NCBI GenBank assembly: GCA_017983635.1
Contig: JAGOBA010000018.1
Span: 1 to 64,000 of the forward strand
DNA: 64,000 nucleotides
Reading direction: 5' to 3'
Source of the DNA: Alphaproteobacteria bacterium
GTDB lineage: Bacteria; Pseudomonadota; Alphaproteobacteria; Micropepsales; Micropepsaceae
A program made the translations under genes and the position numbers. Shown here piece after piece: positions 1-64,000 of this stretch. The notes beneath the pieces are model-generated. The model saw nothing but the letters and a program-made list of their open reading frames with translations, was not told the DNA's origin and did not search any database. Every line of letters starts with the position of its first letter. Position 1 is the first letter of the stretch.

Positions 1-108
1 CCGCGCTCCATCGACACGGTCTGTGAAGCGATCGATCACATGCTCGACCGCTTCACGTCGGCCGAGTGTGCCAACTATTTCGTCAACTCAGGCTATGGTT
101 CCGCCTAA
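1..108 (+). CDS. IS630 family transposase, C-terminal fragment (runs off window)
   Basis: The last 35 codons of a transposase read in from the window edge and stop with TAA at 106-108. Residues such as FTSAECANYFVNSGYGSA match the conserved tail of IS630-type DDE transposases (F-x-P/S-x-E-C-x-N-Y-F-x-x-x-G-Y). The DDE catalytic core lies upstream of the window, so completeness cannot be judged. The tail overlaps the 3' end of the minus-strand lactonase gene. That overlap arose by insertion and is not an operon arrangement. Confidence 0.75.
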   Translation, partial: PRSIDTVCEAIDHMLDRFTSAECANYFVNSGYGSA

Positions 109-123
109 AGCGAATCCGCTCTA
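1..123 (+). mobile_element. IS630-type element, 3' end
   Basis: The window opens inside an insertion sequence. The transposase C-terminus ends at 108. It is followed by a terminal-repeat-like GCGAATCCGCTC (110-121) and a TA dinucleotide at 122-123, the usual target of IS630/Tc1-type elements. Beyond that point the sequence is the lactonase gene on the other strand, so 122-123 is the likely insertion junction. The other end lies outside the window, so the target duplication cannot be checked here. Confidence 0.7.
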
Positions 124-952
124 GGCCCGTGACGGCGAACGTGCCGCCGGCTTTCGGGTGTTGGGCGAGTTGTTCGGCGCTTAGGCCGATGCGCGCGGTC
201 GTCACGTAGAGCGTGTCGAGGTTGGCGCCGCCGAACGTGCAGCAGGTGACGTTCGGGGCGGGGATCGCGATCGTTTGAAGCTTCGTGCCGTCGGGGCTGT
301 AGCGGGTGATGCGGCCGGCGCCCCAGTGTGCGCCCCAGACGTTGTCCTCCGCGTCGACGCAAAGCCCGTCGGGCCAGCCGTCGGCTTCGGCGAGTTGTGC
401 GAAAACACGGCGCTGGCCGGGTTGGCCGCGCTCGAGGTCGAAGTCGTAGGCCCAGATCGTGCGCTGGGCACTGTCGACGAAGTACATGCGTTCGCCCTTC
501 GCGTTCCAGCGGATCGCGTTCGTGATCACGAAGCCGGCGTCGAAGCGCGTGACGGTGCGGTCGGGGTCGAGGCGGTAGAGATGGCCGGTCGGTGCCGTCT
601 CCTCGTCGTCCATCGTGCCCGCCCAGAATCTTCCGCGGGCGTCGCAGGCGCCGTCGTTGAAGCGGTTCGTGGGGAGGTTTGCTTCTGGGCTTGCGACGAT
701 CTCAACGCGGCCGTTCCAACTGACGAAGGCGAAGCCCGGCTTGAGCGCGGCGATGAGGCCGCCCCTCTCGCGCAAGGCGACGGCGCCCACGCGATGGTCC
801 AGGGCCATGCTCTGCGTTTTGCGGGTGCGTGCGTCGAGGCGCCAGATCGCAGGGGCTTTGATGTCGACCCAATAGAGTTCGCCGGCGCGCTCGTCCCAGA
901 CCGGGCCTTCGCCCAGCGTGCACTTCGTGTCGGCGATGCATTCGATCCTCAT
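83..952 (-). CDS. SMP-30/gluconolactonase family protein, xylonolactonase-like; C-terminus replaced by IS sequence
   Basis: A 289-residue member of the SMP-30/gluconolactonase/LRE beta-propeller family, which hydrolyses sugar lactones using one divalent metal. Visible signatures are LGEGPVWDE near the start (metal-ligand Glu), NRFNDGACDARGRFWAGTMD in the middle and DGLCVDAEDNVW further on. It resembles Caulobacter XylC in length and wording (APNVT..FGG..L.TLYVTTAR). The start at 952 overlaps the upstream dehydrogenase stop as ATGA, implying translational coupling. The last 12 residues (ERIRFRRNHSLS) are encoded by the IS630 terminus, so the native tail of roughly ten residues is lost. The blades look intact, so activity may survive. 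The exact substrate is inferred from the neighbour. Confidence 0.75.
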   Translation of the reverse strand: MRIECIADTKCTLGEGPVWDERAGELYWVDIKAPAIWRLDARTRKTQSMALDHRVGAVALRERGGLIAALKPGFAFVSWNGRVEIVASPEANLPTNRFNDGACDARGRFWAGTMDDEETAPTGHLYRLDPDRTVTRFDAGFVITNAIRWNAKGERMYFVDSAQRTIWAYDFDLERGQPGQRRVFAQLAEADGWPDGLCVDAEDNVWGAHWGAGRITRYSPDGTKLQTIAIPAPNVTCCTFGGANLDTLYVTTARIGLSAEQLAQHPKAGGTFAVTGLERIRFRRNHSLS

Positions 953-1698
953 GCCCAGCCGCCGTCGATGACGAAGCTTTGCGCGGTGACCATGCGGCTG
1001 TCGTCGGCGGCGAGCCAGAGCGCCATGCGCGCGATGTCGGGCGGATAGAGTTTTTCCTTCAGGCACTGCCTTGCCAGGAGGTCGGCTTCGCCTTCCGGGG
1101 TCAGCCAGAGTTCGATCTGGCGCTCGGTCATGATCCAACCGGGGACGAGGCAGTTGGCGCGGATGCCGTCCGGGCCGACGTCGCGGGCGAGGCCGCGCGT
1201 CAAACCTTCGATCGCCGCCTTGGCAGTGACATAGGCGGGCATGCCGCCGAGCGAGAGGCGCCAGCTGATCGAGCCCATGTTGATGAGCGAGCCGCGTTTG
1301 CGTTCGCGCATCGCGGGCAGCACGGCTTGGGCGGCGAAGAACTGATGGCGCAGGTTTGTCGCCATGCGGTCGTCCCAGTATTCGGGCGTGACTTCTTCGA
1401 TCACGTGGCGGTCGTCGCGGGCGGCGTTGTTGATGAGCGCGAGCGTCGGGCCATTGTCGCGTTCGAAGCGCGCGATCGCGGCGCGGAGGGCTTCGATATT
1501 GCGCAGGTCGCAGGCGACGAACGTTGCGCCGGTCTTTGTGGCGAGCGCCCTGCCCGCTTTCTCGTCGATGTCGACGAAGCCGACGCGCGCGCCTTGCTCG
1601 GCGAAGTGTTCGACGATCGAGGCGCCGATGCCGCTGGCACCGCCGGTGACGATGACGGCTTCGTTCTTGAGGCTGGGGTAGATCGCGAACTGGGTCAT
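949..1698 (-). CDS. SDR family NAD(P)-dependent oxidoreductase, xylose dehydrogenase (XylB)-like
   Basis: A 249-residue short-chain dehydrogenase. The Rossmann motif TGGASGIG is at residues 18-25, NNAARDD lies near 90, and a catalytic Ser (GSISW) is followed by Y-x-x-x-K in AYVTAKAA. The N-terminal AIYPSLK, the NLRH stretch, GSISW and the CLK segment all recall Caulobacter D-xylose 1-dehydrogenase XylB, and the downstream gene is XylC-like. Together they would oxidise an aldose to an aldonate via its lactone. The start ATG at 1698 overlaps the hutI stop by 4 bp. A longer upstream reading is possible but would overlap hutI deeply. The family is secure; the substrate is an inference. Confidence 0.8.
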   Translation of the reverse strand: MTQFAIYPSLKNEAVIVTGGASGIGASIVEHFAEQGARVGFVDIDEKAGRALATKTGATFVACDLRNIEALRAAIARFERDNGPTLALINNAARDDRHVIEEVTPEYWDDRMATNLRHQFFAAQAVLPAMRERKRGSLINMGSISWRLSLGGMPAYVTAKAAIEGLTRGLARDVGPDGIRANCLVPGWIMTERQIELWLTPEGEADLLARQCLKEKLYPPDIARMALWLAADDSRMVTAQSFVIDGGWA

Positions 1699-2939
1699 GA
1701 TGCTGTTTGATTGGCGGCGGCGAGGGCTGCGCTGCGGCCGATGGCGGAGGGGTTGAGGCTGCCGATCCAATAGCTGAGTTCGCAGGGATGATCGAGAGGC
1801 CAGACGGCGTAGTCGGCGGCTTTGCCGACTTCGAGCGTGCCGGTCTCCGTATCCAATCCGAGCGCGCGGGCGGCGTTGCGGGTGGTGCCGGCGAGTGCTT
1901 CCTCTGCCGTGAGGCCGAACAGCGTGCAGGCCATCTGCATCGTGGTGATCAGCGAGACGACCGGCGAAGTGCCCGGGTTGCAGTCGGTCGCGACGGCGAT
2001 GGGCACGCGGGCGCGGCGGAGTGCTTCGACCGGCGGCTTCTTCGTTTCGCGCAAGGTGAAGAATGCGCCCGGAAGCAGCACGGCGACCGTGCCCGCCTTT
2101 GCCATCGCGGCGATCCCGGTGTCGTTCGTGTGCTCCAGGTGATCGGCCGAAATCGCGCCGAACTTCGCCGCGAGGGCGGCGCCGTTCGTGTCGGAGAGTT
2201 GGTCGGCGTGGAGTTTGACCTTGAGCCCCGCGTGCTTGGCGGCGGCGAAGAAGTGTTCGGTCTCGCGCGGGGTGAAGGCAATGCCTTCGCAGAACGCGTC
2301 AACGGCGTCGGCGAGGCCTTCGTTCGCGATCGCTTGCAGGACGCCGCCGCTCATTTCGGCGACGTAGGCGGAGCGTTTGCCCGCGCCTTCGGGCGGGAGC
2401 GCGTGGAGGCCGAGATAGGTGGCGCTGATGCGGGCGTAGGATTCTTCGCCAAGGCGGCGCGCAACGCGGAGCAGACGCAGTTCGGTTTCGAGGTCGAGGC
2501 CGTAACCGGATTTGATCTCGACGGTGGTGACGCCTTCGCTCAAGAGCGCGTTGAAGCGCGGGCGGGCTTGGTCGAGCAGCGCTTCTTCGTCGGCGGCGCG
2601 GGTGGCGCGGACGGTGGACATGATGCCGCCACCGGCTTTGGCGATCGCCTCATAGCTGACCCCGTTGCGGCGTTGTTCGAATTCGGCGGCGCGATTACCG
2701 GCGAAGACGAGATGCGTGTGGCAGTCGATGAGGCCTGGGGTGATCCACTGGTTCTTCGCGTCGATCACGCGGGTGGCGAGCGCATCCGGCTGCCCCGGCA
2801 GATCGCGCATCGGACCTGCGAAGGCGATGCGCCCGCCTTTGTCGGCGAGTGCCGCGTTCTCAATCGCGCCGTACGCGCCCGCCCCCTCGCGCATCGTGGC
2901 GAGGCGGGCGTTGATCCAGAGGTGATCCCATTTCGTCAT
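1695..2939 (-). CDS. hutI: imidazolonepropionase HutI
   Basis: 414 residues, the normal size for HutI. It hydrolyses 4-imidazolone-5-propionate to N-formimino-L-glutamate, the third step of histidine breakdown. Amidohydrolase metal motifs are visible: the HTHLVFAGNRA segment near the N-terminus, the HADQLSD segment, the DHLEHTND stretch and ATDCNPGTSP near the C-terminus. It is transcribed divergently from hutF across a palindrome-rich 297-bp gap and heads a coupled run hutI-dehydrogenase-lactonase (two ATGA overlaps). Finding sugar-oxidation genes coupled to hutI is unusual. Confidence 0.95.
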   Translation of the reverse strand: MTKWDHLWINARLATMREGAGAYGAIENAALADKGGRIAFAGPMRDLPGQPDALATRVIDAKNQWITPGLIDCHTHLVFAGNRAAEFEQRRNGVSYEAIAKAGGGIMSTVRATRAADEEALLDQARPRFNALLSEGVTTVEIKSGYGLDLETELRLLRVARRLGEESYARISATYLGLHALPPEGAGKRSAYVAEMSGGVLQAIANEGLADAVDAFCEGIAFTPRETEHFFAAAKHAGLKVKLHADQLSDTNGAALAAKFGAISADHLEHTNDTGIAAMAKAGTVAVLLPGAFFTLRETKKPPVEALRRARVPIAVATDCNPGTSPVVSLITTMQMACTLFGLTAEEALAGTTRNAARALGLDTETGTLEVGKAADYAVWPLDHPCELSYWIGSLNPSAIGRSAALAAANQTAS

Positions 2940-2941
2940 CG

Positions 2942-3222
2942 CCCCATTGTGTCATGGTCCGCGAAAGCGGGCCACCCGTCCTTTCTTCTGGGATGTGGAG
3001 GCCCAAGGAAAACTACTCACACAATGACACAATGGAACAATGGGGTTGCGCCTCATTCGGGCGCGAAGCGCCCTGACGAGGGTGAAGGCGCGCCTCGCGG
3101 CGCGGTTGCTCCGCCATTGTTTCATTGTGTCATTGCGTGAGTCCTTCTTGCGGCGGCACCGCACGCACAATGTTTAAGGAAGTCGTGGGTGGCCCGCTTG
3201 CGCGGACCATGACACAGTGGGG
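2942..3222. repeat. nested inverted repeat filling the hutI-hutF divergent gap
   Basis: Outer arms of 36 nt (2942-2977 and 3187-3222) are reverse complements with two differences; the core read on one arm is GGTCCGCGAAAGCGGGCC. A second pair lies inside them: 3018-3042, with ACAATGACACAATGG, mirrors 3114-3139. A short hairpin (GGGCGCGAAGCGCCC) and a GGCGCGCCTCGCGGCGCG stretch occupy the centre. The whole 281 bp could fold into one long cruciform. It occupies most of the space where divergent hut promoters should be. Whether it is a mobile palindromic unit or regulatory cannot be told from one copy. Confidence 0.75.
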
Positions 3223-3236
3223 CGTGGAGGTTGCTG

Positions 3237-4589
3237 ATGACTCACTATCACGTTGAACATGCGCTGCTGCCGGACGGTGTGAAGTCGTCGGTTCGGATCG
3301 AGGTTGCCGATGGTTTGATTCGCTCGGTTGCGGTTGGGCCGGCGGCGGACGGAGACGTGGCGATATCGGGGCTCATGTTGCCGGGGATGGCGAACGTGCA
3401 CTCTCATGCGTTTCAGCGGGCGATGGCGGGTCTTGCCGAGTGGGATGCCGGGGGCAAGGATAATTTTTGGAGTTGGCGCGAGGCGATGTATCGCTTTGCG
3501 GAGCGGCTTGATCCGGACGCGCAGCTTGCGGTCGCGCGGTTCCTTTATGTCGAGATGCTGAAGGCCGGTTATACGTCGGTCGGCGAGTTTCACTATTTGC
3601 ACAATCAGCCTGGCGGCGCGGCTTATGCGCCGGCGACCGCGATGGCGGAGGCGATTGCGGCCGCGGCGCAGGAGAGCGGGATCGCGCTGACGTTGCTGCC
3701 GACGCTTTATGTGACCGGTGGTGTCGATGGGCGGGGGTTGAGCGAGCGGCAGAAGCGGTTCGGCAAGACGGTGGCTGAGTTGCTGGCACTGCGCGAGAGG
3801 ATGCGCGGCAAAGCCGGCGTGACGCAGCTTGGGCTGGCGCTGCATTCGCTGCGCGCCGTGCCGCCGGGGTTAATGCGCGAGGCGATTGCGGGGGTTGAGA
3901 AGGATGCACCTATTCACCTGCACACGGCCGAGCAGACTGGCGAGGTGGATGAAGCGATCGCGAGGTTCAAGACGCGGCCGATCGATTATCTGCTGACGCA
4001 GTTTCCGGTCGATCGACGTTGGTGCTTCGTGCACGCGACGCATATGAACACGCGCGAGACGCGCGCTCTCGCCGAAAGCGGCGCGGTGGCGGGGCTGTGC
4101 CCGACGACGGAGGCCAATCTTGGGGACGGGATATTCCGGCTGACGGAATTCTTGGCCGCCGGCGGGCGGATCGCGATCGGCGGCGACAGCCACATCGCCG
4201 TCGATCCGGCAGAGGAGCTAAAGGCGCTCGAGTATTCGCAGCGGTTATTGCACCGGCGGCGCAACGTCTCGGCCAGCACGCGCGAGCCGCACACAGCGGC
4301 CAGGCTCTGGGCGGAGGCCGCGTGCAACGGCGCGGAGGTGCTGGGGTTGAACGCCGGCGAGATCGCGGCGGGCCGGCGCGCCGACTTGGTGGTGGTGGAC
4401 ACGGGGCACGTGTCGCTCACCGGGCGCGATGGTGCGCAGGCGTTGGACAGCTACGTGTTCGTGACGGGGCGCCGCGCGGTCCGAGACGTGATGGTCGCGG
4501 GCGCGTGGATGGTGAAGGACCGCCACCACGCGGGCGAAGAAGCGGCAGCGGCCGGGTATCGGGAAGCGGTGCTGCGGATTCTGGGGTGA
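3237..4589 (+). CDS. hutF: formimidoylglutamate deiminase HutF
   Basis: A 450-residue amidohydrolase. It deiminates N-formimino-L-glutamate to N-formyl-L-glutamate plus ammonia, the fourth step in the two-enzyme HutF/HutG branch. Metal-site motifs are visible: VHSHAFQRAMAGL near residue 57, HLHTAEQ around 230, FVHATHM and GGDSHIA. I place the start at ATG 3237, six bases after GGAGG (3226-3230), rather than at the in-frame TTG at 3231, which would abut the Shine-Dalgarno sequence. It is divergent from hutI. A 33-nt-arm hairpin repeat follows ten bases after the stop and could also end transcription. Confidence 0.95.
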   Translation: MTHYHVEHALLPDGVKSSVRIEVADGLIRSVAVGPAADGDVAISGLMLPGMANVHSHAFQRAMAGLAEWDAGGKDNFWSWREAMYRFAERLDPDAQLAVARFLYVEMLKAGYTSVGEFHYLHNQPGGAAYAPATAMAEAIAAAAQESGIALTLLPTLYVTGGVDGRGLSERQKRFGKTVAELLALRERMRGKAGVTQLGLALHSLRAVPPGLMREAIAGVEKDAPIHLHTAEQTGEVDEAIARFKTRPIDYLLTQFPVDRRWCFVHATHMNTRETRALAESGAVAGLCPTTEANLGDGIFRLTEFLAAGGRIAIGGDSHIAVDPAEELKALEYSQRLLHRRRNVSASTREPHTAARLWAEAACNGAEVLGLNAGEIAAGRRADLVVVDTGHVSLTGRDGAQALDSYVFVTGRRAVRDVMVAGAWMVKDRHHAGEEAAAAGYREAVLRILG

Positions 4590-4598
4590 GGTTCTTCC

Positions 4599-4689
4599 TT
4601 CCTGGGACCGCGGGCATCCTTGCCCGCTCTTGTTCTCTTTCTGCGTTGAAAGAAGAAAGGGCGGGCAAGGATGCCTGCGGTCCCAGGAA
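4599..4689. repeat. family-A palindromic repeat, full copy (convergent hutF/VOC gap)
   Basis: Two 33-nt arms (4599-4631 and 4657-4689) are near-perfect reverse complements around a 25-nt loop. Each contains the signature TGGGACCGCGGGCATCC or its partner. The same unit occurs at 5476-5607, 8333-8420 and 41513-41613, with single arms at 5953-5983 and 50512-50541. Here it fills the gap between two convergent genes, where it could act as a bidirectional stem-loop. Confidence 0.9.
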
Positions 4690-4698
4690 GCAAGAACA

Positions 4699-5466
4699 CT
4701 ACGCAACGATTAGGGTCGGAACACCCAACGTATTGTTCCTCACCGTGAACACGCGCGTGCCGGGTTTGCGGCCGGTTCGGATTTCGCTGATGTCGAAGCC
4801 CTCTGCTTTCAGCCTTGCGTGTGCGGCTTCGGCGTTCGCGACGCGCCAGGAGAGGCCCCAGAGTTTGTCGGGGGCGTCGGAGGGTTCTTCCGCCAGATTG
4901 TGCACGACTTCGACGATGAGGTGGCCGGCGCGGAAGAACATCAGACGTGCGCCCCACTTCGGTTCCGTGCGGTCGAGACGCATGTCGAGGCCGAGCCTCG
5001 CGCCGTAGAGCGCGGCGGCGCGGTTCGGGTGCGTGGTGCGGATAACGAGGTGGTCGAGGCCGTTGATGGCGCCCTCGCCTGCGTTGCTTGGGCGTGACGG
5101 CGGGCTTGCATATTCGATGAGCGAGATCGGCACGCCGAACGTCGCGGCGACGTCGAGGTCGATGTGGCGGCCTTCGCGCAGGCCGGTTGCATCCGTCTCG
5201 GCGAAGGCGACCGGTGCGCCGGGTTTTAGCGCGCGGCGCTCGCAGACGCGGAGGGCTTGGTCGAGGTTCTCGACGCTAAAGGCGAGACCGGCGAGACCCT
5301 CGCTGCCGTCCTCGGCGAGCGCGAGGTCGAGCGATGTGTTGGCGAGGTGCACGGTGGCGCTCTCTTCGCCAACTGTTAGCGCGCCGCCGAGCAAGCGCTC
5401 CATCGCGGTGGCCGCCGTCGCGATGTCGGCGGTAGTGAGTTTGATGCTGTCGAGGGCGGTGATCAT
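4699..5466 (-). CDS. VOC (glyoxalase/dioxygenase fold) family protein
   Basis: 255 residues with two VOC halves. The first (about 3-110) begins ALDSIKLTTADI and the second (about 137-250) begins INGLDHLVIRT. LDH and LIVEVVHN in the second half offer a plausible His and Glu for metal binding, while the first half has drifted from the metal-site pattern. Family members include glyoxalases, extradiol dioxygenases and 4-hydroxyphenylpyruvate dioxygenase-like proteins, and the sequence alone does not choose among them. It faces hutF tail to tail and sits between hut genes on the hutUHG strand. A hut-related role is possible but unsupported. There is a family-A palindrome on either side. Confidence 0.75.
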   Translation of the reverse strand: MITALDSIKLTTADIATAATAMERLLGGALTVGEESATVHLANTSLDLALAEDGSEGLAGLAFSVENLDQALRVCERRALKPGAPVAFAETDATGLREGRHIDLDVAATFGVPISLIEYASPPSRPSNAGEGAINGLDHLVIRTTHPNRAAALYGARLGLDMRLDRTEPKWGARLMFFRAGHLIVEVVHNLAEEPSDAPDKLWGLSWRVANAEAAHARLKAEGFDISEIRTGRKPGTRVFTVRNNTLGVPTLIVA

Positions 5467-5475
5467 GCGCTTCTT

Positions 5476-5607
5476 GTCTGGGACCGCAGGCGTCCCGCCC
5501 GCTCTTTACAACATCTCTCGCGTTGGTGCCTTGGAGATTTTTGGAAGGGCGGGCGGGACCCACCTTCGCCCAAGGCTTCGGTGGGCGCCGCGCCCGCGGT
5601 CCCAGAC
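5476..5607. repeat. family-A palindromic repeat, right arm interrupted by a second palindrome
   Basis: The left arm 5476-5506 is typical of family A. The matching right arm starts at about 5546 (GGGCGGGCGGGAC) but is broken at 5559. It resumes at about 5592 with GCCCGCGGTCCCAGAC. The roughly 32-bp interruption holds CCACCTTCGCCC and GGCTTCGGTGGGC, itself an inverted repeat. This looks like one REP-type unit inserted into another. Confidence 0.75.
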
Positions 5608-5652
5608 TGCGCTCAGGCGCGACAAGATTTCCATTGCGTTCGCATCTCGTTT

Positions 5653-5667
5653 GTTCTATTTTTGTTC
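5653..5667. promoter_or_regulatory. candidate LexA (SOS) box GTTC-N7-GTTC
   Basis: GTTC at 5653-5656 and GTTC at 5664-5667 are separated by seven T/A-rich bases. This fits the direct-repeat LexA operator known from alphaproteobacteria (GTTCN7GTTC, reverse GAACN7GAAC). No SOS-type gene starts nearby. The next minus-strand start is the VOC gene at 5466, about 190 bp away beyond a repeat. A short minus-strand reading frame begins about 25 bp away (MEILSRLSAVWDR) and runs into the repeat. The site may be an orphan left after gene loss, or chance. Confidence 0.4.
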
Positions 5668-5822
5668 TTTCGATGATTGTGAGCGATTTCGTGCGCAGCC
5701 GAGCTGCGTGCGAACCGAGGCGAGTTCCGTCGATGCAAAATTTCACGCACACTTCTTTCAACCGTGTTGCTCAACTTGCGCAGGTTTGCGCCTTGATCCG
5801 TACACGGACTTTCTCTGACCCC

Positions 5823-5895
5823 GTTACAAGTTACGGCGATGTAGCGGCGAAGTTACGGCGTTTTTGGCTGAGAACAGCCCTTGTTACGCTGTTAC
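5823..5895. promoter_or_regulatory. cluster of GTTAC boxes, including an 11-bp direct repeat with 22-bp period
   Basis: GTTAC occurs at 5823, 5830, 5852, 5883 and 5891. Two of these lie in an exact 11-bp direct repeat (AAGTTACGGCG at 5828-5838 and 5850-5860) spaced by 22 bp, two helical turns. The cluster sits in the 520-bp gap between hutG and the VOC gene and looks like an array of protein-binding sites, but no factor can be named. Confidence 0.4.
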
Positions 5896-5952
5896 GGTAT
5901 GAATGATGCTGAATTCAGGCACTTGGCGCCGAATCCGCTTCACGGCCGCAAC

Positions 5953-5983
5953 AAGGGCGGGCGGGACGCCCGCGGTCCCAGAC
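5953..5983. repeat. family-A palindromic repeat, single arm
   Basis: One right-hand arm only (GGGCGGGCGGGACGCCCG within it), ending three bases before the hutG stop. It could pair with the left arm at 5476, about 450 bp away, but is more likely a decayed or half unit. Confidence 0.8.
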
Positions 5984-5986
5984 TGC

Positions 5987-6775
5987 TCAGAGCGCTTCCA
6001 TCGCCGCTGCGATCATCGTGCGGATTGCTGTGGTCACTTTTGCGGCTCGGTCTTCGCGGTAGGTGAAGGGGGGGCCTTCGTCCATGTAGATGGCTTGGGC
6101 CATTTCGAGTTGGATGGCGTTGACGCCTTTCTTGCGGTCGCCGTAGTGCCTGGTGATGTAGCCGCCTTTGAAGCGGGCGTTGAGGACGGCGGTGAAGCCG
6201 GTCGACTGCGCCGCGGCCAAGGTCGCGTCGGCGATGTCCTTGTCGCAGGCTTTGTTGTCGAACGTGCCGAGGTTCAGGTCGGGCAAGCGGCCTTCGAACA
6301 GCGACGGCAAGACGCTTTCGATCGAGTGCGCGTCCCACACGATGACGCTGCCGTGGACCGCCTTCATGCGCGAGACCTCTTGCGCAAGGGCGTCGTGGTA
6401 GGGCTGCCAATAATTGCGGCGGGCGACGATCTCTTCCGCGGTCGGCGCGGCCCCGTCGCGGTAGAGCGGTTCGCCCTTGAACGTGTCCATAGGCACGAGG
6501 CCGGTTTTCTTTTGGCCCTTGTAGAGTTCCTGATCGTCGGGGGGGCGGTTCAGATCGACGACATAGCGCGAGTGCGTGGCCTCGATGCGGCTGGCGCCGA
6601 GCGCGTCCAAGAACGGATAGAGCTTCGGCACGTGCCAGTCCGTATCAGGGACAGTTTGGGCGAGCGGCGTCAGGCGCGCCGCGATCTCCGGCGGGATATA
6701 CGTGCCCGAGTGCGGAAAGCTGACGAGCAGCGGGGCGCCGCCCCTTGTCAGGCGAAAGGTCGGGGGTGCGCTCAT
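5987..6775 (-). CDS. hutG: N-formylglutamate deformylase HutG
   Basis: A 262-residue N-formylglutamate amidohydrolase. It splits N-formyl-L-glutamate to glutamate and formate, the last step of the HutF/HutG route. Signatures are [14 protein letters not shown] near residue 18, [12 protein letters not shown] around 45, [14 protein letters not shown] and, later, [14 protein letters not shown]. These supply the conserved His/Asp/Glu residues of the FGase family. The ATG at 6775 overlaps the hutH stop (ATGA), so hutG is translationally coupled to hutH and is the last hut gene of the hutU-hutH-hutG transcript. Confidence 0.95.
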
Positions 6776-8307
6776 GTGCCGGACGGGAGATGGATATGGC
6801 CGTCGACCGTCGCGCGATAGCGTCCGCTGTCGACCAGCGCGCGCGCCGCCGCGATGTCGGGCGCGAAGAAGCGGTCCTTGTCGTAGGGCGCCACCACTTC
6901 GCGGATCGCGGCGAGTTCGGCTTCGAGCACCTTCGACGACTTCAGCGGGCGCCGGAATTCGATGCCCTGGGCGGCGGCAAGGAGTTCGATCGCGATGATC
7001 CCGCTCGAATTCGCGTGCATGTCGGACAGGCGGCGGGCGGCGAAGGTGGCCATCGAGACGTGGTCTTCCTGGTTGGCGGAGGTGGGCAGCGAATCCACGC
7101 TGGCCGGATGGGCGAGCGATTTGTTTTCGGAGGCGAGTGCCGCCGCGGTCACGTGCGCGATCATGAAGCCGGAGTTCAGGCCGCCGTCTTTCACGAGGAA
7201 GGCCGGCAGGCCCGCGGTCAGGTTCTTATCGATCAGAAGCGCGATGCGGCGTTCGGCGAGCGCGCCGATCTCGGCGAGCGCGAGCGCCAAGTGATCGGCG
7301 GCGAGCGCCACCGGTTCGGCGTGGAAGTTGCCGCCGGAGAGAATGTCGCCTTCCTTGGCGAAGACGAGCGGGTTGTCGCTGACCGCGTTCGCCTCGATCT
7401 CAAGCGTCGCGGCCGCGTGGCGCAACGCGTCGAGGCAGGCGCCCATGACCTGCGGCTGGCAGCGGATCGAGTACGGGTCCTGCACGCGGTCGTCGCCGAC
7501 TTCGTGGCTCAAGCGGATGTCGCTGCCTTGCATCAGCGAGCGCAACGCGGCGGCCGCGTCGGTTTGGCCTTGGTGGCCGCGAACCGCGTGGATGCGCGGA
7601 TCGAACGGCGTATCGGAGCCCTTGATCGCGTCGGTCGTGAGTGCGCCCGAGACAAGGGCCGCGGAGAAGATGTTCTCCGCCGCGAACAGGCCTTGCAGCG
7701 CAAGTGCGGTCGAGACCTGCGTGCCGTTGATGAGGGCGAGGCCTTCTTTCGCCTCCAACGTCAACGGCTCAAGCCCGGCGCGTTGCAGTGCGTCGGCGGC
7801 GTTCATTTCGTAGCCGCGGTATTTGACCTTGCCCACGCCGATGAGTGCGCATGCAAGGTGGGCCAGCGGCGCGAGGTCGCCGGAGGCGCCGACAGAGCCC
7901 TTCACCGGGATTTGCGGCAGCAGGTCGAAGTCGAGGAAGTTTTTCAAGCGCTCGATCACGCCCCAGCGGACGCCGGAGTAGCCGCGCGCGAGGCCGAGTA
8001 TCTTGAGCGTGAGGATGAGGCGCACGGTCTTGTCGCCCAGCATCTCGCCGGTGCCGGTGGCGTGGCTCAAGACGAGGTTGCGCTGAAGCTCGGCGAGTTT
8101 GTCTTTCGCGATACGCGTCGAGGCCATTTGGCCGAAGCCGGTGTTGATGCCGTAAACGGGCTCGTCTTTGGTGAGGATGCTTTCCACGACCTTACGCGAG
8201 GCGTCGACGCCGGCGCGGGAGGCTGGGTCGAGGGTGAAGGGCTGCTTCTCGCGCGCGATCTTACGGAGCGTGGTGAGCGTGGCGTTGCCGGGGGTCAGCG
8301 TTGTCAA
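6772..8307 (-). CDS. hutH: histidine ammonia-lyase HutH (TTG start)
   Basis: 511 residues. It converts L-histidine to trans-urocanate and ammonia, the first step of the pathway. The MIO-forming Ala-Ser-Gly lies in [17 protein letters not shown], with GINTGFGQ upstream and [14 protein letters not shown] toward the C-terminus. I chose TTG at 8305-8307: an AGGAGG Shine-Dalgarno sequence (8315-8320) lies seven bases upstream and the protein then has family length. A longer ATG reading would translate the palindromic repeat itself (…RDARGPRK…) and is rejected. It follows hutU across a 127-bp gap that carries a family-A hairpin. Confidence 0.95.
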
Positions 8308-8332
8308 GCGCGCACCTCCTGGGAGCGCGTTC

Positions 8333-8420
8333 TTCCTGGGACCGCGGGCATCCCTGCCCGCTCTTTCTTGCAGCATAAAAAGGGAAGAAGAGCGGGCAAG
8401 GATGCCCGCGGTCCCAGGAA
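8333..8420. repeat. family-A palindromic repeat, full copy between hutU and hutH
   Basis: The 33-nt arms 8333-8365 and 8388-8420 differ by a single base, with a 22-nt loop. It lies inside the presumed hutU-hutH-hutG transcript, 25 bases before the hutH start, where it could modulate relative expression or mRNA stability. It is one of six sites of this family in the window. Confidence 0.9.
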
Positions 8421-8434
8421 GGAAGACGTTGCCT

Positions 8435-10111
8435 TCATTTCTTCACCGCTAGCATCGGCAAATCCAACTGGTGCTCCTTCGCGCACGCGACTGCGTCCTC
8501 ATACCCGGCGTCGGCGTGGCGCATGACGCCGGTGGCGGGGTCGTTCCAGAGGACGCGTTCGATGCGCTTGGCCGCTTCCTTCGTGCCGTCGCAGACGACA
8601 ACCATGCCAGCGTGCTGGGAAAAACCCATCCCTACCCCGCCGCCGTGGTGGAGGGAGACCCAGGTGGCGCCGCTGGCACAATTCAAGAGCGCGTTCAGCA
8701 GTGGCCAGTCGGAGACGGCGTCGGTGCCGTCTTTCATGGCTTCGGTTTCGCGGTTCGGGCTGGCGACGGAGCCGGAATCCAGATGATCGCGGCCGATGAC
8801 GATGGGGGCTTTGAGTTCGCCCGAGGCCACCATCTCGTTGAAGGCGAGGCCGAGGCGATGGCGGTCGCCCAAGCCCACCCAGCAGATGCGCGCGGGGAGG
8901 CCCTGGAACTTGATGCGCTTGGCGGCCATGTCGAGCCAGTTGTGCAGGTGGCGGTCGCGCGGGATCAGCTCGCGCACCTTTGCGTCGGTCTTGGCGATGT
9001 CTTCCGGGTCGCCGGAGAGCGCGGCCCATCTGAACGGGCCGACGCCGCGGCAGAACAACGGGCGGATGTAGGCGGGGACGAAGCCCGGGAAGTCGAACGC
9101 GTTGGCGACGCCTTCTTCCTTGGCGACCTGGCGGATGTTGTTGCCATAGTCGAACGTCGCGATGCCGCGCTTGGCAAAGGTCAGCATCGCTTCGACGTGT
9201 TCCTTGATCGAGGCGCGGGCGGCGCGCTCGACCGACTTCGGGTCGGTGCGGATGCGGTCTTGCCATTCGGCGACCGCCCAGCCCTTGGGGCAGTAGCCGT
9301 TGAGGACGTCATGCGCCGAGGTCTGATCGGTGACGAGGTCGGGCTTGGCGCCGCGCTTCACAAGTTCGGGATAGATCTCGGCGGCGTTACCGAGCAGGCC
9401 GACGGAGAGCGGCTTCTTCTCGGCGCAGGATTTCTTGATGAGCGCGAGCGCTTCGTCGAGCGAGGCGGTCCAGGTGTCGAGGTACTTTGTCTCCAGGCGC
9501 TTTTCGATGCTGCTTTGGCGGCACTCGACGGCGAGGATGCTTGCACCGGCCATTGTGGCGGCCAGCGCTTGCGCGCCGCCCATGCCGCCGAGGCCTGCGG
9601 TCAGGATCCATTTGCCGGCGAGATCGCCGCTGTGATGTTTGCGGCCGGCTTCGACGAAGGTCTCATACGTGCCCTGTACGATGCCCTGGCTGCCGATGTA
9701 GATCCACGAGCCCGCCGTCATCTGGCCGTACATCATGAGGCCTTTGCGATCGAGCTCGTTGAAGTGCGCCCACGTCGCCCAATGCGGCACCAGGTTCGAA
9801 TTCGCGATCAGCACGCGTGGTGCGTCAGGGTGGGTACGGAAGACACCGACCGGTTTGCCCGATTGGACGAGCAGCGTTTGGTCGCTCTCAAGCTTGCGCA
9901 GCGAGGCGACGATTGCGTCGAACGAGGCCCAGTCGCGCGCCGCACGGCCGATGCCGCCATAGACAACAAGTTCGTCCGGGTTCTCCGCGACCTCAGGGTC
10001 GAGGTTGTTCATCAACATGCGCAGCGGTGCTTCAGTCAGCCAACTCTTGGCGCTGATTTCGCTCCCGCGGGGACTCTTAACGGCGCGGCTGTTCTTGCGG
10101 CGGTCGATCAT
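8435..10111 (-). CDS. hutU: urocanate hydratase HutU
   Basis: 558 residues, the standard size. It hydrates urocanate to 4-imidazolone-5-propionate with tightly bound NAD+. Conserved runs include [18 protein letters not shown]-type sequence near the N-terminus (here [20 protein letters not shown]), [26 protein letters not shown] (NAD+ binding), [20 protein letters not shown] and [10 protein letters not shown] start at ATG 10111 (MIDRRKNSR), which aligns with the usual N-terminus and has a GGAG about nine bases upstream. An upstream ATG at 10138 is possible. It is first in the minus-strand hut transcript. No hutC-type repressor is in the window. Confidence 0.95.
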
Positions 10112-10602
10112 GGCGGCGCTCCAAAGTGGGGCAGTCATAGCGCGGACCCTGGCGGTTTTGAGAGTGCCGTTTTGGGGCAGTTGGGGAGGAAGACGTTCAG
10201 AAAGCTGCAATCAGCGGTTCGCTCGACCGATTTGCCACCACCAAAGGTCGTAAAACTCGACCACAGGGTGCACCGGCAAGCTAGCGCAATCGTCCGGTGT
10301 CAAGTGAAAAAATTACTAACTTCGGAGCCTCCATTGACTGCCGAATACGCCTGTCGCGGGAAAGGTCCTGTCGGGGTGGCGCCGGACCCGCTGCAGCGCC
10401 CAAAACGCAAAAACGGCTTCTTTACCTAAATATTGTACGTTGCGCCGGTTGAAGGATCGAATGGTTAAGGTGTCACCGCTTTCTGATTGGGCACACACTG
10501 CAACTCAACCGGCGACTGTGAATGGTTACGGTTGATCTGTGCTCATGACGCAACACGGATAACCTAAAGACTGATTCGTGGCCCCTGATTCGCATGATTT
10601 CG
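10112..10602. other. intergenic region upstream of hutU
   Basis: About 490 bp between hutU and the divergent barrel gene's promoter, with no gene I can support. On the minus strand a TTGACA (10298-10303) is present, but nothing like a good -10 follows at the right spacing. The A/T-rich stretch around 10420-10440 is the most open DNA of the gap. The control region of the hutUHG operon probably lies here. Confidence 0.5.
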
Positions 10603-10632
10603 TTGTTCGCAAAACAGAACGCTCGGTATTGT
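10603..10632 (+). promoter_or_regulatory. weak candidate promoter for the barrel protein gene
   Basis: TTGTTC (10603-10608), 18 bases, then TATTGT (10627-10632), about 40 bases before the ATG at 10671. An interrupted palindrome, GTTC-N8-GAAC (10605-10620), overlaps the -35 box and could be an operator. Both hexamers depart from consensus. Confidence 0.3.
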
Positions 10633-10670
10633 TTTTCGCAAGGGTAGCTCCAAAACCAGTTGGGGGTTTC

Positions 10671-12062
10671 ATGAGCACGAAGACTTCGTCGGTGACCGAC
10701 ATACAGGTCACCGAGGCACTCAGGGCTGTTGCCGGACCGGTGTTCGCCGCCACGTGGGGCGAGAGCCGCGGCGAGCGGCGCCTGACGGTGCACGCCTCAG
10801 CCGGGCGTGCTCAGCGCGCGCTGAAACTAGGCCTTCGAAACGCTCTGAACGGCATCGGCGTCGAGCGCGTGCGGATCAAATTCCACGCCGCGTCCGCTTT
10901 GCTTTCGCCGCGCAGCCTCGAGCGGTTGATCGAGAAGTTTGCCGGCAGCGAGATCGCGTACGATCCAACCAATTCGCTGTCACGCGCAAAAGCGCTCGTC
11001 GAGGCGAGCCACGCGGTGCGGGCATCGCTGACCGACAAGGTCCGCGGGCTCTATTACGCACCGATGCTTCGCACTTACTACGTGACCCTGGAAGCCTCGC
11101 GCGTGATTGTGGGCGACAAGGTCAAAGTGTCGGAACTTGCCGCGATCGAGCGTTCGGTGCTAGCGGCCGTCGCCGGTGCGTTTGTTTCGCAAGAATGCCC
11201 GTCCGTCCGCGTCGGGTTCGGTTTGCCGGCAGCCAGCTTGGTCCCGGTCGATCAGCGTTCGGTTATGGGCTGGGCATCGCGCGTCGCGGGCGCGGTTCGC
11301 CGGTATTGGAAGCCGGTCACGGTCGCCGCGCTGTTCGGCTTCGGCTCGGCTTCGGTCGCGCGAGCGGCCGGCCCCGCGGTTGAGGCACCGAACTTCAAAC
11401 TCGGCGGCCAGTTCGGCGAAGTCATCGACGACGAGACGTGGCTGGTACAGGGTCAGTTCGCGGCGCCGCTCGGCGACAAGTTCGGATTCCAAGCGGATGC
11501 CGCCGTCGGCGATGTGGCCGGTCACGATGTCTACGGCGCGGGCGGACATTTGTTCACGCGCGATCCGGACAGCTATCTGCTCGGCGTGTTTGCGGCTTAC
11601 GCGCAGTCGAGCGGCCTTGGCATTGACCTGACGAAGGTCGGTGCCGAAGGCGAAATCTATCTGAATGCGATCACGATCTCGGGTGCGGCCGGCTATCAGT
11701 TCTCGTCTGCGCTCGGCGACGGCGCGTTCGGCTCGATCGACCTGCGCTGGTATGTGACCAACAACTTCTACGTCTCCGGTGGCGGCGAATTCAGCGAAGA
11801 CAATTCGACTGTGAACGCCCGCGCCGAGTGGCAGCCCGGGTTTTCGGCGCTGCCCGGCCTCGCGTTCAACGCTCAAGGCGTCTGGGGCGAGGACGACTAC
11901 CACAGCGTCATGGGCGGTTTGACCTATTACTTCGGCGAGTCCGCGAGCTTGCGGGATCGCCATCGCAAGTACGATCCGGATTCCGCGTTGCTCTCGCTGT
12001 TCCAGCAGGTACAGCAAGAGCAGCAAAATTTGTGCGCCCAGTACGGCGGCGCAAACTGTTAG
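10671..12062 (+). CDS. unrecognised protein: N-terminal soluble domain, internal signal-like segment, C-terminal predicted beta-barrel
   Basis: 463 residues from ATG 10671 (GGGGG nearby as ribosome site). Residues 1 to about 198 are charged, mixed alpha/beta and look cytoplasmic (ERRLTVHASAGRAQRALKLG, then KFHAASALL). Residues 199-233 read like a signal peptide placed mid-protein: RRYWKPVTVAALFGFGSASV followed by ARAAGP, with a possible AxA cleavage site. From about 240 to 440 alternating aromatic and glycine residues (YLLGVFAAYAQSSGLG, GSIDLRWYVTNNFYVSGGGE, GGLTYYFGE) suggest outer-membrane beta-strands. The tail is Gln-rich with two Cys. I do not recognise the N-terminal domain. A rho-independent terminator follows. 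Confidence 0.7.
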   Translation: MSTKTSSVTDIQVTEALRAVAGPVFAATWGESRGERRLTVHASAGRAQRALKLGLRNALNGIGVERVRIKFHAASALLSPRSLERLIEKFAGSEIAYDPTNSLSRAKALVEASHAVRASLTDKVRGLYYAPMLRTYYVTLEASRVIVGDKVKVSELAAIERSVLAAVAGAFVSQECPSVRVGFGLPAASLVPVDQRSVMGWASRVAGAVRRYWKPVTVAALFGFGSASVARAAGPAVEAPNFKLGGQFGEVIDDETWLVQGQFAAPLGDKFGFQADAAVGDVAGHDVYGAGGHLFTRDPDSYLLGVFAAYAQSSGLGIDLTKVGAEGEIYLNAITISGAAGYQFSSALGDGAFGSIDLRWYVTNNFYVSGGGEFSEDNSTVNARAEWQPGFSALPGLAFNAQGVWGEDDYHSVMGGLTYYFGESASLRDRHRKYDPDSALLSLFQQVQQEQQNLCAQYGGANC

Positions 12063-12090
12063 TTTTCGCCTAGCATGCCCCTCGACTTGA

Positions 12091-12120
12091 GGCGCGGGTC
12101 ACACCGCGCCTTCTTTTCTT
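12091..12120 (+). terminator. rho-independent terminator
   Basis: The stem GGCGCGG (12091-12097) pairs with CCGCGCC (12104-12110) across a 6-nt loop and is followed by TTCTTTTCTT. It lies 28 bases after the barrel gene stop and separates that gene from the UGT-like gene. Confidence 0.85.
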
Positions 12121-12175
12121 GTGCACCACCACTTGGGGACGGGCGATTTGTCTTCTGCGGGGTGCTCGCCCTAGG

Positions 12176-13381
12176 ATGGCGATGCAACCGCACAGGTGCC
12201 TCACGTTGGCGTTCGACGGCAAGACGATCTTGTTTGCATGGGAGCTCGGCGAGGGGCTTGGCCATCTGCCGGCGTTGAAGGCGGTTGCGCTGGGAGTAAA
12301 GGCACGGGGTGCCAAGCCGGTATTCGTGCTGCGCGATCCGGTGCTGACGCGAGCGGCGCTTGCGGATGTGGATGCGCCGATCTTGGCAGCGCCGCATTGG
12401 CCGAAGCCCGCGCCGCCGTCGGCCCTGAGCGGCACTTACGCTGACATTCTGGCTGGCAACGGGTATGGGTCGGTCGAGAACTTGATCGCACAGGTCGGGG
12501 CCTGGGACCAGGTCTACGATCTCATCAAGCCCGACCTCGTCGTTTGCGAACATGCACCGACCGCGGCATTGAGTGCTTTCAAACGCATTCCGGTGGCGCT
12601 CGTCGGCAACGGATTTGTCGTGCCACCGGCTGACGCGGCGGAGTTTCCGCCGTTCGAACCGGGCAAAGGCGAGCCGCAACGGCAGCGGCCGGTGCTCGAG
12701 GTCATTCAGACTGCACTCACGGGCCTAAAGCGCTCGACGCCATCGACGATCTGCGAGCCGTTTCGCGGCGTGTTTCGCGGGATCTATTCATTCCCAATGC
12801 TGGATACATATCGCCACGCGCGGCGCGAACCGGTGTTGGGTCCGATCGAGCCGATGCCTGCGATCGCGCCGTTCCCCATGAAGCGGCGACTGTTCGCCTA
12901 CGCGGCCGCCGATTATGCGCTTGTCGCCGAGGTGACCCAAGCCCTGATGGATTTGGGGCCGGAGGCGAGTGCTTTCTTTCGCGGTTCGCTTGGCGCACGC
13001 GGCGCGGTGATCAAGAGCCGCGGCGTTCAGGTGTACGATACCGCGCCATCACTCGCCGCTGTCTTGCCGGAGGCGAGCGCGGTGTTCTCGCATGGGGGCA
13101 CGGGATTTACGAATGCGGCGCTGGCTGCGGGACGGCCACAGGTCATCGCGCCGCGTCACTTCGAGGCTTATGCGACGGCGCGCGCGGTGGAAGATCTTGG
13201 TGCGGGCATCATCGTGCAACCCTTCGAGATCAAACGCTTCAAAGAGGCGGTGAGGCGCGCGCAGGACGACAGCGCAGTGCGCGACGCGGCCCTTAACGCC
13301 GCGGCCACTGCCCAAACGTTCTTGGCGCAAGCAGCACCGCTTGACACGACGTTGGCGGCCCTTGGCGACGCCCTCGGTTAG
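12176..13381 (+). CDS. UGT-like glycosyltransferase (GT1 family fold)
   Basis: About 401 residues. The N-terminal part has [20 protein letters not shown], as in the acceptor domain of macrolide/UDP-glucuronosyl-type transferases. The C-terminal part has [20 protein letters not shown] followed by [12 protein letters not shown], matching the nucleotide-sugar-binding signature HGG..T..EAL..G.P...P...dQ. A transfer of sugar to a lipid or small molecule is likely; donor and acceptor are unknown. The start is uncertain: ATG 12176 and 12182 are candidates, with poor ribosome sites. It ends tail to tail with purC, overlapping by 4 bp. Confidence 0.7.
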
Positions 13382-14256
13382 GCCGTCAGGAGGCGCAGTG
13401 CCTCGCGGTACTTATCCGCCGTTTTGGCGAGTACGTCGGGCGGGAGCTTCGGCGCCGGGGCTTTCTTGTTCCAGGGTTGCGTTTCGAGCCAGTCACGCAC
13501 GAATTGTTTGTCGAACGAGGGCGGGCTGATGCCGGTGCGGTAGTCTGCCTTCGGCCAGAAACGCGAGGAGTCGGGGGTCAGGACTTCGTCGATCAGATGG
13601 AGTCTTCCCGCCGCGTCGACACCGAATTCGAACTTCGTGTCGGCGATGATGATGCCCTTCGTTGCGGCGTAGGCGGAGGCTTCGCTGTAGAGGCGCAGCG
13701 AGGCCTCGCGCACTTGAGCCGCGTAAGTGGCGCCCACGATCTTGACGGCTTCGTCGTAGGCGATGTTTTCGTCGTGCTCACCCGCGGGGGCTTTGCTCGC
13801 AGGCGTAAAGATCGGTTCGGGCAGTTGTTGCGCTTCGGCGAGACCCGCAGGCAGCTTGATGCCGCAGATCGCGCCGGTTTGTTTGTAGTCCTTCCAGCCT
13901 GAGCCCGCGACGTAGCCGCGGACGACCGCTTCGATCATCAACGGCTTCAGGCGTTTGACCACCATCGCCCGGCCGGCGACGGCCTCGCGCTCAGATGCGC
14001 TCACGACCGATTCCGCGGTGACGCCGGTCAAGTGATTGGCCACCACGTGGTGGAGCTTTTCGAACCAGAAGAACGAAAGTTGTGTCAGGACGTTGCCTTT
14101 GCCGGGGATCGGATCGGGCAAGATCACGTCGAAGGCCGAAAGGCGATCGGTTTGGACGATGAGAAGCTTGTCGTCCCCGACCGCGTAGATGTCACGCACC
14201 TTGCCGCGGTGCAGGAAGGGCAGCGACTTCAAGTCGGATTGGAGCATCGTTCTCAT
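13378..14256 (-). CDS. purC: phosphoribosylaminoimidazole-succinocarboxamide synthase PurC
   Basis: About 292 residues. It joins CAIR and aspartate with ATP to give SAICAR in purine synthesis. Family motifs are [38 protein letters not shown], then [14 protein letters not shown] and [11 protein letters not shown]. It is the longer SAICAR synthetase type. The start is ATG 14256 (MRTMLQSDL) or ATG 14247; both keep the domain whole. It lies 23 bp behind a surface-glycan glycosyltransferase gene, at the end of the rfb-type operon, an odd position for a purine gene. Confidence 0.92.
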
Positions 14257-14279
14257 CGCGTTGTTCTTTCGAACTGATC

Positions 14280-15596
14280 TTACGTTTCCAAGCCGATTGC
14301 AAGGAGTGCCATCGCCGCGACTTTGGCGGTCGAGTGCGCCATAAAATCCCGATGCGCACGGGCGCGCACTTCTTCGGCCTTGGCTTGGCCGTCCTTCGTG
14401 CGGACGAGCCACTCAACCAAGCCCGGAATTCGGTCCGGAGCTTCTTCAAAGTAGTGGATGCCGGGTTTGTAAATTGAATGTGGGAAGCACGGCTCCGTCA
14501 CGACAACGGTCTTCAGCCAGAATGCTTGCATGAGACGCCACCACTCGAAGTATGTGTAGTCGTCCCTGTGCAGATTGAGCAGTAGCTTCGATCGCTGCAG
14601 CAACGCCGCGGTTACCGCGGTTGCGGCCATTGGGTCAGCCGCGGGCTGGAGTGGGCGATCCATGTGCCGGCGATGGATGAACGTCTGCAAGTCGGCGAAC
14701 TTATCGGCGTAGGTTGCAAGCAGGCGTTCGCGGCGTGCGGAGTGACTGCCCAGAAAGAGGAGATCGAGCGGCCTGTCGGCAAGGCGCGGAGCGGCAATGT
14801 CGAACGCGCGGACGTTGTCGGGAAGAGGCGCCAAGGCCGCCAAGGTTGCGCCCGACGCCGGCGTTGCCAGGGGTTTGAACGCCGCGCTAAAGCCCGGCTG
14901 AACTGAAACGGCACGGACACCGGCCTTTCGCAGGATCGCGGCGCTCTGCTCGTTCATGTCGGCCACCGCCTTGGCGCGCAGCAAGAAGACGAGCGAGCGC
15001 GCGAACCAAGCGGTCTGAAGTTGTTCGGTAGCGACCATGATTGCGCGCGAAACGAATGCATCGTTGGCCCAGCGCCGACCCTCTCCCAGAAAGAAGAACT
15101 CGTGCGGCGCGACGACAATGTGGTGCGTGGCGTCGCGAGGCTCGGCCTTCTCGTCACACAATTCGGCGCGTACGCCAAGATCGTCGAATCCTGCCTTCAG
15201 CACTTCCGCGATCTCGGTCATGAAGAAATTGCCGAGGCTGGAGACGTAGATCGCGGCGCGATAGCGGGCCGGATCCGTCATCGGCGCCGGAGAGACGACG
15301 GTCGGCGCGTTCTCCAAAACCTCGCGCCAGAGGCGGGCGATCGTTTGCTCGCTGGTGAACTTTCGCCCGGCTTGGACACCGACGAGTGCGAAGTGGTGCA
15401 ATGGGTCAAGACCGGACTTAGCGACGTCGGGATAGGTGCGGAGATATTCGTCGCGATCAAACAGGCGCGTTTGTGTCAGAAATGCTGCAACGGCACTTGC
15501 GATCGCTTCGTTCTCGCCCCGCAGGACTCGCGGGTCTGTGACAGCGCCCGGCTTGTCTTTCGCTGGCCGTGGCCGAAAGAAGCGCAGCAAGTCCAT
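14280..15596 (-). CDS. glycosyltransferase-like protein with N-terminal YPDV module
   Basis: 438 residues. Residues about 45-77 ([18 protein letters not shown], then a [11 protein letters not shown] stretch) are a copy of the YPDV module also found in the 1322-residue protein of this region. The rest resembles GT1/GT4-like proteins: a Rossmann-like [20 protein letters not shown] about two-thirds along, [20 protein letters not shown], and [20 protein letters not shown], as in CgeB-type glycosyltransferases. No TM segment or signal peptide is seen, so it is probably cytoplasmic at the membrane. It starts eight bases after the rfbC stop and is therefore likely co-transcribed with dTDP-rhamnose synthesis. 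Rhamnosyl transfer is inferred only from this context. Confidence 0.7.
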
Positions 15597-15604
15597 GGCG
15601 CCTC

Positions 15605-16162
15605 CTAAAATGGGCTAGTGGCAGTTTCGAAGCGTGGGAGCGCTGCGTCCTTGGGCGATAGGTGCGCGCTGTCCGCTGCGACCGGCCAGGCGATGCCTAG
15701 CGACTCGTCGGCCCAGAAGATACCAGCGTCTGCTTCCGGCGCGTAGTGGGCGTCGACTTTGTAGAGGACGATCGTATCCGGCTCGAGCGTACAGAAGCCG
15801 TGCGCGAAGCCTGGGGGCACAAAGAGTTGTGTGCCCTCGGTTGCCCGAAGTTCCGCGGTCGCGTGTTTGCCAAAGGTTGGCGATGTCTTACGCAGATCGA
15901 CCGCCACATCGAAGATCGCACCCTGCAGGACGCTTACGAGTTTGGCCTGGGCATGCGGTGGCTTCTGGAAGTGAAGGCCGCGCACGGTGCCGACCGCGCG
16001 CGAGAGCGATTGGTTGTCTTGGCAGAAGTCGGCGTCGATGCCGGCGGCTCGGAACGCCTTGCGATTCCAGGTTTCAACGAAATAGCCGCGCGCATCGGCG
16101 AAACGGCGCGGGGTTAGTAGCTTCACGTCGGGGATCGAGAGTGGGCGGACGTCGAGGGTCAT
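15605..16162 (-). CDS. rfbC: dTDP-4-dehydrorhamnose 3,5-epimerase RfbC/RmlC
   Basis: A 185-residue cupin-fold epimerase, third enzyme of dTDP-L-rhamnose synthesis. Motifs are [34 protein letters not shown] (active-site His in RGLHFQ), [15 protein letters not shown] and [16 protein letters not shown]. The length is that of the family. The start ATG overlaps the rfbA stop by 4 bp. Confidence 0.96.
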
Positions 16163-17040
16163 CGGCCGCTCTCGCGTTCCTTCAGCATTTGCGTGAGATA
16201 GCTGCCGTAGTCGGACGATTTGAGCTTTGCTGCACGGGCTGCGACTTGGGCCGAGGTCATCCAGCCTTTGTCGTAAGCGATTTCCTCGAGGCAGGCGATC
16301 TGCAAGCCGGTGCGTTGTTGGATCGTGCGTACGAACTCGCCCGCCTGGATCAGCGAGTCGTGGGTGCCGGCGTCGAGCCAGGCATAGCCGCGGCTTAAGC
16401 GTTCGACGTTCAACGCGCCGCGTTCCAGGTAGCGGGCGTTGACGTCGGTGATTTCGAGTTCGCCGCGCGCCGATGGTTTCAGATTGCGGGCGATGTCGAC
16501 GACGCCGTTGTCGTAGAAATAGAGCCCGATGACGGCCCAGTTCGATCTCGGCTGCTTCGGCTTTTCGACTATGGAGAGCGCCCGGCCCGCAGCATCGAAG
16601 TCGACCACGCCGTAGCGTTCCGGATCGGGCACGTGATAGCCGAAGACGAGACCGCCAGCCTTGAGGCCGGCGGCGCGCTGCATAACGGCTTGCAGACCTT
16701 GGCCGAACAGCAGGTTGTCGCCGAGCGCGAGGGCGACGGAGTCATTGCCGATATGGTCGGCGCCGATGAGGAAGGCTTGGGCGAGGCCTTCCGGCTTTGG
16801 CTGTTCGGCGTAGCTCAGGTTCAGGCCGATGTCGCTGCCGTCGCCCAGCGTGCGCTTGAACATCGGCAAATCGTGCGGGGTCGATATGATCAGGATGTCA
16901 CGGATGCCGGCGAGCATCAGCATCGACATCGGATAGTAGATCATCGGTTTGTCGAAGACGGGCAAGAGCTGCTTCGAGAGCGAAAGGGTCAGCGGGTAAA
17001 GGCGCGTGCCGTGGCCGCCGGCCAGGATGATGCCTTTCAT
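16159..17040 (-). CDS. rfbA: glucose-1-phosphate thymidylyltransferase RfbA/RmlA
   Basis: 293 residues. It makes dTDP-glucose from dTTP and glucose-1-phosphate, the first step of the rhamnose pathway. The N-terminus shows the nucleotidyltransferase signature [16 protein letters not shown], then [15 protein letters not shown]. Further on are [32 protein letters not shown] and [20 protein letters not shown]. It overlaps rfbD by 4 bp upstream and rfbC by 4 bp downstream. Confidence 0.96.
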
Positions 17041-17906
17041 GACTGCGGCCCCGCGAAGTGTGCGTTTAGCATGCGGGACAATCCATCATTCCAGTGGGGG
17101 AGTTCAACCGCGAAGGTGCGCTTAACCTTGGCGTTGCTGAGGACCGAATTGGCGGGACGGCGTGCGGGTGTCGGGTAGTCGGCCGTCGTGATCGGGACCA
17201 GCTGCGGCACCCGTGCGCCGTGGCGGGCGGCGTTGGCGAAGATCGCGGTGGCGAACTCGAACCAGGTGGCCTCACCCTGCCCTGTTACGTGGTAGATGCC
17301 GGCCTGCGGGGTCGTCGCGATTGTCAGGATCGCATCTGCCAAGTCGTCGGCGAAGGTGGGGCTGCCGTGCTGGTCGTTGACGACGCGCAAGGTGTCACGT
17401 TCGGCGCCGAGACGGAGCATCGTTTTAACGAAGTTCGCACCCTCCAAGCCGTAGACCCAAGCTGTGCGGAGGATGGTGGCGTTCGGCGTTGATGCGAGGA
17501 CCGCGCTTTCCCCCTCGGCCTTCGAGCGGCCGTAGGCACCGAGCGGCGCAATGGGGTCGTCTTCGGTGTAGGTGCTGCTCTTCGTGCCATCGAAGACGTA
17601 ATCGGTGGACAGGTGGATGAATGGAAGTTCCGCCGTCGAGGTGGCGCGGGCCAGGTTGGCGGCGCCGTGACGGTTGATCGCAAAGGCGCGTTGCGATTCG
17701 GATTCGGCCTTGTCGACCGCGGTGTAGGCGGCGGCGTTGACGACTGCGTCCGCCCCCGCTCGCGCGAGCGCGGTGCGCACTGAGGCGACGTCGGTGACGT
17801 CCGCAACATCGCGGTCGAAGGCGGCGACGGCGATGCCGCGTCGCGCGGCGACGCGCACGAGCGCACAGCCGACTTGGCCCGCGGCGCCGAAGACCGCGAC
17901 CTTCAT
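17037..17906 (-). CDS. rfbD: dTDP-4-dehydrorhamnose reductase RfbD/RmlD
   Basis: 289 residues. It reduces dTDP-4-keto-L-rhamnose to dTDP-L-rhamnose. It begins [13 protein letters not shown] (cofactor binding), with [40 protein letters not shown] (active-site Y-x-x-x-K) and RTAWVYG. Of the possible starts I use ATG 17906, which overlaps the rfbB stop by 4 bp and gives the usual length. The long upstream reading frame is antisense-type noise within rfbB. Confidence 0.95.
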
Positions 17907-18961
17907 TCCGCCCCTGCCCGGCCTAGCCCTAAGCGTTCGCCGCGGTAGGCGCCGGATTGTATCCGTTGCCACCATTCTTTGTTGTCCAGGTACCAGCGAA
18001 CGGTTTGTTCGAGGCCGGCTTCGAAGGTGGCGCGCGGGCGCCAGCCGAGATCGCGTTCGATCTTCGTGCAATCGATCGCGTAGCGGTGGTCGTGGCCGGG
18101 GCGATCGGTGACGAAGGTGATCAAGCGTTCGTAGGGTTGGTCTCGTGGCGCGAGACGGTCGAGGATGCGGCAGAGCGTGCGTACGACGTCGATGTTCTTG
18201 CGCTCGGCGCGGCCGCCGAGGAGATAGGTTTCGCCGGGCTTGCCCTTCGTCGCGACCTCGATCAAGCCCTCGGCGTGATCGTCGACGTAAATCCAATCGC
18301 GCACATTCTCACCCTTGCCATAGACAGGCAGCGGCTTGCCGGCGAGTGCGTTCAGGATCATCAGCGGGATCAGCTTTTCGGGAAACTGATAGGGGCCGTA
18401 GTTGTTCGAGCAGTTGGAAAGCACGACCGGCAAGCCATAGGTCTCACCCCAAGCGCGCACGAGATGGTCGGAGGCCGCCTTCGATGCCGAATAGGGAGAG
18501 CGGGGCGCATAGGGTGTCGTTTCCGTGAACAGGCCATCGGCGCCGAGCGCGCCGAAAACCTCATCCGTCGAGACATGATGGAAGCGGAAGCGCGCGCGGG
18601 CCGCCTCGTCCAACGTACGGTACCAGCCGAGCGCGGCGTCGAGGAGTTGAAAGGTCCCCACCACATTCGTCGTGACGAAGGCGCCCGGCCCGTCGATCGA
18701 GCGGTCGACATGGCTCTCGGCCGCAAGGTGCATGACGACGTCCGGCTTGGCACGGTCGAAGGCGGCCTGTAAGGCCGCGCTGTCGCAGATGTCAGCCTGG
18801 AGGAAGGCAAAATTGGCGGCAGCGGCGACCGGTTCCAGCGAGTCGAGGTTGCCGGCATAGGTTAACTTGTCAACGACCAGCACGCTCGCACCGGCGCGGA
18901 CCAGGCTGCGGACGACAGCGCATCCGATGAACCCTGCTCCACCCGTAACAAGGACGTTCAT
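17903..18961 (-). CDS. rfbB: dTDP-glucose 4,6-dehydratase RfbB/RmlB
   Basis: A 352-residue extended SDR and the second enzyme of dTDP-L-rhamnose synthesis. It has VTGGAGFIG at residues 5-13, [39 protein letters not shown], then [17 protein letters not shown] (Y-x-x-x-K) and [16 protein letters not shown]. The ATG at 18961 follows a good GGAGGG. It is the first gene of the operon rfbB-rfbD-rfbA-rfbC-glycosyltransferase-purC. Confidence 0.96.
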
Positions 18962-19087
18962 ACTCAGCGTTCCCTCCCTAAGGTTTCGGCACGCCTTTCT
19001 TGCGGCAATGGGGCACCGCACGCAGAGGTAAAAGCCAAAGATGTCGTTAGCAGCCCTTGCAACGGACACACCTCTTGAACGGCAAAC

Positions 19088-19115
19088 TTGCACGGGACGC
19101 CGGGCGCTGTATATC
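19088..19115 (+). promoter_or_regulatory. candidate promoter of the plus-strand glycosyltransferase operon
   Basis: TTGCAC (19088-19093), 16 bases, TATATC (19110-19115), with a predicted start near 19122 and about 35 bases of leader before ATG 19158. It lies in the 196-bp gap divergent from rfbB. Confidence 0.45.
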
Positions 19116-19157
19116 GTCGTTTCGAGAGGGTCGTTAGCGTTACTTTCGGTGGAGCCT

Positions 19158-19802
19158 ATGTCGAGATCAGGACTTTATTTTGCGGGAGCGATCGCGCTTG
19201 CCGCCGTCGCCGGGGGCGTGCTGTTCTTCACGAATTTTCTAGGTATTCAGCAGCTGATGGGCGTCCCGCCCTCGGCGGAACAGTTGATGGCGGAGATGGG
19301 CGACACAGCGGCGGCCGGCGGACAGGTGGCGACGTTTGCAGAATCAAACATCAAGACATGGAGCATCGCCGAGGGACATACGCTTGAGCGCTTCAGCCTG
19401 AACGGGTCCGACGCAGTCTACGCGCGGTTGACAAGTGCGACAGCCCTCGACGCAAAGAGCTTTGCCTGGCAGGCTCTGGGCCTGAGCCATTTGTTCACAC
19501 GCGAATTCAACAACTCAACGGCGGGACGCGACATTGAAATAGCGGTGATCGCGCGGCGGGCTCCCAGCAATTCGTCCGACACTCTCTTTGTCATGTACGC
19601 TACACAGCAGGCCGGCAACACGGGTTGGAAGCCGATAGCGCTGTCGAACGACTTCGAGCTGTACAAAGTGACTTTCAAAGTCCCGCGGCCGGAGGGTGGA
19701 TTCCAGAACCCCCCTATTCTGGTGCTGCAAGCGGACCCCGCGGGTAAGGGCCGAGCGGTCGAGCTCTTAGGTGTTTACGTGCGCCTAGCTCGTCCCAGCT
19801 AG
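19158..19802 (+). CDS. single-pass membrane protein of the glycan cluster, function unknown
   Basis: 214 residues from ATG 19158 (GGAG four bases upstream). An N-terminal hydrophobic helix (about 5-27, [20 protein letters not shown]) anchors a periplasmic part with little Cys and several beta-rich stretches ([20 protein letters not shown], then [14 protein letters not shown] and [20 protein letters not shown]). The end looks like a jelly-roll or carbohydrate-binding fold, but I do not recognise a family. It is first in the operon, 12 bp before the GT2 gene, so a role in glycan handling is inferred from position only. Confidence 0.7.
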
Positions 19803-19814
19803 CCGTCGCCCGAT

Positions 19815-21305
19815 ATGCCACCCAAATTCTTGTTCGAGGACTACCTTGCCAGCAACGGCGACCTGAGAGCGAGCCTTGCAGACGGCGACCCTGTATCGGC
19901 CGAGCGGCACTATCACACACACGGCCGCAACGAGCTTCGGGCCTATCAGTATCTTGACGCGACACTCAGTATCGAAGTCGCCGTCACGAGTTTGGGCGGG
20001 AGCGTCTTTCTTTCGGGTTGGATAAATCGCAAACTCCATGCCGAATTTGCCTTAACAATCCGCATCGGCCACGAGGAGTTCGAGATCCCGGCGGATCGCT
20101 TCGCGTACTACAAGCGCGAAGATGTTTGCCGCCATCTTGAGGAACCCGACGTTCGTGCCGCGTTTGTGTGCATGTTCTCAATGGGTGCGCCGATTCGGGC
20201 GACGGAGATGTCTTTCAATCTCGGACAACGGCGCGGCATCTACGCGCGCACCGTGCATCCGCTGTCGGAAGAGGCGTTCTTGCAAGTGGTACTGAACCGC
20301 TCTGCGTTCGTCGCGCAACTGCCGATCTCGAACAGCTACGCGGCATGCGCCTTCATGGGGCGGGCGCTAATGCCGGTCTGGAAGTCCTATGTCGGCGGGG
20401 TCAGCTACACCGAAGTGTTCACTTCGCAAAAAAAGGCGCCTCCCGCGGCAGACCGCGTCAGCTTTGTGACGGTGCTCTACAACGATCTCACGCTCTTTCG
20501 CCTGCAGCATCTGTTGCTGAGCCGCGTCTTAAAGCGGCCCGACGTCGAGTGGGTCATCGTGCTGAACAAATGCGATGGGCTGGATGGTTTTCTTCGTGAA
20601 GCAGCCGCCGTCGATGCTTTGGTGCCGTTCGCAATCCGCGTCATAGCGGCATCGAGCAATTCGGGATTCTCGGCCGCGAACAACCATGGCGTCTCGGTCG
20701 CGCAATCGTCACGCGTAGCGCTGGTGAATCCGGACATCTTTCCAAATCCAGAGGCGCGCATTGGCGTTAGCGCGCTTCTCGGCCAACCCCTGCCTAAGAA
20801 CGGACTGATCGGCGCACGAATGGTCTACGGATCCGGCGCACTCATGCATGACGGGATGTTTATCGCCGATGACCCGACCTATGACGAGGACGCACGCGCG
20901 AGGCGATCACTGTTGCGCGTTGAGCATTATGGCAAGGGCAGCATTGCCGCCGACACAGCGAAGCCGTCGCTGCGGCGCGTCCCCGCCGTTTCGGGCGCGT
21001 TCTGGATGATCCAGCAGGAGAGCTTCTTCAGGCTCGGTGCCCTTTCGACCGACTATCTTTTCGCTCACTACGAGGACGCGGACTTTTGCCTGCGGGTCTG
21101 GGAGCAAGGCGGACAGGTGCAAGTGTTCGAACCGGCCGTCCTCACGCATCTGGAGGGCGTTGGAGCGCATAATTCCCCTGTTGGCATCTCAACCCGATGG
21201 ATCAACCGTCTTCAGTTCTCCGAGCGGTGGGGCGGCCGACACAAGGCACTGAGCGCCCTTAGCGGCGCTGACAACAACATCGGTACTGCAGGAGCGAGTT
21301 CATGA
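19815..21305 (+). CDS. glycosyltransferase family 2 protein with extra N-terminal domain
   Basis: 496 residues. The GT2 domain occupies roughly 218-470: VSFVTVLYNDLTLFRLQHLL opens the nucleotide-binding fold, SNSGFSAANNHG and LVNPDIFPNPEA give the donor-site acid, and VSGAFWMIQQESFF with HYEDADFCLRVWE gives the ED acceptor motif (GT2/rhamnosyltransferase-like). Residues 1-45 hold a degenerate YPDV-type module (DYLASNGDLRASL…ERHYHTHGRNELR). Residues about 50-210 are an unrecognised beta-rich domain. The stop overlaps the next start (ATGA). Sugar specificity is unknown. Confidence 0.8.
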   Translation: MPPKFLFEDYLASNGDLRASLADGDPVSAERHYHTHGRNELRAYQYLDATLSIEVAVTSLGGSVFLSGWINRKLHAEFALTIRIGHEEFEIPADRFAYYKREDVCRHLEEPDVRAAFVCMFSMGAPIRATEMSFNLGQRRGIYARTVHPLSEEAFLQVVLNRSAFVAQLPISNSYAACAFMGRALMPVWKSYVGGVSYTEVFTSQKKAPPAADRVSFVTVLYNDLTLFRLQHLLLSRVLKRPDVEWVIVLNKCDGLDGFLREAAAVDALVPFAIRVIAASSNSGFSAANNHGVSVAQSSRVALVNPDIFPNPEARIGVSALLGQPLPKNGLIGARMVYGSGALMHDGMFIADDPTYDEDARARRSLLRVEHYGKGSIAADTAKPSLRRVPAVSGAFWMIQQESFFRLGALSTDYLFAHYEDADFCLRVWEQGGQVQVFEPAVLTHLEGVGAHNSPVGISTRWINRLQFSERWGGRHKALSALSGADNNIGTAGASS

Positions 21306-22579
21306 CCTGCAAGTATCTCGTGATGTCGCTGTATCACCCTCAGGTTCTGCGCGGGGGCGCCCAGATGGTCGCTTACGACCTATTCGATGCGGCCCGGGCA
21401 GATGCGGCGTATCACGCAACATTCGTCGGTGCCATCGATGCCAACGCTTTTCCGCGGCACAATCGGACGGGGGCCGTGGTCTCGCGACTTGGCGAGCGGG
21501 ACGACGAGTTGCTGCTGCTGACGCAAGGCTTCGACGGGTTTTATCATCTGTCGATCGACCCGCGCCGGACCCTTGCACTTCGCAAATTGTTCAAGGAGAC
21601 GGCGCCGGACGTCATTCACTTTCACCACAGCCTGTTGATCGGTCTCGAGACGCTGCAGATCGCGCGCGACTGCTGCCCAGACGCGACAATCATCTATACG
21701 CTGCATGAGTACCTGCCGATTTGCCGGCACAACGGACATCTGATCAAGGTCGGCTCGAACCTGACGTGCCATACGCCGCTACCGCATCAATGCGTCCAGT
21801 GTTACACAGACTACGATGTCGACCGGTACGTTCTGCGGCGGCGGATGTTTCAGACCTATTTCGAGAACGTCGATGCTTTTATCACGCCCACAGGCTATGT
21901 CCGCGACCGTTTCGTCGATTGGGGCTTGCCGCGCGACAAGATCGAGGTAATCCCGAACGGCCATCGCGCGATCAGCCCAAACAGACCCGTGCAACCGCCG
22001 TCGCGGCGGACGAACGTGTTCGGCTTTTTCGGTCAGTATGTCGACGCGAAAGGGATCGATGTGCTGATCGATGCGGGAATTCGAGCGGCCCGCCAGACCG
22101 ACAGCGAGGTCAGAATTCGGATTTTTGGTGGCAACAAAGCGTTCGCCAGTGCGGCCTATGTTCAAAAGATCGAGAAGCTGACGGCCAACGCGCCCGAGAA
22201 CTTTTTTCTTGACGAAATCGGCGACTATGCTCGCGAGGGCGTCATCGATCTGATGGGCCAGGTGGATTGGGTCGTCGTTCCGTCGATCTGGCCGGAAGTT
22301 TTTGCGCTTGTGGTCTCAGAAGCGTGGGAGGCAAAGCGTCCCGTTATCGCGTCGGATACCGGCGGACTGGGCGAGCGAATTCGCGCCACCGGATCGTCGC
22401 TGCTTTTTCAACCCGGGAACGCGGAGCAGCTTTCGGAGGTCATGTTGCGCTGCCTCGACAACCCCGAGCTTTGGACAAGCGAGAGTTCGAGCATCCGGGG
22501 AGAGGTGTCGCTTGACGAAGCTTGGAAGAGGCACAAGTCTCTCTTTGGAAAAGCGTCGAGAGCCAGCGCACCCGCATGA
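21302..22579 (+). CDS. glycosyltransferase family 4 protein
   Basis: A 425-residue GT-B enzyme. The N-terminal domain has SLYHPQVLRGGAQMVAYDLF and ETAPDVIHFHHSLLIGLETL. A Cys-rich stretch (CRHNGHLI…CHTPLPHQCVQCY, about 140-170) is typical of some GT4 surface-polysaccharide transferases. The C-terminal domain shows FGFFGQYVDAKGIDVLIDAG and the E-x7-E-type donor site VVPSIWPEVFALVVSEAWEA. It is translationally coupled on both sides (ATGA at 21302 and at 22576). Same family as the C-terminal domain of the opposing 1322-residue protein. Confidence 0.88.
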   Translation: MTCKYLVMSLYHPQVLRGGAQMVAYDLFDAARADAAYHATFVGAIDANAFPRHNRTGAVVSRLGERDDELLLLTQGFDGFYHLSIDPRRTLALRKLFKETAPDVIHFHHSLLIGLETLQIARDCCPDATIIYTLHEYLPICRHNGHLIKVGSNLTCHTPLPHQCVQCYTDYDVDRYVLRRRMFQTYFENVDAFITPTGYVRDRFVDWGLPRDKIEVIPNGHRAISPNRPVQPPSRRTNVFGFFGQYVDAKGIDVLIDAGIRAARQTDSEVRIRIFGGNKAFASAAYVQKIEKLTANAPENFFLDEIGDYAREGVIDLMGQVDWVVVPSIWPEVFALVVSEAWEAKRPVIASDTGGLGERIRATGSSLLFQPGNAEQLSEVMLRCLDNPELWTSESSSIRGEVSLDEAWKRHKSLFGKASRASAPA

Positions 22580-23328
22580 GCGTCAATCTCTTCGTGGTCG
22601 GCACAACGCGCTCGGGAACGAGCGCGCTTCGTAATGCGCTGACGGAGACCAGGTACACCGGGCACGGCGAGGGGCATACAATCGGGCTGTTGGGCGCTCT
22701 GTATGAGACGATCGAACGCAATTTCGAAGAGCACAAAGAGGCACTCAAATTTGGGACGATGCTCGCCGATTGGAAGCGGGATATTTTTTGGAAGGACATC
22801 GTCGCTGCCTATGTGCGGCAGATCAGGCTCCAATTCCCCGGTGGCTTTTACTTGGACAAGACGCCGAACATCCTGCCGTTAAAGTATGCGAAGCTTATCG
22901 AAGCGTCGTTGGACGGTTCGCGGTTCATTTTCTGCCGGCGCCGCGGGATCGACAATATCATCTCGAAGCAGCGCAAGTGGCCCGACGTCAGTTTTCATGA
23001 ACACTGCACGGAGTGGAGCGACATCATCGAACACTGGGACCGGCTTAAGGTCGAGTTGAAGTCACCGATTCTCGAGATCGACTTCTACGAAATGTTCGCC
23101 GCGCGCGAGCTATTGGCCACCCGGGTCGCGGATTTTCTTGAACTTCCGGAAGACGAACGGGCGAGATTTTACGAGCGCTTGGTCCAAACTCAGCCGGCGA
23201 CGCAGCCCTGGGTGCCGTTGAGCCAATCCGGCTGGTCCGACGAAAAAGCGCGGACATTCCTCGACGTGTGCCGGCCGGTGATGGAACGATACAACTACGG
23301 CTTGGAATCATATTGGGCGGCGCGGTAG
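22576..23328 (+). CDS. sulfotransferase family protein
   Basis: 250 residues. The N-terminal loop VVGTTRSGTSALRNAL (about 6-21) is the PAPS-binding P-loop (5'-PSB) of sulfotransferases, and a DKTPNI stretch follows at about 95. SRFIFCRRRGIDNIISKQRK provides the 3'-phosphate-binding Arg/Ser region. I use ATG 22576, whose overlap with the GT4 stop (ATGA) continues the coupling. A longer start at 22522 is less likely. As the last gene of the operon it suggests sulfation of the glycan product, which is an inference. It ends four bases before the end of the opposing large gene. Confidence 0.8.
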   Translation: MSVNLFVVGTTRSGTSALRNALTETRYTGHGEGHTIGLLGALYETIERNFEEHKEALKFGTMLADWKRDIFWKDIVAAYVRQIRLQFPGGFYLDKTPNILPLKYAKLIEASLDGSRFIFCRRRGIDNIISKQRKWPDVSFHEHCTEWSDIIEHWDRLKVELKSPILEIDFYEMFAARELLATRVADFLELPEDERARFYERLVQTQPATQPWVPLSQSGWSDEKARTFLDVCRPVMERYNYGLESYWAAR

Positions 23329-23332
23329 GCCA

Positions 23333-26300
23333 TCAAGACAGCGCTGCGCGTTGCGAAAACTCGAACAGGCGGTCGTTGATCGCGTCGGGATGATCGACCA
23401 GAGACAACGGTAGGATTAGTGCATTTGGGCGCGATCTGAGGCGCTCGGCTTGGGCGCCCAGGTCGAAGACGCAGATCGGCAGCGTCGTCGCGATGGCCGC
23501 CGACAGTGCGTAGCAATAGGTCTCGGGCCAGACGGACGGTAGGAAGATCACATCGGGCTTCGTGGCCTCCAGAATACTGCCTAGCGCCAACTCTTCGTAC
23601 GCGCCCGTGATGTCGACGCCGGCGCTCCGCAAGCGATCGTCGATGTCGCTGTAACCCACGACCACAAAACGAAGGCGTTTGTGGTGCTCCCTCGCGTCCA
23701 ACGCGCATTTGAGGATTGTCTGGGACCCTTTCAGCGGTCCTATCGCGCCAATTGTAGCGATACGCACAGGCTCGCGCGAACTCGGTCGCACGCGGAGCGG
23801 TCGAATGTGCGCCAGAGTTTCCGGGTGCGGTTCGACCGCAATGTTGAGGTTGGGGAAATAGCGACGGAAACGCGCAGCCGTGTCGGCGCTGGGCGCCGCG
23901 ATCTCGTTGGCAGCGGTCAGCAACTGAGCGTACGCACCTCTCCAGGCCGCGATGTCGGGCAATCCGGCGCGAAAGTCGGGATGAACCGTCAGCGGCTGCA
24001 CGGTGCTTTTCGACAAACACTGCCGGCATTGCGCGACGCCTTGCTCGCCGCAATAGCGCCCGGTCTCGTCGATCAGATTGATCTGCGGACACAAGAAGAC
24101 GTAGTCGTGGAGGATCACTTTGAGCGTTGCACCCGACTGCTGGACCAGTTGCCGAACGGTTTCGACGATCTTGCCCGACCATCCGACGGTGCTGTGCAGT
24201 TCAATCCGTCGAACGCCGAGTTGACGCAGAGCCACAGCCACATCAGCCAAGCCCGCGCCGAGATCGAGGGACAGCTTTTCTTCGGCCGGCGCTCCTTCGA
24301 CTGTGAGGGCGCCGAGCAGCGTCCCGGGCACAGACGGCTGAACTACAAGAAGCTCCGTCGATACCCGTGCGAGCGACTCTTTGCGATCGCGAATGTGGCG
24401 GGCGATGCCGCCGCCGAGCGTGTGGCTCACGCAAAGCACGGCCTCCTGAGGCACGCGATCCAGTCTGCAGGCGATGCTCAGCGCAATGCGGCTCGGCTTC
24501 GCGGGGTCAGCGGCGATGAAGCGATCGATCTTTCCTTGGTAGCCCGCGTGCTTCGCTTGCAGAGCCCTTAAGCCGCGCACCTTTCCGGCGGACGCCTCGG
24601 CGCCGAAGGATGCTTCGCCCGAGTGGAATACGAACGTGTCCAAGGCGTGAAGGTGCTTCCAGCCATTTGCCGCCGCGCGCATGCAAAAGTCGTTCTCTTC
24701 GCCATATCCGTGACCGAACGTCGCTTCATCGAAAGTGCCGACATCGCGCAGGGCTGCCCGAGCGATGTACATGCAGAAGCCAACGGCTGTGGGTATCTCG
24801 ATCGCGCGCGCGCGATGTAGTTTCTTTGCCAGCTCGTCGATGCGTTCGAGCCTGGTGCCACTGGCGGCCGGGTTGTCGGCGCAGAAATTCGGAAAGCTAC
24901 AGATTGTGCCGTTGTTGGTGAACGGCGTCACGGTTGCGATGCGATCGCCGCATCGCGTGTGCGCCCGGAGGCGGTCCAACCAGTCGCCAAACACGAGCGT
25001 GTCGCTGTTGAGCAGCACGACATCCCGGCTGTCAGAGAGCGTCATGCCGCGATTGACGGTGCCGACAAAGCCGCGATTGTGCTCGTTCTTTAGAAGCGTG
25101 ATTAGGCCGAGGTTCGCGATTTCGTCCAACGCCGCCGACAGTTCGGGCTCGGGCGAGCAATCGTCGATGACCACCACTTCGTGTTTGACGACATTGCTTG
25201 CCGTGAGTACGGACGCGAGACAGGCGAGAGTTTCATCGTAGCCGCGATAGACCGGAATGATGACCTGCACATCCGCGATTTCTTTCTCTGGTGCCGGCAG
25301 CTGATGGAAGAATGCCATCGGCGGCGCCGACTGCGTGAATGAGGGTACGGTCAGCGCCTGCCCGCCGGTAGGGCGGAGGGACTTTTCTCGGCCGATCTTG
25401 CGGAGCTCCCGCCTGCCCCATCGCAGGTAGTGGAGCAGAGGATTCACGCCCGACCGCCGCACGTCGGGATAAGTATCCAAGTACTGGCGCGAGGAGAACC
25501 GTTCGCTGGGATCGCGGCCTTCGTACCCGCCAAACAAAACGAAGTGCACGACGGGATCGATGCCGCTCGCCGCAACATCCGGATAGCTGTTCGCGTACCA
25601 ATCCGCATCGAAGAAGCCGGAGCCCTTAATTTCGCGACAAGCATCGGCGAGCAGCCCGCTGCGGCGCGTTGCTTGGCCAAGCAGGCCCTTTCGCAGCTCG
25701 ACGAAGCCTTCGGGTTGAAGAAAGTGCGTCACGACAGCGTGACGCGCACGCAGCTCAACAAGTTCGCTTGAGATCGCCTCCTTCTCATGCAGGAGAACCG
25801 TGACAGCGCCCTTGGCTTTCTTTTCCGCTTCGCGAAGATTGCGAATACCGTCTTTGAGAGGCGCAAGGCGCCGTTCGATGCTCGTTTTCGCAGCCGTGGC
25901 GTCTGACGCCGACCGCTCGGAGGCCAGCGCCTTGAGCTGCACGGATTTCAGCCTTGCTTCAGCCTCTTGTGTAGCCGCTAGCTGCCGGTGCGCGGCCTCT
26001 GCAAGCTCCAAGACGCGTTGTGCAGACGACTCCCGTTGATCCTTGAGCTCATCGCGAACGCCGGTCAACTGTTCGGAAAGCGCGTCGCGCTCGTTCGTTC
26101 TTGCTGCCAGATCGAGCGCAGCGGATCGAAGCGCCAACTCTTGTTGGCCGGCGATCCTCCGCAACTCGTCAACCTGTGCGTTCTTCCGTTCGATTTCGCC
26201 GGTAAGCCCGGCAAGCTTTGTGCCGAGTGTCGCCAATTCTTCCTCGTGCCTCGCCGCGCTTTGAGCGGCGCTCGCGCGTAGTGCGGCGAGTTCGGAACTC

Positions 26301-27301
26301 TTGTGATCCAGTAGCGCTTGAGTTTGTTGATCGGGTCTCGACTGCCGTTGCTCAAGTCGCGACTTGGCTGCTACTCGCTCGATCTGCAACGCAGCCTTCA
26401 GGGCGGCTGCATCGCGGTCAATCGGACTCTGATCGCCAAATCGCGGCGCCGCGAGAAAAGCTCTCGCCAGATCTTCTACAGTTTCAACCGGATCGACGCG
26501 GCAGAGCTTGGATGACTCCGGCGCGTTCCGGCCGGGGGGGACGAAGGCCAATGCGGTTTCCGATGCGTAACCGAAGATGTTTCGCACTTCTCCTTTGAAA
26601 TTTCCCGGATTGAAGGCCCTTGTGGTCACCAGGAACGCGCTAAAGCCATATGGCTTCATGGCAGCCAAAACGTCCAACGCAGACTGGAGCGTGTTTACTT
26701 CGGCAAGGATCACGGGGTGCGACTTGGCGATCAACTGCTTCGCGCCCGATAAGGCCGCGGCCTCAGCGCCCTCGATGTCGAGCTTCAAGAAGGTCACATT
26801 TTCGAGGTGAAGCGAGTCGAGTGTCTTGACCGGAATACGGTTGGCGTCTTCTTGCCCCTCACTCAAAAGAGCAGTGGCACCCGCATTGCCGACGACACTC
26901 GTGTTCAACCGCGGCATGAAGCCGGTTCCCGATCTTGCGCCAAGTGCGAACTGATGCACGGTTACCCGATCGCTGAGGCCGGCGACGTTTGCGCGCAGAA
27001 TTTGAGCGATCTGCGGATGCGGCTCGATCGCGTGGATCTTTACCTCTGGCCGGGCCCTAGCGATCGCCAGCGTGTGAACGCCGATGTTCGCGCCGGCATC
27101 GACGAAAACTCCATTCGGCTGCACACGCGGCAGAATGGCGTCGATTTCCGCTTGAGCCCACTCACCGTACAGCGCCAGCGCATGCGAGACGGGCCGGTCG
27201 TTCGGAATGATCTGCAGTTGGCCGTGCCTCGTCTCTACGAGATCGTCTCGCTCGATCGGAGGCTCCTCGGGCGCACGGTCGTTCGGATTCTTAGGTTGCA
27301 T
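23333..27301 (-). CDS. 1322-residue multidomain protein: FkbM methyltransferase - coiled coil - YPDV repeats - GT2 - GT4
   Basis: Five parts in one chain. (1) About 20-255: an FkbM-type SAM methyltransferase, with VFVDAGANIGVHTLAIA, HAIEPHPQ and FLKLDIEGAEAAAL. (2) About 290-530: Ala/Glu/Leu/Arg-rich coiled coil. (3) About 565-640: two YPDV modules (DADWYANSYPDVAASG… and SRQYLDTYPDVRRSG…). (4) About 680-925: GT2, with VIIPVYRGYDETLACL, EVVVIDDCSPEPELS, VLLNSDTLVFGDWLDR and GEENDFCMRA. (5) About 950-1322: GT4-like GT-B, with CVSHTLGGGIARH, IATIGAIGPLKGSQTILKCA and FLPSVWPETYCYALSAA. No signal peptide or TM, so it is cytoplasmic. It probably builds and methyl-caps a surface glycan. Continuous frame, no sign of artefactual fusion. 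Confidence 0.88.
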   Translation of the reverse strand: MQPKNPNDRAPEEPPIERDDLVETRHGQLQIIPNDRPVSHALALYGEWAQAEIDAILPRVQPNGVFVDAGANIGVHTLAIARARPEVKIHAIEPHPQIAQILRANVAGLSDRVTVHQFALGARSGTGFMPRLNTSVVGNAGATALLSEGQEDANRIPVKTLDSLHLENVTFLKLDIEGAEAAALSGAKQLIAKSHPVILAEVNTLQSALDVLAAMKPYGFSAFLVTTRAFNPGNFKGEVRNIFGYASETALAFVPPGRNAPESSKLCRVDPVETVEDLARAFLAAPRFGDQSPIDRDAAALKAALQIERVAAKSRLEQRQSRPDQQTQALLDHKSSELAALRASAAQSAARHEEELATLGTKLAGLTGEIERKNAQVDELRRIAGQQELALRSAALDLAARTNERDALSEQLTGVRDELKDQRESSAQRVLELAEAAHRQLAATQEAEARLKSVQLKALASERSASDATAAKTSIERRLAPLKDGIRNLREAEKKAKGAVTVLLHEKEAISSELVELRARHAVVTHFLQPEGFVELRKGLLGQATRRSGLLADACREIKGSGFFDADWYANSYPDVAASGIDPVVHFVLFGGYEGRDPSERFSSRQYLDTYPDVRRSGVNPLLHYLRWGRRELRKIGREKSLRPTGGQALTVPSFTQSAPPMAFFHQLPAPEKEIADVQVIIPVYRGYDETLACLASVLTASNVVKHEVVVIDDCSPEPELSAALDEIANLGLITLLKNEHNRGFVGTVNRGMTLSDSRDVVLLNSDTLVFGDWLDRLRAHTRCGDRIATVTPFTNNGTICSFPNFCADNPAASGTRLERIDELAKKLHRARAIEIPTAVGFCMYIARAALRDVGTFDEATFGHGYGEENDFCMRAAANGWKHLHALDTFVFHSGEASFGAEASAGKVRGLRALQAKHAGYQGKIDRFIAADPAKPSRIALSIACRLDRVPQEAVLCVSHTLGGGIARHIRDRKESLARVSTELLVVQPSVPGTLLGALTVEGAPAEEKLSLDLGAGLADVAVALRQLGVRRIELHSTVGWSGKIVETVRQLVQQSGATLKVILHDYVFLCPQINLIDETGRYCGEQGVAQCRQCLSKSTVQPLTVHPDFRAGLPDIAAWRGAYAQLLTAANEIAAPSADTAARFRRYFPNLNIAVEPHPETLAHIRPLRVRPSSREPVRIATIGAIGPLKGSQTILKCALDAREHHKRLRFVVVGYSDIDDRLRSAGVDITGAYEELALGSILEATKPDVIFLPSVWPETYCYALSAAIATTLPICVFDLGAQAERLRSRPNALILPLSLVDHPDAINDRLFEFSQRAALS

Positions 27302-27333
27302 CGATGCTTGCGTTTCCGACGAACGTGCAGGGG

Positions 27334-27951
27334 TTAGACCTCCCCTCGTTTAGCAACCCACTCCGCCGCCGTCATCTCCCAATAGAGAGACCGTCTGATT
27401 GTGCCGTCCGGCCTTATGCTTTCGCGCTCTCCCAGGCGGCGGAAGCCTATGCGGTCTATGAGTTTGGCGGAGCGGATGTTGTCGAGGGCGGCGGTCAGGC
27501 CGATGAGGCGGACTTTGAGGGTTGTGAAGATCCAGCCGATCGTGTGGGCGGCGCCGCTGCCGCCGGCGCCACTGTTTTGCAGCGTGGCGCGGATGGCGCC
27601 GCCGAGTTCGGCGGAGGCGCGGTCGGGCCAAACCGAGATTTTCGAATAGCCCATGACGGTGCCGTCGGGTGTGGCGGTCAGGATCAAGAGGCCGTCGCCG
27701 GTCTGGCGTTGCCGCTCGGACTCGGCGATCCAGGCCGCGATCGATGCCAACGTGAATGGGCGCGGTAGATCGTAGATCGGTTCGGAGACGGCTGTGTCCG
27801 CGAAGAGGTCGAGGACGCCCGCAGCATGGGTCTCGTTCGCGATGATGCGGCCGGGGCCCAGCGTCAGCGGATCCGCATTGCGCACGGCATCGCGGATCGC
27901 TCGTTCTTCTTCAGGCGTGGCGGTGAGGACGGTTTTGGGGGGAGCAGACAT
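27334..27951 (-). CDS. GNAT family N-acetyltransferase
   Basis: 205 residues, with the acetyl-CoA fold spanning about 37-195. DGTVMGYSKISVWPDRASAE and ELGGAIR give beta4/beta5, HTIGWIFTTLKVRLIGLTAA covers the acetyl-CoA-binding region, and DNIRSAKLIDRIGFRRLGE is the classical N-x-x-S-x-x-l-x-x-k-x-G-F motif of RimJ/RimL-type members. The substrate is unknown. It is 32 bp upstream of the 1322-residue gene on the same strand, so co-transcription is possible. Confidence 0.82.
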   Translation of the reverse strand: MSAPPKTVLTATPEEERAIRDAVRNADPLTLGPGRIIANETHAAGVLDLFADTAVSEPIYDLPRPFTLASIAAWIAESERQRQTGDGLLILTATPDGTVMGYSKISVWPDRASAELGGAIRATLQNSGAGGSGAAHTIGWIFTTLKVRLIGLTAALDNIRSAKLIDRIGFRRLGERESIRPDGTIRRSLYWEMTAAEWVAKRGEV

Positions 27952-27954
27952 TTG

Positions 27955-28061
27955 AGGGATCAGTTATCAGGGATCAGGTATCAGAGTAGCGCTGCGGCGA
28001 CGCCTGCGCATCTGATCCCTGATCGATTCCTGATTCCTGATTCCTGATCCCTGATTCCTGG
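27955..28061. repeat. TGATYCC heptamer array with inverted partner
   Basis: From 28011 to 28061 the heptamer TGATCCC/TGATTCC is repeated about six times. From 27955 to 27985 the complementary GGGATCAG-type units appear, so the region can fold into a hairpin around a GC-rich loop. It lies between the glycine-zipper gene and the GNAT gene. Confidence 0.75.
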
Positions 28062-28062
28062 C

Positions 28063-28641
28063 CTACTGCCCGCTGACAATCCGCCAGGTCCCGTCGCCCT
28101 GACGGCAGGCGACACCGGTGGCGGTTTCGGGGTGACCGTCGATGTAGACGCGCTGCTCGAACTCGCGGCATGGGCCTGCGTAGCCTTGGTAGCCCTCTTC
28201 GTAGTAGTCGCCGGCCGAAACATAGCCGTAGTTGTTCGTGTACGGATTGCGCCACTCGTACTCGTCGCCATCATCGGGATCGTTGAAAGCGTCGTAGTAG
28301 GTGTTGTTGTAGTAATAGGCGTCGTGGTTCTTGTCGCGGCAGGTATCCTTCGCGATCGCGTTGCCTGCGATGCCGCCTAGGATCACACCGCCGATGGTCG
28401 CCGCGGTTTTGCCCGAGCCCTTGCCGAATTGATTGCCGATGACGCCGCCCACGATCGCACCGAGGCCGGTTCCTACCGCCACGTCTGCATCGCAGCTTGA
28501 GCTGTGCGAGGGCTGGCCTTGGTAGCCGCCGCCCTGCGGCTGACCGTAGTTGCCGTAGACCTGGCCGGTCGCGAAGGCCGGTGTCGCGAAGGCGGCGAGC
28601 AGGGCGCTGGCGGCAACGGCGGATGTGAGGCTCTTGAACAC
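28063..28641 (-). CDS. glycine-zipper (17 kDa surface antigen-like) secreted protein
   Basis: 192 residues from GTG 28641 (a GGGAG lies about eight bases upstream). A longer ATG reading would enter the flanking repeat. The N-terminus is a signal peptide ending LAAFATPAFA. Residues about 60-100 form a glycine zipper (GTGLGAIVGGVIGNQFGKGS and TIGGVILGGIAGNAIA), as in the 17 kDa antigen/YMGG families. A Tyr/Asn/Asp-rich linker and a short C-terminal domain with a Cys pair (PCREFEQRVYIDG…GVACRQGDGTW) follow. Probably periplasmic or outer-membrane associated. It is bracketed by two different simple inverted repeats. Confidence 0.8.
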   Translation of the reverse strand: MFKSLTSAVAASALLAAFATPAFATGQVYGNYGQPQGGGYQGQPSHSSSCDADVAVGTGLGAIVGGVIGNQFGKGSGKTAATIGGVILGGIAGNAIAKDTCRDKNHDAYYYNNTYYDAFNDPDDGDEYEWRNPYTNNYGYVSAGDYYEEGYQGYAGPCREFEQRVYIDGHPETATGVACRQGDGTWRIVSGQ

Positions 28642-28713
28642 GCGTCTATCTCCCGATTGGACGAGGGGGAATATAGGCGCCAGCGCCGTCCTGCGCGAGT
28701 GGCCTGCATCACA

Positions 28714-28784
28714 GGGGGTGATTGGGGAATGGTGAATGGGGGTTAGGTTTCCCATCCCCTATTCCCTAGTCCCCATTCCCTAAT
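28714..28784. repeat. GGGAATGG/CCATTCCC inverted simple repeat
   Basis: GATTGGGGAATGGTGAATGG (from about 28720) is mirrored by CCCCTATTCCCTAGTCCCCA and CATTCCCTAATT (about 28755-28783). These 6-8-bp G/A versus C/T words are arranged head to head. The right end overlaps the stop of the next gene. Confidence 0.7.
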
Positions 28785-29970
28785 TGAGTGAGAGGATTTT
28801 CCAGCCACGCTTTTTCAGCTCGGCTTGGGCCATCGCCGAGACTTTCCCGGTGGTGGCGAAGATCGGCGCTTTGGTCTCGCCGCGGGTCGCCAGTTCCTGG
28901 CTAATGGAGGAGAGGCTGCGCGAGACGGCGTCGGTCCAGCTTAGGCCGTCGAAGGGAAACGCGGCGACCAAGGCGCCGTTGCTGTCGCGGTTCAGCGCGA
29001 ATTCGGCAACCACATAGAATTCCTTCATTGTGCCGAGCTTTGCGTTGTTCTTCGCCAGAAGGTCCGCGCGGAAGCGGTGAAATTTCGCCAGGTCGGAACT
29101 ATCGGCTTTCGCGGCGCGCAGCACGAAGGCTTCACTGTTGGCGGCACCGAGTGTCGTAAGCGCTTCGGCGATCGCGAAGGTGTCGCCCGGCGAATAGGCT
29201 TTGTTCTCGACAAATGCCTCGATCGTCGTTTCGTTGACGCCAAGGGCTTTGAGCTTTTTTGTCACGAGCTCGGCGATCTCGGCGGAACTCTTGTCGCGGA
29301 TCGGGTTCGCGAGGCCGGAGGCGGTGGAGGTCGCCGATACCGCGACGCCGGCGCCACCAGGGATGGCGGAGATCGCGGCGGAGATGGAGATGTCGCCAGC
29401 CGCAATGACGCGCGCGACGTCCTCCAAGCCGTCGCGCAACGGCGTGAAGTCCGTGTACGGGTCGACTCTCAGCTCGAACGCCAATTCGCGCATCGCCTTC
29501 TTTATGCCGACGACGCTCTCGACGAAGTCGTCACGGCTGGCGCCCGAATGTTCGACCTCGCTGACCGCTTTGTCGAACATGTTGGCGATGCCGGAGAATA
29601 GGTTGCCTGTCGTTTCCACCGGATCGAGAACCAGATCGCGGCCGAATTTGATTGGGGCAAGACCCGCCGTGCCGATCGCGTCGGCGAAGACTTTCGTCGT
29701 CGACATTTCTTCGAGTTGTTTCAGCGCGCGCAGTTCCTGCAAACGCTCATCCATGCGGCGCTGACCGTTCACCTGAAAGTCGCCATAGGGCGTGGCGACC
29801 GAATAGAGGCGGACGAAGCCGTCGCTTCGGACTTCGGGGGCGACTGTCCAGTTCGGACCCTTCGCTTGGTCGCCAAGGAGCGCGGTCGCCACGGCGCCGG
29901 CCGGCACTTCGGCGGCGGAGGCGGCTGGCGCGAGCGCGAGGAGCAGAATGGCGGCGGCTCTGAGCTTCAT
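28780..29970 (-). CDS. secreted protein of unknown function
   Basis: 396 residues with a clear signal peptide (MKLRAAAILLLALAPAASAA). The mature part starts with a GDFQVNGQRRMDERLQELRA stretch and is mostly helical (KAMRELAFELRVDPYTDFTP, RDKSSAEIAELVTKKLKALG). There is a small Gly/Ala-rich segment (ISAAISAIPGGAGVAVSATS) that may insert into or contact membrane. No catalytic motif or Cys is seen and I do not recognise the family. Similar-looking proteins occur as uncharacterised periplasmic proteins. No operon partner is evident. Confidence 0.75.
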   Translation of the reverse strand: MKLRAAAILLLALAPAASAAEVPAGAVATALLGDQAKGPNWTVAPEVRSDGFVRLYSVATPYGDFQVNGQRRMDERLQELRALKQLEEMSTTKVFADAIGTAGLAPIKFGRDLVLDPVETTGNLFSGIANMFDKAVSEVEHSGASRDDFVESVVGIKKAMRELAFELRVDPYTDFTPLRDGLEDVARVIAAGDISISAAISAIPGGAGVAVSATSTASGLANPIRDKSSAEIAELVTKKLKALGVNETTIEAFVENKAYSPGDTFAIAEALTTLGAANSEAFVLRAAKADSSDLAKFHRFRADLLAKNNAKLGTMKEFYVVAEFALNRDSNGALVAAFPFDGLSWTDAVSRSLSSISQELATRGETKAPIFATTGKVSAMAQAELKKRGWKILSLN

Positions 29971-30186
29971 GGACCCCTTCCTTCAATTCGAGCGTGCAGG
30001 GTCCTTCGATTCCGGGCCGAGTTACAAGCCCACCCTGCCCAAGCCAAAAATCTCGAGAAAATTCAACATGTTCGTGTTCAGAGCGAAATTTTACCTTGAA
30101 GCAGCCTTGTGCGGGAGGCTCCGTTGGGGTTTCATCCTCGCGGGGACTTCCTGGGGAAATAACCAAACATAGCTGGTGGGGGAACG

Positions 30187-30795
30187 ATGGGGCTCAGGTT
30201 CCTGTTGTTGGCGGCCGTAGCACTTTCGCTTGGCGGTTGCTCGGTGGTGCGCACTTACGTGGCCGACATGGATATGACCGACGCGGTGAAATACTGCGAG
30301 AAGAAGCGGTCAAATTCGGAGGTGGCTGTCCTTAGGGGCAAGCTGCCGCTCGTCCATGTCGACGAGATCACGCCGGAAATGCTGGCCATCGACGACACGC
30401 CAACGCCGGCCGAGGTTGAGGCGATCCGCGCGCTCTCGCGCGATCAGCGCGACTGCCGGGACAAGATCGACGCCACCGCGAACGATCACTGGCCGACGCA
30501 ATCGGCGACGCGCAAAGAACTGGCGATGAAGCTCGACCTCGTCACCGCGCAGCTCTTGAAGCGCAATTTAAGCTACGGCAATGCGAACCGGCTCTATCAG
30601 GAAGCGGCGCTTGATGCCGAGGGCAAGCTGACCGACGACCGCAAGGAGCAGCTGGCGCAGGCGCGCGAGCAAGAAAAAGAAGCGTGGCGTACGATCGGTG
30701 ACAGCGTGCGAGCGATCGCCGGCAAGCAAAAGCCGGAGCCTTCCGGCGATCCGTGCAGCTGGGTCGAAAACAACGTGAACTGCATCGCGCGTTAA
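30187..30795 (+). CDS. putative lipoprotein, function unknown
   Basis: 202 residues. MGLRFLLLAAVALSLGGCSV is a type II signal peptide with lipobox LGGC, so Cys18 is the predicted lipidated residue. The mature part is hydrophilic and helical (LDAEGKLTDDRKEQLAQARE) and ends with two Cys (PCSWVENNVNCIAR) that could form a disulfide. A GGGGGAACG precedes the ATG. It is preceded by a 216-bp gap without recognised features. Confidence 0.78.
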   Translation: MGLRFLLLAAVALSLGGCSVVRTYVADMDMTDAVKYCEKKRSNSEVAVLRGKLPLVHVDEITPEMLAIDDTPTPAEVEAIRALSRDQRDCRDKIDATANDHWPTQSATRKELAMKLDLVTAQLLKRNLSYGNANRLYQEAALDAEGKLTDDRKEQLAQAREQEKEAWRTIGDSVRAIAGKQKPEPSGDPCSWVENNVNCIAR

Positions 30796-30862
30796 TCCAT
30801 CACTTGCCGCCCTTGGCCGTCGACCGCTTCAATGCGGTAGCACGAATCGGTGAGGAGAGGGC

Positions 30863-31429
30863 ATGGCCGAAGGTCTTGAGCTTGAGTTCAACGAAACCAA
30901 CAGGCGCATCGGCATTCTGATCGCCGTGATGGCGGGCGTGCTGGCGTTCTCCGAAGCTGGCGGCAGCAATGCGTCGGCGGATGCGCTCAAAGGTACGGTC
31001 GAGCTTTCCAACACCTGGGCGTTCTTTCAGGCGAAGACGATTCGCATGACGACGCTGAAAGCACAGGCGGAGTCGCTGGAACTGCTCACGTCGGACATGG
31101 ACGAGGGGCCGAAGAAAGAGACGATTAAGAAGGCGATCGCCGATTGGCGCGCAACGGCCGCGCGCTACGACAGCGAGCCGGAGACCGGCGAAGGGCGGAA
31201 AGAACTCTCAGCCAGGGCCAAGGAGGTCGAGGCCGCGCGCGACGACGCGGCGGCGGCGAACGCGACATTCGATCTCTCCAGCGGGGCGCTGCAGCTTGGG
31301 ATTTTGCTTGCCTCCGCGGCGGTCGTGACGTCGGTCCGCTGGCTCGCCTATCTTGGCGCGGGCCTTGGGGTGACCGGCACGATCGTGTATGCGCTGGGTC
31401 TGTCGGCCCCGCACGTGTTGGGCGGGTAG
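30863..31429 (+). CDS. DUF4337-type membrane protein
   Basis: 188 residues with an N-terminal TM helix (about 15-32, RIGILIAVMAGVLAFSEAGG) and a C-terminal hairpin of two helices (about 143-183, LQLGILLASAAVVTSVRWLA and YLGAGLGVTGTIVYALG). Between them lies a charged helical domain (NTWAFFQAKTIRMTTLKAQA, LSARAKEVEAARDDAAAANA). The WAFFQAKTIR wording and topology match DUF4337 proteins, which have no assigned function. GAGGAGAGGGC precedes the ATG. It is 12 bp upstream of the acylase gene, so the two are probably co-transcribed. Confidence 0.75.
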   Translation: MAEGLELEFNETNRRIGILIAVMAGVLAFSEAGGSNASADALKGTVELSNTWAFFQAKTIRMTTLKAQAESLELLTSDMDEGPKKETIKKAIADWRATAARYDSEPETGEGRKELSARAKEVEAARDDAAAANATFDLSSGALQLGILLASAAVVTSVRWLAYLGAGLGVTGTIVYALGLSAPHVLGG

Positions 31430-31441
31430 CTAAGAGGGATC

Positions 31442-33646
31442 ATGCGACGGATATTGATTTGGGGCGGCGGCGTTCTGGCGCTGCTCATTGTGGCGTTCGT
31501 CGTCTTTCTTCGGCCTACATTCGTCGCATCGTTCGACGGCGGCGGCTATCTCAAGCTCGGCGAGAAGTACGACGTGCGCGTGTTGCGCGATACGTTCGGG
31601 GTGCCGCATGTATACGGCAAGCGCGACGAAGACGTGGCGTTTGGGCTCGCTTATGCGCATGCGGAGGACGACTTCGCGACGATCCAGCAGTCGTTGATGA
31701 CGAGCCGCGGGCGGTTGGCGCTGGTTGATAACCAGACGCCGCGGCTGATGAATGCGCTGACGAAGGCGGTTGGGCTTGGTGCTTGGTTTGACGTTGCGGG
31801 CGGCGATCCCGCCGTCACGGATTATCTCGTGCAGCTGTTGCGGGTGCGGGCGCGCGTTAACCGGGGCATGAAAGACAACATCGCCGACGGACGGATTTCG
31901 CGGAAGACGTACGACGTGCTTGGCGCCTATGCCGACGGGATCAACCTTTATGCCGCGCAGCATCCGGACAAGGTGGTTCCGGGCTTCAAGGGCGTCGCGG
32001 CCGACGACATTGCGGCGGGGTTCGTGTTCTTCACGCCGCTGTTCTTCGGCTTAGAACGACACCTGAGCGAGCTGTTCGGGCCGGAGCGGGCGCACGAGCT
32101 CAGCATCCCACAAGGCGCTGGGTCTAACGCGATGGCGGTGGCGCCGTCGCGTTCGGCGGACGGGCACACGCGGCTCTTGATCAATTCGCATCAGCCTTAT
32201 GTCGGCCCACTCGCGTGGTATGAGACACGGGTGAAGTCCGAAGAGGGCTGGGATTTGGCCGGCGGTGTGTTTCCAGGCTCGCCATTTATTCTGCACGGGT
32301 TCGGGCCGCGTTTCGGGTGGGCGAACACGGTGAATACCCCCGATCTGACCGACATCTATGTGCTCACGGTCAATCCGGACAATGCGAACCAATACAAGTT
32401 CGACGGTGCGTGGCGCGAGTTCACGCGCGAGGAAGCGGAGATTCAGCTGCGCGTCTTCGGTTCCGTTGCGATCCGGGTGAAGCGCGACGTGCTGTGGTCG
32501 GTGCACGGGCCGGTGATCCAGCGGCCGCATGGGACCTATGCGATCCGCTTTGCGACGATGGACCGGATCAATCAGGTTGAGGCGTACTACCGGATCAACA
32601 AGGCGGACCGGCGCGAGGCATTCTTCCGTGCGCTGGAATTGCAGGCGGTGCCGAGCCAGAACTACACGTTCGCCGACGCGCAAGGACACATCGCCTATGT
32701 CTACAACGCCGTCTTTCCGAAGCGCGATCCGGCCTACGATTGGCAGAAGTACCTGCCAGGCGACACGTCGCGCACGCTGTGGACGGAGAACCTGCCTTTC
32801 GATGCCGCGCCGAAGATCGTCGATCCGAAGGCGGGCTTCGTTTATAACGCCAACAACACGCCCTTCATGTCGACGGCGGCGGAAGAAGATTTGAAGCCGG
32901 AAAGTTTCTCACCCACGCTCGGCATCGAAACGCGCAAGACGAACCGGGCGCTCCGCTTTCAGGAACTGCTCAGCGCCGACACGTCGATCTCGGCAGAGGA
33001 TTTTCGGACAATCAAATACGACAAGAAATATTCGGCGCGGTCCGAACTCGCCAAGATGATCGCGGCCGTGGCCATGATGGACTTCTCGAAAGAGGCGGAC
33101 GCCGCGGCGCTGAAGAAGGCGCAGGCGATATTGGCGGCCTACGACATGTCGACGGACGCGAAGAACCGCGGCGCTGCGCTCGCGGTGATGGTGGGCCTTC
33201 CGGTGGTGGTGCCGACTTACGCGGGGAAGCCCGCCGGCGAGATCCTCCCGGCGCTGCGGGCGGCGATCGCGACGCTGACGACGCACTACGGGCGGCTCGA
33301 CCCGGAATGGGGCGAGGTCAATCGCTTCCGGCGCGGTACGATCGATGCGCCAGCGAGCGGCGGGCCGGATGTGCTACGCGATTTCGAGTCCGATATCGTG
33401 CCGCAAGCGGACGGCAAATTCGAAGCGCGCAAGGGCGATACGCTCTACTACTTCGTCGATTGGGACAAAGACGGCAAGGTGAGCGCTCACGGCATTCATC
33501 AGTTCGGTTCGGCGACGCTTGACGAGACGTCGCCGCACTATGCCGATCAATCGCCGATCTTCTTGCGCGAAGAGACGAAGCCGATTTGGCTGAACGAAGC
33601 CGACCTCCGTCAGCACCTCGAGCGGGAGTACCGGCCGGGGCGGTGA
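31442..33646 (+). CDS. penicillin/acyl-homoserine-lactone acylase family Ntn hydrolase
   Basis: A 734-residue S45-type acylase precursor. An N-terminal membrane or signal segment (residues 4-24) exports it. The alpha part has RDTFGVPHVYGKRDEDVAFG and LAYAHAEDDF. The autocatalytic junction is GAGSNAMAV, so Ser228 becomes the N-terminal nucleophile of the beta chain. The NSHQPY stretch, GWANTVNTPDLTDIY and the late ALRFQELL region follow the family plan. Known relatives hydrolyse amide-linked acyl side chains (penicillin G, aculeacin, AHL signals). The substrate here is unknown. Full length, no truncation. Confidence 0.88.
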   Translation: MRRILIWGGGVLALLIVAFVVFLRPTFVASFDGGGYLKLGEKYDVRVLRDTFGVPHVYGKRDEDVAFGLAYAHAEDDFATIQQSLMTSRGRLALVDNQTPRLMNALTKAVGLGAWFDVAGGDPAVTDYLVQLLRVRARVNRGMKDNIADGRISRKTYDVLGAYADGINLYAAQHPDKVVPGFKGVAADDIAAGFVFFTPLFFGLERHLSELFGPERAHELSIPQGAGSNAMAVAPSRSADGHTRLLINSHQPYVGPLAWYETRVKSEEGWDLAGGVFPGSPFILHGFGPRFGWANTVNTPDLTDIYVLTVNPDNANQYKFDGAWREFTREEAEIQLRVFGSVAIRVKRDVLWSVHGPVIQRPHGTYAIRFATMDRINQVEAYYRINKADRREAFFRALELQAVPSQNYTFADAQGHIAYVYNAVFPKRDPAYDWQKYLPGDTSRTLWTENLPFDAAPKIVDPKAGFVYNANNTPFMSTAAEEDLKPESFSPTLGIETRKTNRALRFQELLSADTSISAEDFRTIKYDKKYSARSELAKMIAAVAMMDFSKEADAAALKKAQAILAAYDMSTDAKNRGAALAVMVGLPVVVPTYAGKPAGEILPALRAAIATLTTHYGRLDPEWGEVNRFRRGTIDAPASGGPDVLRDFESDIVPQADGKFEARKGDTLYYFVDWDKDGKVSAHGIHQFGSATLDETSPHYADQSPIFLREETKPIWLNEADLRQHLEREYRPGR

Positions 33647-33655
33647 TCGGCCGCG

Positions 33656-35494
33656 CTACACCAAGTCCTTCAGCAGTATGTTGATCGTCAGGCGCCCTGC
33701 CCCGCGAGCGACATCGAGGATGAGGTTCGTGCCCGCTGGCGCCTTCTTGAGGAGGCGGAAGTCGGCGAGGGTGAGCGCGGAGACTGCGCGCTTGCCGTTC
33801 GCCGCGAGGATGCGGTCGCCGGCTTTCAGACCGGCGATGTCGGCGGGGCTGCCCGGCGTGACGTCGACCACGACGAAGGCGTCGCCGTCGATGTTGGCCC
33901 AGAAGCCCGCGCGGTCGTAGACGTCGCGTTGGCCGTAGAGCTTGTTCTTCTCGAAGAAAATTTGGTGGCGGCCATAGTCCCATACGATATTGAACTGCTT
34001 CAGCACACCGGCGCCAACGTTACCCGCGAGGTACGCGTCGCTGTTCGATCCCGCTTTGCTTTGCGAAAGTTCAACGACGGGGGCCTCCACAGCGGCGCCA
34101 CCCATAGCGAAGCGCTTGCCGCGCACGATCCAAGAGCGCGCGGCGCCGCCGACGCCCCAGCCTGTGACGCCTTGGTATTTCGCGCCATAACGGGCGACGA
34201 GATTGTTCTTCTCGACGAACGGCGATGCGAGGTCGAGCGTCGAGCGCGACCCGGTGTCGAGCGTAAACTTGCCCTTTAGGCCGTCGATCTCGCCTGCGAC
34301 CTCGGGGGTGCGGTCGTTCAGGGCCATTTCAACGCGCGTACCGGGCCCACGATAGGCGAAGCCTTCCGGCTCGATCAAGGTGATGCGCGCGCTTTCATAG
34401 TCGGTGACGACGACGAAGCGCTTGAATATCTCGTAACCAACGATGCCGGTGATCGGCACGCCTTCGACCTCGCCAAACGACTCCAAGCCGATGACGACAA
34501 ACGCCTGGTTCTCTAGGAACGCGCCGCCGACGTCGACGCGGTTGACGGTCGTAAAGCCCGCTTCTTGGCTCTTCTCGCCCGAACCGCGCGCCTGTATCGC
34601 GCCTTCAGCCTTTAAGCCCAGTTCGCGCGCGATCGTGGGCGTGATGACGTTGAGACCGCCGGTATCGAACAGGAACTCATAGGGCCGGCCGTTCAGCCGC
34701 ACTTGCATGTAGATGTGATTGTTGACGAGGCGGAACGGGAACGTCGTACTTCTTGCTCCGGCGATACCGAAATCGCGCTTCGGCGGGCCAGGGGGCGCGA
34801 AGGCCGTTTGCGGTGCATCGTTCTCGAAGGCAACGGTGTCGGTTTTGATGATCGTGTCGTATTTCGCTTCGCCGTTCGTTTGGCGGGTGAAGAACGGCAC
34901 CAGGCGACCGCCAACCGGACGATAGTCGCTGCTGAATGTCGTTCGCAGTTCCTGTGCGGTGCGTTCAGCGACGCGATCGATCAGGAACGTCTTGGCATCG
35001 ATCCACAGTTCGAAGGGGCGGCCGCCCTCCGGCGTGACCTTGAGCACGTGAAACTCGCGACCGGCGTCTGGCGTGTCGCCGCCATACGCGATGACTGCCT
35101 TAGCGCGATCGGTGTACCAATAGGCGTGCGAGCGGCGGTAGGCTTCGTTGACGGCGCCGTGACGCTGATCGTCGGAGCCTTGTATGGCGACTTGACCTGA
35201 GGAGTCCTGCTCCCATGCCATCTTGCCGTCGTAGCCGGAGGCGCCGCTGAACGCGCCCAGTTTGTAGGTATCGACGAAGGCGCCCGTGCGCACGTCTTCC
35301 AGGCTTTCACCGGGACCTTTGAGGCCCGAGGTTTCGATCTGCGTCTTCGTACGGATGAAGCGGACAGTGTCCCACGCGGCACCGCCGGCTGCCGCTTTGG
35401 AGCGGGCGAGGATGTCGGCAACCCGCGGATCGGGGGCGGCTATGGCCGGCGCCACCAGAAGGCTCAAGAAGATCAACGTCAGAGCAACACGCAT
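33656..35494 (-). CDS. secreted retropepsin-like aspartic protease with two DTG sites and C-terminal PDZ
   Basis: 612 residues. A signal peptide (MRVALTLIFLSLLVAPAIAA) is followed by an about 200-residue domain of the LolA/outer-membrane-carrier type (AFSGASGYDGKMAWEQDSSG). Two aspartyl-protease halves come next: EFLFDTGGLNVITP around 290 and KFTLDTGSRSTLDL around 420. A PDZ domain lies at about 530-605 (VTPGSPADIAGLKAGDRILA). Retropepsins usually dimerise to bring two DTG together; here both are in one chain. Located in the periplasm and divergent by 57 bp from a TrmB-type regulator, which is the natural candidate controller. Confidence 0.85.
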   Translation of the reverse strand: MRVALTLIFLSLLVAPAIAAPDPRVADILARSKAAAGGAAWDTVRFIRTKTQIETSGLKGPGESLEDVRTGAFVDTYKLGAFSGASGYDGKMAWEQDSSGQVAIQGSDDQRHGAVNEAYRRSHAYWYTDRAKAVIAYGGDTPDAGREFHVLKVTPEGGRPFELWIDAKTFLIDRVAERTAQELRTTFSSDYRPVGGRLVPFFTRQTNGEAKYDTIIKTDTVAFENDAPQTAFAPPGPPKRDFGIAGARSTTFPFRLVNNHIYMQVRLNGRPYEFLFDTGGLNVITPTIARELGLKAEGAIQARGSGEKSQEAGFTTVNRVDVGGAFLENQAFVVIGLESFGEVEGVPITGIVGYEIFKRFVVVTDYESARITLIEPEGFAYRGPGTRVEMALNDRTPEVAGEIDGLKGKFTLDTGSRSTLDLASPFVEKNNLVARYGAKYQGVTGWGVGGAARSWIVRGKRFAMGGAAVEAPVVELSQSKAGSNSDAYLAGNVGAGVLKQFNIVWDYGRHQIFFEKNKLYGQRDVYDRAGFWANIDGDAFVVVDVTPGSPADIAGLKAGDRILAANGKRAVSALTLADFRLLKKAPAGTNLILDVARGAGRLTINILLKDLV

Positions 35495-35515
35495 CGCCGT
35501 CCACCAGTGCAGGGG

Positions 35516-35544
35516 TTGAAATGTTCACTAGTAGTAGCTAATAC
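35516..35544 (+). promoter_or_regulatory. promoter of the TrmB-type regulator, possibly leaderless
   Basis: TTGAAA (35516-35521), exactly 17 bases, TAATAC (35539-35544). The expected transcription start (35551-35552) coincides with the ATG at 35552, so the mRNA would be leaderless. No Shine-Dalgarno sequence lies upstream of that ATG, in agreement. Confidence 0.6.
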
Positions 35545-35550
35545 TACTAC
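35531..35550. promoter_or_regulatory. palindromic operator overlapping the -10 box
   Basis: GTAGTAG (35531-35537) and CTACTAC (35544-35550) are perfect inverted arms around six A/T-rich bases. The site covers the -10 box and start region of the regulator promoter within a 57-bp divergent gap. Binding there would block its own gene, and probably the protease promoter. Autoregulation is inferred. Confidence 0.6.
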
Positions 35551-35551
35551 C

Positions 35552-36400
35552 ATGCGATTTCAAGCGGCCAAAGCGCTCACATTCTTGGGATTCTCCGAGA
35601 TCGAGGCGCTCGTCTATTGCTTCCTGTTGCAGGAATCTCCGGCGACGGGTTACCGGGTGAGCCACGCGATCGGCAAGCCCACCGCCAATACCTACAAGGC
35701 GATCGCCGCCCTGGCGCAACGCGGCGCCATCGTCGTCGACGATAGTAAGAACCGCTTGTGCCGCGCAGTTCCCTATGCCGAACTCTTCGACCGGATGGGG
35801 CGGACATTCGATCTCCAACGCCAGCAGGCGGAGATGGAACTGGCGAAGCTCCGGCAAGCCGAGGGCGACGATCGGGTCTATCAAGTGACGTCGGTCGAGC
35901 AGGTGCTGGAACGCACACGCGCGATGTTAGCGGGGGCCAAGCGGGTCGCGTTGCTCGATGTGTTTCCGGAAGCGTTGCGGCTGATTGCCGACGACTTGCA
36001 GGCTGCGGCGCGGCGTGGCGTGAAGGTCGTCGCCCGGGTTTACGCGCCGGTCGAGTTGAAGGGCGCTGCCGTCTTTGTGACGCCGGAGGCAGAACGCGTC
36101 CGCGCCATCTGGCCCGGCGAGCAATTGAGCATTGCGGTCGATGCGGAGCAGTTCGTCACCGCGCTGCTATCCAGCGACGTGCAGTCCGTGCATCAGGCGG
36201 TGTGGAGCAACAGCACGTTTCTATCCTGCATGCAGTACAATGCCTTGCAGGCGGAGCTGCAGTTGACCGCGGTGCAAAGTGGCGCGCCGAACAAGAATTT
36301 GCTTGAGGCGCTCAGCCTCACGCGACTGCAACCGTCCGGGTTCGAACGGCTGAACGCTCGCTATGGCGACGAGTTGGCGCCAAAGCGGCGGAAGAAGTAG
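35552..36400 (+). CDS. TrmB family transcriptional regulator
   Basis: 282 residues. The N-terminal winged helix (about 1-70: ALTFLGFSEIEALVYCFLLQ, SHAIGKPTANTYKAIAALAQ, RGAIVVDD) is of TrmB type. A coiled-coil-like helix links it to a C-terminal PLD-like/effector domain (ERTRAMLAGAKRVALLDVFP, RRGVKVVARVYAPVELKGAA). In archaea TrmB proteins sense sugars; the ligand here is unknown. I start at the ATG at 35552, whose promoter makes a leaderless transcript plausible, rather than at 35507. It is divergent from the aspartic protease. Confidence 0.82.
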   Translation: MRFQAAKALTFLGFSEIEALVYCFLLQESPATGYRVSHAIGKPTANTYKAIAALAQRGAIVVDDSKNRLCRAVPYAELFDRMGRTFDLQRQQAEMELAKLRQAEGDDRVYQVTSVEQVLERTRAMLAGAKRVALLDVFPEALRLIADDLQAAARRGVKVVARVYAPVELKGAAVFVTPEAERVRAIWPGEQLSIAVDAEQFVTALLSSDVQSVHQAVWSNSTFLSCMQYNALQAELQLTAVQSGAPNKNLLEALSLTRLQPSGFERLNARYGDELAPKRRKK

Positions 36401-36404
36401 CGCC

Positions 36405-36596
36405 CTACATCGTCATCAGCCGTAGGGTGAACCAGGCGAGATTGCCGGTGAGTGCGCCGATGGCCGCGCCCGCAATCGGGCGTTTGCGCCAGAGGAGATA
36501 GCCCAGCACAGCGCCGACGATGGCGCCGGGCCAGCCCAAGACGGGGGAGACGATGAGAAGCTCCCACCAGGTGATATTGATCGAAATGTCTGACAT
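36405..36596 (-). CDS. small two-helix membrane protein
   Basis: 63 residues from ATG 36596, with GGGAG six bases upstream. Two hydrophobic helices (about 11-32, ELLIVSPVLGWPGAIVGAVL, and about 40-60, IAGAAIGALTGNLAWFTLRL) are separated by WRKRP, a positive-inside loop. Function unknown. It faces the TrmB gene tail to tail (4-bp gap) and is divergent from the esterase gene by 67 bp. The good ribosome site and topology support a real gene. Confidence 0.65.
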   Translation of the reverse strand: MSDISINITWWELLIVSPVLGWPGAIVGAVLGYLLWRKRPIAGAAIGALTGNLAWFTLRLMTM

Positions 36597-36663
36597 GCCG
36601 CTCCCTGTCTTGTGTCCGCGAGCGTAATCGGGTTCTCCTGCGAACGCGACAACGGGAGAGACC

Positions 36664-37674
36664 ATGCGGCGCGATCACAGGACGGCGGCGGGACAGGTTC
36701 ATCGGCTTTGGCTCGACAGCGAGGTCTTGAAGTCGAACATGCTGGGCGATCCGGTTCGGCGGATGATCGATGTTTATGTGCCGGCCGGGCGCGACGGGCG
36801 CGGGTTGCCGCTCTTGGTCGATGTCGTTGGATTCACAGCCGGTGGGCCGGCGCACACGAACTGGAAGAACTTCGGCGAGAACATGCCGGAGCGGCTCGAC
36901 CGGTTGATTGCGTCGGGGGCAATGCCGCCGGTCGTTGTGGCGTTTCCGGATTGCTTCACGAAGCTCGGCGGCAATCAGTACATCAACTCGCCCGCCATGG
37001 GGCGGTGGGACGATTTTCTGCTGCAGGAAGCGGTACCGCTCGTCGAGAAGACGTACGCTTGCGGGGGCAAGGACAAGCGCGGGATCTTCGGCAAGAGTTC
37101 CGGCGGATACGGCGCCATGGTGCATGCATTGATGCACTCCGACTTCTGGAGCGCAGCGGCGTCGCACTCCGGGGACATGGGGCATGAGCTGATGTTCTTC
37201 GGCGATTGGCCGAACGTGCTACGCGCACTCGCCCCGTTCAACTTCGACATCAAAGCGTGGCTCGACAACTTCTTTGCGCAAAAGAAGACAAGGGATAAGG
37301 ACGTGCACATCCTGATGATGTTCGCGATGTGCGCGTCGTACGATCCCGACCCGAGCGCGTATTGCGGCGTCAGGCTGCCGGTCGACACGCACACATGCGA
37401 GCTGATCCCGGAGCGGTGGGCGAACTTCGTGAAGTGGGATCCCCTGGTGATGGCGGAGACGATGGGCGCGGGCCTGAAGAAGCTGAAGGCGCTTTACATC
37501 GATTGCGGCGATGTCGATCAGTACAGCCTGGTTTACGGGGCGCGACGGATGCACCGGCTGCTGGAGCGGCTGGGGGTCGCCCACACCTATGAAGAGTTTC
37601 CGGACGACCACTCGTCCGTGGACTACCGGATGGATGTGAGCCTCCCGATTTTGGCCAAGGCGCTCGCCGGTTAA
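36664..37674 (+). CDS. alpha/beta-hydrolase, putative esterase (esterase D-like)
   Basis: 336 residues, no signal peptide. It is a member of the putative-esterase group (PF00756-type). The nucleophile elbow is FGKSSGGYGA (Ser about residue 145), a catalytic Asp is likely in YIDCGDVDQY (about 284), and His in PDDHSSVDYR (about 318). The oxyanion-side strand is PPVVVAFPDCFTKLG. GGGAGACC precedes ATG 36664. The substrate is not evident. It is a single gene between divergent and unrelated neighbours. Confidence 0.8.
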   Translation: MRRDHRTAAGQVHRLWLDSEVLKSNMLGDPVRRMIDVYVPAGRDGRGLPLLVDVVGFTAGGPAHTNWKNFGENMPERLDRLIASGAMPPVVVAFPDCFTKLGGNQYINSPAMGRWDDFLLQEAVPLVEKTYACGGKDKRGIFGKSSGGYGAMVHALMHSDFWSAAASHSGDMGHELMFFGDWPNVLRALAPFNFDIKAWLDNFFAQKKTRDKDVHILMMFAMCASYDPDPSAYCGVRLPVDTHTCELIPERWANFVKWDPLVMAETMGAGLKKLKALYIDCGDVDQYSLVYGARRMHRLLERLGVAHTYEEFPDDHSSVDYRMDVSLPILAKALAG

Positions 37675-37737
37675 CCCATATCGGCTTGCAGGCCGGGCCG
37701 CATTCCTTTTCACTGTCATTGTCGGCCACGGTCGGCC

Positions 37738-38769
37738 ATGACAGACAAGAAAAGACTGCGGGTGGAAATGCGCATACGGGCTGCAATTCTGGGCGGAGGA
37801 TCGTGGGGAACCACGGTGGCCTCGCTGGTGGCGAAGAATGTGCCGGCGACGATTTGGGCGCGGTCGGCGGAGACCGTTGCCGAGATCAACGCGAAGCACA
37901 CGAATGAGCGCTATTTGCCCGGGGCGCGGCTGACGCCGGCCCTGCGCGGCACGACGTCGATCGAAGAGGCGGTGCGCGATGCAGACGTCGTCGTGATGGG
38001 CCTCCCGTCACAGGCGATGCGCGAGACGGCACGCGAGGTGGGCAAGTACATTCGCGCGTGGGTGCCGGTGATCAGTCTGTCGAAAGGACTTGAGCTCGGC
38101 ACGCGTTTGCGGATGACGCAGGTGATCGAGCAGGAGCTGCCGGGGCATCCGGCGGGCGTCTTGTCCGGGCCCAATCTCGCGCGCGAGGTGATGTCCGGTT
38201 ATGCGGCGGCGAGCGTGATTGCGATGGAGGACGAGGTTATCGTTCAAGAGTTGCAGTCGATCTTCAAGACCGGGTTGTTTCGCGTCTACACGAACACGGA
38301 CGTCGCGGGCTGCGAGCTTGGCGGCGCACTCAAGAACGTGATGGCGATTGCGACCGGCATGGGCGACGGCGCGGGTGCGGGCGAGAACACACGCTCGGCC
38401 GTGATCAGCCGCGCGCTGAATGAGATCACGCGGCTTGGCGTCAAGATGGGCGGCAAGCCGGAGACGTTTGCGGGCCTCGCCGGGATCGGCGATCTGATCG
38501 CGACGTGCACCAGCCCGCAAAGCCGCAATCGCACTGTCGGCTTCGAGCTGGGCAAGGGACGCTCGATCGGCGATATTCTGGCCGGGATGCGGCAAGTGGC
38601 GGAAGGCGTGAAGTCGTGTAAGACGGTGCTGCAGCTTGGCGAAGAATACGAGTGCGAGATGCCGATCGCGACGGAGGTCAACGGCGTGATCAATGAAGGA
38701 CGCACGGCGCAAGACGCGTTTCGCGGTCTGTTGAAACGCATTGCTGGTGCGGAGGCAGATCCGGGATGA
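37738..38769 (+). CDS. gpsA: NAD(P)-dependent glycerol-3-phosphate dehydrogenase GpsA
   Basis: 343 residues. It reduces dihydroxyacetone phosphate to sn-glycerol-3-phosphate, the backbone for phospholipids. It has the dinucleotide motif ILGGGSWGTTVA at about 18-29, VISLSKGLELGTRLRMTQVI, VLSGPNLAREV, the ELGGALKNVMAIATGMGDG region with the catalytic Lys, and GLAGIGDLIATCTSPQSRNR. Two starts are possible: ATG 37738, or ATG 37768 (MRIRAA, next to a GGTGG), which would give 333 residues. It overlaps plsB by 4 bp (ATGA), so precursor supply and first acylation are coupled. Confidence 0.95.
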   Translation: MTDKKRLRVEMRIRAAILGGGSWGTTVASLVAKNVPATIWARSAETVAEINAKHTNERYLPGARLTPALRGTTSIEEAVRDADVVVMGLPSQAMRETAREVGKYIRAWVPVISLSKGLELGTRLRMTQVIEQELPGHPAGVLSGPNLAREVMSGYAAASVIAMEDEVIVQELQSIFKTGLFRVYTNTDVAGCELGGALKNVMAIATGMGDGAGAGENTRSAVISRALNEITRLGVKMGGKPETFAGLAGIGDLIATCTSPQSRNRTVGFELGKGRSIGDILAGMRQVAEGVKSCKTVLQLGEEYECEMPIATEVNGVINEGRTAQDAFRGLLKRIAGAEADPG

Positions 38770-41150
38770 ACGAGACAGTCTCCCCGCAAGTTTCGGGCGA
38801 ACCCCTGCCCCATTGGCCGGCCCCGGCCGGCGTGCGTGTCGTGTTCTTGACCGACTGCAAGACGGCGACCGAGCGCGGTGTCGTGGAGCGCTGGATTGCG
38901 CAAACGCGTCCGCCGGGCACGCGCGAAGAGCAGGTCACATTTTTGGGTTTGCCTTCGAAGCCCGACGACTTGCGGCCGTTCGCCGGGCAGTTGGAAGGGT
39001 TCTTCAAGGAAGAGGGCGTGTTGCTGGCGCCGGTGCGGATCGCGTGGCTGCCGCGTGAGCATGGCGGAGAGCGTTCGGCGCGGCTGACCGATCTGTTGCT
39101 GCTGCGCGATCCGCGCAAGCCCAAGGAGAAAGAGCAAAAGCGAATTGTGCAGGTCGAGCCGGAACGCTGCCGCATTGTGGCGGGGCAGCCGGCGAGCATC
39201 GGCGAACTGAATGCGCGGGCCAAGGCGTTGGGCGACGCGGACGCGAGCGACAAGGAAGCGTTCGCCGAATTCGTCACGCGGCAGGCGCGCCTCGCGCTGG
39301 AGCGGGCGGCGTACCGGTTGATCGGGCGGCGCTACAAGCTGCCCAGGCTCGTGGGCGAGCAGATCGCGGCGTCGCGGCATTTCCGCGACGGCGTCGCCGA
39401 GGTGGCGCGGAAGCTGAATCGAAACAGCGATTCCGTGACGAAGGAGGCGCTCGGCTATCTGCACGAACTGCGCACGGCACACAGCCCTTACTACATCGAC
39501 TTGATGATGCACATCGCGCGCGGGCTGTTCAGCCGCGGCTATGGCGCCGAGATCGACTACGACCCGGCGCAGATCGAGCGTACGCGGGCGGCGCTGGAGC
39601 GGGCGCCGGGGATCATTCTGCCGAGCCATAAATCGAACCTGGATTCCGCCGTCACGTCGGTTGCGTTTGCGGACAACCGGCTCGCGACGCCGACGACGTT
39701 CGGCGGCATCAACATGGCGTTCTGGCCGATGGGCACGATCGCGCGCAAAGCGGGGCGCGTCTTCATCCGGCGCGATATCAAGAACAACCCGGTCTACAAG
39801 TTCGTGCTGCGCGAGTATTTGGGTTATCTCGTGCAGAAGCGCTTTAGCCTTGAGTGGTACATCGAGGGCGGGCGGTCGCGCACGGGCAAACAGTTACCTC
39901 CAAAGCTCGGGCTTTTGACGTATCTCGTGTCCGCGTATCGCGAGGGGCGCGTCGATGATCTGATGCTGATGCCGATCTCCATCGCCTATGACCAACTGCA
40001 CGAGGTGAGCGAGTACGCGGCCGAGGCGTCGGGGGCCAAGAAGAAGGCAGAGAACCTGGCCTGGTTCGTGCGCTTCTTTAGGGCGCAGCGGAAACCGTTT
40101 GGGCGGATTTACTTCCGCGTTGCCGAACCTGTGTCCTTGCGCGAAATGCTGGGGCCGCCGGACGGCGGCAAGACCGAGGGCGACGAGGAGACGCTGGCCA
40201 CGCAGAAAGTTGCGTTCGAGGTGTCGTGGCGGATCAACGATGTCACGCCGATCACGGGTACATCGCTGATCGCGTTGATCCTACTGTCGCATCGCGGGCG
40301 CGCGCTGACGCTGGCGCAGATCAACGAGGAGCTTGGCGAGTACATCGCGTCGGCGACGCGGCGGCGGTTGCCATTGGCACCGAGCGCGAAGATCGCGGAC
40401 GCGGAAGCGGCGAAGCGGGCGCTCGATTCACTGACGCAGCACAATGTCGTGCGCGAACACAAAGGCGGGCTGGCGACCGTGTACAGCATCGGGCCGGACC
40501 AGCACATGGCGGCTGCCTTCTACCGCAACACGATCCTGCACTTCTTCATCAACGATTCGATTTCGGAGCTGGCGCTGTTGAAGGCCAGCGAAGCGCCAGG
40601 CGCGCGCGAGGCGGCGTTCTGGGATGAGGCGCTCCGCCTGCGCGACCTTCTGAAATTCGAGTTCTTCTTCAAGGACAAAGCAGAGTTCCGCCGGAGCTTC
40701 GGCGCGGAACTCGACGTTCTGGCGACGGGCTGGCGCGAAGCGCTGGTCAGCGGCCGCGAGGCGGTGACCGCATTGCTGAAGTCCGCGCGTCCCCTGACCG
40801 CACACGGTGTGCTGCGCTCGTTCGTTGAGGCGTACACGGTCGTTGCAGACACGCTGGCGGCGCGCGATCCGAGCTTCATCGACGAGAAGAAGCTGCTCGT
40901 CGATTGCGGCGCGGTGGGGCGGCAGTACCTACTGCAGAAGCGCATTCAGAGCGAAGAGTCGGTGTCGAAGCATCTGTTCCAAACGGGGCTGCAGCTGGTG
41001 AAGAACCAGAAACTGATGGACGCGACCGACAACGTCGCGGCACGCCGGCACGCGTTTGCGGCCGAACTTCGCGACATCATGCGCCGCATCGATACGGTCG
41101 AGGCGCTGGCCGCGGAGCGCGTGCGCGAGCAGGCTGCCGCTACGCTTTGA
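38766..41150 (+). CDS. plsB: glycerol-3-phosphate 1-O-acyltransferase PlsB
   Basis: A 794-residue PlsB-type acyltransferase that makes 1-acyl-glycerol-3-phosphate at the inner membrane. The acyltransferase blocks are LPSHKSNLDSAVTSVAF (H-x4-D near residue 288), INMAFWPMGTIARKAGRVFI, EWYIEGGRSRTGK and MLMPISIAYDQL. The long N- and C-terminal extensions match PlsB rather than the short PlsY/PlsC. It is translationally coupled to gpsA. Many alphaproteobacteria rely on PlsX/PlsY, so a PlsB here is notable. The 3' end overlaps the opposite YjbR-like gene by 11 bp. Confidence 0.93.
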   Translation: MNETVSPQVSGEPLPHWPAPAGVRVVFLTDCKTATERGVVERWIAQTRPPGTREEQVTFLGLPSKPDDLRPFAGQLEGFFKEEGVLLAPVRIAWLPREHGGERSARLTDLLLLRDPRKPKEKEQKRIVQVEPERCRIVAGQPASIGELNARAKALGDADASDKEAFAEFVTRQARLALERAAYRLIGRRYKLPRLVGEQIAASRHFRDGVAEVARKLNRNSDSVTKEALGYLHELRTAHSPYYIDLMMHIARGLFSRGYGAEIDYDPAQIERTRAALERAPGIILPSHKSNLDSAVTSVAFADNRLATPTTFGGINMAFWPMGTIARKAGRVFIRRDIKNNPVYKFVLREYLGYLVQKRFSLEWYIEGGRSRTGKQLPPKLGLLTYLVSAYREGRVDDLMLMPISIAYDQLHEVSEYAAEASGAKKKAENLAWFVRFFRAQRKPFGRIYFRVAEPVSLREMLGPPDGGKTEGDEETLATQKVAFEVSWRINDVTPITGTSLIALILLSHRGRALTLAQINEELGEYIASATRRRLPLAPSAKIADAEAAKRALDSLTQHNVVREHKGGLATVYSIGPDQHMAAAFYRNTILHFFINDSISELALLKASEAPGAREAAFWDEALRLRDLLKFEFFFKDKAEFRRSFGAELDVLATGWREALVSGREAVTALLKSARPLTAHGVLRSFVEAYTVVADTLAARDPSFIDEKKLLVDCGAVGRQYLLQKRIQSEESVSKHLFQTGLQLVKNQKLMDATDNVAARRHAFAAELRDIMRRIDTVEALAAERVREQAAATL

Positions 41151-41502
41151 GTAGTCCGAGTTTCACGCGTAGCGCCTTCGGCAGACCTTCGCTGACGAGG
41201 GTGTAGGAGAGGCGCAGGTGTTCCTTCAGTTCGCGGTCGGGGAGACCGGGCTTCTTGAGGTGCTGGATCCAGGTCATGCCGCGGGCGGCGAGGTAGGGTG
41301 CGGGGCGCAGGCCGGCACGATCTTTCAGGACTTCGTAGGCGATGGGGCTGACCTTAAACGTGAAGGCGGGTTTGTCGTCCGCCCAGCCGCCGATCGCGAA
41401 GACTTTGCCGCCGACTTTCCAGACGTGCGAGCCGCCCCATTGCACGACGTGCGTTGTGCCGGGGAGCGCGGCGCAGAATTTGTTGAATTGCTCGTAGGTC
41501 AT
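41140..41502 (-). CDS. MmcQ/YjbR family DNA-binding-fold protein
   Basis: 120 residues with the CyaY-like fold of MmcQ/YjbR proteins. Wording typical of the family: FCAALPGTTHVVQWGGSHVW, KVGGKVFAIGGWADDKPAFT, FKVSPIAYEVLKDRAGLRPA and AARGMTWIQ. ATG 41502 sits just inside a family-A palindrome-flanked gap, and the longer upstream reading would translate that repeat. The function of the family is not established; DNA binding has been proposed from structure. Convergent with plsB. Confidence 0.85.
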   Translation of the reverse strand: MTYEQFNKFCAALPGTTHVVQWGGSHVWKVGGKVFAIGGWADDKPAFTFKVSPIAYEVLKDRAGLRPAPYLAARGMTWIQHLKKPGLPDRELKEHLRLSYTLVSEGLPKALRVKLGLLKA

Positions 41503-41512
41503 GGGATTGTTC

Positions 41513-41613
41513 TTCCTGGGGCCGTGGGCGTCCCGCCCGCTCTTACGAACGTTGCAACACTCGCGAAGTCGACGCGTGGTCAAGAGCGGGCGGGACGCCC
41601 GCGGTCCCAGGAA
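41513..41613. repeat. family-A palindromic repeat, full copy
   Basis: The 32-nt arms 41513-41544 and 41582-41613 pair with few mismatches around a 37-nt loop. The unit lies between the HAD-PlsC fusion gene and the YjbR-like gene, one base after the stop of the former on the minus strand. It lies over 30 kb from the hut copies, showing that the family is dispersed. Confidence 0.9.
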
Positions 41614-41614
41614 G

Positions 41615-43168
41615 TTAGCGTTTTCTCTTGATGCCGAGCAGCTTGAAGCCGCCGTTCGGCCAGTCGTCTAGCGTCGCGACGAAGAGATCGCGCACTGCTT
41701 CGATGCGTTCGTCGAGGTCTTCGCGGGTCCAGTCGGCGACGGAGATCGCCGGGAGCACGCTGACGTCAACCGTGCCGGGGCGCATGAAGATGGCGTCTCT
41801 GGCGCCAATGTCTTCGGCGTTGCGCAGGACGATGGGCACGATCGGGATCTCGGCCGTCATCGCCATGCGGAAGGCGCCCTTTTTGAACGGCAGGAGCTCG
41901 CGGCCTTGGGCGCGAGTGCCTTCGGGGGCGATGACGATCGAGATGCCTTTGCGGGCGAGGTCGGTCACCGGCTTCATGGACTCGATCGCCTTCTTCGCGT
42001 CGCCGCGATCGATGAAGGCGACCTGCATCAGGCGGCCGACAGGGCCCATGATCGGGTGCATCTCGAGCTCTTTCTTCGCGATACCGGTGTAATTCACGCG
42101 CAGGAGCTTTGAGACGATGAAGGCGTCGAAGTTGTTCTTGTGGTTGAAGATGAAGACCGCGGGGCGGTGGGCCCAAAGGTTTTCCTCACCCGTCACGTTC
42201 AGTTTCACGCCGGCGAAGGCGTGGATCACGTCGGCCCATTGCGGGGCCAGGATGTTGAGGCCCGTGCGGACGTCGTTGTTCAGGAAGCCGGCGGCGGCGG
42301 CGAGCGTCGCGATGGGGCCGGCGGCGGCGAGCGAGGCGACTGTGCGGCCGATCGTGTCGATCGTCGGGCGGCCGCGGCTCTGGAATTTTTGGATCGGCCA
42401 GCCGCGGCTGCGTGCGGTGGTCTCAAGCCCCGGAAACGGGTTCGTCGGGCGCGGGTTGCCGACGCTCATCATCAGCGGCACTTCTTCATTGCCGTCGGCG
42501 TAGGCGTAGGAGCGGTGCAGATCGATGCGATGCTGCTTCGCGAAGGCTTTCACGGCGTTCGCTTTGCCTTCGCCCCACATCGGCGCGCCGGTCGGATTGC
42601 CGGTCAGACGGCCGTCTTTGATTTCGAAACGCGAGCAGAGCACGTTGTCGATCCCCAAGAACTTCGCCGCCGGTTCGACCTGATAGGCGGTCGCGGACGA
42701 GGCCAAGATCAGCGTGTGGCCCTTCTTGCGGTGCGCCTCGATGCGACGCTTCATTTCGGGATAGACGCGGTCGGCGATCTTGGCCTTGAAGAGTTTTTCG
42801 CCTTCGAGCATCAGTTCGCGCTCGTTGCGGCCCTTCCAATTCTGCGCGGTGAAGGCGATCAGGTCGTTGAAGCCCGCCATGCCGAGCACGCCGCGCGCGG
42901 CGAGCGTGGCGAGGCCCAGCCATTCGCGCGCGCTCACCTGGCGGCGCATGATGCGCATCTGCGCGACGTCGAGTGCGGAGTAACCGGCGATCAACGTGCC
43001 GTCGTAGTCGAAGACGGCGGCGATGGACTTGCCGGAGGGGCCTTGTTCGATCTCTTCGATGGAGCCCGCGCGTGCCGGTGCCTTGCGCGCAGGGCGCGGC
43101 GCGCGCTTGGGCGCGACGGGCGCTTCGGGCTCGATGTTTTCGGCTGTCTTTTGCACGTTCAGAGCCAC
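41615..43168 (-). CDS. HAD-IB phosphatase / 1-acylglycerol-3-phosphate acyltransferase (PlsC) fusion
   Basis: 517 residues in two enzymes. A HAD-IB domain (about 50-270) shows AAVFDYDGTLIAGYSALDVA (motif I), LILASSATAYQVEP (motif II) and YADGNEEVPLMMSVG (motif IV). A PlsC domain (about 320-500) shows VFIFNHKNNFDAFIVSKLLR (N-H-x4-D), VIAPEGTRAQGRELLPFKKG and IPIVPIVLRNAED. The architecture is known in bacteria and points to making and dephosphorylating phosphatidic or lysophosphatidic acid for storage lipid or membrane turnover. It lies close to gpsA-plsB. The start is uncertain: GTG 43168 with a weak ribosome site; the first 45 residues are Ala/Pro/Arg-rich linker. Confidence 0.88.
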   Translation of the reverse strand: MALNVQKTAENIEPEAPVAPKRAPRPARKAPARAGSIEEIEQGPSGKSIAAVFDYDGTLIAGYSALDVAQMRIMRRQVSAREWLGLATLAARGVLGMAGFNDLIAFTAQNWKGRNERELMLEGEKLFKAKIADRVYPEMKRRIEAHRKKGHTLILASSATAYQVEPAAKFLGIDNVLCSRFEIKDGRLTGNPTGAPMWGEGKANAVKAFAKQHRIDLHRSYAYADGNEEVPLMMSVGNPRPTNPFPGLETTARSRGWPIQKFQSRGRPTIDTIGRTVASLAAAGPIATLAAAAGFLNNDVRTGLNILAPQWADVIHAFAGVKLNVTGEENLWAHRPAVFIFNHKNNFDAFIVSKLLRVNYTGIAKKELEMHPIMGPVGRLMQVAFIDRGDAKKAIESMKPVTDLARKGISIVIAPEGTRAQGRELLPFKKGAFRMAMTAEIPIVPIVLRNAEDIGARDAIFMRPGTVDVSVLPAISVADWTREDLDERIEAVRDLFVATLDDWPNGGFKLLGIKRKR

Positions 43169-43267
43169 CCCAGGCCGGCCTTTTCTTTTGAGCTAACACC
43201 CAGAGCGTTCCGGGGTCAAAAGGCCTGAGGCACTATAGGAAAAAGTGGCGAACGAAGTGCAAACGAC

Positions 43268-44374
43268 TTAGCGGCTGGCCGTGTCCAAACTCGCGGAAAT
43301 GGCTGCTAATCCACCGGCCAGCTCGGCCGGGAGCGGCCAGCCAAAGCCGATACGCATGAAACGGCGGTCCTGCTCGAACCAATGGCCGGGGCCGACGCAG
43401 GCGGCGTGATCGTGCTGGAGCGCGCGGTAGAAGCGCTCCACTTCGACGCCGGCGTCAGCGCGGATGCGCGGAAAGCAGACGCAGCCGCCCTCCGGCCGGA
43501 CCCACTCCATCCGGCGTTCGCGGGCGAGCCATTGTTCGACGGTGGCGAGCGCCTCGCGGAGCGTTTTCTCGACGGTTGTCAGCCACTGGCGCGATTGGTT
43601 CAGCGCGGCTTCGGCGATGTGTTCGTCGATGATCGAGCCGCAGATGCCGATCTGCTCCTTGGCGGCGAGGAAGCGTTCCATCAGCTTCACGTCGCGGTTC
43701 ACGATCCAGCCGACGCGGATGCCGGGGATGCCGTAGGACTTCGACATCGAGGCGACGCTGATCGCGCGCGGGCTGAGCGAGGCGGCGACGGGGAGTTTCG
43801 GCACGAACGACATCTCGCGGTAGGTTTCGTCGACAAGAAAATGGATGCCGCGGTTTTCGGCGATGGCGATCAGGCGTTTCAGGGTGGCTTCGCTCAGCGA
43901 AAGGCCGGTCGGGTTGTGCGGCGTGGTGACGGAGATCAGCTTTGTGTTCGGCCGGATGAGCGCTTCGACGCGGTCGGGGTCGAGGCGGAAACCGTCTTCG
44001 AACTTGAGATCGACGTAATCGATCGCGCAGCCGATGGCGCGCGGGGTTTCGATGTTCGTCGCGTAGTTTGGGCGGACGACGACGAGGTGGTCGGATTTCT
44101 CCAGCAGTGTCGTCGCGATGATGAAGAGCGCGCCGGCGGCACCCGCGGTGGTGAGGACGTCGGCCTCGGTAACGTTTGCCTGTTTCGCGATGGCGGCACG
44201 TAGTCCCGGCGCGCCGCGATGGACGCCGTACATCAGCACCAGGTCGTCGAACTTGAGGCCGAGGTCCGAAAGCTTGCGGTCGCGCATGGAGCTTTCGGAG
44301 AGGTTGAAGCGGATCGTGTCGTAGCCCTGTTCCTCAGGCGACTCGATCTCGATCGGCATGCGGACGTATTTCAT
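43268..44374 (-). CDS. class I/II pyridoxal-phosphate aminotransferase
   Basis: 368 residues, fold type I. It has TTAGAAGALFIIATTLLEKS (PLP phosphate-binding region), SVTTPHNPTGLSLSEATLKR (N-P-T-G), HFLVDETYREM (Asp to the pyridine N), VASMSKSYGIPGIRVGW with the Schiff-base Lys near residue 212, and MRIGFGWPLP carrying the carboxylate-binding Arg. Substrate unknown. AGAGG six bases upstream supports ATG 44374; a longer start would read into the palindromic gap. The methyltransferase gene upstream on the same strand is separated by a repeat-filled 177 bp. Confidence 0.87.
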   Translation of the reverse strand: MKYVRMPIEIESPEEQGYDTIRFNLSESSMRDRKLSDLGLKFDDLVLMYGVHRGAPGLRAAIAKQANVTEADVLTTAGAAGALFIIATTLLEKSDHLVVVRPNYATNIETPRAIGCAIDYVDLKFEDGFRLDPDRVEALIRPNTKLISVTTPHNPTGLSLSEATLKRLIAIAENRGIHFLVDETYREMSFVPKLPVAASLSPRAISVASMSKSYGIPGIRVGWIVNRDVKLMERFLAAKEQIGICGSIIDEHIAEAALNQSRQWLTTVEKTLREALATVEQWLARERRMEWVRPEGGCVCFPRIRADAGVEVERFYRALQHDHAACVGPGHWFEQDRRFMRIGFGWPLPAELAGGLAAISASLDTASR

Positions 44375-44398
44375 GGGGGTGCCTCTGGTCGCGCGTCG

Positions 44399-44535
44399 TG
44401 CCCCCTCCACCGTCGCGTTCCGCGCCGGTCCCCCTCCCCCGCAAGCGGGGGAGGACCACTCACCGTCGCGTGTTGTGATCCTCCCCCGCTTGCGGGGGAG
44501 GGGGACCGACACCGAAGGCGGCGGTGGAGGGGGCC
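44399..44535. repeat. multi-layer palindrome (CTCCCCCGCTTGCGGGGGAG type)
   Basis: Outer arms GCCCCCTCCACCGTCG (44399-44414) and its complement at about 44519-44535 enclose 30-nt arms (about 44425-44455 and 44478-44508). Each of those contains its own palindrome, CTCCCCCGCAAGCGGGGGAG. The unit lies between two same-strand genes. Confidence 0.9.
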
Positions 44536-44551
44536 ACTGCTGCGCTTGGTA

Positions 44552-45361
44552 TCACGTCGCGACGTCGGCGACGAGCGCCGGGCGCGCGGGGAGTTGTTTG
44601 AGGAGTGCTGCGAGTTCGCCCTTGGCCTGCGCGTTCGAGAGTTGGTGGCGTTCGGCGAGGATGAGTTCGTTCTTGAGCGAGTGTTCGAGGCCGACCAACT
44701 CCGTCACGCGAACTTTGTAGCCGTGTGCCTCCAGGTAGAGCGCGCGGATGACGTTGGTGAGGTTGCTCGCGAACTCGCGGCGTTGGATCGGGTGGCGCCA
44801 GAGTTGATGCAGCGGGTGCTTGCCTTCATGCTCCAGCGCGCGGGCGAGTTCGGCTTGGCAGCACGGCACAAGCGCGATGACGCGCGCTTCATGGCGGAGC
44901 GCGAAGCGGATGGCGTCGTCGGTTGCGGTATCGCAGGCGTGCAGCGCGGTGACCATGTCGAGCTTGCCGTCGATGTTCACGTCGTTGATCGCGCCGGCGA
45001 CGAAGCGCATGCGATCGAACTTGCTTTCGCGCGCGATGCGTTCGGCGTTGTCGATTAGCGGCCCGCGCGCTTCGACGGCGATGACTTCGCCCTTCCCCTT
45101 CGGGCCGAAGATGAGGTCGTAGAGAATGAAGCCGAGATAGGATTTGCCGGCGCCGAGGTCGGCGAGGCGCGGTGCCTCCGTCGTCTCCAGCAGGCGGTCG
45201 AGCGGTTGGCGGATGAGTTGCGTAAGGTGCAGGACCTGTTTCAACTTGCGGCGCGAGTCCGCATTCAGCGCGCCGTCGCGGGTGAGGATGTGCAGCGCCT
45301 TCAACAGCTCGACCGATTGGCCGGGCCAGAGGTCTTTGAGATTCTCTGCTTTGTGCGCCAT
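44552..45361 (-). CDS. SAM-dependent methyltransferase (Methyltransf_32 type)
   Basis: 269 residues from ATG 45361; upstream extension would translate a REP. The SAM motif is RLADLGAGKSYLGFILYDLI (about 88-107), followed by VIAVEARGPLIDNAERIARE and DMVTALHACDTATDDAIRFA. VIALVPCCQAELARAL carries the P-C-C-Q signature of this family, whose eukaryotic members include tRNA and small-molecule methyltransferases. The target here is unknown. No operon partner within 170 bp. Confidence 0.78.
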   Translation of the reverse strand: MAHKAENLKDLWPGQSVELLKALHILTRDGALNADSRRKLKQVLHLTQLIRQPLDRLLETTEAPRLADLGAGKSYLGFILYDLIFGPKGKGEVIAVEARGPLIDNAERIARESKFDRMRFVAGAINDVNIDGKLDMVTALHACDTATDDAIRFALRHEARVIALVPCCQAELARALEHEGKHPLHQLWRHPIQRREFASNLTNVIRALYLEAHGYKVRVTELVGLEHSLKNELILAERHQLSNAQAKGELAALLKQLPARPALVADVAT

Positions 45362-45374
45362 GTCACCTATCTTC

Positions 45375-45501
45375 GTCATGACCGGGCTTGACCCGGCCAC
45401 CCAGGACCACCTTATCCTGCAGCCGATGACGCGGGAAACTGCGCGATATCGAAGCGCTGTGCGCGTGACCCTGAGTGGCCGGGTCAAGCCCGGCCATGAC
45501 G
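45375..45501. repeat. REP-type inverted repeat (GGCCGGGTCAAGCCCGGCC)
   Basis: Arms at 45375-45400 and 45475-45501 are reverse complements with one difference. Each arm holds the internal palindrome CGGGTCAAGCCCG (or CGGGCTTGACCCG). Similar units are common intergenic repeats in alphaproteobacteria. The pair fills the divergent gap between the methyltransferase and FecR-domain genes. Confidence 0.9.
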
Positions 45502-45514
45502 GACAAAAGGAACA

Positions 45515-46228
45515 ATGCCGTTGACCATGAAACTGACGCGGCGAGAGGCATTGTTGGCGACGGCGGCGCTTGGCGCGGTCTCGTCGGCGCGGGCGGCTGA
45601 GGATGATGGCGTTGGTGGCGTGACCGACATCGTCAACGTTGCTTGGTCGACCATTGCGCCTAGCCCTCGGGAGGAGATTGAGTTCGAGGACGTGGTCTAT
45701 ATGAACGAGGTCATTGAGACGGACGACGAGAGCGCGCTGGTCGTGAAGTTCTCGGATGGGTCGAAACTCACGTTGGGCGAGAACGCCACGGTCGTGATCG
45801 ACAAGTATGTCTATGACGCCGGGGCGAAGACGGGCGAGCAGGCGATCAGCTTAACCAAAGGTGCGTTCCGTTTCCTGTCGGGCAGCCTGCCGAAGGAAAA
45901 CGTCAAGCTCTCCACGCCGACGGTGACGATCGGCATTCGCGGGACCGAGCTCGTGTTCGACGTGGCGGAGGATGGCGAGACGGAGATGTCGGCGGTCGCC
46001 GGCGAGGCCGATGCGACGGACGGTTCGGGCGAGACGCTGACCGTTCGTGTCGACGAGTCCGTCGTCATCGACCGTAACCGCCGCTTTCGCGGGCGGGTGC
46101 GCAAGTTTCGGCACAAGTCGCGCTCGATTGCGATTGCCGAGGGACTGGACGGCGCGCGCAAACGCTGGCGCATTCGCAAGGTGCGCCAGCGCCGGGCGAT
46201 CCGGCGGCGCCGCCGGCGCGACAACTAG
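45515..46228 (+). CDS. FecR-domain secreted protein with twin-arginine-like signal
   Basis: 237 residues. The N-terminus LTRREALLATAALGAVSSAR has a twin-Arg and a hydrophobic core ending in ARA, a likely Tat or Sec signal. Residues about 55-165 are FecR-like beta structure (VYMNEVIETDDESALVVKFS, DGSKLTLGENATVVIDKYVY, STPTVTIGIRGTELVFDV). The last 50 residues are extremely Arg-rich (KRWRIRKVRQRRAIRRRRRR), an unusual polycationic tail that could bind nucleic acid or anionic polymers. ATG 45515 has AAAAGGAA upstream; ATG 45527 is the alternative. No sigma factor or receptor partner is adjacent. Confidence 0.78.
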   Translation: MPLTMKLTRREALLATAALGAVSSARAAEDDGVGGVTDIVNVAWSTIAPSPREEIEFEDVVYMNEVIETDDESALVVKFSDGSKLTLGENATVVIDKYVYDAGAKTGEQAISLTKGAFRFLSGSLPKENVKLSTPTVTIGIRGTELVFDVAEDGETEMSAVAGEADATDGSGETLTVRVDESVVIDRNRRFRGRVRKFRHKSRSIAIAEGLDGARKRWRIRKVRQRRAIRRRRRRDN

Positions 46229-46303
46229 GCCTGAAATCGGCGGATTCGCGGGCATTTTGCCGCTCGACAGAGCGGGCCGATGCCGCTATTTCCTCGCCCT
46301 CCC

Positions 46304-48106
<1,803 letters not shown>

Positions 48107-48424
48107 GGCGTTGAGGCTGAGCGACCAGCTTGTCTATTGCCAGGCCGTCGCCCGGCCATAGGGACAGCTCATTGAAAGTCGATCTGATGTCGGCGCAATC
48201 CAGCGTTTGACGTCGCATTCGCGGACTGTAGCTAACTTCCCAGTTGGACGCAGAGGCGGGACACCGCCGCCGCTCACTGAAGCTATCGCAAGCTTTATCG
48301 CTTGTGGAAACACAGAATTCCGACCATTCACGGCCTTGACGTCGCCTGTCCAACGGTCGCGAATCTGCTGAGAGGTGGGCTCCTGCCGCCTCGGACCCAC
48401 AGGGTTCATTGGAGGCAGCCGCTC
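48107..48424. other. intergenic region between lepA and the TIR-domain gene
   Basis: 318 bp with no gene or RNA I can support. An in-frame extension of the TIR gene back to 48302 exists but does not look like protein (HRIPTIHGLDVACP). Composition and codon pattern change here relative to lepA, which fits the left border of an acquired cassette. No repeat or att-like site is recognised. Confidence 0.5.
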
Positions 48425-49699
48425 ATGAAACCGCCAAAGGTATTTGTCTCATACTCGCATGACTCCCAGGCGCACAGGGACTGGGTCGTGCGCCTCGCTG
48501 CCGACCTCAGATCGAACGGCGTTGAGACAATCCTAGATCAATGGGACCTCTCGCTTGGCCAGGACGTTAGCCTGTTCATGCAGAAAGGAATCGCTGAGAG
48601 CGATCGTGTCCTGCTGGTCTGCACGGAGACGTATGTGCGAAAGGCCGAGGACGGAATTGGAGGCGTGGGATATGAGCGACTGGTCGTGACAGCCGAAGTC
48701 GTGCAGTCCATCGACACGAAGAAATTCATTCCCGTCGTTCGGGGTAATAGCAGCGCGCGCAAGGTGCCATTGTTTCTCGGGCCACGCCTCTACGTCGATT
48801 TTTCGGACGACAAAAACTACGAGACGCGTCTTCAGGAGCTTCTACGCGAGTTGCATGGTGCCGCCGCCAAGGAGAAACCCCCGATAGGACCCAATCCGTT
48901 TTCTGGGCGCGTCGCCGCACTCAGCGCGCCTCGCGTCGTAAGCCGGACTGGTGCGACAGGAACCGGCGCATCGCTTTTGGACAGCGATTGGTTTGCCAAA
49001 GAACTTGTCAACGCAAGGAAGGGCGCCGACGCGATCGGGTTCGCCACCCATATGGAGCTACGCTTTGGTCTGCACGACGCCATCCAAAAGTCGCAGATCG
49101 AACTGTTGGATTCGGTACGCGCGGCCGAGATTCACACCTTCGGCTGGCCCATTGGCGTCACCTTGGAGAACAGAGATGAATACAAACCGCGCCCCTTCGG
49201 TGATGGAGTTAAAGCGGAGATTTCCATAAAGAAGGCATCGCCGGGAGATCGAGAATCCTATGACTACTGGGCTATTGCCCAAAACGGCGATTTCTTCCTG
49301 CTTCAAAGTTTGTTTGAGGATCAGCGGAAGAAGAACGAGGTGTTCTTCAACACGCGAATCGTGCGCGTGACCGAGTCACTTCTGTTCGCAGCAAGGTTGT
49401 ACCGCAACCTTGGTGCACCGGAGGGCGCGCCGCTCAGCATTCGCGTTACCCATCGCGGGTTTGCCGGCCGAACGCTCTCGAGTTCCAACGGCAACCGCCA
49501 GCTCTCCGTGCGAGCAACCTCTAACGAAAACGAATGTCAATCCGAACTGGTTCTAACGCTGAAGGACATCGAGAAATTCCTCGTTGCCGACGTCAAGCGG
49601 TTGACCGCACCGCTGTTCACGCTCTTCGACTTCACCACATTTGCAGACACCGTTTATGAAGACATCGTGCGTCGCTTTGAGCGCGGTGAGGTCACCTAG
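48425..49699 (+). CDS. TIR/SEFIR-domain protein with unrecognised C-terminal domain
   Basis: 424 residues from ATG 48425, with GGAGG about ten bases upstream. Residues 1 to about 145 are a TIR/SEFIR domain: KVFVSYSHDSQAHRDWVVRL, ETILDQWDLSLGQDVSLFMQ, SDRVLLVCTETYV and GGVGYERLVVTAEVV, whose Glu after GY is in the usual place for the catalytic Glu of TIR NADases. After a Pro-rich linker (KEKPPIGPNP) comes a C-terminal domain (about 190-424; YDYWAIAQNGDFFLLQSLFE, NTRIVRVTESLLFAARLYRN) that I do not recognise, possibly a sensor. The next gene, 15 bp on, is a membrane protein. A prokaryotic immune role is inferred. Confidence 0.75.
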   Translation: MKPPKVFVSYSHDSQAHRDWVVRLAADLRSNGVETILDQWDLSLGQDVSLFMQKGIAESDRVLLVCTETYVRKAEDGIGGVGYERLVVTAEVVQSIDTKKFIPVVRGNSSARKVPLFLGPRLYVDFSDDKNYETRLQELLRELHGAAAKEKPPIGPNPFSGRVAALSAPRVVSRTGATGTGASLLDSDWFAKELVNARKGADAIGFATHMELRFGLHDAIQKSQIELLDSVRAAEIHTFGWPIGVTLENRDEYKPRPFGDGVKAEISIKKASPGDRESYDYWAIAQNGDFFLLQSLFEDQRKKNEVFFNTRIVRVTESLLFAARLYRNLGAPEGAPLSIRVTHRGFAGRTLSSSNGNRQLSVRATSNENECQSELVLTLKDIEKFLVADVKRLTAPLFTLFDFTTFADTVYEDIVRRFERGEVT

Positions 49700-49714
49700 A
49701 GGAGCCGACAGCGC

Positions 49715-50416
49715 ATGCTTTCGTATCTGAATGCCAACTCAGGCGCATTGACGGTCATCTTTACAGCGATAGTCACGGTGTCAACGGTGGCATATGCGGT
49801 GCTCACACAACGGCTCGTAAGCGAGACGAAGCAGCTGCGGCGAGCCGAAACCGAACCTGCACTTGTGGTCTATCTCTCACCCAGCGATCGATGGGTAAAT
49901 CTCTTTTACCTGGTGATACACAATCACGGAAAAGGCGTCGCACGTAACATCAAATGGAGTCTCGTCCCCTCGCGCGAAGAACTTACTACGCTCGGCGTTA
50001 AGGCCACATCTCTAGCGCTGCTGGATGGCTTCGCACAGCTCGCGCCCGACCAGCGAGTTCGATCGTTCTTTGGTAGCGTGGCCGAGCTGCTGAAAGATCC
50101 TCCAATGCAAGCCATTCAGATTTCGGTGAGCTACGAGAACGATGCGCGGCAAGTCGCGACAGCGAACTTCCTGCTTGATGTAAACCAGTTTCGTGGAATC
50201 GTGGAGTTGGGCAAAGCAGCAGACGTTCGTATTGCGGAGTCGCTGGAGAAGCTGGAGAGAAATCTGAGGTCCGTTGTTTCGGATGGCAGTATTTCCGTTC
50301 TCGTACAGACACTGACGGAAGCCAAGCATGAGCGCGAAAAATTTGTTGCGGAAGTTCGAGCGATGGCTCAGGCAGAGCGATCACACTCCGAACAAGCTCG
50401 CGAGACCGATACTTAG
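49715..50416 (+). CDS. membrane-anchored partner of the TIR-domain protein, function unknown
   Basis: 233 residues. One N-terminal TM helix (about 10-32, ALTVIFTAIVTVSTVAYAVL) is followed by ETKQLRRAETEPALVVYL, a charged helix entering a beta-sandwich-like domain (NLFYLVIHNHGKGVARNIKW, AIQISVSYENDARQVATANF). A C-terminal coiled coil follows (about 165-230, ESLEKLERNLRSVVS…). Anchored cytoplasmic proteins of this layout are found but not characterised. It starts 15 bp after the TIR gene, with GGAG upstream, so the two form a transcript. It could be the membrane arm of a two-gene system. Confidence 0.7.
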   Translation: MLSYLNANSGALTVIFTAIVTVSTVAYAVLTQRLVSETKQLRRAETEPALVVYLSPSDRWVNLFYLVIHNHGKGVARNIKWSLVPSREELTTLGVKATSLALLDGFAQLAPDQRVRSFFGSVAELLKDPPMQAIQISVSYENDARQVATANFLLDVNQFRGIVELGKAADVRIAESLEKLERNLRSVVSDGSISVLVQTLTEAKHEREKFVAEVRAMAQAERSHSEQARETDT

Positions 50417-50511
50417 CGGCACTGTCGTGGCTTGCGCTTACCATGAACGGTAGGCCTCTCGTCCGCTCTTGCTTGGCCCTTCATAGACCACGATTGCTTC
50501 GAAGACTCTCA

Positions 50512-50541
50512 AAGAGCAGGCGGGACGCCTGCGGTCCCAGG
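50512..50541. repeat. family-A palindromic repeat, single arm (decayed copy)
   Basis: A right-hand arm (GGCGGGACGCCTGCGGTCCC within it). A poor left-arm remnant (CGTCCGCTCTTG) sits near 50459-50470. It marks the right border of the TIR cassette and lies 40 bp before the next gene's stop. Confidence 0.75.
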
Positions 50542-50581
50542 TATTGCGCCCTTCACCGTGCGCTGAGCTTTACGACGAAGG

Positions 50582-51343
50582 CTACGGGGCGAACTTTGCT
50601 TGGCAGGCGTCGAACGATAGCGTTGGGGCGCGGATGAGGCGCTGTCCGTTGGGCGCCGCCGTCGGGTCGACGAAGATCATGTTGTAGTCGTTCGCTTTCA
50701 GGCCGTAAGCGCGGGTCTTTGAGAGGTTGAGGACGCCGACGTCGAAGGTGAAGCTACGGTCTTCTTGGGCGATGAGCCAGTGGCTGTTGTCGCGGTCGTC
50801 GGACATTGTGATGGCGTCGCCCGGTTTGATCGTGCCGTCGAGTCTGGGGCGGAGGAGGACGGCTTTTTCTTCCGGCAAATCTTTCACGCGGTCGAAGGTG
50901 CGGGCGTGGAATTGGCCTTCGATGACGAGGTGTGCTGAGACCATGTTGTTGTGGACGTGCGGGATGATGGCGCCGCCTTGTCTCATGCCGAAGAAGCGGA
51001 TGAACCACGGGCGCTCTGTGCCGGCGACGTTGATGGTGGCCGGGAATTTTGGGTCGGCGGTTTCGGCCAGGTTTGTCGGGAACGCCATCGCCTTCGTTAG
51101 GCGGTCGAAGTTCAGATAACGACGCAGGTCACCCAAGTTCACGCCGGTGTCGAGCGCCACGATGCGGTCTTGCCAATCGGTCAGCGCGATTTTCGCGGCC
51201 GCGAGATCGCGGTTCAGGTCGGCCACGTCTTGCGCCCAACGGTCGAGCGCGCGCGGGGTCGCGGCGAGCGCGCCTGAGGTGTGGATCGCGTTCAGCGCGG
51301 CGGCGCCCGCGAGGGCCTGGAAGAGCGTGCGGCGGTCGAGCAT
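50582..51343 (-). CDS. secreted cupin-fold protein
   Basis: 253 residues. The N-terminus MLDRRTLFQALAGAAALNAI continues to GALA; it has twin Arg and a hydrophobic core, so it is exported. The mature part has a cupin: IIPHVHNNMVSAHLVIEGQF has the H-x-H…E/H pattern expected of a metal site, then KPGDAITMSDDRDNSHWLIA. Enzymatic role unknown; thiol dioxygenase-like or sugar-binding cupins are alternatives. It is the last gene of the MarR–DUF3052-like–SRPBCC run (46-bp gap). I start at ATG 51343; the upstream extension is antisense-type noise. Confidence 0.72.
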   Translation of the reverse strand: MLDRRTLFQALAGAAALNAIHTSGALAATPRALDRWAQDVADLNRDLAAAKIALTDWQDRIVALDTGVNLGDLRRYLNFDRLTKAMAFPTNLAETADPKFPATINVAGTERPWFIRFFGMRQGGAIIPHVHNNMVSAHLVIEGQFHARTFDRVKDLPEEKAVLLRPRLDGTIKPGDAITMSDDRDNSHWLIAQEDRSFTFDVGVLNLSKTRAYGLKANDYNMIFVDPTAAPNGQRLIRAPTLSFDACQAKFAP

Positions 51344-51389
51344 GGGGCTCAGACTGTGTTCTGCGCGCCGACGCGCAAAGTGGCGGCAA

Positions 51390-51914
51390 TCACATGGCGG
51401 GCGCGATGGCGGCCTCTTCGCCAAAGCTTGCGGCCAGGTGGCCGAGGTAGGTGTTGATCGTGCCGTCGTGGCCCATGATGTGTTTGGCGACGATGCGGAA
51501 GAGCGGGTTTTCGACCCAGCCGTTTTCGGTGATGGTGATCGTGGTGCCCGTGGCGCTGGGCGCGACCGTGATCGTCCAGGTGCCGCCGAACATTTCTTCG
51601 TCGACGATTTGGCGAACGAGGCGCGACGGCGGGGTTTGCTCCAGGGTTTCGTAGGCAAGCGCGTTGCCCGATGTGAAATCCTCGCGCCAGACTTCGTGGC
51701 CGTTGCGGTCGGGCAATCGCGTGGCGGCTTTGACGTCCTTGCGCCACTGCGGCGCGTCGGCTTCGTTGGCGACGCGGGCCCAGACAGCGTCGGGGCTTGC
51801 CTTCAAGTCCATGCGGCGGGAGGCGGTGTGTTCGCGCGGGAGGAAACCGCCCCAGGCGTAGACGGCGACCGTGAGCGCCGCGATGGCGACGACGATTTTC
51901 AATAGCGTGAGCAT
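51390..51914 (-). CDS. membrane-anchored SRPBCC (START-like) protein
   Basis: 174 residues. An N-terminal TM helix (2-22, LTLLKIVVAIAALTVAVYAW) is followed by an SRPBCC domain for hydrophobic ligands (SRRMDLKASPDAVWARVANE, EQTPPSRLVRQIVDEEMFGG, TWTITVAPSATGTTITITEN). The ligand is not known. ATG 51914 is four bases after the stop of the preceding gene, with AGGGTAGGGC as ribosome site. That string also occurs before the preceding gene. Confidence 0.8.
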   Translation of the reverse strand: MLTLLKIVVAIAALTVAVYAWGGFLPREHTASRRMDLKASPDAVWARVANEADAPQWRKDVKAATRLPDRNGHEVWREDFTSGNALAYETLEQTPPSRLVRQIVDEEMFGGTWTITVAPSATGTTITITENGWVENPLFRIVAKHIMGHDGTINTYLGHLAASFGEEAAIAPAM

Positions 51915-51918
51915 TGCC

Positions 51919-52521
51919 CTACCCTTTCGCGCGAATGAAGCGAAGCGCTGCGTGCGTTTCGGAGATGCGGGCGACCTTTGTGTCTTTGAGGCCGGCCTTG
52001 CGCGCTTGCATGATGATGTCGTCGCCGTTGGGTTTGGTGCCCTTGCGATAAACGAGCCAGAGCGCGGTCTTTTCGCCGAGCATTTTGGCGGCGACGGCGA
52101 TGTCCTTCTCCGCGGTGAGCGCGAGGCAGACGACATTGGCGCCGGCGAGCACCGTTTTCGCTTTGGCCAACGATGCGATGTGCTTGGCGTCCGGGGTGGC
52201 GTCGTCGATTTCGGCGATACGTTCGCCGACGATGGCCACGGTGACGCCGGGCTTGATGCCCAGCTTGTCGGCGAGTGAGGGCGGGTTCAGGATCTTCTTC
52301 GCCCAGGCGGCCGCTTCCCTCGCGCCGAGCGCGAGGGTGAACTTCGTCGTCGTGGTTTCGACTTTCAAGAGATCGCCGCTGGCGACGGCGGTGCGCACGT
52401 CAGCTAGCGCGACGCTCAGTTTCTTGGCGCCGCTCAGTTGCAGCGCGAGGGAATCCAAGTGAGCGCGGACCTGCGCGCGCTCTTTGCCCGAGACGTATTC
52501 GGTCAGCGCTTCGCGGCCCAT
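51919..52521 (-). CDS. conserved hypothetical protein with DUF3052-like C-terminal half
   Basis: 200 residues, two parts. About 1-85 (GKERAQVRAHLDSLALQLSG, LKVETTTTKFTLALGAREAA) is an unnamed acidic/basic domain. About 90-200 (SLADKLGIKPGVTVAIVGER, then TALWLVYRKGTKPNGDDIIM) resembles DUF3052, a small alpha/beta fold. Function unknown. The stop/start spacing to MarR is three bases, so the two are co-translated. Cytoplasmic, with no signal peptide. Confidence 0.72.
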   Translation of the reverse strand: MGREALTEYVSGKERAQVRAHLDSLALQLSGAKKLSVALADVRTAVASGDLLKVETTTTKFTLALGAREAAAWAKKILNPPSLADKLGIKPGVTVAIVGERIAEIDDATPDAKHIASLAKAKTVLAGANVVCLALTAEKDIAVAAKMLGEKTALWLVYRKGTKPNGDDIIMQARKAGLKDTKVARISETHAALRFIRAKG

Positions 52522-52524
52522 GCC

Positions 52525-52977
52525 CTACCCTTTCGCCTTGCGCTTGATGGTGGATGCCGCCTTCGCGAGGAGGGTGAGGCCGTCGGCGGCGCGTTTGCGC
52601 TCAGCGGTCGTCAGGCATGCGAGCGCGGCCGCGACGCGCTCGGCGTTCAGCACCGACGTTCCGGCGACGGCATCGCGGCCTTTCGCGGTGAGTTTCGGGG
52701 CCACGAAGCGGCGGTCGGCGGTGCCGCGCACGCGATCTAGGTAACCCAAGCTCTCCAAGCGGCTGAGCGTCGCCGACAGGGTCGAGGCGGCGACGCCCAG
52801 ATGCGCGGCCAGGTCGCCCGCCGTTTGCGCGTCGCTGGCATCGAGATGGGCGAGCAGCGAGGCGTCGCGCGAGGAAATGCCGTGCGTGCTGGTGCGGGCG
52901 CGCACGTGGTCGACATGGCAGGCCAGATAGATGCGCGGGTAATCGCGCTGGATGCGGAAGACGAGATCGCTGTTCAT
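52525..52977 (-). CDS. MarR family transcriptional regulator
   Basis: 150 residues with a winged helix at about 40-110: TAGDLAAHLGVAASTLSATL (recognition helix), RLESLGYLDRVRGTADRRFV (wing, D-x-R motif) and AAALACLTTAERKRAADGLT (dimer helix). It is probably the local regulator of the DUF3052-like, SRPBCC and cupin genes downstream. The inducer is unknown. It starts 30 bp after the DUF2339 gene on the same strand. Confidence 0.9.
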   Translation of the reverse strand: MNSDLVFRIQRDYPRIYLACHVDHVRARTSTHGISSRDASLLAHLDASDAQTAGDLAAHLGVAASTLSATLSRLESLGYLDRVRGTADRRFVAPKLTAKGRDAVAGTSVLNAERVAAALACLTTAERKRAADGLTLLAKAASTIKRKAKG

Positions 52978-53007
52978 CCGCTCACTTTATGCGGGCAAAC
53001 TATTTCG

Positions 53008-56000
53008 TCAAATCGAAGTACCAGCCCCCTCTTTCGGAGGGTCGCGTTCGAAGACGTAGCGCGTGTAGAACCAGCTCAGCCCCATGAGGCTGGCGCCGAG
53101 GCCGGCGAAGGAGAAGACGCGCAGGAGCCCGGTGAGTTCGGAGGCGTCGTAGAGGAAGACCTTGCCGACGGTCAGGATCATCACCGCGAGCGAGGCGAAG
53201 CGGATGACCTTGTCCTTCCACGCGGCGCCTACGATCAGCAAGCCGATGCCGAGCAGGAGCCAGGCGACGGAGTAGGCGTAGACTTCGTTGCTGCCGACGC
53301 CGGGCGCGTCCAAGAACGGGCCTTGGAAGAACTGGCGCACGTTCAGGCTGATCCAGACGAACAGGAAGAGCAGCGCGGCGCCCTTGGCGTAGGGGACGAG
53401 TTCCATGCGCTTGCGCTGTTCGAGCGCGCGGGCGGCGAGCCCCAACCAGAGCACCGGCAGGCCATAGGCGAGCAGCAGCGCGTTCACGATCGGCCAGGTA
53501 CCGACATCGTGGGCGGCGACGAGCGGCGAAGACGTGAGCAGGTCGAAGTAGAAAATGCGCGCGACCGCGAGCAACGCGACCACGACGCCGCTGACGAAGA
53601 GCGTGCGGCGGTTCGCGTAACGGCCAAGCGCAAAGAGGCCTACGCCGAAGAGCAGCAGCGCGTTTGTGATCACGCCGCGTTCGAGGAACGTGCCGGGGGC
53701 GCTGAACGCTTGTTCCGCGCCGTTGAAGGCGTGGCGGATCAGGAAGTAGGTCATCAGGCCCGCGAAGGCGATCGCGACGTATTCCATGATCTCGGCAATG
53801 CGCTCGCGCACGCCGCGCAAGGTCATGCTGAGGAGTGCGAACAACACCGCGGGCAGCGCCAGGTGGAAGATCGGCGCGGCGGCGATGGGGATCGTGCGGC
53901 CGGCGTCTAGCGTTGCGCCGGCAATACCTGAGAGCGTGTAGGCCATGACACCAACAGGCGCGACGTCGAACGACACGATGCGCAACAACGCGATCGAGGC
54001 CGCGATCACGGCTGCGTTGACCAGGCTGTCACGCTTGAAGAACGTAGCTGCCCACATCAGCGCGAGCGCGTAGACGATCTGCGACTGGCTGATGATGCCG
54101 CCTTCGAAGCGCGAGCCCATGCCGGTCAATACTTGCTCCAGCGGGTTGAAAGCGTGGCGAATGAGGAAGTAGCCCATCAAGCCGATGAGCGCGATTGGCA
54201 CGTATTCCAGCACGCGCGCGGCAACCTCGTCGCGAGTGCGGCCGAGCAGAAGGCGCAAGGCCAGCACGAGCACCGCGGGGACGCCCAGATAGAACAACGG
54301 CGAGACCGCGATCGGCAAGGTCAGACTCTTGCTGCTCGCTTGGCCCAGTGCCATCGGCATCCAAACGTCGAGCAGCTGCAGCGGCTGGACGTCGAAATGG
54401 ATCACGCGCGCGAGGCCGATCACCGCGGCGGTGAGGCCGCAGACGGCGAGTGTCGCGCGGTTGAAGTAACGGCCGATGGCGACGAGCGCGATCGCGAACA
54501 TCAGTAGAGCGTCGGTGATGATGGCGCCGTCGAACGTGCTGCCAAGCGAGGCCATGATCTCCGCCGCCGGGGTTTGTGCGTGGCGGATCAGGAAGTAGCC
54601 CATGATGCCGACGAGCGTGGCGGCGCTGACCTCGAAGGCGTGCACGGTGGTGTCGTCGGCCTTGCGGCGGAGTTCGAAGCTTGAGAGCGCGAAGAACGCG
54701 GCGGGGATGCCGAGATGGAAGAGCGGCGCGAGGACCAGCGCCGGCGACTTGACCGTCAGCGCTTCGCCCATTGTTGCCGTCACCGCGTATTGGATGACGT
54801 AGCCTGCTTGCGGCAGCAGCGCGATCAGGAACAGGAACGCGAGCACCGCTGCGGCGGGACGCAAGACGTTGATATCCGTGCGGGCGGAGATCCAGGCGAC
54901 GGCGAACATCGCGCCGGCGGCGGCGACGGGCAGATAATCCGGCGGGAGTTCGAGCACGAAGCCCAACGACAAGAACGCGATCGCGGTCAGCGACATGTGT
55001 GCGAGCAACGCCTGCGCGTGGGTGTTCTTGGTGCCGAAGCGTTCGGCGATGCGGCCGGTCACCAGCGTCATCACGACGGCGAGGAATGTGGCGGCAACGC
55101 CCCAGATCGGAATGCCGTTCATCATCGACACGAGCTTGACGATGTCGCTCAGCTTGGCGAGCGCGATGCCGTAGAAGGCGAGCGAGCTGACACAGGCGAG
55201 CCTTGTCCACTCGATCGGCTCCTTCGCACGCCAGAGGAACACGATGCCGCTGACGGCGAAGATCGCGGCGAGCGCCACGAGCATGAAGGCGAAGAATTCC
55301 GTGTCGCCGGTCTGCCAGACGCCGAGCAGAACGAGGCTCATGCCGAGGGTCAGCCACGGCAGCAGGCGGTATTGTTCCTGATTGCGCCAAGCGAGTGCGA
55401 TCGTGCCCAGCGTGATGAGAACGTAAAAGCCCCACTCGGTCACGCCGAAGTCAGTGCGGTTTAAGACGATCGCCATGAAGACGACGGCGGCGCCGGCCGT
55501 CAGCAGAAGGCCGAGCCAAGCAAACGGTGGGCTTGTCTTCCCTTCGGCCGGTGCGATGAACGAGAACGCGGTGCTACTGAGCAGCACAAGGAAGAGGCCG
55601 AGCCAAAGACCTTCGCCCGGAACCGATGGACCGAGCAGCCAGAGGATCAGCCACGCGTAGGCGGCGCCCAATGTCGGCCAGGCGAGCCACCACCAGTTCT
55701 GGCTGCGGATGACGACGAAGAGGCCAACGGTGAGCGCGATCAGATAGCCGAACAATACCGGCGCGTTCGGTTCGCCGCCGCCGACGAGCGCCGGTGTGAG
55801 GAAGCCGCCGATCATGCCGAGGATCGCGGTCGGCGGACCTTGGCGGAGCGACAGGACGACGGCGAGCGCGGTCACGGCTGCCATTGCGGCGAACGCGAGC
55901 GGCGACGAGATGAAGCCATAGACCGTCGATGCCGAAAACAGCGCACCGTAGAGCACGGCGATGCCGGCGCCGGAGAGCGCCTGAGCGATGCGATCCCCGT

Positions 56001-56577
56001 TCGCGACCTTGCCGCGCGCCAAGATAATTTGCGCCGCGATGAGCATCAGAGCGCCGAAGACGCCCGCCATGATGACGCGCACGAGCGGGCTCAGGTAGCC
56101 CTGCTCAATCGAATAGATGACGAGAAAGATGCCGGAGAGCGCGAGCGCGATGCCGCCGATCCACACCGGCAGGCGCGCGCCGAGCTGTTGCTCCCACGCG
56201 ATCGCCGGCTTCTTCGGCGCGGGTGGTTTCGGTGGCGGCGCCTGGCGCGCGGCGACGGGTTCGGGCTGAGGGAGTGTGAACGGCTTCGGCGGCAGTGGTG
56301 GTGGCGCAGCGGGTTTCGGCTGTTCGACGACAACCGGGCGCGGCGGTGGCGGTTCGGGCGGGCGAACGGGTTCGGGCTTCGCGGCGTCAACCGGCCGTGG
56401 GGTAACCCAAGACGGTGGCTTCTCTACGGGTGCTTGCTTCAGTTCGCCGGACTTGAGTTGCGATTTTAGATTGAGGAGTTCGTCGCGAATCTTTCTGACC
56501 TCGTCACGCAGACGCGACACGTGTCCGTAGACGATCCAGGCGGCGAGAAGGGCCAGAAGAGCCAGCAGGACTTCCAT
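53008..56577 (-). CDS. DUF2339 domain giant multi-pass membrane protein
   Basis: 1189 residues. An N-terminal TM helix (3-19) and coiled coil (VSRLRDEVRKIRDELLNLKS) lead into a Pro-rich linker (about 60-125, PPEPPPPRPVVVEQPKP). About thirty hydrophobic helices follow, with internally repeating units (LLMFAIALVAIGRYFNRATL, LLLFGVGLFALGRYANRRTL). That repetition is typical of DUF2339 proteins. No transport motif is recognisable and the function of the family is not settled. The opposite strand has long open frames that are codon shadows. Confidence 0.88.
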   Translation of the reverse strand: MEVLLALLALLAAWIVYGHVSRLRDEVRKIRDELLNLKSQLKSGELKQAPVEKPPSWVTPRPVDAAKPEPVRPPEPPPPRPVVVEQPKPAAPPPLPPKPFTLPQPEPVAARQAPPPKPPAPKKPAIAWEQQLGARLPVWIGGIALALSGIFLVIYSIEQGYLSPLVRVIMAGVFGALMLIAAQIILARGKVANGDRIAQALSGAGIAVLYGALFSASTVYGFISSPLAFAAMAAVTALAVVLSLRQGPPTAILGMIGGFLTPALVGGGEPNAPVLFGYLIALTVGLFVVIRSQNWWWLAWPTLGAAYAWLILWLLGPSVPGEGLWLGLFLVLLSSTAFSFIAPAEGKTSPPFAWLGLLLTAGAAVVFMAIVLNRTDFGVTEWGFYVLITLGTIALAWRNQEQYRLLPWLTLGMSLVLLGVWQTGDTEFFAFMLVALAAIFAVSGIVFLWRAKEPIEWTRLACVSSLAFYGIALAKLSDIVKLVSMMNGIPIWGVAATFLAVVMTLVTGRIAERFGTKNTHAQALLAHMSLTAIAFLSLGFVLELPPDYLPVAAAGAMFAVAWISARTDINVLRPAAAVLAFLFLIALLPQAGYVIQYAVTATMGEALTVKSPALVLAPLFHLGIPAAFFALSSFELRRKADDTTVHAFEVSAATLVGIMGYFLIRHAQTPAAEIMASLGSTFDGAIITDALLMFAIALVAIGRYFNRATLAVCGLTAAVIGLARVIHFDVQPLQLLDVWMPMALGQASSKSLTLPIAVSPLFYLGVPAVLVLALRLLLGRTRDEVAARVLEYVPIALIGLMGYFLIRHAFNPLEQVLTGMGSRFEGGIISQSQIVYALALMWAATFFKRDSLVNAAVIAASIALLRIVSFDVAPVGVMAYTLSGIAGATLDAGRTIPIAAAPIFHLALPAVLFALLSMTLRGVRERIAEIMEYVAIAFAGLMTYFLIRHAFNGAEQAFSAPGTFLERGVITNALLLFGVGLFALGRYANRRTLFVSGVVVALLAVARIFYFDLLTSSPLVAAHDVGTWPIVNALLLAYGLPVLWLGLAARALEQRKRMELVPYAKGAALLFLFVWISLNVRQFFQGPFLDAPGVGSNEVYAYSVAWLLLGIGLLIVGAAWKDKVIRFASLAVMILTVGKVFLYDASELTGLLRVFSFAGLGASLMGLSWFYTRYVFERDPPKEGAGTSI

Positions 56578-56775
56578 GCGAACTCCAGCGTTGGCGGCTG
56601 CACTATGATTCGCCTGCGGTTTGATTCTAGGCGCTTTGTGCTGTGCTGACCGTCACTCTATTTGTTCCGGCGCGTGGTGTGTCGGAAAGGAATCATTAAC
56701 CGCTGTAGAATCGCCCGCACCAAGTGATTCGGCGTGCGGTGGCCCGCGCGCCCACAATCGACACGGGGGACTTCC

Positions 56776-57672
56776 ATGCTGACCCTTACCCAACTCAAGA
56801 GCATTTTTCCGCGCGCGCAGATGGCGGACCTCAATGCGTTCGTCAGCTTCGGCGAGGCGGCTTTGAAGTCGTCGGGCATTCTCGATGGCGCGACGCGGCT
56901 GCAGTATTTCCTGGCGCAGCTGGGACACGAGTCGAACGGGCTCACAAACCGCGAGGAGAATCTGAACTACTCGGCGTCGCGGCTGATGGAGATTTGGCCG
57001 GGACGTTTTCCAACGAGAGAGATTGCGGAGCAATACGATCGCAATCCCGAGAAGCTCGCGAACTTTGTCTATGGCGGACGCATGGGCAACGTGAATCCGG
57101 GCGACGGGTATCGCTATCGCGGACGCGGTTACATTCAGCTGACCGGGCGCGAGACCTATCGCGAGGTCGGGCGGATCGCGGGGCTCGATCTGGAAGCGCA
57201 TCCGGAGTTGGCGTCGAAGCCGGAGAACGCGGTTCGGATCGCGTGCGCGTTTTGGACGTGGAAGGGACTGAACGCGGCGTGCGATGTCGCCGACTTCACA
57301 GGCGTCACGAAGAAGATCAACGGCGGCACCAACGGGCTTGAGGATCGGCTTGACTGGCTGAAGAAGGTCAAGAGCGTGGTATCGACCGCATCGTCGACGT
57401 CCAAGCCCTCGACCGATACGGCGCCGAAGCCCGCGAAACCCGCACCGCCGATGCCGCGACCGAAACCCAACAACGATGAAGCGGAGTCGCTCGCGAACCC
57501 CGCCGTGCTTGAGGCGCAGAAAAAGCTCACGCGACTCGGCTACTACAAGGGCGTTCTGAACGGCATCTACGATCAGATGCTGCGCGCGGCGCTGTGGGCG
57601 TTCCAAAAGGACGAAGACCTGCCGCAAACCGGCCGCCTCGACACACGCACACGGCAGGAGCTGAACGTGTAA
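56776..57672 (+). CDS. GH19 chitinase/lysozyme-like enzyme with peptidoglycan-binding domain
   Basis: 298 residues. A GH19 domain (about 1-200) shows YFLAQLGHESNGLTNREENL with the catalytic Glu in GHES, and YRYRGRGYIQLTGRETYREV, a hallmark of the family. A Pro/Lys linker (KPAKPAPPMPRPKP) precedes a C-terminal PG_binding_1 unit (about 240-298, EAQKKLTRLGYYKGVLNGIY). No signal peptide is visible with ATG 56776, so it resembles phage-type endolysins that need a holin or lysis for release. No phage genes are adjacent; it may be domesticated or part of a cell-lysis function. Confidence 0.85.
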   Translation: MLTLTQLKSIFPRAQMADLNAFVSFGEAALKSSGILDGATRLQYFLAQLGHESNGLTNREENLNYSASRLMEIWPGRFPTREIAEQYDRNPEKLANFVYGGRMGNVNPGDGYRYRGRGYIQLTGRETYREVGRIAGLDLEAHPELASKPENAVRIACAFWTWKGLNAACDVADFTGVTKKINGGTNGLEDRLDWLKKVKSVVSTASSTSKPSTDTAPKPAKPAPPMPRPKPNNDEAESLANPAVLEAQKKLTRLGYYKGVLNGIYDQMLRAALWAFQKDEDLPQTGRLDTRTRQELNV

Positions 57673-57733
57673 GCGTTTACGCTAGTGGTGAGTCAGTCAG
57701 ATTTCACCACGAAGTCGCGAACCTTACTTCCTA

Positions 57734-58042
57734 CTACGTCCCCGCTTCGCCGAATTCGTCGCGTTCGCGGAAGAGGACAGCGAGGATGACGCCGGTGACG
57801 CCGAAGACGGCGAAGGCGGGGAAGCTCAAGATGCTGGCGAAGCCGTCCGGCAATGGCGCCGGCAAGGTCGTGGCGATCCAGGCTTGGAAGCTCGCCACCC
57901 CCGTTGCCGTGAACAGTGACCAGACATCGCCCAGCGAGCGCATGTGCGGCTCGGTCCCGCGCTCAAGCAGGGTCACGACATCGGCGCCCAAAAGCATGAG
58001 CCCGAGCACGATAAAAATCAGCGCAACAAAGCGGAAGATCAT
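57734..58042 (-). CDS. small membrane protein, function unknown
   Basis: 102 residues from ATG 58042, three hydrophobic helices (about 2-23, IFRFVALIFIVLGLMLLGAD; about 45-62; about 75-92, FPAFAVFGVTGVILAVLF). The GAD-x-x-T loop and the ending RERDEFGEAGT are hydrophilic. It resembles small PetM/DUF-type membrane proteins seen in alphaproteobacteria without an assigned role. It is convergent with the GH19 gene (62-bp gap, which holds a GTGGTGA…TCACCAC stem). Confidence 0.65.
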   Translation of the reverse strand: MIFRFVALIFIVLGLMLLGADVVTLLERGTEPHMRSLGDVWSLFTATGVASFQAWIATTLPAPLPDGFASILSFPAFAVFGVTGVILAVLFRERDEFGEAGT

Positions 58043-58236
58043 GGGCCCCAACAACTCCCCAACGCGTTCCCCGGGCCATCGTAGCCGAGGGCCATGCCCG
58101 GCCACAAGGTTTACGGGCGGGGTCGTGGGCTCACGGGCAGCAGAAGCCCGCGATTTTGCCTCAAGGGACGGCGGGATTTCGCCTTGCAGCGGAACAACTT
58201 GCCACTATAGTCCCGCGCCTTGGCACGAGGCGCCAC

Positions 58237-58326
58237 GGACAGATGGCCGAGTGGTTTAAGGCGCACGCCTGGAACGCGTGTATACCTTCACGGGTATCGA
58301 GAGTTCGAATCTCTCTCTGTCCGCCA
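58237..58326 (+). tRNA. tRNA-Ser (anticodon GGA)
   Basis: A 90-nt tRNA with a long variable arm. The acceptor stem GGACAGA/TCTGTCC is perfect (58237-58243 with 58316-58322), with G73 and encoded CCA (58324-58326). Anticodon stem CACGC/GCGTG with anticodon GGA at 58271-58273; variable-arm stem around TATACC…GGTATC; T arm GAGAG-TTCGAAT-CTCTC. It reads UCC and UCU codons. tRNA 3' ends are common integration sites, and mobile DNA follows. Confidence 0.97.
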
Positions 58327-58857
58327 GTCAAGCGCCGAATGGCGGGGATTTTGTGTAATTGTAGGCGGTGGCCCTAGTTTTGGTCCCAGTTTCAGATTGG
58401 GAGGTGCATTTCGCTGATAGCCCTCCCCGGAAGGGCAGTGATCTTTTGCCTTGTCAGGCGCAACGAACTTCGGCTGGCGGTCGAGCGCGATCAGTGTCGC
58501 TCCGCATCTCGCAAACGATGGGTCTCATCTCGGCGGCACGACTCCTGCTTCGAATTTTTCGGGCGAGCCCGTTGCTCTGAACTTCGCGCAACCGATCAAT
58601 CTTGTTGCGATCCTTGGCGTCGCCCGTATGAGGAGCGGACCTGGTCAACGCTGGCCTCGCAATGAGCTGAATTTGAGGGGTGTCAACGCGCACTCAAAAC
58701 TAGGCCAAAGTTGAGCATCGAAGAATAGTCCGATGCGCAGTGGGGGGTATGCGTTTAGGGGGTGGACCAAATTTGGATGATCGTTTGTGCGCGCTCGGGA
58801 GGGCGCGCGAACGATCACGCAAAAATAGTCCGCTTGTGTGTGGGGTCTTGGGACGCG
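58327..58857. other. 531 bp downstream of tRNA-Ser without recognisable genes
   Basis: Several short open frames occur here, but none reads like protein and none has a ribosome site. Near 58678-58740 the sequence GTCAACGCGCACTC and its surroundings have the look of an IS end, and 58764-58782 carries a GGACCAAATTTGGATGATC unit shared with the far side of the IS21 remnant. I see no integrase gene and no second copy of the tRNA 3' end in the window. Confidence 0.5.
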
Positions 58858-60188
<1,331 letters not shown>

Positions 60189-60229
60189 CTAATTTAAATT
60201 GATCGCTGGTGGACCAATCTAAGATGATT

Positions 60230-60472
60230 TTTGATACGGGGTCTGTCCGGCGGCCTCTGCGGCTCTGATAGCCGTTACTTCTGCGTGCCCCAACCCAGCG
60301 GCAGCCGTTTCGCCAGGCCCCAGGGCCGCACGCTGAGCGGGGGGTCAAGAGCTTCTCACTGGAGGCCACAAATCGTCCACCCTGCGCGGTCTGGACGACA
60401 GCTGTCGTCCGCATTTGCTGCGCGATGGGATTCAATACCTTCTGAACTTCATTGGCCCTGCTCGTAAGGTGG
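60230..60472. other. gap between IS21 remnant and intron end, possible intron 5' remains
   Basis: 243 bp with no supported protein. Short open frames on both strands do not resemble a reverse transcriptase. Since a group II intron 3' end follows at once, this segment is probably leftover domain IV or other intron DNA, but no GTGYG-type 5' intron end is seen. Confidence 0.4.
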
Positions 60473-60545
60473 GAGCCGTGTGCAGGAAAGCTGCACGCAC
60501 GGCTCTGTGCAGGGGGCGCGTAGCAATGCGCGTCCCTACTGCAAT
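60473..60545 (+). mobile_element. group II intron 3' end: domains V and VI
   Basis: 60473-60505 folds as domain V. The 8-bp lower stem GAGCCGTG/CACGGCTC carries the AGC triad, with a two-base CG bulge on the 3' strand, an upper stem TGCAG/CTGCA and a GAAA-type loop. 60509-60542 folds as domain VI (GCAGGGGGCGCG with CGCGTCCCTACTGC). Its unpaired TA leaves A60538 as the branch-point candidate, seven bases before a terminal AT at 60544-60545. No intron-encoded protein remains in the window, so this is a truncated, non-mobile copy. Confidence 0.65.
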
Positions 60546-60580
60546 CCGGAATTCCCCGCTGGGAATGTCCCTATCTATGA

Positions 60581-60910
60581 TCAATCGATGTTGACGCTGA
60601 ATCGTCGGACAAGATTCTCACAGTGCTTAACGGTGACGCCCTGAGCCCACGCCTCTGCGCGCGAGATCTCAGCGCGGAGTGCGTCGAGCGCCTGTGGTTG
60701 CCAGAGATTCTGGGCACTTCCTAGTGGCAATGAGTCGGTTTCGGAGTCAACGGCGACCAGAGGCACTATGTCCTCATCATCTTGAAGGTCCGCTGCGAAC
60801 CTTAGTGCACAAATCCGTCGACTGCCCAGAATGAACGTTTCATCTCCATCAAGCATCAAGCGTGCGATAGACGCAATTTCCATACGTTTCTTGTGCTTCT
60901 CGTCACTCAT
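60581..60910 (-). CDS. probable immunity protein for the RHS toxin
   Basis: 109 residues, acidic, no signal peptide. IARLMLDGDETFILGSRRIC, ALRFAADLQDDEDIVPLVAV, DSETDSLPLGSAQNLW and EAWAQGVTVKHCENLVRRF resemble a group of small uncharacterised proteins found next to polymorphic toxins. It lies only 20 bp downstream of the RHS gene on the same strand, where immunity genes normally sit. The cytoplasmic neutraliser role is inferred from position and size. The group II intron end lies just beyond its stop. Confidence 0.65.
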   Translation of the reverse strand: MSDEKHKKRMEIASIARLMLDGDETFILGSRRICALRFAADLQDDEDIVPLVAVDSETDSLPLGSAQNLWQPQALDALRAEISRAEAWAQGVTVKHCENLVRRFSVNID

Positions 60911-60930
60911 GTTGTCACGCTAACGCCTCG

Positions 60931-63900
60931 TCACGGCCTGTCGATTGTTGTTTTTGGCTCTACAGTTTCGCCAGTTTCTGTATTTCGATAGGCGTGTGTT
61001 TCAATTTTTGTTCCGTCCCGCGCAGTATAGTTGGAACTTCTGATTTTTTGCCAGCTACCCGGGCTGCCACCATATTGACCAATAAGTCGCGGCTCGTCGC
61101 GAAGTGGCACCTTCGTCCCGGCCCCTGCTATGGGCTCACCGCCCCCTGACATAAGATCGTCAACCTGCTGCTGGCTCGCATAGTTCTTTTCTTGCTTCAA
61201 ACGCTCGCCAACATCGGATCGGCCAGGAACTAGCGGCGGCAGCACTGGCGTTGGTGGTGGATCAGGATCAAGCCTTTGGTCAGGCCGATCCTGACTGTTC
61301 CGCCTGTCAGCCGGAGGTGGCGGGCTTCCGGGTCCAGAGACCGCGTTCCAGATGTCACCGCACCAATAGTAGCAAGCAACAGCAACCACCACCACAACGG
61401 TTCCGCCGACGACGACCGCCACACAGACGCCCGATGCCACACATAGTGCTGCCGCGCCTTCACCAGCCGGTACTAGCGGCAAAGCTGCGGCGACTTGCCC
61501 TGTTGGGTCATTTGCGTTCAGGGGATCATTGCCGACGTAGGTGTAGAGATTAGTCGACTGCTGATACCCCACCGGATCTGTCTGCAAGAACCGTCCGAGC
61601 GCAGGTGCGTAGTACCGCGCGCGGTAGTAGTAGAGCCCGGTCTCCGCATCGAGTCTGCGGCCCGTGTATCTGAATGGCACGCCCGCCGTGCTGCTCGCTG
61701 AGTTGCCGTAGGGGTCGTACGTGTACGGACCTTCGGTGAGGGCGCCGGTGGAATCCGCCATGGCGATGACGGAGCCTTGGCGGTCGGCGTGGAAGAATTT
61801 GAGCGTGTTCGTGATGCCCGCGACCGTGACCATGGCGATGGGTTGGTCGGTGCCGGGGCCGGGGATGTAGCGGCGGAGGATGTTGCCGTTGGTGTCGTAT
61901 TCGCCGATTTCTTCGTCGCCGGCGCTCAAGTAGTTCGTCAGAGTGCCGTTGACGGTTTTGGTCTGGCGGCGGCCGAGCGCGTCGTAGGTGTAGCTTACTG
62001 TGGCCCCAGATTTGGTTGCCGAGGTGAGGTGGTTCTCCGCGTCGTAACTGAATGTCCAGGTGCCGTCGGACGTGAGGTTTCCGTTCAGGTCGTAGGTCAG
62101 ATTTGCGGCGGCTTGGCCGCTCACCGTCAGGCTCGTGTACTGATCGAGCACGTTGGCGGCGTAGGTTCGCGTGTCCGGGGTGGCGACGGGTGGGAGCGGG
62201 GCCCAGGCGCTGTCGTTGGTGGCGGAGGATTTCAGCTTGCCGGATTTGTCGTAGGCGTGGCGGAAGACTTTGACCACTGACCCCGAGCTGAATCTGTGTT
62301 CCAGGCGCACGAGGTCGTTGTCGTCTTCGTAGGCGTAGGTGATCGACGACACCGGCGCGCCGGCGGTGGGGCCGAAGGCGAGTTGGGTGCGGCGGCCGAG
62401 TTGATCGTAACTGTAGCGCGCGATGGTGGCGACGGAACCGGCGAGGCCGGCCTTCACCTCGATCACCCGGTTCAGGCCGTCGTAGATGTACTCGGCGCGG
62501 TAGGTGTCCAGCCAGACGATGGCCGTGCGGTTTCCGGCGGTGTCGTATTCGTAGAGGATGTTCTTACTGTCGTGGCGGCCCTCGGTGATCACCCGGCCGT
62601 AGTTGTCGTAGACGTAGCTCGTGCTGCGCGCCGTGCCGCCGCTTGGCGTGAACGCGGCGCTCGTGCGTTTGCCCTCGCGGTCGTAGGCGAAGGCGTAGGC
62701 GCCGGAGGGCGTCGTGCGGGTGAGCTCGCGCGAGGAGGCGTCGTAGCTGAAGCCCAGCGTTTGGTTCGCCCGCGTCTTCAGCGAGGCGACTTCGCTGGCC
62801 ACGTTGAGCGTCGCGACCGTCGTGGTGCCATCGGCGAAGGTCGCCGTCTTGTCGCGCGCGTATTCGTCGAACGCGTAGGTCGTGTCGTAGGCGGTCGTGG
62901 CCTGCGCGCAGGCGGCATCCGAGCCCTTGGCGGGGCGCAGCCGCACGGGCTTGTCGAAGATCGCATAGCCGATGGAGCGATACGCCTGCGCGAGCGGCGT
63001 GCCCACGCCGCGCTGCTCGCAGGTGAGCCGGCCGCCGGCGTCATAAGCATAGGCCGTGATCCGCCCCTCGCCGTCGGTGGCGCTGGTCAGCCAATCGCGG
63101 CTGTCATAGGCGAAGTTGTCTTCGTCGAGATCGGGATCGGTGATTTTCGCGATGCGGCCGGAGGCGGTGTAGGTCGCGCTGCTCGTGACCCACACTGTCC
63201 CCGCCGCATCCTTCGCGCGTGCGACCTGCGTCAGCCGCCCGGAGGCGTCGTAGGCGAAGGTCTGGCGCGATTTGAGCGTGCCGGTCGCGGCACCCTCGTA
63301 CTCGCGGATGTCCACCATCCGCCGCGCCGCATCGTAGGACGCGGTCTTCGTGTTGCCGCGCGGATCGGCGGCCGACGTCAGGTTGCCCAGCGCATCCCAG
63401 GCAAACGTCGAGGTCAGCTTCACCGACGGCGCGGCCGAGGCATAAACGCTGGCCGCGCGGATGAGGCCGCGATGCGGCTGGGCGCCGGCCGTGTAGTCGA
63501 AGTCGAGCGCGCGATAGCCGGAGGCCGAGGTGTAGGTCTGCACAGAGGCCACAAACCCCTTGGCGTCATAGCTGGTATCGACCCGTTCGCCCTGCGCCCC
63601 GTCGACCCGCGTGAGCCGGCCGTAAGCGTCGTAGCCGCTCACCGCCGCCCGGTTCAGCGCGTCGAGGGATTTCGTCTGCGCGAGCGGCCAAGCCGCATTC
63701 GCGAACTCCGCCTTGGTGACGATGTTCGTGGAGCCCAGCGGCGTGCCGCCCAGATCGGTGCGCGGGTAGACGGTCGTTTCGGTGACGTTGTCGTAGAGGT
63801 CGTTCTTGAACGACGCGCGCTCCGAGTAGACGTTCGCGGGCTCGGCGCGCAGCCGCACCCGCTTCTCAATCACCCGCCCCGCGCCGTCGTTCGTGAACTC

Positions 63901-64000
63901 CGAGAGCCGGTTCAGCCGGTCGACAGTGTGGAAGAGGCGGCCGTTGGCGGGGTAAATGAGACACTTGAGACAGTGAGACACTGTCTCACTTCGCTTGTGC
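60931..64000 (-). CDS. RHS/YD-repeat polymorphic toxin, C-terminal about 1020 residues (5' end outside window)
   Basis: The reading frame is open to the window edge. Dozens of YD repeats (AYDAGGRLTCEQRG, YTYDALGRRQTKTVNG and others) form the cocoon-like shell. They are closed by the RHS core RYTGRRLDAETGLYYYRARY, FLQTDPVGYQQS and NDPLNANDPTG. After it come a hydrophobic stretch (VCVAVVVGGTVVVVVAVACY), a Pro/Asp-rich linker and a variable C-terminus of about 90 residues (RLIGQYGGSPGSWQKIRSSN, ETHAYRNTETGETVEPKTTI), the presumed toxin. Export route and toxin activity are not known. The GTG at 63981 is not necessarily the start, since the frame continues upstream of it. Confidence 0.88.
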   Translation of the reverse strand, partial: HKRSETVSHCLKCLIYPANGRLFHTVDRLNRLSEFTNDGAGRVIEKRVRLRAEPANVYSERASFKNDLYDNVTETTVYPRTDLGGTPLGSTNIVTKAEFANAAWPLAQTKSLDALNRAAVSGYDAYGRLTRVDGAQGERVDTSYDAKGFVASVQTYTSASGYRALDFDYTAGAQPHRGLIRAASVYASAAPSVKLTSTFAWDALGNLTSAADPRGNTKTASYDAARRMVDIREYEGAATGTLKSRQTFAYDASGRLTQVARAKDAAGTVWVTSSATYTASGRIAKITDPDLDEDNFAYDSRDWLTSATDGEGRITAYAYDAGGRLTCEQRGVGTPLAQAYRSIGYAIFDKPVRLRPAKGSDAACAQATTAYDTTYAFDEYARDKTATFADGTTTVATLNVASEVASLKTRANQTLGFSYDASSRELTRTTPSGAYAFAYDREGKRTSAAFTPSGGTARSTSYVYDNYGRVITEGRHDSKNILYEYDTAGNRTAIVWLDTYRAEYIYDGLNRVIEVKAGLAGSVATIARYSYDQLGRRTQLAFGPTAGAPVSSITYAYEDDNDLVRLEHRFSSGSVVKVFRHAYDKSGKLKSSATNDSAWAPLPPVATPDTRTYAANVLDQYTSLTVSGQAAANLTYDLNGNLTSDGTWTFSYDAENHLTSATKSGATVSYTYDALGRRQTKTVNGTLTNYLSAGDEEIGEYDTNGNILRRYIPGPGTDQPIAMVTVAGITNTLKFFHADRQGSVIAMADSTGALTEGPYTYDPYGNSASSTAGVPFRYTGRRLDAETGLYYYRARYYAPALGRFLQTDPVGYQQSTNLYTYVGNDPLNANDPTGQVAAALPLVPAGEGAAALCVASGVCVAVVVGGTVVVVVAVACYYWCGDIWNAVSGPGSPPPPADRRNSQDRPDQRLDPDPPPTPVLPPLVPGRSDVGERLKQEKNYASQQQVDDLMSGGGEPIAGAGTKVPLRDEPRLIGQYGGSPGSWQKIRSSNYTARDGTKIETHAYRNTETGETVEPKTTIDRP
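63973..63989. repeat. perfect 17-bp palindrome inside the RHS reading frame
   Basis: GTGAGACACTGTCTCAC is fully self-complementary around a central C. Adjacent TGAGACACTTGAGACAGTG adds two more GAGACA words. It sits where YD-repeat coding becomes atypical (VSHCLKCLIYP), at the window edge. Confidence 0.75.

Follow-up and report, generated by a model that had tools for sequence, protein, structure and literature searches.

Two genes on the plus strand, 15 bp apart, make up a cassette within the window, by which we mean the whole 64,000-nucleotide stretch of DNA analyzed here, from an alphaproteobacterium of the family Micropepsaceae (contig JAGOBA010000018.1). The first gene (gene 1) encodes a protein with an N-terminal SEFIR/TIR domain and a C-terminal module, and the second (gene 2) encodes a membrane protein (Table 1). 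Given the short gap and the common strand, the two are probably co-transcribed. The ATG of each gene is preceded by a purine-rich stretch resembling a ribosome-binding site, which for gene 1 is a GGAGG at about position 48410. GC content is 0.54 to 0.58 in the cassette versus 0.59 to 0.69 in its flanks, and gene 1 returned one match in its own genome, at 100%. An earlier interpretation of this DNA made without database searches (here called the sequence-only reading) had described a two-gene layout with this spacing, a shift in composition, and a position next to lepA, all of which we recovered.

Table 1. Features of the cassette and its edges, in window coordinates
Feature	Position	Strand	Basis
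Possible decayed partner of right-edge repeat	48254..48265	+	12 nt, one mismatch
Gene 1, SEFIR-module protein, 424 aa	48425..49699	+	ORF; GGAGG upstream
SEFIR/TIR domain (residues 1-160), putative NADase	48425..48904	+	Pfam, PADLOC bSEFIR, PDB 5y8e, E84
Catalytic-position Glu E84 in GGVGYE	codon 48674-48676	+	63/63 aligned SEFIR domains
C-terminal module (residues 161-424)	48905..49696	+	Relatives, leave-one-out profiles, structure model
Gene 2, membrane protein, 233 aa	49715..50416	+	ORF; hydrophobic segment; phrog matches; relatives L020, L021, weak L053
Dispersed palindrome-like intergenic repeat copy, right edge	50519..50540	+	GGCGGGACGCCTGCGGTCCCAG

The left neighbor of the cassette is lepA, and the other neighbors scanned encode a FecR protein, a polyketide-cyclase-like protein, MarR, and DUF2339. 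No recognizable defense gene was found among these scanned neighbors, which places the cassette outside any obvious defense island. When 7.2 kb of sequence was searched against 10 congeneric genomes, the cassette was absent from all of them; nine carry lepA, and several carry parts of the right-hand flank. In one of these (G093) the site is empty, with 11 bp between the ends of lepA and the right-hand gene, and in three (G094, G087, and G092) other sequence fills the gap after lepA. Since the site after lepA differs between congeners, the cassette is accessory and does not belong to the core genome of the genus. The right-edge repeat pointed out by the sequence-only reading is a real, dispersed intergenic element: GGCGGGACGCCTGCGGTCCCAG is present in five copies in the window against zero expected (positions 5478-5499, 5960-5981, 41516-41610, and 50519-50540) and in many copies in other genomes of the genus. 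Its possible left-edge partner is a weak, short match that could be due to chance. Another genome of the genus has a different insert of ~3.2 kb at this same position after lepA (L142, positions 1733-4936), so the site may be an integration hotspot.

Residues 4 to 140 of gene 1 matched Pfam TIR_2 (1.5e-22) and SEFIR (2.2e-19), both above the gathering score, and gene 1 matched 5y8e, a solved bacterial SEFIR structure (6.9e-22), in agreement with the N-terminal domain that had been proposed. The GGVGYE segment aligns to GGVGTE of 5y8e, and its glutamate, E84, does occupy the catalytic position to which it had been assigned, being kept in all 63 distinct SEFIR domains aligned, most of which came from the 64 loci on viral contigs that a SEFIR alignment had retrieved. 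PADLOC assigned the whole of gene 1 to bSEFIR (4e-71), and residues 1 to 160 alone scored 5.3e-71, so the C-terminal part of the protein adds nothing to this assignment; residues 161 to 424 alone matched no PADLOC family at E ≤ 1. Gene 1 therefore shares with bSEFIR (PDLC03957) a SEFIR/TIR_2 N terminus and the GGVG-Glu motif, whereas the PADLOC model consists of a single protein and gene 1 is followed on its 3' side by a membrane-protein gene. SEFIR is counted among the NAD+-depleting anti-phage domains (PMC12774641), and a SEFIR system is reported to protect Streptococcus thermophilus against specific phages within a narrow range (PMC12322248). Given that its relatives are described as NAD+-depleting anti-phage effectors, we propose gene 1 to be a latent NADase, an assignment by analogy that its family membership makes well grounded.

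Other TIR-based systems were compared, and a direct connection to Thoeris was rejected. The resemblance of the TIR domain to ThsB of Thoeris is weak (0.003), gene 2 has no ThsA match, and no Thoeris partner genes are present. The gene beside gene 1 encodes a 233-residue membrane protein and not an Argonaute, as would be found in SPARTA (TIR-APAZ short pAgo), and the module had no sequence match in PADLOC or the PDB and a weak result in the fold search.

The gene 2 product contains a single strong hydrophobic segment near its N terminus, from residue 12 (Kyte-Doolittle mean of 2.15 over 19 residues), and judged by its sequence it is likely a single-pass membrane protein with a beta domain and a charged, coiled-coil-like C-terminal helix. 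Of the architecture proposed earlier, the transmembrane segment thus stands, while the beta domain and coiled coil are plausible from sequence and the single-sequence structure model (pLDDT of 37) is too poor to support a reading of the fold. Searches of Pfam, NCBIfam, and the PDB with gene 2 gave no significant match, but two phage-protein families of no assigned function did match: phrog_11802 (2.8e-12, over residues 6 to 192, covering the transmembrane and beta region) and phrog_9607 (1.8e-9). The gene was not found in 95 other genomes of its order, and a phrog profile located its family in 3 of 220 genomes of the class. Of two alphaproteobacterial relatives, one, which has an in-frame stop, is separated by 14 bp from the MmeI-type methyltransferase gene that directly precedes it (L020), and the other is the third gene of an operon, directly after a HigB/HigA-like pair (L021). 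A third, weakly matching relative (6.1e-5) is found some 450 bp downstream from a different SEFIR gene (L053). This distribution suggests that gene 2 encodes an accessory protein accompanying several kinds of conflict system. Since its relatives mostly adjoin HigBA and MmeI-type genes, the co-occurrence expected of a dedicated pair was in part contradicted, with L053 as one weak SEFIR neighbor on the other side, and neither a conserved unit of genes 1 and 2 nor a general co-occurrence of gene 2 with SEFIR is established.

These observations bear on a rival explanation, in which gene 1 is an ordinary single-gene bSEFIR with a differing C terminus and gene 2 is an unrelated passenger in an acquired islet. 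Such an arrangement would agree with the one-protein PADLOC model, with the association of gene 2 relatives mainly with other systems, and with the wide variation of C termini among SEFIR proteins: five other loci (L003, L004, L006, L009, and L010) have only the SEFIR domain in common with gene 1. Against it, 15 bp separate the two same-strand genes, which are probably co-transcribed; relatives of gene 2 come directly after conflict modules; and a gene-2-like neighbor is present at one SEFIR locus. Genes with an N-terminal transmembrane segment followed SEFIR genes in 4 of 18 loci compared with 20 of 317 control pairs, a weak difference from a small sample in which one of the four may be false; we consider it suggestive. 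On balance, we regard the passenger explanation as rather unlikely, though the strongest of those that compete with ours. Because the C termini of the other SEFIR proteins are unrelated, only its position links the module of gene 1 to SEFIR activation. No second protein combining SEFIR and the module was found among the loci examined, in either direction, which makes the architecture of gene 1 a single case so far; it could be uncommon or a fusion that arose once.

The C-terminal part of gene 1, which the sequence-only reading could not assign, indeed matched no Pfam or PADLOC family over its 264 residues (residues 161 to 424). It nevertheless has clear relatives. Alignments of gene 1 with these show a shared signature (GWP, D-[YF]-W, ED, IxRxxExLL, GxxGRxL, and FDF), with conservation best from about residue 220. 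We built leave-one-out profiles from which gene 1 and L008 (see below) were excluded and searched the complete ORF set of the window and loci, scaling E values to 100,000 sequences. Gene 1 was recovered at 8.5e-32 by the profile of all other module proteins, at 1.1e-32 by that of AlbA_2 forms only, and at 1.6e-17 by that of helix-turn-helix (HTH) forms only; weak scores were confined to fragmentary relatives. An alignment of seven rows contained no conserved stretch to scan, and scans succeeded once it was split by architecture. A profile of seven relatives found the module in 11 of 385 alphaproteobacterial genomes, and viral contigs yielded no match to single-protein queries, whether gene 1, the module alone, gene 2, or the L021 relative.

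The module was folded by itself, with seven relatives, because gene 1 aligned poorly at full length with rows holding only SEFIR or only the module; the resulting model (mean pLDDT of 77.6, pTM of 0.80) predicts several antiparallel strands, a helix of ~20 residues, and C-terminal helices. A Foldseek search with this model returned no PDB match below 1e-3 and one weak viral match; TBP chains headed the PDB list without being significant. In VIA-align, the best score was for AdoMet decarboxylase (Z of 7.4), with plant PYL receptors at ~6, but values of this kind are common among unrelated folds, so we make no claim about the function or fold of the module from them.

The module occurs in other proteins in several contexts. 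In an Omnitrophica contig (L008), it is preceded by a TIR-like domain with a match to a PADLOC TIR effector, and this copy is 51% identical to that of gene 1 over 153 residues. Directly upstream of this TIR-like plus module gene (L008, positions 3241-4512) are two genes for small single-pass membrane proteins, which are reminiscent of gene 2 and not homologous to it by the profile used. In a second form, the module follows an AlbA_2-type domain; proteins of this form are encoded on plasmids of Haloarcula, Halobaculum, Deinococcus, Asticcacaulis, and Sinorhizobium and by several alphaproteobacterial genomes (assignment checked with Pfam for L013, L014, L016, and L017). These Schlafen AlbA_2 (PF04326) proteins, of the phrog_38563 family, occur on plasmids and phage-like contigs and have the module in common with gene 1, with AlbA_2 at the N terminus where gene 1 has SEFIR. 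In one phage-like setting, an AlbA_2-type module gene lies on the opposite strand among phage tail genes (Phage_GPD and YQBQ; L045), and in another it follows DUF5677 and FRG-domain genes near a phage portal gene (L047/L048). Positions of this kind are typical of phage cargo and would be consistent with an anti-phage or exclusion role. The run of DUF5677, FRG, and AlbA_2-type module genes at L047 (positions 697-3951) resembles phage cargo and is possibly a defense hotspot. By our reading of the sequence, a resolvase-like recombinase is encoded close by in L049 and L051.

The other common form among alphaproteobacterial genomes with the module joins it to an HTH domain. In all 11 loci of this form with a readable upstream gene (L024, L030, L032, L033, L034, L036, L039, L040, L041, L043, and L046), the gene directly upstream of the HTH-module gene encodes HipA, as illustrated by the Pfam HipA_C match of the upstream gene in L046 (2.7e-41). 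These HipA operons, which include examples on Sinorhizobium pSymA and Azospirillum p3, carry the same C-terminal module as gene 1, but their output is an HTH protein with a HipA kinase, and that of gene 1 is SEFIR. In five of them (L039, L040, L041, L043, and L046) the toxin gene comes first and is followed by an HTH-module protein of ~330 residues; proteins of this size, including that of Sinorhizobium meliloti pSymA, are much longer than classical HipB. Locus L024 (L015; positions 4787-10653) differs in that HipA is followed by one ORF of 1573 residues that carries an HTH domain and the module N-terminal to a region matching PD-Lambda-4_A (8.5e-105), the only such fusion met. Judged by its sequence, this ORF would be a toxin-antitoxin regulator fused to a known anti-phage component. 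The module lies outside the PD-Lambda-4_A profile, and gene 1 has no PD-Lambda-4_A region.

We considered whether the module might have a structural rather than a sensing role, as a nucleic-acid-binding or oligomerization domain. Its frequent partners HTH and AlbA_2 are annotated as DNA-binding, and the TBP chains at the head of the Foldseek list point, if not significantly, in the same direction. The SEFIR and TIR-like partners have no need of DNA binding, however, and the structural similarities of the module are within background, and we therefore consider this role unlikely. A toxin-antitoxin-like unit that stabilizes mobile DNA rather than defending against phages, with gene 1 as toxin and gene 2 as its membrane neutralizer, would accord with the regular occurrence of the module in HipA operons and with the gene 2 relative that is third in a HigBA-like operon, but it is improbable given that HipA operons carry the module on the HTH protein (the putative antitoxin) and not on the toxin, that the HigBA case already has an antitoxin-like HTH gene, and that SEFIR systems are modeled as single genes.

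We lean slightly toward regarding the cassette as a bSEFIR-type abortive-infection module that was acquired and whose trigger domain has been exchanged, its defense function being proposed from its relatives. It is most likely a variant of bSEFIR and not a wholly new system. The earlier description of the cassette as a candidate undescribed defense system thus does not hold for the effector, which belongs to a known family, but it may hold for the C-terminal module: neither this domain nor the fact that toxin-antitoxin, Schlafen, and TIR proteins share it appears to have been described in the literature and databases searched. In the mechanism that we propose, the SEFIR/TIR domain of gene 1 would be kept inactive at rest, and the C-terminal module would perceive a cue linked to infection or stress. 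The SEFIR domains would then assemble and destroy NAD+, stopping the cell ahead of phage release. Gene 2, whose role is the least certain part of this scheme, would act as a membrane-anchored accessory protein, most likely holding gene 1 in place at the inner membrane or gating it there.

A sensing role for the module is argued from its recurrence beside unrelated output domains, as has been done for the Panacea (PanA) domain, which is common to many pairs involved in toxin-antitoxin function or phage defense and which its authors propose to be a sensor (PMC10440598). Panacea is a precedent for how the module might work; homology between the two is unsupported, as the module matched no Pfam family. 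The occurrence of the module with four other kinds of toxin or immunity protein suggests an uncharacterized, swappable trigger or sensor part, and other conflict systems may use it as a portable sensing or regulatory domain with other outputs. A broader proposal, that it is an unnamed, portable infection or stress sensor shared by toxin-antitoxin and anti-phage systems, with gene 2 as a portable membrane partner, is one that we advance tentatively, as possible but short of probable. It would span bacteria, haloarchaea, and prophages and at least four outputs (SEFIR/TIR NADase, Schlafen AlbA_2, HipA operons, and PD-Lambda-4A-like), and no paper in the literature searched links HipA, Schlafen, and SEFIR to one another and to a sensor domain. 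If correct, it would provide a second domain, beside Panacea, that links toxin-antitoxin and anti-phage networks. If the module is indeed a trigger, a single ligand-finding experiment would inform the activation of several otherwise unrelated families, including the HipA operons of symbiotic rhizobia and phage-borne Schlafen-type proteins. SEFIR systems would then combine a constant NADase effector with exchangeable trigger domains, making their specificity testable in laboratory strains. The order of domains also varies among SEFIR proteins: in L057 and L060, the SEFIR domain follows an unassigned N-terminal domain of ~150 residues.
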